A DNA stretch of 42,740 nt from an uncultured Solirubrobacteraceae bacterium (lineage in GTDB: Bacteria; Actinomycetota; Thermoleophilia; Solirubrobacterales; Solirubrobacteraceae), in the NCBI GenBank assembly GCA_902806205.1, contig CADCVR010000098.1, forward strand, positions 1 to 42,740. Reading direction: 5' to 3'. Positions 1-42,740 of the stretch are shown piece by piece. A program made the position numbers and the translations under genes. Numbering within the stretch: position 1 is the stretch's first letter; each line of letters begins with the position of its first letter. Under the pieces are notes generated by a model. It saw only the letters and a list, made by a program, of their open reading frames with translations, was not told the origin of the DNA and ran no database searches.

Positions 1-1
1 C

Positions 2-673
2 CCCGTCGCGGGCTCGGCCGCCGCGGAGTACGCCGCCTCCGCGCCGCCGCCCATGCGCGACGCCCGCCAGTGGCGCCTCGGCACCGCCTCCGCGCTGCTC
101 GTCGTGGCCCAGACCTCCCTGCTCGGCTTCCTCGTGCTGTTCCTCGTCGACGAGCGCGGCATGGGCGCAGCGCCGGCCGCGGCCCTGCTCGGCGTCGCGC
201 AGCTCGGCGGAGCGCTCGCACGCCTCGCGGTCGGCCGGCGGTCCGACAAGGCCGGCGCTCGCGTGCCGCTGCTGCGCCGCATCGCGCTGCGCAACGCGGC
301 GCTCGTCGCGCTCGTCGCCGCGCTGGCCGGCGCGCCCGGGCTGCTGCTCTACCCGGTGCTCGCGGTGGCCTCGGTCTCCGTCATGGGCTGGAACGGCCTG
401 GCGTTCACGACGGCGGCAGAGCTCTCCGGCCGGGTCCGCGCGGGCACCGCGATGAGCCTGCAGAACGCGATCGTCTCGGCGGGCGGGGCGATCGGGCCCG
501 CGCTCTTCGGAGTCGTCGTCGAGACGACCTCCTGGGCCCCTGCCTTCGCCCTCGCCGCGCTGGCCCCGGCGCTCGCCTTCGTGGTCCTCGCCTCCCTGGA
601 GCGCGACGAGGAGTCCCGCTCGCGCGCTCGCGCGACGAGGCGCCCCATCACCGAAGTTAGGATTTCCGCATGA
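2..673 (+). CDS. MFS transporter, C-terminal part (5' end outside window)
   Basis: The reading frame is open from base 2, so the gene begins upstream; the ATG at 53 is probably internal. The visible part (about 223 residues) is highly hydrophobic with around five or six membrane segments, for example TASALLVVAQTSLLGFLVLF and a late LAALAPALAFVVLASL. A loop reading GRRSDKAGARVP resembles the conserved cytoplasmic loop of major facilitator transporters, so this is likely the second half of a 12-helix carrier. The tail after the last helix is short and basic. The stop (671-673) overlaps the citrate synthase start in an ATGA arrangement, so the two are probably translated together. The substrate cannot be read from the sequence; the coupling makes an organic acid possible but unproven. 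Confidence 0.8.
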   Translation, partial: PVAGSAAAEYAASAPPPMRDARQWRLGTASALLVVAQTSLLGFLVLFLVDERGMGAAPAAALLGVAQLGGALARLAVGRRSDKAGARVPLLRRIALRNAALVALVAALAGAPGLLLYPVLAVASVSVMGWNGLAFTTAAELSGRVRAGTAMSLQNAIVSAGGAIGPALFGVVVETTSWAPAFALAALAPALAFVVLASLERDEESRSRARATRRPITEVRISA

Positions 674-1749
674 GCGACGTCCAGTCGGGCCTCGAGGGCG
701 TCGTCGCCTTCGCCACGGCCATCGCCGAACCCGACAAGGAGGGAAGTGCGCTCCGGTACCGCGGAGTGGACATCGAGGATCTCGTCGGCCAGGTGCCCTA
801 CGAGCAGGTCTGGGGCCTGCTCGTCGACGGCTCCTTCCAGCCGGGCCTGGCCCCCGCCCAGCCGCACCCGCTCCTCGTCCGCTCCGGCGACCACCGCGTC
901 GACGTGCAGGCCGCGCTGGCGATGCTCGCGCCCGAGTACGGCTTCCAGCCGATCATCGACATCCCCGACGAGATGGCTCGCGAGGACCTCGCGCGTGCCT
1001 CGGTGCAGGCGCTCTCGTTCGTCGCGCAGTCGGCTCGCGGCCTCGGGAAGTCATGGGTGCCCCAGGAGGAGATCGACAAGCAGGAGACGATCGCCGGCCG
1101 CTTCCTGATGCGCTGGCGCGGCGAGGTGGACCCCACCCACGCGAAAGCCATCGACGCCTACTGGATCTCGGCCGCAGAGCACGGGATGAACGCCTCGACC
1201 TTCACCGCGCGAGTCGTGACCTCCACGGGCGCAGACTGCGCTGCGGCGCTCTCTGCGGCCGTCGGCGCGCTGAGCGGCCCCCTGCACGGTGGCGCGCCGT
1301 CGCGCGTGCTGAAGATGATCGAGGGCGTCGAGCGGATGGGCGACGCCGAGAAGTGGGTCAAGCAGGCGCTCGACGGCGGTGAGCGGCTCATGGGCTTCGG
1401 CCACCGCGTCTACCGGGCGGAGGACCCGCGCGCCCGCGTCCTGCGTCGCACAGCGAGCGCGCTCGGCTCACCGCGCTACGAAGTCGCCGAGGCGCTCGAG
1501 GAGGCGGCCCTCGCCGAGCTCAAGGCGCGCAAGCCCGACCGCGTCCTGGCGACGAACGTCGAGTTCTGGAGCGCGATCGTCCTCGATCTGGCCGAGGTGC
1601 CCGCCGACCTCTTCACCCCGATGTTCACCTGCGCGCGCGTGGCCGGCTGGAGCGCGCACATCCTCGAGCAGAAGCGCGAGGGGCGGCTGATCCGCCCGAC
1701 GGCCAAGTACGTCGGCCAGGGTCCGCGCGAGCGCGCCGCGGTCGCCTGA
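670..1749 (+). CDS. citA: Citrate synthase, CitA-type
   Basis: Condenses oxaloacetate and acetyl-CoA to citrate in the cytoplasm. At 359 residues it is shorter than the roughly 430-residue GltA type and fits the shorter citrate synthase 2 (CitA) group of actinobacteria. Active-site regions are clear: GPLHGGAPSRVL carries the first histidine and GFGHRVYRAEDPRAR is the family signature with the second. The third catalytic position, usually Asp in NVDF, reads NVEFW here; from memory mycobacterial CitA has the same Glu, so this looks like a subfamily trait rather than damage. The ATG overlaps the stop of the upstream transporter (ATGA), which suggests translational coupling. A convergent MarR gene ends 22 bases downstream with no obvious hairpin between. 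Confidence 0.93.
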   Translation: MSDVQSGLEGVVAFATAIAEPDKEGSALRYRGVDIEDLVGQVPYEQVWGLLVDGSFQPGLAPAQPHPLLVRSGDHRVDVQAALAMLAPEYGFQPIIDIPDEMAREDLARASVQALSFVAQSARGLGKSWVPQEEIDKQETIAGRFLMRWRGEVDPTHAKAIDAYWISAAEHGMNASTFTARVVTSTGADCAAALSAAVGALSGPLHGGAPSRVLKMIEGVERMGDAEKWVKQALDGGERLMGFGHRVYRAEDPRARVLRRTASALGSPRYEVAEALEEAALAELKARKPDRVLATNVEFWSAIVLDLAEVPADLFTPMFTCARVAGWSAHILEQKREGRLIRPTAKYVGQGPRERAAVA

Positions 1750-1771
1750 CCGGCGGCACCGCGACAGCCTC

Positions 1772-2200
1772 CTACTCGATGAGCTTGCGCAGCAGTGCCG
1801 CGAGGTGGCGCTGCTCCTGGGCGGTGAGGCGCTCGAAGCCCGGCGGAGGCTGGTTCATGCGTTCGTCGACCAGGGCACGGACCTCCGCGCCGGCCTCGGT
1901 GACGACGAGGTGCTTGACGCGGCGGTCGTGATCCGCGGGGCGGCGCTCGACGAGGCCGCGGCTCTCGAGGCGGTCCACGATCCCGGTGACGTTCGAGTTG
2001 TCGCAGTGCAGCAGCCCGGCCAGCGCGCTCATCGGCAGCGGGACCCCGGGCTCGAGGTGGCGCAAGGCCCACATCTGGGGCGGAGAGAGCTCGAACGCCG
2101 CCGCGGTCTCGAGCATGTGGCCCTTGCGGGACATCATGAGCCGGCTCAGGAGGGTCCAGGCCTCCGTGGCCGGGTCCGTCTGAGTCGTCTGGCGCGCCAT
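1772..2200 (-). CDS. MarR family transcriptional regulator
   Basis: A 142-residue winged-helix regulator. MarR features include the recognition region (LAGLLHCDNSNVTGIVDRLE, about residues 62-81) and the wing with the D-R motif (ERRPADHDRRVKHLVVT), flanked by dimerisation helices. It is transcribed divergently from a DrrA-like ABC exporter operon, with 67 bases between the start codons, so it most likely represses that operon and itself, with a drug or lipophilic ligand as inducer (inference). The ATG at 2198-2200 lies 7 bases after a TATCAT -10 box, so its mRNA should be leaderless. An imperfect 16-bp palindrome between the two promoters is the natural operator. Confidence 0.9.
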   Translation of the reverse strand: MARQTTQTDPATEAWTLLSRLMMSRKGHMLETAAAFELSPPQMWALRHLEPGVPLPMSALAGLLHCDNSNVTGIVDRLESRGLVERRPADHDRRVKHLVVTEAGAEVRALVDERMNQPPPGFERLTAQEQRHLAALLRKLIE

Positions 2201-2207
2201 GGAAGGG

Positions 2208-2237
2208 ATGATACTTTGTGGGGACTATTGTTGTCGA
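2208..2237 (-). promoter_or_regulatory. Promoter of the MarR gene (leaderless)
   Basis: On the minus strand, -35 TCGACA (2232-2237), an 18-bp spacer and -10 TATCAT (2208-2213). The start codon follows 7 bases later. The -35 overlaps the -35 of the divergent ABC promoter. Confidence 0.6.
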
Positions 2238-2243
2238 CCTCAA
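2228..2243. promoter_or_regulatory. Candidate MarR operator
   Basis: Imperfect palindrome TTG-N2-GTCGAC-N2-CAA with 12 of 16 positions symmetric. It covers the -35 boxes of both divergent promoters, so one bound dimer could shut off both the regulator and the exporter. That the neighbouring MarR protein binds here is inferred from position and symmetry. Confidence 0.5.
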
Positions 2244-2259
2244 CCTCTTCTGCTAGATT
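2231..2259 (+). promoter_or_regulatory. Promoter of the ABC exporter operon (leaderless)
   Basis: -35 TTGTCG (2231-2236), a 17-bp spacer and -10 TAGATT (2254-2259). The ATG at 2268 is only 8 bases past the -10, so transcription should start at or next to the start codon. Confidence 0.65.
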
Positions 2260-2267
2260 GCCGGGGC

Positions 2268-3260
2268 ATGAGCGGAAGCAACGGCATCGTGGTGAGCGGT
2301 CTTCGACGCGAGTTCAGGGGTGGCATCAAGGCCGTCCAGGGCATCGACCTCGAGGTGGCGCCGGGCGAGATCTACGGGTTCCTCGGCCCGAACGGTGCGG
2401 GGAAGTCGACCACCGTGCTCATGCTCACGACCCTCCTCCCGCCGACGGGCGGGTCGGCGACCGTCGCGGGCTTCGATGTCGCCGGCCAGGGCGCGCAGGT
2501 GCGCCGGGTGATCGGCGCCGCGCTTCAAGAGGCCGCCCTGGACAACTACCTCACCGCGCACGAGCACTTCGAGCTGCAGGCCGGCCTTCACGGGATGGCC
2601 AGGAAGCAGCGCCGCGCGCGGGCCGTGGAGCTGCTCGAGCGCGTCGGGCTCACCGACGCGGCGGACCGCAAGATCGGCGGCTACTCGGGCGGCATGCGCC
2701 GCCGGCTGGACCTGGCGCTCGCGCTGGTCCACCGTCCCCGGGTGCTCTTCCTCGACGAGCCGACCACGGGCCTGGACCCGCAGAGCCGCTCGGCCCTGTG
2801 GGAGGAGGTCGGGCGCCTGGCCGGGGACGAAGGCGTCACCGTGTTCCTCACGACGCAGTACCTCGAGGAGGCCGACGTGCTGGCCGACCGCGTGGGGATC
2901 ATCGATCGGGGGCGCATCGTCGCCGAGGGCACGCCGAACGCGCTCAAGGCGGCCATCGGCCAGTCGTCGGTCGAGGCCGTGCCGGCCGACCCGCGCGACC
3001 GCGAGCGCCTCGCCGATGTGCTGAGCCGCTTCGGGGAGCCCGCCTCCGCGTCGCCGAAGGGCGTCGCGGTGCGCCTGGGCGGTGGCACCGAGGAGCTCGT
3101 CGACGTGGTGCGCGCGCTCGACGCCGCGGAGCTCAGCGTCGCCGGGCTGCAGGTCCACGAGCCCTCGCTCGACGACGTCTTCCTGGCCAAGACCGGGCGC
3201 TCCCTGGAAGGCGCCGGCGACCAGCCGGCCGCCGAGGAGCGCGCGGCGGTGCCGGCGTGA
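2268..3260 (+). CDS. ABC transporter ATP-binding protein, DrrA-like
   Basis: A 330-residue nucleotide-binding subunit of a type-2 ABC exporter. Walker A is GPNGAGKST (about 40-48), the signature is YSGGMRRRLDLA and Walker B is VLFLDEPTTGLDP. The C-terminal extension ending in HEPSLDDVFLAKTGR is typical of the daunorubicin-resistance DrrA group, so drug or lipid export is the likely role. An in-frame ATG at 2199 would add 23 residues, but it lies on the divergent gene's start and upstream of the -10 box. The ATG at 2268 is therefore preferred. The stop overlaps the next gene in a GTGA pattern, the first of three tightly coupled genes. Confidence 0.93.
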   Translation: MSGSNGIVVSGLRREFRGGIKAVQGIDLEVAPGEIYGFLGPNGAGKSTTVLMLTTLLPPTGGSATVAGFDVAGQGAQVRRVIGAALQEAALDNYLTAHEHFELQAGLHGMARKQRRARAVELLERVGLTDAADRKIGGYSGGMRRRLDLALALVHRPRVLFLDEPTTGLDPQSRSALWEEVGRLAGDEGVTVFLTTQYLEEADVLADRVGIIDRGRIVAEGTPNALKAAIGQSSVEAVPADPRDRERLADVLSRFGEPASASPKGVAVRLGGGTEELVDVVRALDAAELSVAGLQVHEPSLDDVFLAKTGRSLEGAGDQPAAEERAAVPA

Positions 3261-4036
3261 GCACGTCCGTCGCCACCCAGGTCGGCTTCATCGCGCGGCG
3301 CTCGGTCCGGCGGACGTTCCGCCAGCCCGCGGTGCTCGTGCCGACGATCGCCTTTCCCCTCTTCCTGCTCGCGGTCAACGCGAGCGGGCTGGACTCGGCG
3401 ACGAACCTCCCGGGCTTCCCGGGCGACTCCTACCTGGACTTCGCGATCGTCGTGACGTTCATGCAGGGCGCGCTGTTCGCCGCGACGACCGCGGGAACCG
3501 AGCTCGCCACGGACATCGAGTCGGGCTTCCTCGATCGCCTGCAGCTCACGCCGCTGCGGGCCGTAGCGATCCTGGTCGGCCAGCTCGCGGGCGCGGTCAC
3601 CGTCGCGCTCGGCGGAGCGGCCGTCTACCTCGCGGTCGGCCTGATCGCCGGAGTGACGATCGTCACGGGGGTCGGCGGGGCGCTCGTGCTGCTCGGCCTG
3701 GCGACCCTCATCGGCGTCGCGTTCGGCTCGATCGGCGCGTTCTTCGCGGCGCGAACCGGGTCGAGCCAGGCGGTGCAGGGGCTCTTCCCGCTGCTGTTCG
3801 TCACGTTCTTCCTGTCGTCGATCAACCTGCCGCGTGAGCTCATCGAGATCGACTGGTTTCGCACCGTCGCGGGCGCCAATCCCGTCTCCTACCTCGTCGA
3901 GGGGATGCGCTCGCTCGTGATCACGGGCTGGGACGCCGCCGCGCTGCTGCGCGGCTTCGGCGTCGCAGTGGCCGTCTCGATCGTGGGCTTCGCCGCCGCC
4001 GCCTCCTCCCTGCGCACCAGGATGGCCCGCACCTGA
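3257..4036 (+). CDS. ABC-2 type transporter permease, first subunit
   Basis: A 259-residue integral membrane protein with about six hydrophobic segments. It starts at a GTG that overlaps the ATPase stop by 4 bases (GTGA). Family features include the region after the first helix (TAGTELATDIESGFLDRLQLTPL) and the late motif GANPVSYLVEGMRSL, which is characteristic of ABC-2 permeases. Paired with the next gene it probably forms a heterodimeric channel driven by the DrrA-like ATPase. Its stop shares one base with the next ATG (TGATG). A much longer in-frame reading upstream is antisense to the MarR gene and out of frame with the ATPase, so it is not coding. Confidence 0.88.
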   Translation: MSTSVATQVGFIARRSVRRTFRQPAVLVPTIAFPLFLLAVNASGLDSATNLPGFPGDSYLDFAIVVTFMQGALFAATTAGTELATDIESGFLDRLQLTPLRAVAILVGQLAGAVTVALGGAAVYLAVGLIAGVTIVTGVGGALVLLGLATLIGVAFGSIGAFFAARTGSSQAVQGLFPLLFVTFFLSSINLPRELIEIDWFRTVAGANPVSYLVEGMRSLVITGWDAAALLRGFGVAVAVSIVGFAAAASSLRTRMART

Positions 4037-4806
4037 TGACCGCCTTCGGCCAAGTGGCGGTCGCCGTGGCCCGGCGCAACCTCCTCGTGACGTTCAAGAA
4101 CCCGGCGTTGATCCTGCCGGCGGCGATCTTCCCGCTCGTCTTCCTGCTCGCCTTCGCGGGCGGGCTCTCGAACCTCGCCAACGTCCCGGGCTTCAGCTTC
4201 CCCTCGGGCTACACGAGCTTCCAGTTCGTCTTCGTCTTCCTCCAGAGCGCGGCGTTCGGCGGCGTGTTCACCGGCTTCGCCGTGGCCGCGGACTACGAGT
4301 CCGGCTTCGCGCGGCGGCTCATGCTGGCCGCGCCGAACCGCACGGGGCTGATCATGGGCTACGTCCTGGCGGGCGTCGGGCGCTTCGCGTTCACGGCCTC
4401 GATCGTCACGATCGCCGGCCTGGCGGCGGGCATGCAGGTCGACGGAGGCGTCGTGGAGCTCGGCGGGCTGCTCGTCCTGGCCGTCCTGGTGAACGTCGTC
4501 GCGACGCTTTTCGGGGTCGGGCTCTGCATGCGCACCCAGTCGATGCAGTCCGTGCCCTTCCTGCAGATCCCGGTCTTCCTGATCCTCTTCCTCGCGCCGG
4601 TCTACGTGCCGCTCGACCTGCTCGACGGGTGGATCAAGGCGGTGGCGCCGTACAACCCGGCCACCGCGTTCCTCGAGACCGGCCGCGGCTTCATCTCGGG
4701 CGAGCCGGACCACGTGCTCGTGGCCTTCGCGGCGGCCGGGGCGATGGTCGCGCTGCTCGGCTTCTACGCGCTGCGCGGCTTGCGGAAGGCCGAAGCCGGC
4801 GGCTGA
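4036..4806 (+). CDS. ABC-2 type transporter permease, second subunit
   Basis: A 256-residue membrane protein paralogous to the preceding permease: similar length, a similar DYESGFARRLMLA loop, and APYNPATAFLETGRGF where the first subunit has GANPVSYLVEGMRSL. About six membrane helices are visible. It overlaps the previous stop by one base (TGATG), so the three exporter genes form one coupled operon under the MarR-flanked promoter. Two different permeases per ATPase is a common layout for DrrAB-like exporters in actinobacteria. The following gene is convergent with a 34-base gap and no convincing hairpin. Confidence 0.88.
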   Translation: MTAFGQVAVAVARRNLLVTFKNPALILPAAIFPLVFLLAFAGGLSNLANVPGFSFPSGYTSFQFVFVFLQSAAFGGVFTGFAVAADYESGFARRLMLAAPNRTGLIMGYVLAGVGRFAFTASIVTIAGLAAGMQVDGGVVELGGLLVLAVLVNVVATLFGVGLCMRTQSMQSVPFLQIPVFLILFLAPVYVPLDLLDGWIKAVAPYNPATAFLETGRGFISGEPDHVLVAFAAAGAMVALLGFYALRGLRKAEAGG

Positions 4807-4840
4807 GTGCGACGGAACTCCCGAGCCAGACCACTAAGCG

Positions 4841-5548
4841 CTACGAGAGGGTCACCGGGTCGCCGACGTGGATGCGTGCCGGCCCGTCCGCGCGGGCGTT
4901 CAGGCCGAACAGCCCGTCGTGTGCGCGCGTGAGGTGGCGCAGCAGGTCCGCGGCCTTCTCCTGCGTGTCGGGATCGCGCGTCGGGATGACGCAGCGCGCG
5001 CACGGGTGCAGCAGTCTGAGCGTCGCCGCGCCGACGGAGAGCGTGCGGCCCTCCCACTGCTCCTCGGCGAAGGCGGGCGCGTCGAGCTCGACCAGGACGT
5101 TCGTCCGCCAGCGCCGCTGGTCGAGCGCGCGGCCCAGCTCGCGCTCGATCGCCGCGTGGGTGGCGCGCGTCGTGACGAGCACCGACTCGCGCAGGTCGGG
5201 CTCGCCGCGCGGGTTCAGGCGGAGCTCCACCTCCCGGCCGAGGTCCTCTGCCAGCGCGGCGGGCAGCCCGGCGTCGTCCCAGCGGAACGAGCGGCCGTCG
5301 GGGGCGGTCAGCGTCGCGGGCGGCATCGCGCCGACCGCGCCGTCCCACTCCCCGTACGCGGCGTCCCAGGCGAGCAGCCGCGGCGCCTGGCGCGCGGTGA
5401 GCTGGCGCGGTGCCCCCTTGTGGATGTCGTAGAGCACGTGCGCGCGGTCACCGGCCACGCCGTCGCGGTCGAGCGCGAACGTCTCCACGGGCTCGCCGCC
5501 CATCGACTTCACGGGCCAGCGATGCAGCGCCAGGACGGTGCCGCTCAC
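4841..5548 (-). CDS. MOSC domain protein (YcbX/mARC-like)
   Basis: A 235-residue protein with an N-terminal MOSC beta-barrel (LALHRWPVKSMGGEPV at the start) and a C-terminal MOSC domain with the conserved cysteine region HPCARCVIPTRDPDTQ followed by FGLNARADGPARIHVGDPV. In YcbX and mARC proteins this domain binds molybdenum cofactor and reduces N-hydroxylated compounds with electrons from a partner. That function is inferred from family. The likely start is the GTG at 5548, which overlaps the stop of the upstream PPOX gene (GTGA); another GTG lies one codon earlier. Translational coupling suggests the PPOX flavoprotein and this protein act together, but no electron-transfer domain is fused. 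Confidence 0.85.
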   Translation of the reverse strand: MSGTVLALHRWPVKSMGGEPVETFALDRDGVAGDRAHVLYDIHKGAPRQLTARQAPRLLAWDAAYGEWDGAVGAMPPATLTAPDGRSFRWDDAGLPAALAEDLGREVELRLNPRGEPDLRESVLVTTRATHAAIERELGRALDQRRWRTNVLVELDAPAFAEEQWEGRTLSVGAATLRLLHPCARCVIPTRDPDTQEKAADLLRHLTRAHDGLFGLNARADGPARIHVGDPVTLS

Positions 5549-6180
5549 CACAAGCGGACGGTGTAGCTCTCCTCGAGGTGCGCGGCGACCTCCTCGACCG
5601 GGGTCGGCTCGCCGCGGTGCGCCTTGAACATCGCGGCGGGCGAGGGAAGCTCGTCCGCCGCGGGCCACGTCGCGGGGTCCCAGAGCCGGGAGCGGACGAG
5701 GGCCTTGCCGCACTGCAGGAACGCCACGCGGACGTGGACGCCGACCGCGAGATCCGCGGTGCGGTCGGGCACGTCGACGGCGCGCAGCACCTCGGGGTCG
5801 CGCGTCAGGTACGCGGTTCCGTCGATGCGCAGCGTCTCGCGCAGGCCGGGCAGCATGAACAGCAGGCCGACCTGCGGGTTCTGCAGGATCTGACGGAACG
5901 CATCGATGCGCCGGTTGCCCTGGAGGTCGGCCCAGGCGACGCGCTGGCGGTCGAGCATGCGGACGAATCCCGGCGGACCGCCCCGTGGCGTGACCGTCGC
6001 ACGGCCCTCCGCATCGCTCGTGGCGAGCATCGCCAGCGGCGAGCGTGCGAGGAACGCGGCGCAGTGCTCGTCGAGCGCCCCGATCTCCTTCTCCCAGGCG
6101 CGCGGGAGCGGGGCCGGGTAGCCCTCGTCGCGCAACTCGGCCTCCGCGGTGACGAGGTGGGTGAACGGCGCGTCGGGCAC
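5545..6180 (-). CDS. Pyridoxamine 5'-phosphate oxidase-family flavoprotein
   Basis: About 211 residues with the split-barrel PPOX fold. Recognisable regions are FLARSPLAMLATSDAEGRAT, the RGGPPGFVRMLD segment and NRRIDAFRQILQNPQVGLLF, matching the MSMEG_1061-type FMN-dependent group. Such proteins bind FMN or F420 and reduce varied small molecules; the substrate is unknown. Two in-frame GTG codons compete, at 6186 and 6180. The -10 box TAGCCT ends directly against the first and lies 6 bases before the second, which matches the spacing at other leaderless genes here, so 6180 is preferred. It overlaps the MOSC gene by 4 bases. A 7-bp inverted repeat straddles its promoter. Confidence 0.85.
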   Translation of the reverse strand: MPDAPFTHLVTAEAELRDEGYPAPLPRAWEKEIGALDEHCAAFLARSPLAMLATSDAEGRATVTPRGGPPGFVRMLDRQRVAWADLQGNRRIDAFRQILQNPQVGLLFMLPGLRETLRIDGTAYLTRDPEVLRAVDVPDRTADLAVGVHVRVAFLQCGKALVRSRLWDPATWPAADELPSPAAMFKAHRGEPTPVEEVAAHLEESYTVRLW

Positions 6181-6207
6181 GCTCACAGGCTACGAGACCC
6201 GTGAGCG
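6180..6207. promoter_or_regulatory. Inverted repeat around the PPOX-MOSC promoter
   Basis: Perfect 7-bp inverted repeat, CGCTCAC (6180-6186) and GTGAGCG (6201-6207), separated by 14 bases that contain the minus-strand -10 TAGCCT (6187-6192). The position fits a repressor operator. No regulator gene is adjacent. Confidence 0.5.
6187..6192 (-). promoter_or_regulatory. -10 box of the PPOX-MOSC operon
   Basis: TAGCCT on the minus strand, 6 bases before the GTG at 6180. No convincing -35 is seen. Confidence 0.5.
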
Positions 6208-6216
6208 CCGAGGGAT

Positions 6217-6231
6217 CCCCACCTGTTGGGG
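6217..6231 (-). terminator. Weak hairpin after the 65-residue ORF
   Basis: CCCCA, 5-base loop, TGGGG, just past the end of the small minus-strand gene. The stem is only 5 bp with no T run, so the call is tentative. Confidence 0.25.
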
Positions 6232-6246
6232 CGCGCCAACCGGCGC

Positions 6247-6444
6247 TCAGGTCAGGTCCTGCCCGCCGACCGCCGCCCTCAGCACCGCCAGGTCCTCGGC
6301 CATCGCGTCGACGGTCACCCGCATCGCCTCGAGCGCGGTCGGGTCGCCCTCCTCGGCGACGAGCACCGCGGCACGGCACTCCTCCACCCGCGAGGCGAGT
6401 GCGTCCAGTCGGGCGTGGGCGTCGGCGGCGTCGAAGGCGACCAT
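6247..6444 (-). CDS. Small acidic helical protein, function unknown
   Basis: A 65-residue ORF rich in Ala, Glu and Asp with heptad-like hydrophobic spacing (ALEAMRVTVDAMAEDLAVLR), so probably a short coiled coil. A good ribosome binding site (AGGAG, 7 bases before the ATG) supports it. No membrane segment, signal or cysteine is present. It lies between a secreted-protein gene and the PPOX operon on the same strand. I do not recognise the family. Confidence 0.5.
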   Translation of the reverse strand: MVAFDAADAHARLDALASRVEECRAAVLVAEEGDPTALEAMRVTVDAMAEDLAVLRAAVGGQDLT

Positions 6445-6479
6445 GGTTCACTCCTACCCACCTTGCCCGCGGACGAGCA

Positions 6480-6905
6480 CTACCGCGCGACCTTCGTCCG
6501 CAGCAGGTTGCACGTCTTGACCTGCCTCTCGATCTGCCCGGCCGAGTTGACCGCGGCGCCGAACGTGCCGTCGGCCCGCAGGAAGCGGCACCCCGTCCTG
6601 CGGCCGATGGCCACCGACACGGATCTCAGCGTGCAGCCCGCGCTCTGGGTCGCCGTGCACCGCAGCCGCGCGCCCCCGGTGCGCAAGCGGCTGCTCCCGC
6701 CCGACTCGACGCCGGCGCGCCGCACCCAACCTTGTTCTGGCGGCGGGGCGCCCTCCGGCCGGCCCAGCTCGACGTTCGGGCTGGCCAGCACCGGCGTGGG
6801 CACGGCGTTCGCCGCGCCGCCGCCGCCCTTCGCGACGACGAAGAACAGCGGGAAGACGACGAGGAGCGTGAGCACCAAGAGCGCGCGGCGGGAGATGACC
6901 ATCAT
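6480..6905 (-). CDS. Membrane-anchored or secreted protein, function unknown
   Basis: About 141 residues. Two adjacent ATG codons (6905 and 6902) follow a GGGAG site; the second has the better 5-base spacing. The N-terminus is a signal or anchor (SRRALLVLTLLVVFPLFFVV), followed by a Gly/Ala/Pro linker and a C-terminal region with five cysteines (for example RCTATQSAGCTLRS, GCRFL and KTCNLL), which suggests disulfides outside the membrane. The longer in-frame extension to 7001 would run through the groEL terminator and is unlikely. No family is recognised. Confidence 0.55.
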   Translation of the reverse strand: MMVISRRALLVLTLLVVFPLFFVVAKGGGGAANAVPTPVLASPNVELGRPEGAPPPEQGWVRRAGVESGGSSRLRTGGARLRCTATQSAGCTLRSVSVAIGRRTGCRFLRADGTFGAAVNSAGQIERQVKTCNLLRTKVAR

Positions 6906-6966
6906 GCTCCCGACGAACCGCAGGCCGATTACGTGCGGTCGATGACGTATCCCTCCCAGAACGCAG

Positions 6967-6995
6967 CGAGGGCCCGGCGGTGTGCCGGGCCCTCG
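6967..6995 (-). terminator. groESL terminator
   Basis: Perfect 12-bp GC-rich stem (6967-6978 with 6984-6995) and a 5-base loop, 43 bases past the groEL stop. It lacks a long T run but is the strongest hairpin nearby. Confidence 0.75.
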
Positions 6996-7037
6996 TGTCA
7001 CCGCTGGTGCCCGCGCTCAGACGGCGCGGGCCGGCGA

Positions 7038-8687
<1,650 letters not shown>

Positions 8688-8978
8688 TTAGTCCTGGACC
8701 TTGGCGAGGACGTCGGACTCGCGGAGCACGAGCAGCTCCTCACCGTCGACCTTGATCTCGGTGCCGCCGTACTTCGAGTAGAGGACCTCGTCGCCCTCGG
8801 CGACGTCGAGCGGCACACGCGACCCGCTGTCGTCGATCTTGCCGTCCCCGACGGCGAGGACCGTGCCCTTCTGCGGCTTCTCCTTGGCGGTGTCGGGGAG
8901 GACGATGCCCGACGACGTCTTCTCCTCCTCCTCGATGGCGCGGACGATCAGTCGATCGCCGAGTGGCTTGAGCTTCAT
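8688..8978 (-). CDS. groES: Co-chaperonin GroES (Hsp10)
   Basis: A 96-residue lid of the GroEL chamber. It begins [20 protein letters not shown], has the mobile loop [16 protein letters not shown], the core [20 protein letters not shown], and ends [14 protein letters not shown] site lies 8 bases before this ATG, which decides the start; the frame stays open much further upstream but without homology. The mRNA should carry a leader of about 65 bases containing the proximal CIRCE element, unlike the leaderless genes elsewhere in the window. It is cotranscribed with groEL. Confidence 0.97.
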
Positions 8979-9012
8979 TCTTGGAACCTCCGTGACGCAG
9001 GATCTGGGTGGC

Positions 9013-9039
9013 TTGGCACTCGAGCAAGCGGAGTGCCAA
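9013..9039. promoter_or_regulatory. CIRCE element, proximal
   Basis: TTGGCACTC, 9-base spacer, GAGTGCCAA: perfect symmetry and the classical HrcA operator layout. It lies just downstream of the predicted groES transcription start. No hrcA gene is in the window. Confidence 0.93.
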
Positions 9040-9049
9040 GGCTCAGACC

Positions 9050-9079
9050 ACCATAGCGACCTGCGTCGCGGACGGTCAA
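9050..9079 (-). promoter_or_regulatory. groESL promoter
   Basis: Minus strand: -35 TTGACC (9074-9079), 18-bp spacer, -10 TATGGT (9050-9055), with transcription expected near 9043. It sits exactly between the two CIRCE elements. Confidence 0.75.
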
Positions 9080-9085
9080 GACCCG

Positions 9086-9112
9086 TTGGCACTCCCTTCA
9101 CGGGAGTGCCAG
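9086..9112. promoter_or_regulatory. CIRCE element, distal
   Basis: TTGGCACTC, 9-base spacer, GAGTGCCAG: symmetric except for the outermost base pair. It lies 6 bases upstream of the groESL -35, so HrcA could bind on both sides of the promoter. Confidence 0.85.
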
Positions 9113-9132
9113 CGGCGCCCCCCGCTTCGCGC

Positions 9133-9531
9133 CTAGTTCTGAGCGCCACCGATGCCCAGGCGGGCCTCGGTGAAGCGCTCGGGGTGCTCGATGATCTGCG
9201 AGAACCGCACCACGGTGACGGTGTCGTCCATCGTCACCGGCTTGCCGTAGATCTGCTCGAGGAAGTGGATCATCTCCTCGTGACGCCGGAACTCGGGGTT
9301 GTCGTGCTCGATGTCGCGCGGGGTGAGGTCCTTGACGCGCTTGACGTCGACGGCGTCGATGACCGCGTCGAAGATCTTCTCGCGCGGGGAGTGCTGGTAC
9401 CCGATCGTCACGAGCACCGCCTCGTTCTTGCGGTAGCGGTGCGACTTGTCGCCCAGGCGGATCGTGGCGGTCTTGCGGCCGCGCTTGAGCTGGTCGGCGA
9501 AGATCGTCGAGTAGAAGTTGAGCACCTGCAT
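9133..9531 (-). CDS. ASCH domain protein
   Basis: 132 residues. The N-terminal region [20 protein letters not shown] matches the ASCH fold, whose conserved G-x-K-T-x-T element lies in a likely RNA-binding cleft; later parts show the beta-barrel pattern ([19 protein letters not shown]). ASCH proteins are linked to RNA or modified-nucleoside metabolism (YqfB, a relative, is an amidohydrolase); the exact role here is unknown. The start is set by a TAGGAT -10 box 8 bases upstream of the ATG. That box begins with the TAG stop codon of the Nudix gene, so this gene can be transcribed alone as well as by read-through. Confidence 0.8.
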
Positions 9532-9539
9532 CGGAGGCG

Positions 9540-9545
9540 ATCCTA
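9540..9545 (-). promoter_or_regulatory. -10 box of the ASCH gene
   Basis: TAGGAT on the minus strand, 8 bases before the ATG. Its first three bases are the stop codon of the upstream Nudix gene. Confidence 0.5.
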
Positions 9546-9977
9546 CCCGTTGCCCAGCGCGGCAACGGCGAGCCCGACCATGTCGCGCTCGCCGGGGTAG
9601 CTCAGGGTGGTCATCGCCTCCTCCAGGGGGACCCAGCGGACCACCTCGACCTCGTGGTCGTGGTCGGCGATCGAGCCGCTGGTGTACTCCATCAGAAAGA
9701 AGCGCACGACCTTCGCGATCCGGCGGCCGGAACGCTGATAGACGTAGCGCACGTCGCCGAGCGGGCTCCGGACGGTCGCGACGACGCCGGTCTCCTCGCG
9801 CACCTCGCGCAGGGCGGCCGCTTCCGGGCTCTCCCGAGCAACCGGGTGGCCCTTGGGCAGCGTGAGGACCTTCGAGCCGTCTGCCGCCCGCCGCGTCGGG
9901 ACGATGACGATGCAGGCCGGCGGGTCGCTGGCGGGGTCGATCACGACGCCCCCGGCGGAGAACTCCGACTCCGCCAT
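9543..9977 (-). CDS. Nudix hydrolase
   Basis: A 144-residue pyrophosphohydrolase. The Nudix box is complete, starting at about residue 43: G, five residues, E, seven residues, then REVREETGV. Flanking strands (FSAGGVVID at the start and VVRFFLMEY later) fit the fold. The substrate is unknown; dinucleoside polyphosphates or damaged nucleotides are usual. The ATG overlaps by one base the stop of a 20-codon ORF that begins right after the Crp gene, so crp-like, Nudix and ASCH probably form one transcript. A clear Shine-Dalgarno is missing, which fits coupled translation. Confidence 0.88.
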   Translation of the reverse strand: MAESEFSAGGVVIDPASDPPACIVIVPTRRAADGSKVLTLPKGHPVARESPEAAALREVREETGVVATVRSPLGDVRYVYQRSGRRIAKVVRFFLMEYTSGSIADHDHEVEVVRWVPLEEAMTTLSYPGERDMVGLAVAALGNG

Positions 9978-10039
9978 CAGCTTCCGCAGGCCAGGGCCAG
10001 GAGACGTCTCGTCGTGCCTCGGCGGGTCGCCACGGGCAT
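9977..10039 (-). CDS. Possible 20-codon coupling ORF
   Basis: This ORF fills the gap exactly. Its ATG follows the Crp stop with no spacing and its TGA shares one base with the Nudix ATG (TGATG). The peptide is basic and then hydrophobic (RRLLALAC). It may only carry ribosomes across the gap. It is too short for composition to prove coding. Confidence 0.25.
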   Translation of the reverse strand: MPVATRRGTTRRLLALACGS

Positions 10040-10735
10040 CTAGTAGATGTACCCCGACAGGGCCCCTCGGTCGTGGACCGTGATCCGCCCGCGGCCCTGG
10101 GAGATCACACCCGCGCGCTCGAGCACCGCCAGGAAGCGGCTCGCCGACTCCCGCGAGGAGCCCGCGAGCTGCGCGATCTCGGCTTGGGTGATCGTCACGA
10201 GCACGCCCTCGCCGGCCGCGGCGCCCTCTTGCAGCGCTGCGTCGACGAGTTGCCCGAGGACGCCCGCCACGCGGCTTTGCACGGTCTGGAAGCTCTGGCG
10301 CGCGAGGCGCTCGTTGGTCTCGCGCAGTCGCCGCCCCAGGGAGATCACGAGCTTCACCGCGATGTCCGGGTGCTCTTTGAGCAGGCGCCGGAAGTCCGCA
10401 CCGAGGATCGCCAGCGTGTCGACGCGGTCGAGCGTCTCGACGGTGGCCGAGCGCGCCTCGTCGTCGAACATCGCGAGCTCTCCGAAGATGTCCCCCGGAC
10501 CGAAGTGCGCCAGGGTGATCTGGCGTCCGTCGACGTGCTCCCGGATCGCCCTGGCGTGTCCCTCCGCCACGACGTAGCACGTGTCGCTCGTGTCCCCCTC
10601 GCGGAAGATCACGTGGTGGGCAGCGAAGCGCCGGGTGACGGTGACCGCCGCCACGCGGCCGAGGTCGGGCTCGGCCAGGTTGGCGAAGACCGGCACGCGC
10701 GAGAGAAGCTCGACCGGGGCAAGTGCGGGGGCCAC
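10040..10735 (-). CDS. Crp/Fnr family transcriptional regulator
   Basis: 231 residues. The N-terminal cyclic-nucleotide-binding barrel includes the phosphate-binding cassette FGELAMFDDEARSATV with Arg95. The long dimer helix is about 112-150 and the C-terminal winged helix-turn-helix about 180-225 (TQAEIAQLAGSSRESASRFL). The conserved cassette suggests cAMP or a related nucleotide, and no cysteine cluster of the FNR type is seen. It starts with GTG at 10735. A TAGAGA hexamer lies 6 bases upstream, a near match to the leaderless -10 pattern seen elsewhere. It heads a likely operon with the Nudix and ASCH genes. Confidence 0.92.
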   Translation of the reverse strand: MAPALAPVELLSRVPVFANLAEPDLGRVAAVTVTRRFAAHHVIFREGDTSDTCYVVAEGHARAIREHVDGRQITLAHFGPGDIFGELAMFDDEARSATVETLDRVDTLAILGADFRRLLKEHPDIAVKLVISLGRRLRETNERLARQSFQTVQSRVAGVLGQLVDAALQEGAAAGEGVLVTITQAEIAQLAGSSRESASRFLAVLERAGVISQGRGRITVHDRGALSGYIY

Positions 10736-10772
10736 GCTGGTTCTCTACCACACCGGACGGCGCGCACGGAGG

Positions 10773-12053
10773 TCAGCCCCCACCCAGGGCGGCCTCCCGC
10801 CGGCGGCGCCGCAGGCCGCGGCCGGCGAGCGCCGCGCCCCAGCCGAGCAGCGCCAGCGGGAGCAACACGGCGCCGGCGACGAGCGCCACGCCGGCGAGGA
10901 CCTCCAGCACCCGGAGCGCGTCGCGCGCGGCATCGCCGGGGCCCCAGGCGCTGCCGGCGTCCGGGTCCTCGGCGGCGCCGCGCGCCCGTACCGAGACGTC
11001 GACGCGGGTGAAGTCCGCGCGGCGGCGCAGTCCGCGCAGGTCACCCTCCAGGCGCGCGATCTCCGTACGGTTGCCGCGGATGCGCGCCCGAAGGCTCGCG
11101 ATCGAGCGCGGCGTGGAGGCCTTGCCGAGCGCCGCGAGCAGGGCCTTGCGCTCCGCGCGGGCGTCCGAGAGGCGATCCTGCGCGGAGACGAACGACCCCG
11201 TGATGTCCTGCGCGCCCTCGGAGAGGCGCGCGACCCCGGCGAGCTCGGCGAAGCGCTTCAGCGCGTCGTCGACGCGGGCGGTCGGGATCCGCAGGACGAA
11301 CGTCGCGTCGCCCCCGGAGGGCGTGCTGTCCACCTGGGAGCTTGCGACGACCCCACCGAGATCCTGCGTGGCGCGCACGAGGCCGTTCGCCGCATCCTGG
11401 AGGCCCTTGGCGTCGGTGGTCAGGCCGAGCGTGGCGGTGCGTTCGACCTTGCGAGCGACGGGACCGGGCGCGCCGCCGAGCGTGGCGGTGCGTTCGACCT
11501 CGCGAGCGACGGGACCGGGCGCGCTGCCGAGCGGCGGGGAGCCTGGTGCGGCGGGCGGCACGGCGGCGGGCGCGGGCCCTCGCCCCGCGAGATCCCGCTG
11601 GGAAGCCGCTCCGGCCGTGGGAGGCGCCGGCGCAGTCTCGGCGGAGCTCGCCGCGCCACCCGACGCCCCGGAGGATGCTTCGCCGCTGCTCGGAGCGCTC
11701 ATCGCGGCGTCGCCACCGGTCTGGTCAGGAGTGCTGCCCGTCCCGTCGAGCGCGCCCGTGCCGACGACGACGCCTCCGACCAGCAGGCTGCAGGCGACGG
11801 CGAGCGCGGGAAGCATCGCTCGGGCGGGAAGCCGCAACCACGCCGGCCGAGCGCGCGGGAACCCGGCGGCGACGCGGTCGTCGAGCGCGCGGGCGAAGCC
11901 GGTTGCCGGCGCGGGCGCTTCGTCGCGGACGGCGACCACGAGCGCAGCCCATCGAGCATCGGTGGCCTCGCCCGCGAGGGCGGCCTCGAGCTCGGCCAGG
12001 TCAGCGACCGCGGCGGGATCGAGGCGGTCGGTGGGGTCGTGGTGGCGGTTCAT
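10773..12053 (-). CDS. DUF4349 membrane protein, candidate anti-sigma factor
   Basis: 426 residues. The N-terminal cytoplasmic part (about 1-90) is acidic and helical (for example AELEAALAGEATDARWAALV), followed by a membrane helix near 94-114 (LPALAVACSLLVGG). Next comes a Pro/Ser/Ala-rich linker with a 17-residue tandem repeat (GPVARKVERTATL), then a DUF4349 domain with a central coiled coil (RLSDARAERKALLAALGK through EIARLEGDLRGLRRR). A second membrane helix is near the C-terminus (VLAGVALVAGAVLLPLALLG) with a basic tail. It overlaps the ECF sigma gene by 4 bases (ATGA), which is the usual anti-sigma position. No zinc-binding H-x3-C-x2-C motif is visible, so the sigma-binding role is inference from context and topology. 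Confidence 0.8.
   Translation of the reverse strand: MNRHHDPTDRLDPAAVADLAELEAALAGEATDARWAALVVAVRDEAPAPATGFARALDDRVAAGFPRARPAWLRLPARAMLPALAVACSLLVGGVVVGTGALDGTGSTPDQTGGDAAMSAPSSGEASSGASGGAASSAETAPAPPTAGAASQRDLAGRGPAPAAVPPAAPGSPPLGSAPGPVAREVERTATLGGAPGPVARKVERTATLGLTTDAKGLQDAANGLVRATQDLGGVVASSQVDSTPSGGDATFVLRIPTARVDDALKRFAELAGVARLSEGAQDITGSFVSAQDRLSDARAERKALLAALGKASTPRSIASLRARIRGNRTEIARLEGDLRGLRRRADFTRVDVSVRARGAAEDPDAGSAWGPGDAARDALRVLEVLAGVALVAGAVLLPLALLGWGAALAGRGLRRRRREAALGGG
11425..11526. repeat. 51-bp tandem repeat inside the DUF4349 gene
   Basis: Two consecutive copies (11425-11475 and 11476-11526) differing at 2 of 51 positions, with the start of a third. The unit is 17 codons, so the frame is kept and the linker peptide is duplicated. 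The near-identity implies a recent duplication. Confidence 0.9.
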
Positions 12054-12577
12054 GCGCAGGCCTTCCGCAGTTTCGTGACGGCGCGGTGCACCTTCGTGCC
12101 CGCGTTGGATTCCGAGATTTCGAGCAGCTCGCCGATCTCGGCGTTGCTCAGCCCGGCGTGGAACTTCAGGGCGACGAGCTCGCGCTCGCGCGGGTCGAGC
12201 GCCTCGAGCGCGGCCCGGACCGTCGCGCGCCGCTCGGGCTGGAGGCCCGGGCCGGACTGGTCGGCGGGCTCGGGCTCGGCGGCGGGGTCGAAGGTCAGCG
12301 CGGCGGTCCGCTTGCGCCGCCGCAGCTCGTCCAGCGCCGCGTTGCGTGCGATGGCGAACAACCAGGCTCGGGCGGAACCCCGCTCGGGCCTGAAGCGGGT
12401 GCGCCGCCGGTAGGCGCGCTCGAAGGCGAGTGCCGTGACGTCCTCCGCGGCCGCCCGGTCGCGCAGCAGCGCCCAGGCGTAGGCGTGCACGTCGCCGGCG
12501 GCGTCGCGGTAGAGCGCATCGAACGAGAGTGCGGCCGTGTTCGGAGGGGAGAACGCCATGGTCAAGGTCTCGCTCAT
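12050..12577 (-). CDS. ECF-type RNA polymerase sigma factor
   Basis: About 175 residues. Region 2 includes FDALYRDAAGDVHAYAWALL, DVTALAFERAYRR and AWLFAIARNAALDELRRRKR; region 4 includes LDPRERELVALKFHAGLSNA and the helix-turn-helix EIGELLEISESNAGTKVHRA. It directs RNA polymerase to a stress or envelope regulon. The ATG at 12577 is chosen; further ATGs at 12610 and 12559 are possible and the ribosome site is weak. It ends in an ATGA overlap with the DUF4349 gene, its probable membrane-bound regulator. The upstream neighbour is divergent. Confidence 0.9.
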   Translation of the reverse strand: MSETLTMAFSPPNTAALSFDALYRDAAGDVHAYAWALLRDRAAAEDVTALAFERAYRRRTRFRPERGSARAWLFAIARNAALDELRRRKRTAALTFDPAAEPEPADQSGPGLQPERRATVRAALEALDPRERELVALKFHAGLSNAEIGELLEISESNAGTKVHRAVTKLRKACA

Positions 12578-12626
12578 ACCTGCACTACGCCGCTCGACGG
12601 CGCCCATCACACCGCGTGCTCGGCGC

Positions 12627-12632
12627 TACCCT
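12627..12632 (+). promoter_or_regulatory. -10 box of the secreted protein gene
   Basis: TACCCT, 6 bases before the GTG at 12639; it implies a leaderless mRNA and supports that start. Confidence 0.5.
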
Positions 12633-12638
12633 GCCGCC

Positions 12639-13166
12639 GTGCCCCGCTCGCCCGCAACCCGACGCGTCCTGGTCGCCGTCGGCCTCGCGGCCCTCCTGGC
12701 GTCCGGGGCCGGTCCCGCCGTCGCGAAGGGCGGGTCGTCGGTGAGCGCATCGCGGCTCCTCTGGGCCACGGTGAACATCTGCGACACGATCTCCCACCCG
12801 GACACGGTCGGGATCCGCGGCTCCATGCCGGGCTCGGGCGTCGCCGGCGAGCAGATGTTCATGCGCTTCCAGCTCCAGTTCTTCGACCAGAAGGACAAGG
12901 AGTGGCACAACATCGGCGCTTCGGGGGACTCGGGGTTCATTCCCGTGGGCTCCGGGCGCTTCAAGCAGCGCCAGAGCGGCCGCAACTTCACGGTCCGCCC
13001 GCCGCGCACCGGCGCGTTCATCATGCGCGGCGCGGTGACGTTCGAGTGGCGCCAGGACGGTGAAGTCGTCCGTCGCGCCCGCAAGCGCACCACCTCGAAG
13101 CGAGGCCCCACCGCTGGTGCCGACCCGTCCGGGTTCTCCGCGGCGAAGTGCGAAGTTCGCGCGTAA
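12639..13166 (+). CDS. Secreted protein, function unknown
   Basis: 175 residues from a GTG start. The first 30 residues form a Sec signal peptide (RRVLVAVGLAALLASGAGPA, cleavage probably after AVA). The mature part is beta-rich, contains DKEWHNIGASGDSGF, and has two cysteines (ATVNICD and AKCEVRA) that could bridge. The C-terminus is basic. No enzyme motif is visible. An upstream ATG (12537) lies antisense within the sigma gene and would bury the signal peptide, so it is rejected. The gene is divergent from the sigma factor and could be in its regulon, but no matching promoter was established. Confidence 0.75.
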   Translation: MPRSPATRRVLVAVGLAALLASGAGPAVAKGGSSVSASRLLWATVNICDTISHPDTVGIRGSMPGSGVAGEQMFMRFQLQFFDQKDKEWHNIGASGDSGFIPVGSGRFKQRQSGRNFTVRPPRTGAFIMRGAVTFEWRQDGEVVRRARKRTTSKRGPTAGADPSGFSAAKCEVRA

Positions 13167-13180
13167 CGCGCGCTTCGCAC
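13148..13180 (+). terminator. Strong terminator with the stop codon in its loop
   Basis: GTGCGAAG (13148-13155) pairs with CTTCGCAC (13173-13180). Inside, CGCGCG pairs with CGCGCG after a 2-base bulge, and the loop is TAA, the gene's stop codon at 13164-13166. Stem total is 14 bp. Confidence 0.75.
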
Positions 13181-13216
13181 GCGAGAGGTCGCAGGTTCCA
13201 AACCCGCCCGAGGGGT
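13181..13216 (+). other. tRNA 3'-end-like relic, possible attachment site
   Basis: The sequence around 13181-13207 has the look of a tRNA variable loop and T-arm: GAGGTC, then GCAGG, loop TTCCAAA, CCCGC. The TTCNAA loop is typical, but one T-stem pair is mismatched. No D-arm or complete acceptor stem exists because the preceding bases are the end of a gene and its terminator. It could mark the edge of a decayed integrated element, since such elements use tRNA 3' ends. No second copy was found in the window. Confidence 0.3.
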
Positions 13217-13235
13217 TTCCAGGGGTCCTGCGTGA

Positions 13236-13549
13236 ACTGCACGGCGGCGGTCATCGTGGCCGTCCAACGCCAATCGGGACGGCCTTGAGGTCAACGGCGG
13301 AGGCGAGCTGAGGCGGCGCCACCTCGTCAAGGAACTCCCCAAGGAGTACATGATCGCCGCCGAAATCGACAGGCCCGGGCCTCGGAGGAAGGCGACGTGG
13401 GCGTGTGGGCGGCGAACTCCAAGCGCGCCGAAAGGTTGATCATGGCCGTGTCCCCAGTCGCTCAGGAGTTCTCCGACTGGGGCGACTCCGACAAGACCGA
13501 CGCGGCCATCGACACCTCGGCCGATGGCGTGTCGGAGGCCAAGGAGTAG
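13236..13549 (+). pseudogene. Frameshifted ORF remnant, function unknown
   Basis: Two coding-like frames join near the run CCCGGGCC at 13374-13381. The first reads HLVKELPKEYMIAAEIDRPG and the second continues with SEEGDVGVWAANSKRAERLI and later FSDWGDSDKTDAAIDTS to a TAG at 13549. Neither half has a good start, and the amino-acid usage is less arginine/alanine-biased than antisense frames here. This suggests a real but broken gene. The family is not recognised. It lies between the tRNA-like relic and the K+ channel, inside the patchwork region. Confidence 0.35.
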
Positions 13550-13574
13550 CCCGACCGCCGTTGAAGCTGACGGC

Positions 13575-14282
13575 GTGGACGAACGGGCGCGGCGTGTCGA
13601 GCGACGGCTAGAAGGTCCGCTACTCGTCGCGGCCCTGCTCACCATCCCGGCCATCGCCATCGAGCAGAGCGACGTCGGGCAGCCGTGGGACACGGTGGCC
13701 GTTGTCTTGAACTGGACGATCTGGCTCGCGTTCGTCGGGGAGGTCGTCGTCATGCTGCGCGTGGTGCCCGACAAGGGCCGGTGGCTGCGCGACCATCCCC
13801 TGGACCTCGCCATCGTTCTGCTGACGCCGCCGTTCCTGCCGGCCTCCATGCAGGCCGCGCGCGTGTTCCGGCTCCTGCGTCTGCTGCGGCTCCTGCGCGC
13901 GGCGACCTTGGCGCGGCGGCTCCTGTCTACGGAGGGCGTCCGCGATGCCGCCGTGCTGGCCCTCGTGACGATCCTGGGCGGCGGTGCGGCCTTCGCAGCC
14001 GTCGAGAAGGCCCAGGACCTCTCGGCATGGGACGGCGTGTGGTGGGCGGTCACGACCGTGACGACCGTGGGCTACGGCGACGTGTCGCCAGAGACGGACG
14101 CAGGGCGCGTCATCGCCATCGTGGTGATGCTCGTGGGGATCGGGTTCGTCGCCATCCTCACGGCCGCCGCCGCCGAGCGGTTCATCGGCGCGCGCGAGGC
14201 CTCAGAGGAACGCGAGGAACTGCGCGAGCGGCTGGACGAGATCGTCCGTCGTCTGGATGCCATGGACGGCGAGCGTCCCTAG
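13575..14282 (+). CDS. Voltage-gated-type potassium channel
   Basis: About 235 residues with six membrane segments: S1 (16-30), S2 (41-60), S3 (76-89), S4 with regularly spaced arginines (ARVFRLLRLLRLLRAATLAR, about 95-114), S5 (124-143), pore loop with the selectivity filter TTVGYGD (163-169), and S6 (177-203). A charged coiled coil follows (205-230), probably for tetramer assembly. This is the architecture of KvAP-like bacterial channels. The GTG at 13575 is chosen; an ATG at 13524 would overlap the preceding remnant. No clear promoter or ribosome site is seen. It stands in a region of decayed sequence and may have arrived with it. Confidence 0.85.
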   Translation: MDERARRVERRLEGPLLVAALLTIPAIAIEQSDVGQPWDTVAVVLNWTIWLAFVGEVVVMLRVVPDKGRWLRDHPLDLAIVLLTPPFLPASMQAARVFRLLRLLRLLRAATLARRLLSTEGVRDAAVLALVTILGGGAAFAAVEKAQDLSAWDGVWWAVTTVTTVGYGDVSPETDAGRVIAIVVMLVGIGFVAILTAAAAERFIGAREASEEREELRERLDEIVRRLDAMDGERP

Positions 14283-14307
14283 TGGTTCGTCCTGTTGATT
14301 GGTGCCT

Positions 14308-14379
14308 TCATGCTTCGAGGACCTTTGCCGGTGTAGGCCACTTGAACGGTTTGGCGGTCTGGTTGTTGGTCTCGATGCT
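14308..14379 (-). mobile_element. IS630-family transposase C-terminal relic
   Basis: On the minus strand a short open stretch ends in TNNQTAKPFKWPTPAKVLEA and a stop. This resembles the C-terminus of IS630-family transposases, where a conserved N...xPFxWT...xxLxA tail is common. Nothing convincing of the DDE catalytic core remains upstream, so at most about 24 codons survive. The rest of the 255-base gap between the channel and the amidase shows no gene. Confidence 0.45.
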
Positions 14380-14537
14380 GGCGCCCGGCATCGACCTGTG
14401 CCTGCGTGCTCGCCGTTGCCGGACCGGCGGCGGGGCAGGGGTGGATGCTGAGCGAGCCCGCGGCCCACACCCGGCCAGCCCGTCGGGTTCCTGGAGTGGT
14501 ACGTGCACGGACTGGCCGAGCGGCCTCCGCGGACGCA

Positions 14538-15443
14538 CTAAGGAGAAGCGTCCCGCATGACTGTGCCCGACCCGCTCGCGCCGCGGGCCACCGCGCGCGC
14601 CCGGGCGAGGACGTGGGCCCACGGATAGCTCGGGCCGGGATCGTCGCGGTTGCGGGGGTCGAGCTCGGAATGGCTGCATACGCCGCGCTTGACGATGTCA
14701 CCGGCGACGACGCGCTTTCGCTTGTTGTAGCGCAGGCCGGCCACCTCACAGCGGCGGATCGGGATGCGGTAGGTGCGCGCCCAGTAGGCGACCCAGCGGG
14801 CGGTGCTCTCGAGCTGGGTGCGCCGCTCCCTCCACTGCGCCTGGGTGCGGCTCGAATAGCCCATCTGCTCGATTCCGACCGTGGTGGGATTCCAGTAGGT
14901 GGCGTGGTAGGCGAGGCGGTCGTCGCCGACCATCCGGCTCGAGTTGCCGGCCGCGTCGTTGGCGACATGGGTGGCGAGGGCGCTCCTGGCGAAGAAGCGG
15001 GCCAGGCGCCTCAGGTCGCGAGTGCCCGGCTCGTCGGGCAGCTCGGTGGCGTGCAGGACGATCGCGTCGACGGGAAGCCCACCGCGGGGCTCTGAGCAGC
15101 AGTCACCGAGGAGCACCTCGAAGGCCGGCACCGGCGGGGCGGGGACCGGGCGCGCCGGCCCGGGGGGATCGGCCGACGGACGGGCGCGAGGCAGCGGGCG
15201 GGGCCGCCGCCTCGCCTCCCGCGCGGACTCCGCCGTCCGCTCGCTCGATGACTCGACCGCCGCCCGCAGACCGGGCGAGGACACGGCCGATCGTGGCCCC
15301 CGGTCCGGGTTCGCGTCCGACCAGCGCGGCTCTCCTCCCTGGGTGGAGGCGATCGCCGCCGCCAGTGCGACCACGCAGCCGGCCGCGGCCAGAGCGGAAG
15401 CGCTCCGGCGTGGTCGTCTGATGCTTGCCGCCCGCTTGTCCAT
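14538..15443 (-). CDS. N-acetylmuramoyl-L-alanine amidase (Amidase_2), secreted
   Basis: 301 residues. A basic N-terminus and hydrophobic stretch (SALAAAGCVVALAAAIAST) form a signal or anchor. A Pro/Arg-rich linker runs to about 105. The catalytic domain (about 110-280) has the zinc-ligand pattern of the T7-lysozyme/PGRP fold: His131 in IVLHATE, His258 in CSHSELDP and Asp268 in DDPGPSYPW, with Glu192 in GIEQMGY. It should cut the amide between MurNAc and the stem peptide during growth or remodelling. A GAGG site lies upstream of the ATG after a leader of unknown length. The 138 bases separating it from the next gene upstream hold no other ORF. Confidence 0.88.
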   Translation of the reverse strand: MDKRAASIRRPRRSASALAAAGCVVALAAAIASTQGGEPRWSDANPDRGPRSAVSSPGLRAAVESSSERTAESAREARRRPRPLPRARPSADPPGPARPVPAPPVPAFEVLLGDCCSEPRGGLPVDAIVLHATELPDEPGTRDLRRLARFFARSALATHVANDAAGNSSRMVGDDRLAYHATYWNPTTVGIEQMGYSSRTQAQWRERRTQLESTARWVAYWARTYRIPIRRCEVAGLRYNKRKRVVAGDIVKRGVCSHSELDPRNRDDPGPSYPWAHVLARARAVARGASGSGTVMRDASP

Positions 15444-15581
15444 GTCCGCCTCGGTGCCGATGGCTGTACCCCGGTCGGGTTTCGCCGTCTAAGGACCGGC
15501 TCCCGGGGCGAGTATGGGTGCTGGGCGAGGATGAGGCCTCACCAGGCCGGCCCGTGGGGCGGAGGACCGGTGTGGCTCCGC

Positions 15582-16298
15582 TCAGCCGAACAGCCGGGGG
15601 TCGTTGGAGATGATCCCCGTGACGCCCAGCGCCTCGAGCTCGGCGATGCGGCCGGCGTCGTCGACGGTCCAGACGTAGAGCTCGCCGCCCGCCTCGCGGA
15701 TCGTCGCCCAGAACGCGGGGCTCACGAGGCTCCAATGGGCCATGACCGCCTCGATCTCCCCGGTGCGGATCGCCGCCGCCAGCCGCGGCGGGAGCGCGCG
15801 GCGTGCGTACATGAGCGCAGCCAGTGCGAGCGGCCGGGTCGCTGGGTGCGCGAGGTAGTTGCGGCGCACCTTCGGCACCGACCACCCCAGGCGGATCTCG
15901 GGAGCCATGGCGCGGATGGCGTGCAGCGAATCGATCTCCATGGTGGAGATGAGCGTCCGCTCGGCCAGGCCGTGGGCCCGGAGGGCCGCGACGACGCGCT
16001 CCTCGTAGCCCGAGAGCTTGAGGTCGAGGTCGAGGTCCACGCCGTCGTAGGCCTTCGAGGCGAAGTGGGCGAGGCCCGCCCCGAGTTCGAGCGGGGTCCG
16101 GCGCGCCGCGTCGTGGTAGTCGTGGGCGAGCAGGAGGCGGCCCGTGCCGTCCTCGCGCTCGGGCAGGACGTCGAACTCGATCATGTCGACGCCGGCGGCC
16201 AGCCCGGCGTCGAAGGACGCCAGCGTGTTCCCCGGGGCGATGTGGTCGGCGCCCTTGTGACCGATGCGCCGGGTGGCCCGCGGAGCTACTTCTGACAT
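15582..16298 (-). CDS. Glycerophosphodiester phosphodiesterase family protein
   Basis: 238 residues with a TIM-barrel GDPD fold. Visible are the first catalytic His region (IGHKGADHIAPGNTLASFDA), the metal ligands Glu and Asp in GVDMIEFDVL, the second His in LLAHDYH, the DLDLK strand, and the late WTVDDAGRIAELEALGVTGI ending in SNDPRLF. It releases glycerol 3-phosphate from lipid head groups or teichoic acids. Two signature positions differ from the usual HRG...PENT: Lys for Arg and Gly for Glu, so activity may be altered. The ATG overlaps the end of the glycosylase gene by 13 bases, so the two are coupled. No signal peptide is seen. Confidence 0.88.
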   Translation of the reverse strand: MSEVAPRATRRIGHKGADHIAPGNTLASFDAGLAAGVDMIEFDVLPEREDGTGRLLLAHDYHDAARRTPLELGAGLAHFASKAYDGVDLDLDLKLSGYEERVVAALRAHGLAERTLISTMEIDSLHAIRAMAPEIRLGWSVPKVRRNYLAHPATRPLALAALMYARRALPPRLAAAIRTGEIEAVMAHWSLVSPAFWATIREAGGELYVWTVDDAGRIAELEALGVTGIISNDPRLFG

Positions 16299-17062
16299 CC
16301 CGTGCACCAGTAGGTCGGGCGGTTGTCGTCCCACTGGCCGCGCTGGGAGATCTTCGTGCCGCAGCGCGGGCAGGGCCTGCCCTGCGTCCCGTAGATGCGC
16401 TTGAAGCGCGACTGTGTGCCCTTGGCCGCCGACTCGCGCATGCCGGGCCGCGCCCACCGCACCAGGGCGAGCGCCTCCTCGTTCGTGACCTTGGCGAGCG
16501 GGCGCCACGGGTCGATCTCCTGGGCGAAGCAGGCCTCGACCTTCCAGAGGTTCCCGATCCCGGCGAGGGTGCGCTGGTCGAGCAGCGCGTCACCGATCGG
16601 GCGCGTCGGGTCGTCCTCGCGCAGGCGGCGCAGGTAGACCTCCTCGTCGAAGTCGTCGGCGATGATGTCGGGCCCCAGCGCGGCGATCCGCTCGTCGACG
16701 CGGGCGCGCAGCCCCGTCATCAGGTCGAGCACCGGCCCGTCGAACTGCACGATCACCTTGCCCGCCTTGCGCAGCACGAGCCATGCGCGGCGCGGGGAGC
16801 GGCGCCAGCGCGCTCCCTCGGGATAGATGCCCCACGAGCCCGTCATCCGCAGGTGGGAGTGGATCGTGAGGTCCCCCTCGAAGCGGAGGAACAGGTGCTT
16901 GCCGTGCGCGTCGACGGCCTCCACCGCGCGGCCCGAGAGCTTCTCGGGCCAGCCCTCAGCGCGGAACCGCTGGTGCGGCGTCGCCAACTCGTCGGGAACC
17001 TCTCCGAGCAAGACGGACCGTATGCGGTTTGCCGCGTAGTGAATGGTGTCGCCCTCGGGCAC
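16286..17062 (-). CDS. nei: Fpg/Nei family DNA glycosylase (endonuclease VIII-like)
   Basis: 258 residues, a base-excision repair enzyme that removes oxidised bases and nicks the strand. The N-terminus PEGDT supplies the catalytic proline and glutamate and is of Nei type. GKHLFLRFEG has the conserved lysine. The helix-two-turn-helix holds DQRTLAGIGNLWKVEACF. A C-terminal zinc finger (two CxxC pairs, CPRC and CTGC, with the conserved arginine between) ends the protein. The GTG start at 17062 is supported by a TAGATT -10 box 9 bases upstream. It is divergent from the FAD oxidase gene and followed by the coupled GDPD gene. Confidence 0.92.
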   Translation of the reverse strand: MPEGDTIHYAANRIRSVLLGEVPDELATPHQRFRAEGWPEKLSGRAVEAVDAHGKHLFLRFEGDLTIHSHLRMTGSWGIYPEGARWRRSPRRAWLVLRKAGKVIVQFDGPVLDLMTGLRARVDERIAALGPDIIADDFDEEVYLRRLREDDPTRPIGDALLDQRTLAGIGNLWKVEACFAQEIDPWRPLAKVTNEEALALVRWARPGMRESAAKGTQSRFKRIYGTQGRPCPRCGTKISQRGQWDDNRPTYWCTGCQK

Positions 17063-17071
17063 GAACCCAAC

Positions 17072-17077
17072 AATCTA
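17072..17077 (-). promoter_or_regulatory. -10 box of the nei-GDPD operon
   Basis: TAGATT on the minus strand, 9 bases before the GTG at 17062. Confidence 0.5.
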
Positions 17078-17104
17078 GGGGCGTGGGAGCTGTGGTCCCG
17101 GGGA

Positions 17105-17110
17105 TAGGCT
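17105..17110 (+). promoter_or_regulatory. -10 box of the FAD oxidase gene
   Basis: TAGGCT, 8 bases before the ATG at 17119; it supports that start over ATG codons further upstream. Confidence 0.5.
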
Positions 17111-17118
17111 TGAGCCCG

Positions 17119-18465
17119 ATGCAGTCCGCAGTTGCCACCGACCTCGCCGGGCTCGTCGGCAGCGAGCACGTCCGTCACGACGCGTACCTCCTCGCCGACG
17201 CCTCGCAGGCCATGGGGCTGCGCGGGCAGGCGGCGGCGGTGGTGTTCCCACGAGACGCCGCAGAGGTCGCCGCGGTCATCGCCTGGTGCTACGAGCGTGA
17301 CGTCGCGATCGTCCCGCGCGGCGGCGGCACGGGCTACGCGGGCGGCGCAGTGCCGCTCGCGCCGGACGCGGTCGTCGTGGCGCTCGACCGCCTCGACCGG
17401 ATCCGTTCCTTCGACCCGGGCCTGTGGCGGATGGAGGCTGAGGCCGGGGTGACGACGCAGACCGTCGCGCGGCTCGCGCGCGAGAACGGCCTCTTCTTCC
17501 CGCCCGACCCCGGCGCCGCGGAGCAGTCGCAGCTCGGTGGGAACATCGCGACCAACGCGGGCGGTCCCCACTGCTTCAAGTACGGCGTGACGCGCGAGTG
17601 GGTGAGCGGGCTGGAGGCCGTGATCGCGCCGGGCGAGCTCGTGCGCTTCGGCGGACCGCTGCGCAAGGACGTCGCGGGCTACGACCTGGTCGGGCTGCTC
17701 TGCGGCAGCGAGGGAACGCTCGGGGTCGTCACGAGCGCTTGGCTGCGGCTGCTTCCCGCGCCGCAGCTCCAACTCCCCGTCGTCGGCGCCTTCAAGGGAG
17801 TCCAGGAGGGCTGCGACGCGATCGAGCGCGTGCTTGCTTCGGGCGTCGTGCCCGCCACCCTGGAGTACCTCGACGCGGGAGCCCTGGCCGCAAGCGCCGC
17901 ATCGTTCCCGGGAGAGCTCCCGGAGGCGACCGCGTTCCTCGTCGTGTGCGAGGCCGACACGTCGGAGGCCGACGCGGCGGAGCTCGCAGCGGCGCTCGGC
18001 GGGGAGCTGGGCGGAGCGCTGCGGCCGTCGGCCCGCGAGCTGTGGCGCTGGCGCGACGGCGTCTCGCTCGCGGTCACCGCGCGGCGCGGCGGCAAGCTCT
18101 CCGAGGACGTCGCCGTGCCGCTCGACCGCCTGGCGGACGGCATCGTCGGCACGGTGGAGATCGCCGAGCGCCACGGGCTCGAGGGCTGCTCGTGGGGCCA
18201 CGCCGGCGACGGGAACCTGCACTCGACGTTCCTGCTCGAGCCGGGGGACGCCGAGCAGCTCACCCGCGCGGAGGCTGCGGCAGAGGAGCTCTTCGCCCTC
18301 GTGGTGTCACTCGGCGGCAGCGTCACGGGCGAGCACGGGCTCGGTTGGCTCAAACGGGGGCAGCTTCGCCGCCAGTGGGGGCCCGCGGCGGTGGGCGCGC
18401 ACGAGGCGGTGAAGGCGGCGCTCGACCCGAAGGGCCTGTTCAACCCGGGCAAGAAGACGGCCTGA
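17119..18465 (+). CDS. FAD-linked oxidase, GlcD / D-lactate dehydrogenase type
   Basis: 448 residues. An FAD_binding_4 (PCMH) domain occupies the N-terminal half: PRGGGTGYAGGAVPLAPDAV, then the FAD contact region PDPGAAEQSQLGGNIATNAG and LVGLLCGSEGTLGVVTSAWL. The C-terminal cap has HAGDGNLHSTFLLEP, with catalytic and metal-binding histidines, and GSVTGEHGLGWLKRGQL. It oxidises a 2-hydroxyacid such as glycolate or D-lactate; the exact acid is not decidable. GlcE/GlcF partners are absent. A frame extension to 17029 would overlap the divergent nei gene and is rejected because of the -10 position. Confidence 0.9.
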   Translation: MQSAVATDLAGLVGSEHVRHDAYLLADASQAMGLRGQAAAVVFPRDAAEVAAVIAWCYERDVAIVPRGGGTGYAGGAVPLAPDAVVVALDRLDRIRSFDPGLWRMEAEAGVTTQTVARLARENGLFFPPDPGAAEQSQLGGNIATNAGGPHCFKYGVTREWVSGLEAVIAPGELVRFGGPLRKDVAGYDLVGLLCGSEGTLGVVTSAWLRLLPAPQLQLPVVGAFKGVQEGCDAIERVLASGVVPATLEYLDAGALAASAASFPGELPEATAFLVVCEADTSEADAAELAAALGGELGGALRPSARELWRWRDGVSLAVTARRGGKLSEDVAVPLDRLADGIVGTVEIAERHGLEGCSWGHAGDGNLHSTFLLEPGDAEQLTRAEAAAEELFALVVSLGGSVTGEHGLGWLKRGQLRRQWGPAAVGAHEAVKAALDPKGLFNPGKKTA

Positions 18466-18476
18466 GCCCCCGCAGG

Positions 18477-18504
18477 AACCCGGCCGTGGAAACGGTCCCG
18501 GGTT
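18477..18504. terminator. Bidirectional terminator between convergent genes
   Basis: Outer stem AACCCGG (18477-18483) with CCGGGTT (18498-18504), inner stem CCGT/ACGG with a 2-base bulge and GGAA loop. It begins 12 bases after the FAD oxidase stop and includes the first two bases of the Nudix stop codon. Confidence 0.7.
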
Positions 18505-18913
18505 ACGCCGGCCCGAGTGCCTCGCGCACCAGCGCGCGGTCGTGCTCGTAGACCAGGAGCCGCTCGGCTTCGGCGGGAGTGACCCAGCGGCGCTCGTCGA
18601 CCTCGGCGTTGAGGACGAACGGGGCGACCTCGTCGACGGACATGCGCCACCAGCGCACGACCTTCGGATGGCCCTTGCGGTCGACGTACTCGTGCGGGGT
18701 GAGCTCCTCCCCGCAGCGGGCGGCGAGGCCCGTCTCCTCCTGTACCTCGCGGATCGCGGCGGCCTCCCAGCTCTCGCCGGGTTCGAGCTTGCCCTTCGGC
18801 AGCGACCAGTCCTCGTACTTCGGCCGGTGGATGATGCAGACGCGGCCGTCGCGCACGACGACGCCACCGGCCGCGCGTATCCTGCCGTCGCTGTCGAGCT
18901 TGGCCACGCGCAC
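18503..18913 (-). CDS. Nudix hydrolase, MutT-like
   Basis: 136 residues. The complete Nudix box lies in GKLEPGESWEAAAIREVQEE followed by TGL (about 41-63), preceded by the strand AAGGVVVRDGRVCIIHRPK. It likely hydrolyses a nucleoside diphosphate linked to another group, possibly an oxidised nucleotide. No RHG phosphatase domain follows, unlike the two-domain mycobacterial MutT1. The start is a GTG at 18913, 6 bases after the stop of the secreted beta-propeller gene, so the two are cotranscribed. Its stop lies within the terminator it shares with the FAD oxidase. Confidence 0.88.
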   Translation of the reverse strand: MRVAKLDSDGRIRAAGGVVVRDGRVCIIHRPKYEDWSLPKGKLEPGESWEAAAIREVQEETGLAARCGEELTPHEYVDRKGHPKVVRWWRMSVDEVAPFVLNAEVDERRWVTPAEAERLLVYEHDRALVREALGPA

Positions 18914-18919
18914 ATTCCA

Positions 18920-20329
18920 TCACCCGAGGATGTCTCGCGGGTCGGACTCGCCGGGGTCACGGCGGCCGTTGCGGTTGGCGTCCTCCCGGCCGTCGGCGAT
19001 CCCGTCGCGGTCGGTATCGCGGCGGCGCGGGTCCGTGCGCGTGCCGGGATCGGCATCGCGGCGGAAGCGGCGCCGGGCCGTCCCGCGCGTGGGGCCGGCC
19101 GGGTCGGCGACCGGCCGGCGCACGCCGGCCTCGAGGCCGTCGGGCAACCCGTCGCGGTCGCTGTCGCGCCGGCCCGGCCCGGTGCGCAGGCGACGGACCT
19201 CGGTGCCGTCGGAGACCCCGTCGTCGTCGCTGTCACGGTCACGATCGCTGGTGCGCAGCCCGCGTTCTCGGCGGGCGGAGAGCCCGTCGCGGTCCCGGTC
19301 GGTGGACGCGGAAGCGCTGGGTTGGTTCGTCGCGGGCGGGATGCTCGGGGCGACGGAGCCGGTCGCCGCGGCCGGGTCGCTCGCAGCGGCGGGTGGCGTC
19401 GGTCCGGTCGCGCCGGGCGCCGGCGGGCCGGAGGTCGGCAGCGCCTGCCAGTCCGGTGACTCCTCCGTGGTGGCCCGCGCGAGCACCCGCGTCTGCCCCG
19501 TGCCGTCGGCGGCCATGCGGTAGAGCTCGTAGTTGCCGTCGCGGCCGCTCGTGAAGGCGATCTGCGTGCCGTCGGGGGAGAAGGCCGGACCCTCGTCGAC
19601 GACGCCGGCCGCCGACGTCAGCCGCGACTGTCCCGCGCCGGTGGCGGCCATGACCCAGACGTCCTTCGTCGCGTCGGCGTCGAGGGAGGCGCCGCGCTCG
19701 AAGGCAAGCCGGGCGGCGTCGGGCGACCACGACGGGGCCGAGTCGTAGCCCGGGTCGGTCGTCAGCCGGGCGGGAGCCGATCCGTCGGCGCCCGAGGCGT
19801 AGATCTCGTACTGGCCGTCCCGGCTGCTCGTGAAGGCCAGACGGGTCCCGTCGGGGGAGAAGACGGGGTACCGCTCGTCGGCTCCGGGGGACGTCACGAG
19901 CGGACGGGCACCGGTGCCCTCGGCGCCCATCGCCCAGAGCTCGGCGTTCGGGTCGCCGGGGATCGAGCGCCGGAAGACGAGCTGGCGCCCGTCGGGCGAC
20001 CACGCGGGTTGGGTCTCGTTGACCGAGGTGGCGCTGACGCGCCGCTGGTGGGCCCCGTCGGCGTCCATGACGTAGACCTGGAACGGCGCGCCTTCGGCCG
20101 GGCGTCGCCGGTAGGCGATGCGCGTGCCGTCGGGCGAGAAGGCCGACTGCGCCTCCTCCTCGGGCGTGGCCGTCAGCCGCGTCAGGCGCGAGCCGTCGGC
20201 GGCGACGGTCCACAGGTCACCTTGGCTGGAGAAGGAGATCAGGCCGTTGGCGCCCGGGAAGGCAGCCTGCGCCGGCGCGGCGAGCGTCATCGCGATCAGG
20301 ACGAGGCACCAGACGACACGCTTCGGCAT
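18920..20329 (-). CDS. Secreted PD40 beta-propeller protein with Ca-binding Asp-rich repeats
   Basis: 469 residues. A signal peptide (VVWCLVLIAMTLAAPAQA) leads to about six TolB/WD40-like PD40 blades with repeated FSPDGTRIAY, WSPDGRQLVF and similar cores (about 30-300). After an Ala/Pro/Ser linker, the last 120 residues carry thrombospondin type 3-like Asp-rich repeats (DSDDDGVSDG, DSDRDGLPDG, DTDRDGIADG) that should bind calcium. Function is unknown; an extracellular binding or scaffold role is likely. The frame also offers a GTG at 20338, but the TACTGT -10 box covers it and lies 7 bases before the ATG at 20329, so that ATG is preferred. Confidence 0.85.
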   Translation of the reverse strand: MPKRVVWCLVLIAMTLAAPAQAAFPGANGLISFSSQGDLWTVAADGSRLTRLTATPEEEAQSAFSPDGTRIAYRRRPAEGAPFQVYVMDADGAHQRRVSATSVNETQPAWSPDGRQLVFRRSIPGDPNAELWAMGAEGTGARPLVTSPGADERYPVFSPDGTRLAFTSSRDGQYEIYASGADGSAPARLTTDPGYDSAPSWSPDAARLAFERGASLDADATKDVWVMAATGAGQSRLTSAAGVVDEGPAFSPDGTQIAFTSGRDGNYELYRMAADGTGQTRVLARATTEESPDWQALPTSGPPAPGATGPTPPAAASDPAAATGSVAPSIPPATNQPSASASTDRDRDGLSARRERGLRTSDRDRDSDDDGVSDGTEVRRLRTGPGRRDSDRDGLPDGLEAGVRRPVADPAGPTRGTARRRFRRDADPGTRTDPRRRDTDRDGIADGREDANRNGRRDPGESDPRDILG

Positions 20330-20336
20330 CGGCCTC

Positions 20337-20342
20337 ACAGTA
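20337..20342 (-). promoter_or_regulatory. -10 box of the beta-propeller-Nudix operon
   Basis: TACTGT on the minus strand, 7 bases before the ATG at 20329. Confidence 0.5.
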
Positions 20343-20350
20343 CGCCGGTC

Positions 20351-23300
20351 TCAGGCGCTGAGCGTGAGCTTCGTCGGACCCTGGCGGAAGCCCAGTTCGA
20401 CCAGGAGCTCCTCGAGTGCCGAGCCGATGATCGACTCGCCGTCGATCTTCTCCAGGGACAGCTTGCGGCCGCGGCCGCCCGCGATGAACGCCACGAGCGC
20501 CTCGAGGGCCCCGCGCATCCGCGGGTCGGCCGGCTCGACGAGGAGGGCCAGTCCACGGCCGCCCTTCTCGACGTACACGACGGGCTCGGCGCCCGCGAGC
20601 ACGACGTAGGCGCCGCGCACGCGCGCGGGTCGCCGCTTCTCCTGATCACGCTTCGGCCACGGCAGCGCGGCGCCGTAGGGCTGCGCGGGGTCGGTTGCGG
20701 CGAGTACCACGGGCGGCGCCTCCTCCGACGCCTGCTGCGCGCGCAGCCGCTCCACCGCGCCGGGCAGGGCGAACTGCGCGCCGCCGAGCCCCTCGACGAA
20801 GTAGCCGCGGCGGCAGACGCCGAGGGTCTCGAGCTGCTGCAGCGCGTCGTAGAGCATCGAGAAGCCGCCCGTGATCCCCTCGGCGAGCACCTGCTCGCGG
20901 GTGACGATCCCGTAGCGCTCGAGCAGCAGCTCGGCGAGCACGCGGCGCCGGGCGCCCGGCTCGCCCTCCTGGCGGAAGATCGTCTCCGACAGCGCCCAGC
21001 GGCCCTGGGTCGGCGTCGCGGCAGAGCCCGTCCGGCGCGTGCCGAAGCGGCGGCCGGCCGGCCGGTCGACCCTCTTCCTCGAGGCGGCGAGCGTCTGCTT
21101 CGGCGCGCGCAGCGGCGCCCAGGCGTCGTTGGTGACCTCGCCCGCCCAGACGAGGTCCCAGAGCGCCTCTTGGAGCTGCTCGGGCCCCATGGCGAGCTCC
21201 GCGAGCAGGTCGGTGAAGAAGCACGGAGAGCGTTTGAGCCGCTCGCGCAGCTGGTGGTGCTCGGGCAGGTTGAAGCGCTCGGGGGAGCGGGGCTCAGATC
21301 GCGGCGGGCCGATCGCCTCCGCGTCGTCGCGAAAGTACAGCGCCACGCGGCCCGCGCTCCGCCCGATCGCGCCCGCGCCGACCCACACGACCTCGCCGGA
21401 CGCGCAGAGCTGGTCGAGCCACGCGGGGGAATAAGCGCCGCAGCGCCGGGGCAGCACGTCGCGCTCCCACACCTCGACGGGCAGCGCGAGCCCCTGCAGC
21501 GGCACGAGCACCTCGCGCAGCCGGTCGACGCCGGCGCCGGCGGGCGGGTGGCGGTCGACGCCCTGCCAGGAGGGAAGGAACGCGGCGAGCGCGCGCTGGT
21601 CGACCGCCTCGATCTCCTTGCGCAGCACCGCCAGCGAGGCGCGGCGCAGGCGGCGCAGGACCTCGGCGTCGCACCACTCGCGCTCCGTGCCGCCCGGCCG
21701 CAGCTCGCCGCGCACGAGGTCGCCCGAGCGCTCCAGCCCCTCGAGCGAGGCGGTCGGATCGACGCGGTAGCGCTCGCGCAGCTCGTCGGTGGTGAAGGGG
21801 CCGTGCGTGGCGCCGAAGCGCCGTGCGAGCTTGGTCAGCGCATCGCGAACCTCCTCCAGGAACACCTCGGGCAGCCCGCCGGGCGGCACGACGCCGAGCG
21901 CGTCGCGGTAGAGCCCCACGTCGTCGGCGGCGATCCAGCGCTCGTCGCCGGCCACCCGCACGCGGACCGCGCGGCGCTCCGCGGCGAGCTCGAGCAGCAC
22001 CTGCTCCGCGTCGAGCCCCGGCGTCAGGCGGGCGGCCGCCTCCACGAGCGTCAGGTCGCCGACGCGCCGCAGCACGTCGCCGAAGGCGTCCTTCGAGGTC
22101 GCCTGGGTGCGCGCGCTGCGGTGCTGGAGATCGTCCTCGAGGAGCTGCAGCGCGCCGGAGTCGATGAGATCGCGCAACTCCTCCTGCCCTAGCAGCTCGC
22201 GCAGCAGGTCGCGATCGAGCGAGAGCGCGGCCGCGCGGCGCTCTGCGTTCGGCGTGTCGCCCTCGTACATGTAGGTCGCGACGTAGTCGAACAGCAGCGC
22301 GCTGGCGAAGGGCGACGCGGACTGGGTCTCCACCTCGACGAGGCCGATCTCGCGCGAGTGCAGTCCCCGCAGGATCTCCTCGAGGCCCGGGACGTCGAGC
22401 ACGTCGCGCAGGCACTCCCGGTAGGTCTCGAGGATGATCGGGAAGTCCGCGTAGCGCTTGGCGACCTCGAGAAGCGACTGGCTCTTCAGCCGCTGCTGCC
22501 ACAGCGGCGTGCGCCTGCCGGGGTACGCGCGCGGGATCAGCAGCGCGCGGCCGGCGTTCTCGCGGAAGCGCGCGCCGAACAGCGCGGAGGAGCCGAGCTC
22601 CCCGACCACGAGTTCCTCGAGCTCGTCGGGCGGAACCATGACGAGCTCCGCGCCGGGCGGTTCGTCCGCGTCGGGGAGATGGACGATGATCCCGTCGTCG
22701 GAGTAGATCGCGTCGGACTCCAAGCCGTAGGTGTCGCGGATCCGCGCGGAGAGCGCCAGCGCCCACGCCGCGTGCACCCGCCCGCCGTACGGGCTGAGGA
22801 CGCACAGCCGCCAGTCGCCGATCTCGTCGCGGAAGCGCTCGACGACGAGGGTGCGATCCGAGGGGACGATGCGCGTCGCCTCCTGCTGCTCGCGCAGGAA
22901 GTCGACGAGGTTCCGCGCCGCCCGCGGATCGAGGTCGTAGTCGCGTTGCAGCTGCTCCGGCGTCTGCGAGACGGCCTCGCGCGCGAACTGCCCGACGGCC
23001 TGCCCGAGCTCCTTCGGGCGCCCGACGGAGTCGCCCTTCCAGAACGGAAGCGCTCCGGGCGCGCCGGGGGCGGGAGTCACGACGACGCGGTCGCGGCCGA
23101 TCTCCTCGATCCGCCACGAGGAGGCGCCGAGCAGAAAGGTCTGTCCCGGCCGCGCCTCGTAGACCATCTCCTCGTCGAGTTCGCCGACCCGGCGGCCGTC
23201 GGGGAGCACGACGGAGAACAGGCCGCGGTCGGGGATCGTGCCCGCGTTGACGATCGCCAGGCCCTGCGCGCCCTTGCGCGCTCGCAGCGTTCCGCCGACG

Positions 23301-24802
23301 CGATCCCACACCAGGCGGGCGCGCAGCTCGGCGAACTCCTGGGAGGGGTAGCGGCCGTCGAGCATGTCGAGGACGTTCTCCAGCAGCTCGCGCGTCAGCT
23401 CCGCGTAGGAGTGGGTGCGGGTGACAAGCGCATGCAGCGCGTCGACCGGAGTCGGCTCGGGGTCGTTGCTCGCGACGATCGCGACGATCTGCTGGGCGAG
23501 CACGTCGAGCGCGTTCTTGGGCACCACGGTCTTCTCGATGCGCCCCTCGCGCATGAGCTTCGTGATGACCGCGCACTCCAGGAGGTCGCCGCGGAACTTC
23601 GGGAAGATCCGGCCCTTGGACGTGTCTCCGACGTTGTGGCCCGCGCGGCCGATGCGCTGGAGCCCGCGGGCGACGGACTTGGGCGACTCGACCTGCAGCA
23701 CGAGGTCGACGGCGCCCATGTCGATGCCGAGCTCCAGGGAGGAGGTCGCGACGAGACAGGGCAGCTCACCCGACTTGAGGAGCTCCTCGACGACCGTGCG
23801 CTCCTCCGGCGCCAGCGAGCCGTGGTGCGCGCGGGCGATCGACACGGATCCCACCGGCTCCTCGTGCTCCTCGGCCTGGGCTGTGGCCAGCTCGTTCAGG
23901 CGCAGCGCGAGCCGTTCCGCGCCCCGGCGGTTGTTGACGAAGACGATCGTGGAGCGGTGCTCGCGGACGAGCCGGAGAATCTCGGGGTAGATCGCGGGCC
24001 AGATCGACTTGCGTGTCGCCTCTCCCCCGGCGAGCGGGTCCAAGGGATCGAGGAGCTGCGTTCCCTGCTCCGGCTCGACCATCGACTCGACGGGCACGTG
24101 GATCTTCAGGTCGAGCGGCTTGACCGACCCACGGCCTTCGGCCGCGTGTGCCCGGCCCGCGTCGACGATCGTGCAGCGCCGCTTGGGGCCGACCATGTAG
24201 CGGCCGACCTCCTCGAGCGGGTTCTGCGTCGCCGAGAGCCCGACCCGCTGGATCTCGCGTCCTGCGTTCAAGGCGGAGAGCCGCTCGAGCGTGAGTGCCA
24301 GGTGCGAGCCGCGCTTCGTCGCCGCGACCGCGTGGATCTCGTCGATGATGATGGCCTCGACGTTCTCCAGCATCGAGCGCGCCTGCGAGGTCAGCACGAG
24401 GTAGAGCGACTCGGGCGTCGTGATGAGGATGTCCGGCGGCGTGCGCTTCATCTGCGCCCGCTCCTTCTGGGACGTGTCGCCCGTGCGGATCGCGACGCTC
24501 ACGTCCTGCCCGATGCCGCGCAGCGGTGCGCGCAGGTTCCGGTCGACGTCGTAGGCGAGCGCCTTCAGCGGCGAGACGTAGACCAGGCGCGTGCCGGGGA
24601 CCTCGCGCGTCGGCTCGCGGACGAACTGGTCGAGGCCCCAGAGGAACGCCGCGAGCGTCTTGCCCGAGCCCGTCGGCGCGGAGATGAGCGTGTGCTCCCC
24701 GGTGGCGATGGCCGGCCACGCCTGCGCCTGGGCCTCCGTCGGCGCCTTGAACGCGCTCTCGAACCACGCGGCGACCCGCGGCGTGAAGGCGCTGAGCGGC
24801 AC
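20351..24802 (-). CDS. lhr: Lhr-family ATP-dependent helicase
   Basis: 1483 residues, near the roughly 1500 of full-length bacterial Lhr. The superfamily-2 core is clear: Q-motif region near 20, Walker A APTGSGKT (42-49), DEIH (154-157), GLSATQNPLEEVG, and the C-terminal RecA part with ATSSLELGIDMGAVDLVLQ and RIGRAGHNVGDTSKGR. Winged-helix and Lhr-specific domains follow, with a long C-terminal extension. Lhr translocates 3' to 5' on single-stranded DNA and unwinds RNA:DNA hybrids; its mycobacterial relatives are induced by DNA damage. It starts with GTG at 24802, 6 bases after a TATCGT -10 box. The next genes upstream are a uracil-DNA glycosylase and a TetR regulator, separated by a terminator. 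Confidence 0.95.
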   Translation of the reverse strand: MPLSAFTPRVAAWFESAFKAPTEAQAQAWPAIATGEHTLISAPTGSGKTLAAFLWGLDQFVREPTREVPGTRLVYVSPLKALAYDVDRNLRAPLRGIGQDVSVAIRTGDTSQKERAQMKRTPPDILITTPESLYLVLTSQARSMLENVEAIIIDEIHAVAATKRGSHLALTLERLSALNAGREIQRVGLSATQNPLEEVGRYMVGPKRRCTIVDAGRAHAAEGRGSVKPLDLKIHVPVESMVEPEQGTQLLDPLDPLAGGEATRKSIWPAIYPEILRLVREHRSTIVFVNNRRGAERLALRLNELATAQAEEHEEPVGSVSIARAHHGSLAPEERTVVEELLKSGELPCLVATSSLELGIDMGAVDLVLQVESPKSVARGLQRIGRAGHNVGDTSKGRIFPKFRGDLLECAVITKLMREGRIEKTVVPKNALDVLAQQIVAIVASNDPEPTPVDALHALVTRTHSYAELTRELLENVLDMLDGRYPSQEFAELRARLVWDRVGGTLRARKGAQGLAIVNAGTIPDRGLFSVVLPDGRRVGELDEEMVYEARPGQTFLLGASSWRIEEIGRDRVVVTPAPGAPGALPFWKGDSVGRPKELGQAVGQFAREAVSQTPEQLQRDYDLDPRAARNLVDFLREQQEATRIVPSDRTLVVERFRDEIGDWRLCVLSPYGGRVHAAWALALSARIRDTYGLESDAIYSDDGIIVHLPDADEPPGAELVMVPPDELEELVVGELGSSALFGARFRENAGRALLIPRAYPGRRTPLWQQRLKSQSLLEVAKRYADFPIILETYRECLRDVLDVPGLEEILRGLHSREIGLVEVETQSASPFASALLFDYVATYMYEGDTPNAERRAAALSLDRDLLRELLGQEELRDLIDSGALQLLEDDLQHRSARTQATSKDAFGDVLRRVGDLTLVEAAARLTPGLDAEQVLLELAAERRAVRVRVAGDERWIAADDVGLYRDALGVVPPGGLPEVFLEEVRDALTKLARRFGATHGPFTTDELRERYRVDPTASLEGLERSGDLVRGELRPGGTEREWCDAEVLRRLRRASLAVLRKEIEAVDQRALAAFLPSWQGVDRHPPAGAGVDRLREVLVPLQGLALPVEVWERDVLPRRCGAYSPAWLDQLCASGEVVWVGAGAIGRSAGRVALYFRDDAEAIGPPRSEPRSPERFNLPEHHQLRERLKRSPCFFTDLLAELAMGPEQLQEALWDLVWAGEVTNDAWAPLRAPKQTLAASRKRVDRPAGRRFGTRRTGSAATPTQGRWALSETIFRQEGEPGARRRVLAELLLERYGIVTREQVLAEGITGGFSMLYDALQQLETLGVCRRGYFVEGLGGAQFALPGAVERLRAQQASEEAPPVVLAATDPAQPYGAALPWPKRDQEKRRPARVRGAYVVLAGAEPVVYVEKGGRGLALLVEPADPRMRGALEALVAFIAGGRGRKLSLEKIDGESIIGSALEELLVELGFRQGPTKLTLSA

Positions 24803-24808
24803 CCCTTC

Positions 24809-24814
24809 ACGATA
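24809..24814 (-). promoter_or_regulatory. -10 box of lhr
   Basis: TATCGT on the minus strand, 6 bases before the GTG start, so the mRNA should be leaderless. Confidence 0.55.
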
Positions 24815-24831
24815 TTCGCTGCGCGCGAGAT

Positions 24832-24854
24832 CCCCGCAGCGTCGGCGTGCGGGG
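24832..24854 (-). terminator. Terminator after the UDG gene
   Basis: CCCCGCA, 9-base loop, TGCGGGG: perfect 7-bp stem 65 bases past the UDG stop and just upstream of the lhr promoter. It separates the two units. Confidence 0.55.
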
Positions 24855-24919
24855 GCTCAGGCGGCGTACAGCCGATCCCACGCGATGAAGGGGGTGGAAG
24901 CACACGCCGCGCGAGCGGC

Positions 24920-25606
24920 TCAGTCCCCGGTCAGCTCGCGGGCGCGGGCGAGCGTCGCGTCGAGCATCGTGTCGGTCATCCGGCCCGTGAACGTGTTCTG
25001 CTGGCTGGGGTGGAAGCAGCCGAGGAGCGGCCAGCGGCCGCGGGGGTCCCAGAGGACGTCGTGGCCGAAGCGCGGCTGCGGGCGCGGCATGGGCTCGCCC
25101 GCCGCGGCGCGCAGTTGCAGCGCGGCCTGCCACGCGAAGCCGCCCAGGCAGAGGATCAGCTCGACGTGCTCGAGCAGCCGGAGCTCGCTGACCGCCCAGG
25201 GCAGGCAGGTGTCGCGCTCCTGGCGGGTCGGCTTGTTCGCCGGCGGGGCGCAGCGCACGGCCGCGGCGATCCACGCGTCCGTGACCTCGAGGCCGTCGTT
25301 GGCGTGCACGGAGACGGCCTGGTTGGCGTACCCGGCGCGGTGCAGTCCGGCGAAGAGGAAGTCGCCCGAGCGGTCCCCGGTGAAGATGCGGCCGGTGCGG
25401 TTGCCCCCGTGCGCCGCGGGCGCCAGGCCGAGCACGAGCAGGCGCGCCCGCGGGTCGCCGAAGCCCGGGATCGGGCGCCCCCAGTACTCCTCGTGGGCGA
25501 AGGAGCGCCGTTTGACCGTGGCTGCCTCTTCACGCCAGGCCACCAGCCGCGGGCAGCGCCGGCAGCTCGTGATCGCCCGCTCGAGGGCGACAAGTGCGTC
25601 GCTCAC
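24920..25606 (-). CDS. udgB: Type-5 uracil-DNA glycosylase (UdgB)
   Basis: 228 residues. Four cysteines placed for an iron-sulfur cluster are seen at 15 and 18 (CRRC), 119 and 134. Motif A reads [19 protein letters not shown] (the alanine-containing motif of family 5, rather than the Glu form of family 4), and motif B is HPSQQNTF with His199. Family 5 enzymes remove uracil, hypoxanthine and other deaminated bases from double-stranded DNA, useful in GC-rich thermally or oxidatively stressed genomes. It overlaps the upstream TetR gene by 4 bases (ATGA) and so depends on that operon's promoter. Confidence 0.93.
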
Positions 25607-26268
25607 CGGGGGGCGGCCTCGCGCAGAACGCCGTGCAGGACACGCTCGAGCGTCGGCGCGACGTCACGGATGTCGGCGGGCTGGCCCGTCCGCAGCTGCC
25701 GGGAGACCAGTTCGAACAGCGCGCCGATGCACGCGAACGCGTCGTCCCGAGCGGCGAACGTCGGTCCGCCGAAGCGCGGGGCGACTTCCGCGTTGTCGCG
25801 GTGCAACAGGTGGGCGAACAGGTCCATGACGGCATCGCGGCGCGCGACGGCGCGCGGCCCGGCGCCGATGACCTCGACGAGCAGGGTCTGGGCCTGATCC
25901 GGGTGGGCGGCGAGGATGCCCAGGAACGCGGCGAGGCTCCGGGTGACCCACGCCTCGTAGCTCTCGGCCTCGTCGGGAGAGCCCAGCGCGCGCCCCATCT
26001 CGCGGATCGCGTACTCCGCGGCCGAGTCGAAGAGCGCGAGGATGCACTCCTCCTTGTTGGCGAAGTGCTCGTAGAAGGTCGCCTTGGACATGCCGGCCTC
26101 GCGCGAGATCATCTCCGCGCTGGCATCGGCGTAGCCGACGCGCGCGAACACGGAGCCCGCGGCGGCGAAGAGCCGGCGCCGCTGCACGACGACGCGTATC
26201 TCGAGTGGCGGGGCGTGACGTCCGCGCGGGACCGGGGGCGCTTCGGGGGACCGGGCGGGATCGGGCAT
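25603..26268 (-). CDS. TetR family transcriptional regulator
   Basis: 221 residues. The N-terminal helix-turn-helix is classic ([20 protein letters not shown] and [19 protein letters not shown]). The C-terminal ligand domain is helical with no recognised ligand class. The ATG at 26268 is chosen: a TTG at 26289 is in frame but falls upstream of the TAATCT -10 box (10 bases before this ATG). It is the first gene of a two-gene operon with udgB, an unusual companion for a TetR repressor. Upstream, the motif GCAAAC-TGGG/GCAAAC-CGGG is repeated and may be part of its operator. Confidence 0.88.
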
Positions 26269-26278
26269 CCGCTCAGGG

Positions 26279-26284
26279 AGATTA
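26279..26284 (-). promoter_or_regulatory. -10 box of the tetR-udgB operon
   Basis: TAATCT on the minus strand, 10 bases before the ATG at 26268. Two related GCAAAC(C/T)GGG-type repeats lie just upstream. Confidence 0.4.
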
Positions 26285-26418
26285 CGCAAACTGGGTCGCG
26301 AGAGTTGGGCAAACCGGGTGCGCGCCGGAGCCCGGCACGAGGCCTCGTTGCCGGGGCCGTGCCGGCAAGGACCGCTTCCACGAGAGTCGGTCGCCAGGGC
26401 CGGCTGATCAACCGCCTC

Positions 26419-26424
26419 TAGAGT
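26419..26424 (+). promoter_or_regulatory. -10 box of the lipoprotein gene
   Basis: TAGAGT, 6 bases before the ATG at 26431. Confidence 0.55.
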
Positions 26425-26430
26425 GGGCCC

Positions 26431-26865
26431 ATGCTCGCCCGCCGACCGCTCGCCGCCGTCCTCGCTGCGGGAGCGTCGCTGGCCGCCGGGTGCGGCGCCC
26501 AGGCCGGTTCCGGCGTCGCGTCGAAGCGCTTCCCCGACCCTGAGCGCCAGGCGGTCGCCGCGGCCGTCCGCGACTTCTCCGACGCGGCGCGCCAGCGCGA
26601 CTACGAGCAGATCTGCGCGGACTACCTCGCCGCGCCGCTGGTCAAGCAGCTCGACGCCGCCAGGCGCACCGCTCGCTGCCCGGACCAGATCGAGCTCTCC
26701 CTCCGCGACGTCGCCGAGACCGAGCTCGCGGTGCGCGACGTGCGGATCTCCGGCTCCGATGCCGTGGCCCTGGTGCTGCCCACGGGCACCGGCGAGCCCG
26801 AGGAGCCCGCGCGCTTCACGCTGGTCAAGGAGGGCACGCGTTGGAAGCTCTCCGGCGTTCAGTGA
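26431..26865 (+). CDS. Lipoprotein, NTF2-like fold possible
   Basis: 144 residues. A lipobox (SLAAGC, Cys near 21) follows a short signal, so the mature protein is lipid-anchored on the outer face of the membrane. The body (RQAVAAAVRDFSDAARQRDY and on, then beta strands ending GTRWKLSGVQ) has the helix-then-sheet pattern of small NTF2/SnoaL-like domains common in actinobacterial lipoproteins. Two further cysteines (QICADY and TARCPDQ) may form a disulfide. There is no catalytic signature. The leaderless -10 box supports the start. It is convergent with rmlB. Confidence 0.8.
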   Translation: MLARRPLAAVLAAGASLAAGCGAQAGSGVASKRFPDPERQAVAAAVRDFSDAARQRDYEQICADYLAAPLVKQLDAARRTARCPDQIELSLRDVAETELAVRDVRISGSDAVALVLPTGTGEPEEPARFTLVKEGTRWKLSGVQ

Positions 26866-26903
26866 GCTGTCCCGGCGCGCCGACAGGGGCGAGCTCGTTG
26901 CCC

Positions 26904-26924
26904 GGTTCGCGCTGGGCGCGAACC
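26904..26924. terminator. Bidirectional terminator, lipoprotein gene and rmlB
   Basis: Perfect 9-bp stem GGTTCGCGC/GCGCGAACC with loop TGG, placed between two convergent stop codons. Confidence 0.7.
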
Positions 26925-26935
26925 AGACAGCACGC

Positions 26936-27922
26936 TCAGCCCAGCCGCGTCCCGTACTGGCGCTCGTAGTAGGCGCGGTAGTCGCCCGAGCGGATCGGTT
27001 CCCACCACTCCGGGTTGTCGCGGTACCAGGCCACGGTCTGCTCCAGGCCCTCGTCGAAGTGCACCTGCGCCTCCCAGCCCAGACCGCGCACCTTCTCCGA
27101 GCTGAGTGAGTAGCGGCGGTCGTGGCCGGGGCGGTCGGTGACGTAGTCGATGAGCGCGTCGGGGTTCCCTCCGACGAACTCGATGATGCGTCGTACGACC
27201 GTGATGTTGGTCTCCTCGTCGGGGCCGCCGACGTTGTAGACCTCCCCGGGCGCGCCGTGCTCGAGCACGTGGCCGATCCCGCGCGCGAAGTCCTCGACGA
27301 ACAGCCAGTTGCGGACGTTCAGCCCGTCGCCGTAGACCGGGAGCTTGTCGCCGTGCAGGGCGTTGAGGATCATGAGCGGGATGAGCTTCTCCGGGTGCTG
27401 GTTCGGCCCGTAGTTGTTCGAGCCGCGGCAGATCAGCGTCTCGAGGCCGAACGTGTCGAAGTAGGAGCTCACGAGAAGGTCGGCGCCGGCCTTCGTCGCC
27501 GAGTACGGGCTCGAGGGGGCCAGCGGCGACTTCTCGGTGAACGAGCCCTCGGCGATCGAGCCGTAGACCTCGTCGGTGGAGACCTGCACGTAGCGCACGC
27601 CGCGCACACGCGCGGCCTCGAGCAGCACGTAGGTGCCCTGGCCGTGGGTGCGCACGAACGCGTCGGGCTCGGCGATGGAGCGGTCGACGTGCGTCTCGGC
27701 GGCGAAGTTCACGACCGCGTCGACGTCGTCCATCGCCTCGGCGGCCTTCTCGGGATCCTCGATCGCGCCGTGCACGAAGCGGTGCCCGACCCCCATGAGG
27801 TTCTCCGGGCGCCCGGCGTAGGTGAGCTTGTCGAGCACCACGACGTCGTCGCCGGCGGCCGCGCGCAGTCGCGCGAAGTTCGAGCCGATGAAGCCGGCCC
27901 CGCCACACACCAGCAGCTTCAT
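26936..27922 (-). CDS. rmlB: dTDP-glucose 4,6-dehydratase
   Basis: 328 residues, an extended short-chain dehydrogenase. The Rossmann motif GGAGFIGSNFARL is at the N-terminus. The active site shows STDEVYGS (with Thr, Asp and Glu of the dehydratase) and YSATKAGADLLV (Tyr-x3-Lys). Substrate-side motifs are SNNYGPNQHPEKLIP and RNWLFVEDFARG. It converts dTDP-glucose to dTDP-4-keto-6-deoxyglucose. It is the last gene of the rmlA-rmlD-rmlB chain, with a 4-base ATGA overlap to rmlD. No rmlC is visible in the window. Confidence 0.95.
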   Translation of the reverse strand: MKLLVCGGAGFIGSNFARLRAAAGDDVVVLDKLTYAGRPENLMGVGHRFVHGAIEDPEKAAEAMDDVDAVVNFAAETHVDRSIAEPDAFVRTHGQGTYVLLEAARVRGVRYVQVSTDEVYGSIAEGSFTEKSPLAPSSPYSATKAGADLLVSSYFDTFGLETLICRGSNNYGPNQHPEKLIPLMILNALHGDKLPVYGDGLNVRNWLFVEDFARGIGHVLEHGAPGEVYNVGGPDEETNITVVRRIIEFVGGNPDALIDYVTDRPGHDRRYSLSSEKVRGLGWEAQVHFDEGLEQTVAWYRDNPEWWEPIRSGDYRAYYERQYGTRLG

Positions 27923-28764
27923 GCGCTCTCCTTGATCTCGTCGAGGTGCCCTTGCAGGCCTTGGGTCCAGGGTGGCAGCCGCACGCCCGGGTCGCGCTCC
28001 GTGCCGAGCACCGACCACGCGGGCCGCGGTGCCGGGCGCTTGAACGCGTCGCTCGTGGTCGCCGTCGCGCGGCAGGCCACGCCGGCCCGGGTGAACGTCT
28101 CGGCCGCCAGGCCATGCCACGTGGCCTGCCCGCCCCCCGCGCCGTGGAAGACGCCCGTCTGACGCACTTCGGCGGCCAGCGCGACGAGTGCGGGTGCGAG
28201 GTGGCCCGTCCACGTCGGGCTGCCGGTCTGGTCGGTCACGACGGCTACCTCGTCGTGGCCGGCGGCCAGGCGCAGCATCGTGTCGACGAAGTTCGGCCCA
28301 CCCACGCCGAACAGCCAGGCGGTGCGCACGATCGCATGCTCCGGCGTGGCCAGCGCGACCTGCGCCTCTCCCGCGAGCTTCGTGCGGCCGTAGGCGCCGA
28401 GCGGGCTGGGACGGTCGGACTCGAGCCAGGGCCGGTCGTTGACCCCGTCGAAGACGTAGTCCGTCGAGAGGTGGACGATCCGGGCGCCCGCCGCCGCGCC
28501 GGCGCGCGCGACGTTGCCCGCGGCGTCGGCGTTGACCCGCAGCGCGACGGCTTCATGCTCCTCGGCCGCGTCGACGTCCGTGTAGGCCGCGCAGTTGACG
28601 ATCGCCTCGGGAGCCACGGAGGCGACGAAGGCCGTGGTCGCGTCGGCGTCGGTGAGGTCGCACTTCGCGTGGTCGGCGGTCACGACCCCGTGGCCGGCCG
28701 CGTGCGCGGCAGCCGCGACCTTGTGGCCGAGCATCCCGGTCGCGCCGGTCACCAGCAGCCTCAC
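27919..28764 (-). CDS. rmlD: dTDP-4-dehydrorhamnose reductase
   Basis: 281 residues. N-terminal TGATGMLGHKVAAAA is the NAD(P)H site. NCAAYTDVDAAEEHEAVALRVN, HLSTDYVFDG and the catalytic YGRTKLAGE are all standard for RmlD. It makes the final reduction to dTDP-L-rhamnose for cell-wall or surface polysaccharide. The GTG start overlaps the rmlA stop (GTGA), and the stop overlaps the rmlB start (ATGA), so all three are translationally chained. Confidence 0.93.
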   Translation of the reverse strand: MRLLVTGATGMLGHKVAAAAHAAGHGVVTADHAKCDLTDADATTAFVASVAPEAIVNCAAYTDVDAAEEHEAVALRVNADAAGNVARAGAAAGARIVHLSTDYVFDGVNDRPWLESDRPSPLGAYGRTKLAGEAQVALATPEHAIVRTAWLFGVGGPNFVDTMLRLAAGHDEVAVVTDQTGSPTWTGHLAPALVALAAEVRQTGVFHGAGGGQATWHGLAAETFTRAGVACRATATTSDAFKRPAPRPAWSVLGTERDPGVRLPPWTQGLQGHLDEIKESA

Positions 28765-29834
28765 AGGATCTCGATCTCCGAGCTGTCGCCGACCATGAAG
28801 CGGTAGGCGCGGGGCTGGCGTCCGGACCGGCCGATCTTCACGTTGCGCCCGAGCAGTGAGCTCTCCATGCGGCCGTCGAGTCCGCGGACCTCTGCGCCCG
28901 CGAGCAGGATCGAGTGCTCGATCTCCGCGCGCTCGACGACGCAGTTCTCGCCGATGGCCGAGTACGGGCCGACGTAGCAGTCCTCCAGGTGGGTGCCCGC
29001 GCCGATGATCGCCGGGCCGCGGACCGTGGCGCGCAGGAGCGTGGCGCCCGGCTCGACGACGACGCGGCCGTCGACCTGCGAGTCGGTCAGCTCGCCGTCG
29101 ACGCGCTTCTCGATGACGTCGAGGATCAGCCGGTTGGCTTCGAGCATGTCCGCCAGGCGGCCCGTGTCCTTCCACCAGCCCCGCACCACGTGCGGCTCCA
29201 CCCGGCGCCCCGAATCGACGAGGTGCTGGATCGCGTCGGTGATCTCGAGCTCCCCGCGGGAGCTCGGCTCGATCGCGCGGGCGGCGTCGTGGATCCCGGC
29301 GGTGAACATGTACACGCCGACGAGCGCCAGGTTCGTCCTGGGCGCCGGCGGCTTCTCGGCGAGGGAGACGACGCGGCCGTCCTGGAGCTCGGCGACGCCG
29401 TAGTGCTCGGGGTCGTCGACGGGCGTGAGGAGGATCAGGGCGTCGGGCGCGTTGGCGCGGAACGCGGCGACCAGCTCCTGGATGCCCCCCTGGAGGAGGT
29501 TGTCCCCGAGGTACATGACGAACGGCGCGTCGCCCAGGAACGGCTCCGCGGTGAGCACGGCGTGGGCGAGGCCGGCGGGCTCGTCCTGGGTGATGTAGGT
29601 GATGCGCACCCCGAACTGCGAGCCGTCGCCGGCCACGGCCTGGATCTCGGGGCCCGTCTCGGGAGCGATGATGATCCCGACCTCCTCGATGCCCGCGTCG
29701 GCCATCGCCTGCACGCCGTAGAAGAGCACGGGGCGGTTGGCCACCGGGATCAGCTGCTTCGCGCTCGTGTGCGTGATCGGGCGCAGCCGCGTGCCCTTGC
29801 CCCCCGAGAGGATGAGGCCCTTGAGGGGTGCCAT
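28761..29834 (-). CDS. rmlA: Glucose-1-phosphate thymidylyltransferase, long form
   Basis: 357 residues. The nucleotidyltransferase domain starts KGLILSGGKGTRLRPITHTS, followed by KQLIPVANRPVLFYGVQAM and YLGDNLLQGGI. It is about 65 residues longer than the common 290-residue RmlA and carries a C-terminal left-handed beta-helix (for example GPAIIGAGTHLEDCYVGPYS). This long form is typical of archaeal and actinobacterial enzymes of the StrD group. It activates glucose 1-phosphate with dTTP. A TAGCCT -10 lies 8 bases upstream of the ATG, in the 18-base gap after the preceding gene. It opens the rmlADB operon. Confidence 0.94.
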   Translation of the reverse strand: MAPLKGLILSGGKGTRLRPITHTSAKQLIPVANRPVLFYGVQAMADAGIEEVGIIIAPETGPEIQAVAGDGSQFGVRITYITQDEPAGLAHAVLTAEPFLGDAPFVMYLGDNLLQGGIQELVAAFRANAPDALILLTPVDDPEHYGVAELQDGRVVSLAEKPPAPRTNLALVGVYMFTAGIHDAARAIEPSSRGELEITDAIQHLVDSGRRVEPHVVRGWWKDTGRLADMLEANRLILDVIEKRVDGELTDSQVDGRVVVEPGATLLRATVRGPAIIGAGTHLEDCYVGPYSAIGENCVVERAEIEHSILLAGAEVRGLDGRMESSLLGRNVKIGRSGRQPRAYRFMVGDSSEIEIL

Positions 29835-29842
29835 GGGGCGGC

Positions 29843-29848
29843 AGGCTA
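29843..29848 (-). promoter_or_regulatory. -10 box of the rmlADB operon
   Basis: TAGCCT on the minus strand, 8 bases before the ATG at 29834 and 4 bases beyond the stop codon of the upstream gene. Confidence 0.5.
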
Positions 29849-29852
29849 TGGG

Positions 29853-30746
29853 CTAGTCGTCGGGAAGCGTCTCCACCATTGCGACGAAGCTGGGAGGCGG
29901 GTAGATGGAGCCGTCGTCGTCGTCGACGCGGATGAGCTCGAGGCGGCGGTCGTGCCACCAGTACAGGTGTGGGCTCAGCGAACCGGGACCCTCCTCGAAG
30001 TGCTCCACCGTGAACGGCGCCATGACGCCCACGGCGTCGAGAACGGTTGCGTCCTGGATGACGTGCAGGGCGATCATGTGGCGGTGGGGGACCGCCACGA
30101 GTGCGCCGTGGTCCGGGAGGGGGCCGAGGAGCGCCTCGAGCGCCAGAACCTGGGTGGCCAGGAAGTGGCTGTCGGAGACGAGCACCTCGACCAGCCCCGC
30201 GTCGTCGAGGGGTCGACGCTCGATCGGCTCACCGTCGTCGAGCTGTGCCATCGCGCGCTGCCACAGCTGGTCTTCGGTCATGCCGGTGCCCCGGACGTCG
30301 TCCGGGCCGATGCTCAGCACCGCGGTCGGCAGGTCGACCGAGAGCACCACGGCCAGGTCGTCGGCGATCTCGCGTGCGATGACCGCGTCGGCGACCTCCA
30401 TGACGTCTTCCATGGCCCAGAGCTGCGGCCGGGCGAGCGCCGGCATGTCGGCCGGGGCGATCTCCGGGGGATCGTCCGTCCCTCCCAGGCGCGCGAGGCG
30501 GTCGCGGAGGAGGTCGCGCCGGTTCGCGGGATCGGCCTCCTGCCACTGCTGCGCCACGCGCGTCAGCCCGTACTCCGTCGAATCGCCCTCGAGGCGCAGG
30601 GCGCCGTCGACGACGCTCCACCCGGCGCCGAGCGCGTCGAGCTCGGCGCCCAGGGCATCCATGAACGCCTCGGTCTCCGCGGAGGACAGGCCGGGGAGCT
30701 CGGGGGAGTCGGCCGGGTCATGCTGGCGGCGGCGGAACAAGGCCAT
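29853..30746 (-). CDS. Cytoplasmic protein, function unknown
   Basis: 297 residues, acidic and without signal or membrane segments. An N-terminal basic stretch (ALFRRRQHDP) precedes a mixed alpha/beta body. Recognisable patches are ALVAVPHRHMIALHVIQD and PHLYWWHDRRLELIRVDDD; the first resembles the core of DUF1444-type proteins, but I am not certain of the family. The ATG at 30746 follows a TAGGAT -10 box by 8 bases; a TTG at 30755 overlaps that box and is rejected. It lies between the rml operon and the PafBC gene on the same strand, with its own promoter. Confidence 0.75.
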   Translation of the reverse strand: MALFRRRQHDPADSPELPGLSSAETEAFMDALGAELDALGAGWSVVDGALRLEGDSTEYGLTRVAQQWQEADPANRRDLLRDRLARLGGTDDPPEIAPADMPALARPQLWAMEDVMEVADAVIAREIADDLAVVLSVDLPTAVLSIGPDDVRGTGMTEDQLWQRAMAQLDDGEPIERRPLDDAGLVEVLVSDSHFLATQVLALEALLGPLPDHGALVAVPHRHMIALHVIQDATVLDAVGVMAPFTVEHFEEGPGSLSPHLYWWHDRRLELIRVDDDDGSIYPPPSFVAMVETLPDD

Positions 30747-30754
30747 CGTGCGCA

Positions 30755-30760
30755 ATCCTA
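30755..30760 (-). promoter_or_regulatory. -10 box of the unknown cytoplasmic protein
   Basis: TAGGAT on the minus strand, 8 bases before the ATG at 30746. Confidence 0.5.
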
Positions 30761-30768
30761 CGTGAAGC

Positions 30769-32871
30769 TCAGTGCGCGACCCGGAATCGGGCGATGGCGT
30801 CGCGCACGGCTTCGCGCGCTTCGACCGGCTCGAGGACGGCGGCGTCCCCGGCCTCCTTGAGCACCTCGCGCACGAGCCAGTCGGCCCCGGCGAAGCTCAG
30901 CTCGACGATCACCGAGCCGTCGCTGAGCTCTGAGTGGACGTGGCGCTCCTCGCGCGCCCAGCGCGCGCGCTCGGGCGACACCCAGACGCGCGCGACCCGC
31001 GAGGCGGGCACCTCGCCCGTGCGCGGCCAGCCCTCGACGTCGGCGGCGGGGTCCACCTCGGGTCGCGGCTCGAAGGTCTCCTCGAGCACCTCGATCTCCT
31101 TGACGCGGTCGAGGCGGAAGTGGCGGACGGCGTCCTTGTTCGGGTCGAAGGTCGCGACGTACCAGCCCTCGCGGCCGTTGATCAGCGCGTAGGGCTCGAG
31201 GATCCGCGCGGAGAACTCGTCCTCGTTGGGCTTGTAGTACTCCAGGCGGATCAGGCGGCGCTCGACGATCGCCTCGCTGACGACCCGCGCGACGTCGGAG
31301 TCGTCGGCGCCCTGGCGGGCGAACTGCAGGCCCTGCTCCATCGGGTCGGCTCCGAGCGCGGCGACGATCTTCTTCCGGGCGCCCTCCAGCGCGCCCTCCG
31401 GGAGATGGTCGCCGATGAGGTCGATCGCAGCGACGAGTGCCTTCGCCTCCACGGGCAGCAGGCGCGCCGGTCGCGCGAAGTTGTCGGAGTACGGCTCGGG
31501 GTCGACCTCGATCTTGCCGTCGGCGTTGACCTCGGCGTAGAGCACGTAGGACCCGCCGCCGAAGTTCACGACGTTGAGCACGTTGATGTCCTCGTGAAGC
31601 TCCTGCTCGGTGACGTTCAGCCGCGCGCAGATCTCCTCCGCGTCGAGCAGCTCACCCGCGCGCCCGGCCTCGATCAGGACCGAGGCGAGCGTCACCAGGC
31701 GAGCGAAGCGCTCGGGGCGGATGGCGGCCTCGCGCTTGGGCTCGCTCGGCTCCGCGCGGGCGGCCGCCGCCGCCAGGCCGTTCGCGGCGCCGTTGGCCGA
31801 CGCGGGCAGCTCGCCGGGCTGCGGGCCTTCGGGGGCAAGCTCGAGGTCTCCCTCGTGGCGGTCGCAGAGCAGCTCGACGCGCCGGGCGACCTCCGTCCGC
31901 AGCCCGTCGGGCTCGAGCACGCGCGCGTGCTCACCCAGGCGCAGGACCCAGCTCGCGAGCTGCCGGGCGTTCGCGTAGCTCGTGGTGAAGACGATGCCCC
32001 CGTCGCCTTCGCGCTCACCCGCGGGAGCGACCGACCCGAAGCGGCCGAAGTGGCGCTCGACCTGCCAGCCGATGCGGTCGGAGATCCACACCTGCGCCTC
32101 CTCGCGCTGCTCGCCGAACTGCCAGTCGGCGCGGTTGGCGTAGGCGCGGGGGTCGAAGTCGGCCGGGCGGCGGAAGTCGTGCTCGGCCTTCGTCGCGTAG
32201 GCGACCTTCCCGCGGATGCGGCTCAAGCGGAAGACACGCAGCGCCCCGCGCTCGTGGGCGTGACCCAGGAGGTAGAACTGGCCGCCCTGGAAGAGCAGGT
32301 GGTACGGGTCGACCTTGCGCGCCCCGGTCTCGTCGCGCTCCATCGTGTAGTAGTCGAAGGTGATCGTCTTGGTCCGGAAGATCGCCGTCTCGATCTTCGC
32401 CAGCCGGCTCGTGAGCTCGTGGCCGCCGGCGCTGCCGGTGATCCCGAGCGCGATCGAGCCCTGGTCGGGCGCGTTGAGCGGGGACGGGCGCCCCCACGAG
32501 ATCTGCTGGAGCGCGAGGCGCAGCGGCTCGGCGTAGGCGAACTCGCCGTCGAGCAGCGACAGTGCCGTCTGCAGCGACGCGAGCTCGGGGTCGGTGAACG
32601 CGATCGCGGGGAGATGGAAGTTCTCCGGGCGCAGCGAGTAGTTCTCCTGCTCGGCGACGCCGTCCAGGGGCTTCTCCACCGTCAAGACGATGCCGAGCGC
32701 GTCGAGCTCGGACCGGTCCGCGTAGAAGCGCCGCGCGAACGCATCTTCGTTCATGCCGCTGTAGCCCTCGACGTCCCTGCGGATCTCCGGCGCGGTGACC
32801 GGACGGCGCTCGGCCATCAGGTAGGAGACGAGCGAGAGCTGGCGGATGAGCTTCTCCGTGTCCTTCGCCAT
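30769..32871 (-). CDS. pafBC: PafBC-type double WYL regulator (fused PafB-PafC)
   Basis: 700 residues made of two HTH-WYL-WCX units in tandem. First unit: winged helix at 1-65 (EKLIRQLSLVSYLMAERRPV), WYL core near 160-230 (VDPYHLLFQGGQFYLLGHAH) and WCX to about 345. An Ala/Glu linker follows. Second unit: winged helix at about 385-450 (LVTLASVLIEAGRAGELLDA), WYL core near 560 (LEPYALINGREGWYVATFDP) and WCX to the end. In mycobacteria PafB and PafC are separate proteins that activate RecA-independent DNA-damage genes, probably sensing single-stranded DNA. Here one chain carries both. No proteasome or Pup genes accompany it in this window. Confidence 0.9.
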   Translation of the reverse strand: MAKDTEKLIRQLSLVSYLMAERRPVTAPEIRRDVEGYSGMNEDAFARRFYADRSELDALGIVLTVEKPLDGVAEQENYSLRPENFHLPAIAFTDPELASLQTALSLLDGEFAYAEPLRLALQQISWGRPSPLNAPDQGSIALGITGSAGGHELTSRLAKIETAIFRTKTITFDYYTMERDETGARKVDPYHLLFQGGQFYLLGHAHERGALRVFRLSRIRGKVAYATKAEHDFRRPADFDPRAYANRADWQFGEQREEAQVWISDRIGWQVERHFGRFGSVAPAGEREGDGGIVFTTSYANARQLASWVLRLGEHARVLEPDGLRTEVARRVELLCDRHEGDLELAPEGPQPGELPASANGAANGLAAAAARAEPSEPKREAAIRPERFARLVTLASVLIEAGRAGELLDAEEICARLNVTEQELHEDINVLNVVNFGGGSYVLYAEVNADGKIEVDPEPYSDNFARPARLLPVEAKALVAAIDLIGDHLPEGALEGARKKIVAALGADPMEQGLQFARQGADDSDVARVVSEAIVERRLIRLEYYKPNEDEFSARILEPYALINGREGWYVATFDPNKDAVRHFRLDRVKEIEVLEETFEPRPEVDPAADVEGWPRTGEVPASRVARVWVSPERARWAREERHVHSELSDGSVIVELSFAGADWLVREVLKEAGDAAVLEPVEAREAVRDAIARFRVAH

Positions 32872-32879
32872 GGCGCTGG

Positions 32880-32885
32880 ACCATA
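32880..32885 (-). promoter_or_regulatory. -10 box of pafBC
   Basis: TATGGT on the minus strand, 8 bases before the ATG at 32871. Confidence 0.5.
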
Positions 32886-33126
32886 GAGGCGGGCCGAGGG
32901 GCGCCGACCGCGCCGGGGTCTTCGGGCTCGCTCTTTGCGGCCTTTGGGTGCAGACCGCTCGCCCGCGGCAACACTCGGCCGCGCCGAAGTCAGGCTACGA
33001 ACACTCGATCGATTTTCGGTTAAGTCGTGGGTAATGCGGCGGCGGCAGGGAGGCCAGTGACATGTCGCAGGGCTCGCGCATTCGTGCGTGGTCGCGGCTA
33101 CCGACAACCTCCACCGAAAGGTTCCC

Positions 33127-34218
33127 ATGAGTGCATTGCGTTCCACGATCGCGGCGAGCGTCACCATGGCGCTGCTGGCGGCAGGCCCGGCCGACGCCCA
33201 GTCGGAAAGTTCCGGTGGGGAGACCACCGTCACGTGCGAACAGGTCGTGACCGGGACGATCAAGGTCGCCAACGACCTCGTCTGTCCCGACACCGACGGA
33301 TTGATCGTCGGCTCCGATAACACGGTCATCGACCTCAACGGGCACCGGATCTCCTGCGTGGGTTCCGGGTTCGAGGGCAGCTGTCAGGGGGTTGCCCCGA
33401 CGGGCGGTGTCTCAGAGGTCAACCAGACTCGCTCGGAGGACAACGGCGTGGAGATCAACGGTCGCCAAAACGTTCACGTCTTTACGAGCCGCCCCGGGGG
33501 GGCGCTTCACGGCTTCGACAACGGCGTGAGGATTGACCGCTCCAAGAACGTCAAGGTCGAGTTTCTGACGATCACAGGACCGTCCGGGACGATCCTCGCG
33601 AACCCGAGGCCGGCAAGCCATGGCGTGCTCGTCATCGGCGCCGGGTGCGACGGCCAGGTCCACCTGGGAACAGGGGAGTCCTCCGGTAACGACATCTCGG
33701 GCCACAACCAGGGGATCGCGATCAACGGGGACTGCGTCGACGTCGTGCACAACCGCTTGCACGACAACGACGGCGGCCTGACCGTGCGCGGCGGCGTCCC
33801 CACGGGAGCCGTCCCCTCCAACGGACTGCTGATCAGCAACGGCTCTCGCAACGTCGCGCGCGGCAACGAGATCTTCCAAAACGGCGATGAGGATGCCTCC
33901 GACGACGCCGGGGTCAGGATCAGACGGCAGGACAGCACCGACAACCTGATCACGAACAATGTCGTCAACGAGAACCTGGGCGACGGCATCCTGCTCACCG
34001 AGGCGGCGAGGGACAACTTCATCGTCAACAACACGATGCTGTTCAACGGGGTCCCGGGCTCCGGGACGGTCTTCTATGACGCCGCGGGGCGCGGCGCTCC
34101 GGGAGAGCCACCCGACACCGAGGACTCGCTGCTCAACGAGTGGAATCAGAACAACCGCTGCCTGACCCAGAACGAGGAAGTGCCCCCGGGCACCTGCGGG
34201 GCCGACGAGGGCGCCTGA
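33127..34218 (+). CDS. Secreted right-handed beta-helix protein
   Basis: 363 residues. The signal peptide (STIAASVTMALLAAGPADAQ) is followed by repeated coils with N/G-rich turns (NGVRIDRSKNVKVEFLTITG, NGLLISNGSRNVARGNEIF, NLITNNVVNENLGDGILL), the pattern of pectate-lyase-like parallel beta-helices. No catalytic set can be named, so a carbohydrate-binding or lyase role is only possible. A GAAAGG ribosome site precedes the ATG at 33127, unlike the leaderless genes around it. GC content in a sampled line is near 65%, lower than its neighbours, and asparagine is frequent, so transfer is possible. The 255 bases upstream contain no gene; they include a relatively AT-rich patch (about 33000-33040) that may hold the promoter. 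Confidence 0.8.
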   Translation: MSALRSTIAASVTMALLAAGPADAQSESSGGETTVTCEQVVTGTIKVANDLVCPDTDGLIVGSDNTVIDLNGHRISCVGSGFEGSCQGVAPTGGVSEVNQTRSEDNGVEINGRQNVHVFTSRPGGALHGFDNGVRIDRSKNVKVEFLTITGPSGTILANPRPASHGVLVIGAGCDGQVHLGTGESSGNDISGHNQGIAINGDCVDVVHNRLHDNDGGLTVRGGVPTGAVPSNGLLISNGSRNVARGNEIFQNGDEDASDDAGVRIRRQDSTDNLITNNVVNENLGDGILLTEAARDNFIVNNTMLFNGVPGSGTVFYDAAGRGAPGEPPDTEDSLLNEWNQNNRCLTQNEEVPPGTCGADEGA

Positions 34219-34256
34219 CCCGCCGTCCGCGGGGCACAAGCGGTCACGAGTCCGCT
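34219..34256. terminator. Weak hairpins between convergent genes
   Basis: CCCGC-loop-GCGGG (34219-34233) directly after the beta-helix stop, and AGCGG-loop-CCGCT (34239-34256) reaching the next stop. Both stems are 5 bp. Confidence 0.35.
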
Positions 34257-35371
34257 CAGGCCGCCGTACGCTGCGTGTCGACCGGCGGAGCCGATCGATC
34301 GTTCTGTGCGGCGGCCTGCCCCGCCGGGAGCTCCTCGCCCGGGACGCGGACCCGTGGCGGCTCGGCGGCCGGCTCCGGCGCGAGGCCGAAGAACGCGCCC
34401 GCGCCGAGGGCGCGGTCGTAGGGCGACCACGCCGCGCCCGCCGGCAGCTCCTTCTCGAGGCGGTCGAAGGAGCCGAGGCGACCGCCGAGGTTGTCCACGA
34501 AGTGCACGAGGGTCGCCTCGCGGGTGCAGGGTACGACGGGCGATCCGTGCTCGAGCGAGCCGTGGTGGCTGAGGACGATGTGCAGGATGGCCTCGGCCCT
34601 GCTCGCCGGGAAGCCCGGGATGTCCTCGATCAGGCGGCGGATCCGGTAGTAACCCAGAGAAATGTGGCCCTGGAGGCGCCCCGTGTCGGTGACCTCGATG
34701 CGAAGGGAATCGCGCGTGTACTCCTCGAGCTTTCCGATGTCGTGCAGCAGCGCACCCACCACGGCGACGTCGCGGTCGATGCTCGGGAACGTCCGCGCGA
34801 TCGCCGAGACGCCCTGGGCGACGGACAGCGCATGCTCGAGCAGCCCGTGGACGTAGGCCTGGTGGTAGTGCTTGGCGGCCGGCGCCACCCGGAACGCGGA
34901 CCACGTGTCGGTGTCGGGGCCGAAGATCGTGTCGAGCAGTCCGCGCAGGTGCGGATCGGAGATCGTGGCCAGCAGCTCGCGCAGGTCCCCCTCCATCTGC
35001 GCGGCGGGTCGCGGCGGGCCGCAGCAGAGATCCGCCGGCTCGTAGGTCCCCTCTACGGCAGGGCGCAGCGCGCGGATCGTCACCTGCGCCCCGTAGCGGG
35101 GATGGACGTCGTGGCGGCCGATGACGCGGATCGGGCGCCCGGCGACGCAGACGGCCTTGACCTGCTCCACGCCGTCCCAGACCATCGCCGTCAGCGCGCC
35201 CGACTTGTCGGCGAGCGTGATCTTCAGGAAGTCGCCCCCGTCCCGCTTGGCGCGCAGCTCCACCTCGCGCACCAGGAGCACCTGGTCGAGATCCTGGCCG
35301 TCGGTGAGGTCGCGGACGAGCACAGTCGGAACCGTAGGGTCGCCGTCGGACGGCAGAAGCGAGCCAAGCAC
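34256..35371 (-). CDS. OB-fold/HD-domain protein, YhaM-like 3'-5' exoribonuclease
   Basis: 371 residues. An N-terminal OB-fold (about 25-105, DFLKITLADKSGALTAMVWD) is followed by an HD domain (about 170-300) with HGLLEHALSV, the HD pair in ALLHDIGKLEEYTRD, and HIVLSHHGSLEHGSP. This is the layout of YhaM/CBF1 nucleases, which trim RNA and DNA ends with a divalent metal. The last 70 residues are Pro/Ala-rich and probably disordered. It starts at GTG 35371 after an AAGGA site 4 bases away. The gene is convergent with the beta-helix gene and divergent from the L,D-transpeptidase gene. Confidence 0.85.
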   Translation of the reverse strand: MLGSLLPSDGDPTVPTVLVRDLTDGQDLDQVLLVREVELRAKRDGGDFLKITLADKSGALTAMVWDGVEQVKAVCVAGRPIRVIGRHDVHPRYGAQVTIRALRPAVEGTYEPADLCCGPPRPAAQMEGDLRELLATISDPHLRGLLDTIFGPDTDTWSAFRVAPAAKHYHQAYVHGLLEHALSVAQGVSAIARTFPSIDRDVAVVGALLHDIGKLEEYTRDSLRIEVTDTGRLQGHISLGYYRIRRLIEDIPGFPASRAEAILHIVLSHHGSLEHGSPVVPCTREATLVHFVDNLGGRLGSFDRLEKELPAGAAWSPYDRALGAGAFFGLAPEPAAEPPRVRVPGEELPAGQAAAQNDRSAPPVDTQRTAA

Positions 35372-35549
35372 AGTCCTTTCAGTCGGGCGTCAAGCGACGC
35401 GTCTGACGCTGCGCAGTCGCGTGGCCGTGCCCGCCCGACGCGCGCGCACCCAGGCGGTTCTCGCGTCCTGCCGCAGCCCCCGCGCTCACCCGTCGGCAAC
35501 GGCGCTTGCAGAAACCGCCCGAGGAGGCGCCCGAAGCGGGCGCCGCGAG

Positions 35550-35555
35550 TACTTT
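35550..35555 (+). promoter_or_regulatory. -10 box of the L,D-transpeptidase gene
   Basis: TACTTT, 6 bases before the ATG at 35562; it decides the start against long upstream extensions. Confidence 0.6.
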
Positions 35556-35561
35556 GAGCTG

Positions 35562-36545
35562 ATGCGCGCCCGCTCGCTTGTGCTCGTTTCCGTCCTGACC
35601 GTCGCCGTGGCGGCCAACGCGACAGCCGCGATCCCGCCGCCGGCGGAGCGCATCGCGCCCGGCGTGACCGCCGGGGGCATCGACGTCTCGAATCTCACGG
35701 TCCTGCAGGCCGCGCAGAAGCTCAAGGTCGAGGCGACCCCCGGCCTGACGGCGAAGCCCGTCGTCCTCGGGGTCGCCGGCAGGCCCTGGACGTTGACCGC
35801 CGAGCAGGCGAAGCTGAAGGTCAACGGCACGAGGACCGCTCAGGCCGCCCTCGCGCTCGCCGCGCCCGGCGACGTGCCGCTGGTCGTCCAGCATTCCCAG
35901 CAGGCCGTGGCGAAGTTCGTCGACGGCGTCGCGCGCAAGGTCCGCAAGCCGCCGCGCAACGCGACGCTGCGCATCACGCTTCGCAGGATGGTCGTCCGCC
36001 GCGCGAAGGCCGGCCGCGGTCTCGACGCGGTCGCCGCGCGCAAGCGCGTCGATGCCGCGCTGGCCGATCCGGCCGCCGATCGCACGCTCCACCAGCGCCT
36101 GTCCCGGCTGCGCGCGCCGATCAACGCCAACGACGTGCGCCGCCTGAACCGCACCGTCATCACGATCGACAAGTCCAACTTCAGGCTGCGCCTCTTCAAG
36201 AACCTGAAGTTCGCCAAGAGCTACGGCGTCGCCGTCGGCCTGCCCGCCTACCCGACGCCGAGCGGTCGCTTCTCCATCGCGAGCAAGCAGGTCAACCCGA
36301 CATGGTCGGTGCCGAACTCGCCCTGGGCGGGCGAGCTGCAGGGGACGACGGTCGCAGGCGGGTCGGCGGCCAACCCGCTCAAGGCACGGTGGATGGGCAT
36401 CGCCAACGGCATCGGGATCCACGGGACGGGCGAGGGCTACTCGATCGGCAAGCGCGCCTCGCACGGCTGCATCCGCATGCACGTCGCCGACGTCATCGCG
36501 CTCTACAAGCGGGTGTCCGTCGGCACGCAGGTGCTCATCGCCTAG
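35562..36545 (+). CDS. L,D-transpeptidase with VanW-type binding domain
   Basis: 327 residues. A signal peptide (LVLVSVLTVAVAANATAA) exports it. An N-terminal domain (about 32-190) with GVTAGGIDVSNLTVLQAAQK fits the PG_binding_4 domain often found before YkuD domains. The YkuD catalytic domain (about 195-327) has GIHGTGEGYSIGKRASHGCI with His287, Ser300, His301 and the nucleophile Cys303; the position after the motif is Arg where Asn or Arg occur. It makes 3-3 or lipoprotein crosslinks in peptidoglycan, resisting most beta-lactams. It is divergent from the YhaM-like gene and probably monocistronic. Confidence 0.92.
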   Translation: MRARSLVLVSVLTVAVAANATAAIPPPAERIAPGVTAGGIDVSNLTVLQAAQKLKVEATPGLTAKPVVLGVAGRPWTLTAEQAKLKVNGTRTAQAALALAAPGDVPLVVQHSQQAVAKFVDGVARKVRKPPRNATLRITLRRMVVRRAKAGRGLDAVAARKRVDAALADPAADRTLHQRLSRLRAPINANDVRRLNRTVITIDKSNFRLRLFKNLKFAKSYGVAVGLPAYPTPSGRFSIASKQVNPTWSVPNSPWAGELQGTTVAGGSAANPLKARWMGIANGIGIHGTGEGYSIGKRASHGCIRMHVADVIALYKRVSVGTQVLIA

Positions 36546-36582
36546 TAGCCGTCGAACCATTCGCGCGGCCGAAGTAGGCCGA

Positions 36583-36954
36583 CTAGCGCGGGCGCCGCGG
36601 CGGCATCTGGCTGCCGTGGCGCTGGATCCGCCGTGGCGCCGGTGCGGTGGCCGGGGGTCCGGGAGGCAAGGGGGCTGCGTCCGGGCCCTTCGGAGCGCGC
36701 GGCGGCGGAGCTGGCTCGTCCGGCCAGTGGCCGTGCGCGTCGAGGAAGTCTCGCGCGGCGTCCTCCTCGTCGCGGTCGCGGTCGTTGTCCAGCCCGATCC
36801 TGAACAGGATGTTCATCAGCCAGATCGACAGGCCGGCGCCGATGATGCCGGCGCCGCCTTCGAGCGCGATCTCGTCGAAGCCGCCGACGACCATGACCGT
36901 GACGCCCGCGAGGGTCACCAGGGCCGGAAGCCACGTACGGACGAACCTCAGCAC
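36583..36954 (-). CDS. Small two-helix membrane protein
   Basis: About 123 residues from a GTG at 36954 (start uncertain; the frame stays open to 37026). Two membrane helices (LPALVTLAGVTVMVVGG and GAGIIGAGLSIWLMNILF) precede an acidic segment (DNDRDRDEEDAARDFLDAHG) and a Pro-rich, basic tail. It resembles the small membrane proteins of unknown function common in this group. It is convergent with the L,D-transpeptidase gene, 37 bases away. No function is assigned. Confidence 0.6.
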   Translation of the reverse strand: MLRFVRTWLPALVTLAGVTVMVVGGFDEIALEGGAGIIGAGLSIWLMNILFRIGLDNDRDRDEEDAARDFLDAHGHWPDEPAPPPRAPKGPDAAPLPPGPPATAPAPRRIQRHGSQMPPRRPR

Positions 36955-37102
36955 GGCACGAGTGTGCCCTCGATCGGCACGGTTGTCACCGCCGGTCGGC
37001 CTGTGCGCGCCGGGGGGCCGTCGCACCGGCTGAGCGTCGACGAACGCCGCGAGCAGCGCATCGCCCTCGAGGAGGAGCTCTCCGGGGCTGCCGTGTGCCC
37101 CG

Positions 37103-37124
37103 GGGCCGCGACTGAGCGCGGCCC
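37103..37124 (+). other. Hairpin upstream of the cupin gene
   Basis: GGGCCGCG, loop ACTGAG, CGCGGCCC: perfect 8-bp stem ending 21 bases before the cupin ATG. It could be a terminator for read-through or a leader structure affecting translation. The gap 36955-37145 holds no other clear feature. Confidence 0.4.
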
Positions 37125-37145
37125 GACACGGGCACCCCTGCGAGC

Positions 37146-37469
37146 ATGTCCCACACCGAGCACACCGTCCTGGGCGCCGACGCCATCACCGGCGAGCGCG
37201 GCGAACAGCTGCTGGCCCGCACCCCCAAGGTCGCTCTCCGCCTCTGGGCGGGCGAGCAAGCCGGCGAGGAGAATCCCGGACACGCCAACTCCTACGACTA
37301 TGTCGCCTACGTCCTCTCGGGGGTGATGCGCGTACGCATCGGCGACGCGGAGCCCGTCGAGGTGCGGGCCGGGGACTCCTATGCCGTGCCGGCGGGCACG
37401 TCGTACAGCTTCGAGGTCACCGCAACCGCGAAGGTCGTCGAGGCGGTCGCGCCCGGAGACGCGATCTAG
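37146..37469 (+). CDS. Single-domain cupin protein
   Basis: 107 residues forming one cupin barrel. The two motifs are GHANSYDYVAYVLSGVMRVR, in which the usual metal-binding pattern G-x5-HxH is weak (one His and no HxH pair), and RAGDSYAVPAGTSYSFE, where the expected second-motif histidine is missing. Many metal ligands are therefore absent, so a metal-free binding or signalling role is plausible rather than oxygenase activity. It stands alone between a minus-strand membrane protein gene and the convergent HtrA gene. Confidence 0.8.
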   Translation: MSHTEHTVLGADAITGERGEQLLARTPKVALRLWAGEQAGEENPGHANSYDYVAYVLSGVMRVRIGDAEPVEVRAGDSYAVPAGTSYSFEVTATAKVVEAVAPGDAI

Positions 37470-37490
37470 CCGTCGAGAGTCGAAACGTGA

Positions 37491-37510
37491 GCGTCGCCGT
37501 CTGGCGATGC
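37491..37510 (+). terminator. Terminator after the cupin gene
   Basis: GCGTCGCC pairs with GGCGATGC (one G-T pair), loop GTCT, 21 bases beyond the stop. The remaining gap to 37626 shows nothing else clear. Confidence 0.45.
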
Positions 37511-37626
37511 GAAACCACCACCCGCAGGGCGGTACCCCCGAGACGCAGCGGCTCCGGGCGAACGTCTCCTCCTGGTCGGGGCGGCGCGTCCGGGGACGGC
37601 GCCGCGCCGCACCCGTGCACCCAGCC

Positions 37627-38883
37627 CTACGGCCCGGCGGACTCGGGCCGCTTGCCGAGCCTGACGCCGACCTTCTGAAGGTCTCCAGAGCGACGGACCT
37701 CGACCTCGATGCGGTCGCCGGGTGCCTTCCCGGCGATCACCGTCGAGACGTCCTCGGGCGCGCCGACGCGCTTGCCGTCGATCGCGACGATGACGTCGCC
37801 GCCCGAGCCGCCCACGAAGGCGGGGCCCCGGAGGCCGGCGCCCGACGCCGGGCCGCCCGGAGTCACCTTCGCGATCTCGGCGCCCGCGCTGCCGTCCGCC
37901 GGCGGCGCGGTGGAGACCCCGAGGAAGGGTCGCCTGATCGACTTGCCCGTGCTGAGCGTCGGGACGACATCGCGCACGGTGTCCGACGGCACCGCGAAGC
38001 CGATGCCGACGTTGCCCTGCGAGCCCGAGCCGGCGGTGGCGATCTGCGAGTTGACGCCGATGACGCGGCCACGCTCGTCGAGCAGCGGTCCGCCTGAGTT
38101 CCCGGGGTTGATCGGCGCGTCGGTCTGGATGACCTTGTCGATCGAGAAGCCGTTCGGGGCCCGGATCGAGCGGCCGATGCCGGAGATGATGCCCGAGGTC
38201 ACCGTGCGGTCGAGGCCGAGCGGGAAGCCGATGGCCACCGCGAGGTCTCCGACGTCGACGTCGTCGGTTTCGGCCAGCGGGAGGGCGCGCCGCCCCTTCA
38301 GCGCGTCGGGATCGACCTTCAGGACGGCGAGGTCGGACGATTCGTCGGTTCCCGTCACGGTCGCCTTCACGGGCTTCTTGCCGCGTTCGAGCAGGAGTTG
38401 CACGGTCTTCGCGTTGCCCACGACGTGCGCGTTGGTCACGACGATGCCCGGGCCTTCGACGATGAACCCGGTGCCGCTGCCGCCGGCCCGGCGCACTTGG
38501 AGCACGGAGTTGCCGGCGCTCGCGTACACGGCGCCCACGCGGGTGGCGTCCGAGCCGCCCTTGGAGGCCTTGAGCGGTTCAGCGGCCTCGATCTTGTCGC
38601 CCGCGCCGTCGTCGGTGACCGAGGCCCCGAGCGCGAACGAGCCGCTCGCCAGGAGCGCGCCGACGACCAGGCCCGTCAGCAGTCCGCGGCGCCGTGGCCG
38701 TTCGGCCCCGCTGGGTGGTTCGGCCTCCTCGACCGGCGGGCGGAAGGCGGGCGCCGTGGGCATCGTCCGGGTGACGGCCTCGGGAGGGCCGACCGCGGGC
38801 AGACGCTCGGTCGGCGGGCCGTGCTCGGGATCCCGGAGTCCGGGGTCGCGGTCGCCGGACCAGAGAGGGTGAGGTGCAGGCAT
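37627..38883 (-). CDS. HtrA/DegP-type serine protease with PDZ domain
   Basis: 418 residues. A cytoplasmic Pro/Glu-rich N-terminus (1-65) leads to one membrane helix (67-87, LLTGLVVGALLASGSFALG), so the enzyme faces outward. The trypsin-like domain has the triad His153 (VTNAHVV), Asp184 (SSDLAVLKVD) and Ser263 (INPGNSGGPLLD). A PDZ domain (about 315-410, FVGGSGGDVIVAIDGKRVG) follows. It degrades or handles misfolded envelope proteins under stress. A clear -10 or ribosome site is not evident near the ATG, so the start could be later. It lies downstream of fprA on the same strand, 141 bases away. Confidence 0.92.
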   Translation of the reverse strand: MPAPHPLWSGDRDPGLRDPEHGPPTERLPAVGPPEAVTRTMPTAPAFRPPVEEAEPPSGAERPRRRGLLTGLVVGALLASGSFALGASVTDDGAGDKIEAAEPLKASKGGSDATRVGAVYASAGNSVLQVRRAGGSGTGFIVEGPGIVVTNAHVVGNAKTVQLLLERGKKPVKATVTGTDESSDLAVLKVDPDALKGRRALPLAETDDVDVGDLAVAIGFPLGLDRTVTSGIISGIGRSIRAPNGFSIDKVIQTDAPINPGNSGGPLLDERGRVIGVNSQIATAGSGSQGNVGIGFAVPSDTVRDVVPTLSTGKSIRRPFLGVSTAPPADGSAGAEIAKVTPGGPASGAGLRGPAFVGGSGGDVIVAIDGKRVGAPEDVSTVIAGKAPGDRIEVEVRRSGDLQKVGVRLGKRPESAGP

Positions 38884-39024
38884 CAGGTGATCGCTCGGGT
38901 TGGGAAGAGGAGGTCCGTCCCAGGGTGGTGTTCCCAGATGAAGGAGATGTAAGGCCGCGCGACGCTGCGCTTCTCAAGCCCGGAGCTCTCGCTCTGCTCC
39001 CGTTCGACCGGAGCTGCGCACCGC

Positions 39025-40368
39025 TCAGCGGCTGCGGGCCACGTCGTGCAACTCGGCCGTATGGACGAGCTTCACCCGCGGGCGGCCCAGCGGCGCACCC
39101 AAGCCGGTCTCGTGCTCGTCGATGTTCGCCCAGCCCGCCCAGGAGACGGCGTCGGGTGCCTTCTCCAGCACCCAGTCCTCGGTGGTCTCGAGCTCGGGGG
39201 CGCCGAGGCGGCCCTCGTCCCGGTCCTCGAGCAGGCGCGCGACGGTGTCGGCGGCGTCCTTCTTGTTCGTCCCGATCACGCCGGAGGGGCCGCGCTTGAT
39301 CCAGCCCACGGCGTACTCGCCGGTCAGCGGGGTGTCCGTGTCGTCGACGACGCGTCCGCCGAGGTTGCGGATCAGGCCGCGTCGCGCGTCGAAGGGGACG
39401 CCGGGGATCTCGACGCCGCGGTAGCCGATCGAGCGGATGACCAGGCCGCACGCGATCTCCTCCTCCTCGCCCGTGGGGATCGCCTGCAGGCGGCCGTCGG
39501 CGCTGGCCTCGATGCGGTTGATCGCGAGGCGCACCGCCTCGACCTTCCCGTCCCCGAGCAGGGCGATCGGCGAGCGCAGGAATTTCAGGACGACACGCTG
39601 AGGGTGGCCGCGTGGCGGGCGCGCCGCGTAGCCGCGCAGGATCTCGACGTTGCGCGTCACCGTGCCGTCGGCCTCGGCGAGCATCGCCTCCGAGGCAGGG
39701 TCGAGCGCGAGGTCGGCGGGATCGACGATCACGTCAGCGCGGGTGAGCTCACCGAGCTCACGCAGCTCCGGGTTCGTGAACGCGGCCTGCACGGGCCCGC
39801 GGCGGCCGAGGAGCACGATCTCCTCCAGCTTGGAGGCTTCGAGCACGTCGATCGCGTGATCGGCGGTATCGGTCGCCCGGAGCTCGGCGGGCGGGAGCAC
39901 GAGCATGCGCGCGACGTCGATGGCGACGTTGCCGTTGCCGATGACCGCGGCCCGGGAGACGGAGAGGTCGTACTCGTGATCGTTGTGATGAGGGTGGCCG
40001 TTGTACCAGGCCACGAACTTGGTGGCGGCGTGCGAGCCGGGCAGGTCCTCGCCCGGGATGCCGAGGCGGTTGTCGTCGCTGGTCCCGAGCGCGTAGACGA
40101 CCGCGTGGTAGCGCTCCAGCAACTCCTCCCGCGTGATGTCCTTGCCGAACTCGACGCCGCCGAAGAAGCGGAAGCTCGCGTGCTTGGCGGTCTTGGTGAA
40201 GACGCGGGTGACCGCCTTGATGTTGGGGTGGTCGGGCGCGACGCCCGCGCGCACCAGCCCGAACGGGGTCGGGAGGGCGTCGTAGAGGTCGACGGCGAAG
40301 CCCGCGCTGAGCAGCATCCCCGTCGTGTAGAAGCCGGAGGGCCCGGCACCGATGATCGCGGCACGCAT
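39025..40368 (-). CDS. fprA: Ferredoxin-NADP reductase, FprA/adrenodoxin-reductase type
   Basis: 447 residues. The FAD site is at the N-terminus (AAIIGAGPSGFYTTGMLLS), the adrenodoxin-reductase signature at YDALPTPFGLVRAGVAPDHP, and the NADPH site at AAVIGNGNVAIDVARML. Late motifs GEYAVGWIKRGPSGVIGTNK and DAADTV are family-typical. It passes electrons from NADPH to ferredoxin for P450s and other oxygenases; no ferredoxin is fused. A TAGGCT -10 box 9 bases before the ATG supports the start. It lies just downstream of a wrecked GGDEF gene. Confidence 0.94.
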   Translation of the reverse strand: MRAAIIGAGPSGFYTTGMLLSAGFAVDLYDALPTPFGLVRAGVAPDHPNIKAVTRVFTKTAKHASFRFFGGVEFGKDITREELLERYHAVVYALGTSDDNRLGIPGEDLPGSHAATKFVAWYNGHPHHNDHEYDLSVSRAAVIGNGNVAIDVARMLVLPPAELRATDTADHAIDVLEASKLEEIVLLGRRGPVQAAFTNPELRELGELTRADVIVDPADLALDPASEAMLAEADGTVTRNVEILRGYAARPPRGHPQRVVLKFLRSPIALLGDGKVEAVRLAINRIEASADGRLQAIPTGEEEEIACGLVIRSIGYRGVEIPGVPFDARRGLIRNLGGRVVDDTDTPLTGEYAVGWIKRGPSGVIGTNKKDAADTVARLLEDRDEGRLGAPELETTEDWVLEKAPDAVSWAGWANIDEHETGLGAPLGRPRVKLVHTAELHDVARSR

Positions 40369-40377
40369 GGACCCGTC

Positions 40378-40383
40378 AGCCTA
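40378..40383 (-). promoter_or_regulatory. -10 box of fprA
   Basis: TAGGCT on the minus strand, 9 bases before the ATG at 40368. Confidence 0.5.
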
Positions 40384-41359
40384 GGAGCCTGTTGACATAT
40401 TCGCGCGCCCGCCGGAAAGCACCCCGCGCGCACCATCCGTCATCCGACGACTCGCAGATCCAACCGGGATCTGCCGCGTCATCCCGCGACGCCTGGCACG
40501 GGCGATGTGGCTCCCCGGCGACCACACATGTCGGCGTCCGCGCGGGCGAGCAGCTCGGCGGGAGAGGGGTGCTCGGCCGACGCCGAAGCCGGCGATGCCG
40601 ATGCTCACCGACAGCGCGATGCTCGACGTCCCGGAGCCGAGGGTGATCGCGCGCACACTCGTCTCCACATCGAGGGCCACCCGGCGGGCGGCCGGCTCGT
40701 CGGTGCGAGGCAGCAGCAGCGCGAACTCGTCTCCGGCGATGCGCGTGAGCGTGTCCGTGCCGCGGACCTGCGTTCGCAGCGCGCAGCCAACTGCGACGAG
40801 GTGCGGCGTCGCCGCGGCGTGGTCGTGAGTGTCGTGGATCCGTTTGAAGCCGCGCTGGAGCCGGCGCCCGAGCTCCTTGCGTGCAGTGATGTCTTGGAAC
40901 TGCCCGAACCAGATGCAGCGCGCGACCCGCCTCGTCGCGAAGGAAGGTCATGTTCGCGATCACCCACGACCTCGCCGTCGGGCAGCACGAAGCGCTTCTC
41001 AGTCTGTCAGCAGTCGATTTCACCCGCGATGATCCGCCATGCGGCGGCGACGTCGGACGCGCGGTGGTCGGGTGGGTGATTCTTGGTCGCGGCGCCCAGC
41101 AGGTCTTCGGCGCCCGTGCCGCGCCCGAGCAGGCGGCAGAGGGCGGCGTTTGACGCGAATGTAGAGCCCGCGGGGTCGAAGAACGCCATGCCGATCGGGG
41201 CGAGCTCGAAGGCCGCGTCGAGGTGCGGCTGGATTCGGTGAGCAGAGCCGACTCCGAGACGCGCAGTACGAGTGCGGCGCGCATGCCACCGACGAACGGG
41301 CCCAGATGGACGTCGACGAGGACCGGGGCGCCGTCGCGGCCGGTGAGCCGCTGTTCCAT
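40381..41359 (-). pseudogene. PAS-GGDEF diguanylate cyclase, wrecked
   Basis: Reading the minus strand, homologous segments occur in different frames. A PAS end (MEQRLTGRDGAPVLVDVHLG) is followed in another frame by LDAAFELAPIGMAFFDPAGS, then EIDC and a stop. After it come TEKRFVLPDGEVV, NMTFLRDEAG, and IWFGQFQDITARKELG in further frames. The GGDEF part has FKRIHDTHDH and LTRIAGDEFALLLPRTDE with VSIGIAGFG, but the N-terminal D-x-LT-G-L-x-N-R stretch is deleted. At least three frame changes, one stop and an internal deletion show a dead gene. Even the GGDEF site reads AGDEF. The 5' part is cut off next to tRNA-Phe. Confidence 0.82.
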
Positions 41360-41384
41360 CGTCGGGACTGACAGAACAGGTCGA

Positions 41385-41457
41385 TGGCGAATCCCGGACT
41401 TGAACCGGGGACACCACGATTTTCAGTCGTGTGCTCTACCAACTGAGCTAATTCGCC
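41385..41457 (-). tRNA. tRNA-Phe (GAA)
   Basis: 73-base cloverleaf on the minus strand. The 7-bp acceptor stem is GGCGAAT/ATTCGCC with discriminator A. The D-arm is GCTC-loop-GAGC with AGTTGGTA. The anticodon arm CACGA-CTGAAAA-TCGTG gives anticodon GAA. The T-arm is CCCGG-TTCAAGT-CCGGG. No CCA is encoded. A TACCCT hexamer (41471-41476, minus strand) 13 bases upstream could be its -10. Confidence 0.96.
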
Positions 41458-41520
41458 GTGTGGGGCGGGAAGGGTAGCGCGAAGGTTCGCCGCGCCGCGT
41501 GCCCCGGCTGGATGAGTGAT

Positions 41521-41537
41521 GTCACGGATCCGGTGAC
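41521..41537. promoter_or_regulatory. Inverted repeat upstream of the last lipoprotein gene
   Basis: GTCAC, 7 bases containing GGATCC, GTGAC, located 28 bases upstream of the -10 at 41566. Possible operator; no regulator is known. Confidence 0.25.
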
Positions 41538-41565
41538 GGGGACCACCTCGGGAATCGATCATCTC

Positions 41566-41571
41566 TAGGGT
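41566..41571 (+). promoter_or_regulatory. -10 box of the last lipoprotein gene
   Basis: TAGGGT, 7 bases before the GTG at 41579. Confidence 0.5.
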
Positions 41572-41578
41572 CATCTGA

Positions 41579-42740
41579 GTGGTTCGCAAAGGCGGTGTGC
41601 TCGCGATCGTGGCGGCTCTCGCGGTCGGGGCCACGGGGTGCGGGACGAGGGAGGAGCAGGTGGTGATCGCCGATCCGGTGGCCGAGGCGCTGGCCCATGC
41701 GCCCGCCGACGCACCCGTGCTCGGCGTGGTCGCGACGGACACCGCGGCCGGGCCCGCCGCGGCGCTTGCGCGGCTCGGACGGCGCTTCCCCGGCATGGAC
41801 CTGGTGCTCGGGCAGGCGCAGGCGACGCTGGGGGCCCGGGTCGGGCTGGACTACGCCACGGAACTCCGGCCGCTGCTCGGTCATCCGCTCGTGCTCTGGT
41901 CGGTCGAAGGGCTCGTCGCCGGGCCACGCTTCGCCGCGTGGGTCGTGCGTGACAGCGAGAAGCTCGGGGAGCTGCTCGAGGCGCGGGAGGCCTCAGGAGC
42001 GCTCGAGGCGGGGCCAGTCCTGGCCGGTTACGCGCTCTACACGCGCCGAGGCGGCGGAGCCTACGCGCGGCGCGGGCCGCTGGTCGTCGTCGCGCCGGAC
42101 CTCCCGCGCCTGAAGGAGGTGCTCCGCCGCCGGCAGGCCGATCGCGGGCAGTGGTCGCCGCAGCTCCTGCGCGAGCGCGGGCTCGGGCTGCCGGAGGCCG
42201 GCGCGGTGGCGCGGGTGGCGCTCGACGCGCGGGCGCTCGTCGCCCGGCACGGCGGGAAGGCCCGGCGCGTGCCGTGGGTGTCGGCGCTGGAGCGCGCGGC
42301 GCTGACGGTCACTCCCGAGGCCGGCGGCCTGCGCGTGCACGCACGGGCGAGCACGGACGCGGGCGCGCTGACGCCGGACGACGTCCCGGTCGCGGCGGGC
42401 GTCGAGCCACCGGTGACGCGGGGGAGCGGGCGGGTCGTCGCCGCCGTCCGCGACCCGCAGCGGACACTCGGCTTCGCGCGGCGGGTCATCGACGTGCTCG
42501 ATCCCCAGCGGCTCGACGGGCTGCGCCAGGCCGAGGAGGTACTTGCCCGCTACGCGCGCGTCAGCGTGCAGGAGGAGCTCCTCGACCGGCTCGCGGGAAG
42601 CGCGACGCTCACCTCGCGCGACGGCCGGACGCTCACCCTCCGCGCGGACCTCGACCGCGCCGACGTCGCCGCCGACGCCCTCGACCGGCTTGGCAGCATC
42701 GGTCGCCTCGGCCCGCTGGCGAGCCTCGCGGGCGTCGATC
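41579..42740 (+). CDS. Lipoprotein, possibly DUF3352-like, 3' end outside window
   Basis: The frame is open from a GTG at 41579 to the window edge, at least 387 residues. The N-terminus is a lipoprotein signal (VLAIVAALAVGATGC, Cys near 21), so the protein is anchored outside the membrane. The body is long and regular, with segments such as GMDLVLGQAQATLGARVGLD, ELRPLLGHPLVLW, and later RVVAAVRDPQRTLGFARRVI, which look like the DUF3352 group of surface proteins; this assignment is tentative. A TAGGGT -10 box 7 bases upstream supports the start. Shorter readings on both strands here are antisense or out of frame. Confidence 0.8.
   Translation, partial: MVRKGGVLAIVAALAVGATGCGTREEQVVIADPVAEALAHAPADAPVLGVVATDTAAGPAAALARLGRRFPGMDLVLGQAQATLGARVGLDYATELRPLLGHPLVLWSVEGLVAGPRFAAWVVRDSEKLGELLEAREASGALEAGPVLAGYALYTRRGGGAYARRGPLVVVAPDLPRLKEVLRRRQADRGQWSPQLLRERGLGLPEAGAVARVALDARALVARHGGKARRVPWVSALERAALTVTPEAGGLRVHARASTDAGALTPDDVPVAAGVEPPVTRGSGRVVAAVRDPQRTLGFARRVIDVLDPQRLDGLRQAEEVLARYARVSVQEELLDRLAGSATLTSRDGRTLTLRADLDRADVAADALDRLGSIGRLGPLASLAGVD

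What the first reader, a model, noticed from the sequence alone, without database searches (positions are those of the whole stretch)
10773..12577. ECF sigma factor coupled to a DUF4349 membrane protein
The 4-base overlap, acidic cytoplasmic N-terminus and single central helix fit an anti-sigma factor, but the outer part is a DUF4349 coiled-coil domain and no zinc motif is present. This would be a signal-transduction role for DUF4349.
Basis: inference. Interest (0 to 1): 0.6.

Follow-up and report, generated by a model that had tools for sequence, protein, structure and literature searches.

The report
ECF sigma factor with DUF4349 anti-sigma
In soil bacteria related to Paraconexibacter, a transcription-switch protein (an ECF sigma factor) is encoded together with a two-pass membrane protein that very probably holds it inactive and senses something outside the cell through DUF4349, a widespread domain of unknown function.

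Summary
A sigma gene (12577..12050, -) overlaps by ATGA a gene for a 426-residue DUF4349 protein (12053..10773, -). That protein has two membrane helices, not one. Its layout is a cytoplasmic three-helix domain, a membrane helix, a long linker, an extracytoplasmic DUF4349 domain and a second membrane helix.

The pairing is conserved. In this order 89 of 91 DUF4349 loci have the sigma gene directly upstream; one exception is cut by a contig end, the other lacks both sigma and N-terminal domain. Across 201 genomes sigma and DUF4349 occur together or not at all (108 both, 77 neither, 8+8 mismatches, mostly cut or damaged loci). Conventional DUF4349 lipoproteins elsewhere in the phylum lack the N-terminal domain and have no sigma neighbour (57 of 57).

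New here: a promoter, [TC]GTGA[TC]G-N15-17-CGTA, lies a few bases before the sigma start codon in 106 of 110 loci (0.8 expected). It is the only exact match in the host genome, so the operon probably activates itself.

The best explanation is a zinc-free membrane anti-sigma factor with DUF4349 as sensor, resembling the RsbN/BldN system. Binding, signal and release mechanism are unshown. New variant of a known kind.

The parts
12585..12611 (-). ECF-type promoter TGTGATG-N15-CGTAG, 7 nt before the sigma start codon (leaderless or near-leaderless)
   Evidence: Motif [TC]GTGA[TC]G-N15-17-CGTA found in 106 of 110 related sigma loci, shuffled mean 0.8; only exact match in own genome
12050..12577 (-). 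ECF sigma factor, 175 aa, regions 2 and 4 only
   Evidence: Pfam PF04542 1e-16, PF08281 1e-11; NCBIfam sigma70-ECF 1.6e-28
12050..12053 (-). ATGA overlap of sigma stop and DUF4349 start (translational coupling expected)
   Evidence: overlaps of -4, -8, -11, -14 in nearly all relatives
10773..12053 (-). Putative membrane anti-sigma factor with DUF4349, 426 aa
11856..12053 (-). Residues 1-66: cytoplasmic three-helix domain (helices 13-26, 33-45, 53-63), putative anti-sigma domain, zinc-free, not in Pfam
   Evidence: Order-wide conservation, consensus eL.alDaALaG...eLa.L...LRA.RP.P.PaFaarLDaRVAaGFPr; model pLDDT about 80; no Pfam family; present only with the sigma gene
11763..11831 (-). Residues 75-97: first membrane helix
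   Evidence: hydropathy, model
11424..11525 (-). 51-nt tandem duplication (17 aa, ..GPVAR[EK]VERTATLG) at the linker/DUF4349 border
10980..11453 (-). Residues 201-358: extracytoplasmic DUF4349 domain, alpha/beta with a coiled-coil hairpin
   Evidence: PF14257 E 2.5e-32; model pLDDT 95, pTM 0.78
10839..10940 (-). Residues 372-405: second membrane helix, followed by a short Arg-rich cytoplasmic tail
   Evidence: tail conserved

Best explanation
The pair is a transmembrane signalling module. The DUF4349 protein is the cognate anti-sigma factor. In the resting cell its cytoplasmic three-helix domain (residues 1-66) holds the ECF sigma factor at the membrane, away from RNA polymerase. The DUF4349 domain outside the membrane, tethered by two membrane helices and a long flexible linker, senses an envelope condition. 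The signal frees the sigma factor, by a conformational change or by proteolysis of the anti-sigma factor. Free sigma then transcribes its own operon from the TGTGATG-N15-CGTAG promoter, raising both itself and its inhibitor, plus a very small regulon that in some relatives includes predicted secreted proteins. Shown: gene order and overlap, conserved unit, domain layout, topology prediction, promoter conservation and its near-uniqueness. Inferred: binding, inhibition, autoregulation. Unknown: the signal and the release step.
For: Sigma directly upstream of DUF4349 in 89 of 91 order loci and 19 of 19 informative loci of another lineage, chosen only by the DUF4349 Pfam model. Sigma ortholog and DUF4349 co-occur: 108 both, 77 neither, 8 and 8 mismatches, Fisher p 2e-36 (not corrected for phylogeny), mismatches mostly contig ends or damaged copies. 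The N-terminal domain occurs only with sigma (92 of 92), while 57 of 57 ordinary DUF4349 proteins sampled without it have no sigma neighbour and mostly a lipobox. One genome carries a DUF4349 gene without N-terminal domain and without sigma (L024). N-terminal domain predicted as three helices, like the zinc-free RsbN class (PMC7406223, PMC8103513); weak profile similarity to N-termini of DUF5667 proteins that follow ECF sigma genes, score 22.3 against 2.9 for the reversed control. Promoter in 106 of 110 loci, 0.8 expected; unique exact match in own genome; in 146 relatives 23 near-exact matches, none in the control, 18 of them 5-8 nt before this sigma gene's start codon.
Against: No direct interaction evidence. 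Coevolution of sigma and N-terminal domain was not detectable with 105 pairs, Neff 58. The complex could not be modelled. The RsbN resemblance is weak in sequence (hhalign probability 17%). Adjacency and co-occurrence would also be seen if the protein were an activator or a target rather than an inhibitor.
Confidence: 0.83

Rival explanations
1. The DUF4349 protein is a structural or enzymatic envelope protein that is merely a target of the sigma factor, co-transcribed with it; the N-terminal domain serves membrane insertion or oligomerisation.
For: Ordinary DUF4349 proteins are lipoproteins or secreted proteins with no sigma link, so the domain has some function of its own. The promoter drives the operon.
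Against: It does not explain why a conserved cytoplasmic helical domain appears only when the sigma gene is present, nor why sigma and DUF4349 are lost together. No other membrane anti-sigma gene lies in the unit.
Confidence: 0.09
2. The membrane protein is a positive partner: it recruits or activates the sigma factor, or presents it to polymerase at the membrane, rather than inhibiting it.
For: Same genomic evidence; nothing computed here fixes the sign of the effect.
Against: Established membrane partners of ECF sigma factors in this layout (RseA, RskA, RsbN) are mainly inhibitors (PMC7406223, PMC8103513). Positive autoregulation without an inhibitor would be hard to hold off.
Confidence: 0.05
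3. Conserved adjacency is only inherited gene order without functional coupling.
For: All loci are in one class and sigma orthologs are clearly vertically inherited to a large extent.
Against: Neighbours beyond the pair are not kept: the downstream Crp-type gene is found in only about half of the loci. Start-stop overlap and promoter are retained, and loss is joint.
Confidence: 0.03

Closest known systems
BldN-RsbN (Streptomyces), class III anti-sigma factor; DUF5667 proteins downstream of ECF sigma genes
   Same: ECF sigma gene followed by a membrane protein with a zinc-free, helical cytoplasmic N-terminal domain, a membrane helix and an extracytoplasmic domain of unknown function (PMC8103513).
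   Different: Sensor is DUF4349 between two membrane helices instead of DUF5667; N-terminal domains share only weak profile similarity. Sigma is not in the BldN family by its curated cutoff. Promoter differs from the BldN promoter as I recall it.
Class I anti-sigma factors (RseA, RskA, ChrR, RsiW; ASDI/ZAS)
   Same: Membrane-bound inhibitor encoded with the ECF sigma factor; helical cytoplasmic domain.
   Different: No zinc motif and no Pfam anti-sigma family match in any of 50 N-terminal domains. Many class I members also lack zinc, so this alone does not exclude a very divergent class I domain.
SigD-RsdA (Mycobacterium)
   Same: Zinc-free anti-sigma domain at the N-terminus of a one-pass membrane protein (from memory).
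   Different: No match to the RsdA Pfam family at E up to 1; different extracytoplasmic part.
Standalone DUF4349 lipoproteins/tail-anchored proteins (Streptomyces, other Actinomycetota; Methylobacterium example in PMC10924467)
   Same: Same DUF4349 domain and C-terminal membrane helix.
   Different: Signal peptide, often a lipobox, in place of the cytoplasmic helical domain; no sigma neighbour.

Membership tests
ECF sigma factor | Regions 2 and 4 only, sigma70-ECF superfamily match | tested here: met
DUF4349 (PF14257) | Pfam match above the gathering score | tested here: met
   112.4 bits against 27.7
Membrane anti-sigma factor (general) | Encoded with its ECF sigma factor, conserved across species | tested here: met
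Membrane anti-sigma factor (general) | Cytoplasmic helical domain before a membrane helix and an extracytoplasmic domain | tested here: met
   (prediction)
Membrane anti-sigma factor (general) | Binds and inhibits the sigma factor | not testable with these tools
Class I zinc anti-sigma (ZAS) | HxxxCxxC motif | tested here: not met
   0 of 92 N-terminal-domain proteins
Class III anti-sigma (RsbN) | Three helices, zinc-free, no class I or II similarity | tested here: inconclusive
   Three helices predicted; weak profile similarity, score 22.3 against 2.9 reversed; no direct match to Streptomyces RsbN N-termini, score 3.9 against 4.2 reversed
Class III anti-sigma (RsbN) | DUF5667 extracytoplasmic domain (feature of known members) | tested here: not met
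   DUF4349 instead; no DUF5667 in own genome

The most novel reading that the evidence does not exclude
The N-terminal domain is a separate, unnamed class of anti-sigma domain, and DUF4349 is a sensor module that was turned from a free-standing lipoprotein into the input domain of a self-amplifying sigma switch whose only genomic target may be its own operon.
Probability: 0.3. Interest if true: 0.7.

Novelty: new variant of a known kind. Interest (0 to 1): 0.57.

Why it matters
DUF4349 is common in bacteria (present in over half of the 396 phylum genomes sampled) and has no known function; only two papers in the searched open library mention it, neither with sigma factors. A dedicated sigma factor with a conserved predicted promoter gives a direct reporter for what the domain senses. 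The N-terminal domain, found in no Pfam model, would let annotators recognise these anti-sigma factors. A sigma factor whose only clear genomic target is its own operon raises the question of what it controls.

Tried and rejected
Coevolution of sigma and N-terminal domain (mutual information with 105 pairs, within-clade shuffles): no signal, underpowered. Structure comparison of DUF4349: Foldseek no match at E below 0.001; VIA rows (Z up to 10.5) cover almost only the coiled-coil hairpin, so they are not taken as relatives. PDB sequence search with the N-terminal domain: nothing meaningful. First iteration of the locus script scored mixed domains; redone with separate profiles. Genome-wide one-mismatch promoter sites in own genome: 44 matches in all against 49 in the control, so not a regulon. 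A search of genome contigs with the single protein found nothing; with a genus alignment it found six loci. Considered that L024 is simple co-loss of sigma and N-terminal domain; its genome has another sigma plus N-terminal-domain pair on a contig end (L214), so it is better read as a second DUF4349 copy or a rearrangement. Known ECF group numbers could not be assigned: the classification paper is not held.

Full report
What is there. On the minus strand an ECF sigma factor gene (ATG 12577 to stop 12050, 175 aa) overlaps by ATGA a gene for a 426-aa protein (12053..10773) with a DUF4349 domain at residues 201-407 (Pfam E 2.5e-32; sigma regions 2 and 4 at 1e-16 and 1e-11). The genome (3.38 Mb, 97% complete) has one DUF4349 and 31 sigma region 2 matches.

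Topology. Hydropathy gives two membrane helices, not one (75-93 core and 385-403 core), and 86 of 92 relatives also have two. AlphaFold with seven sequences predicts helices 13-26, 33-45 and 53-63 (pLDDT near 80), a membrane helix at 81-97, a disordered linker to 200, a confident DUF4349 domain 203-358 and a C-terminal helix from 372. Alone, the DUF4349 domain reaches pLDDT 95 and pTM 0.78: elements E-H-E-E-H-E, a long helical hairpin, then a last strand. By the positive-inside rule the N-terminal domain and the Arg-rich tail are cytoplasmic (inference).

Conserved unit. DUF4349 was sought by its Pfam model alone in 201 genomes of the order: 116 have it. Of 91 loci examined, 89 have an ECF sigma ORF directly upstream, overlapping by a few bases. 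One exception is cut by a contig end (L032). The other (L024) lacks both the sigma gene and the N-terminal domain; its genome has a sigma plus N-terminal-domain pair at the end of another contig (L214). In the rest of the class there are two kinds of DUF4349: weaker Pfam matches with sigma upstream (19 of 19 with enough flanking DNA) and strong matches of the usual lipoprotein kind (27 of 30 without sigma and without N-terminal domain; the other three have both). In the phylum sample 30 of 30 top matches are of the usual kind. These two last samples are the best-scoring matches, so they are not a random draw.

Co-occurrence. A profile of the sigma orthologs separates them cleanly from paralogs: above 125 bits, mostly above 200, against at most 124. 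In the same 201 genomes 108 have both sigma and DUF4349, 77 neither, 8 only sigma and 8 only DUF4349, Fisher p 2e-36 without phylogenetic correction. Looked at one by one, most of the mismatches end at a contig border or are damaged copies; two of the sigma-only contigs still carry the N-terminal domain.

The N-terminal domain. Consensus eL.alDaALaG....eLa.L...LRA.RP.P.PaFaarLDaRVAaGFPr. It has no zinc motif (0 of 92), no Pfam family and no PDB sequence match. Small proteins with a similar domain and a membrane helix sit next to other sigma genes in this order (L218, L219, weak matches). Compared as profiles, it is closer to the N-termini of DUF5667 proteins that follow ECF sigma genes in other Actinomycetota (score 22.3) than to the reversed control (2.9); these in turn match Streptomyces RsbN at 24.4. 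Direct comparison with Streptomyces RsbN gives nothing. RsbN is the founding member of the zinc-free class III anti-sigma factors, with three helices (PMC7406223, PMC8103513). So the likeness to RsbN is one of layout and helix number, with weak sequence support.

The promoter. Upstream regions of the 110 sigma loci were scanned without a prior motif. The most frequent spaced word pair was TGTGA-N17-CGTA in 54 loci, against at most 9 for any pair in shuffled sets. Written as [TC]GTGA[TC]G-N15-17-CGTA it is in 106 of 110 loci, 0.8 expected, never on the other strand, and it sits 2-9 nt before a start codon. In the window it is TGTGATG-GGCGCCGTCGAGCGG-CGTAG, 12611..12585, with ATG at 12577. Such a distance implies a leaderless or nearly leaderless mRNA (inference). 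In the whole host genome it is the only exact match; with one mismatch the count equals the control. A stricter form in 146 family genomes gives 23 matches and no control match. Eighteen precede this sigma gene by 5-8 nt; three precede the same predicted lipoprotein gene in three genomes of one genus, one precedes a small secreted or membrane protein, and one is unclear. This is the expected sign of an autoregulated ECF sigma factor with a very small regulon, possibly an envelope one.

Mechanism. Best reading: the DUF4349 protein is a membrane anti-sigma factor; its cytoplasmic helices hold the sigma factor, DUF4349 reads an envelope signal, and release of sigma switches on the operon. Gene order, joint loss, domain restriction and promoter are shown; binding, sign of the effect, signal and release are inferred. 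Coevolution analysis with 105 pairs was uninformative and a joint model could not be made.

Known or new. No paper in the open library links DUF4349 to sigma factors; the main ECF classification and its supplements could not be read, so the group may be listed there. It works like known membrane anti-sigma systems. The sensor domain and the N-terminal domain are not those of a described family tested here, so it is rated a new variant of a known kind.

Noticed in passing
window 11424-11525: 51-nt tandem duplication (copies 96% identical) inside the DUF4349 gene, repeating 17 residues at the start of the domain; absent from the same-genus proteins L053, L059, L061.
   Followed up: partly
window 10040-10735 (-): Crp/FNR-type regulator directly downstream of the DUF4349 gene, same strand, found there in about half of the order's loci; it may be co-transcribed.
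   Followed up: partly
window 12639-13166 (+): Divergent gene for a predicted secreted protein without a Pfam family, sharing the short intergenic region with the sigma promoter; a relative occurs in 33 of the related loci examined.
   Followed up: partly
L304, L305, L307 (about 1500-2430): Same near-exact ECF promoter 7 nt before a predicted lipoprotein of about 300 aa without Pfam family in three genomes of one genus: likely second target of the sigma factor.
   Followed up: partly
L024 and L214 (one genome): A DUF4349 gene next to the Crp-type gene without sigma and without N-terminal domain, while a sigma plus N-terminal-domain pair lies at the end of another contig.
   Followed up: partly
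L326 (2053-2776): One reading frame joins a fragment of sigma, the N-terminal domain and part of DUF4349: a deletion-fused remnant or an assembly error.
   Followed up: no
L236-L265: DUF5667 proteins in many Actinomycetota follow ECF sigma genes in the same layout as RsbN; the N-terminal domains vary widely.
   Followed up: partly
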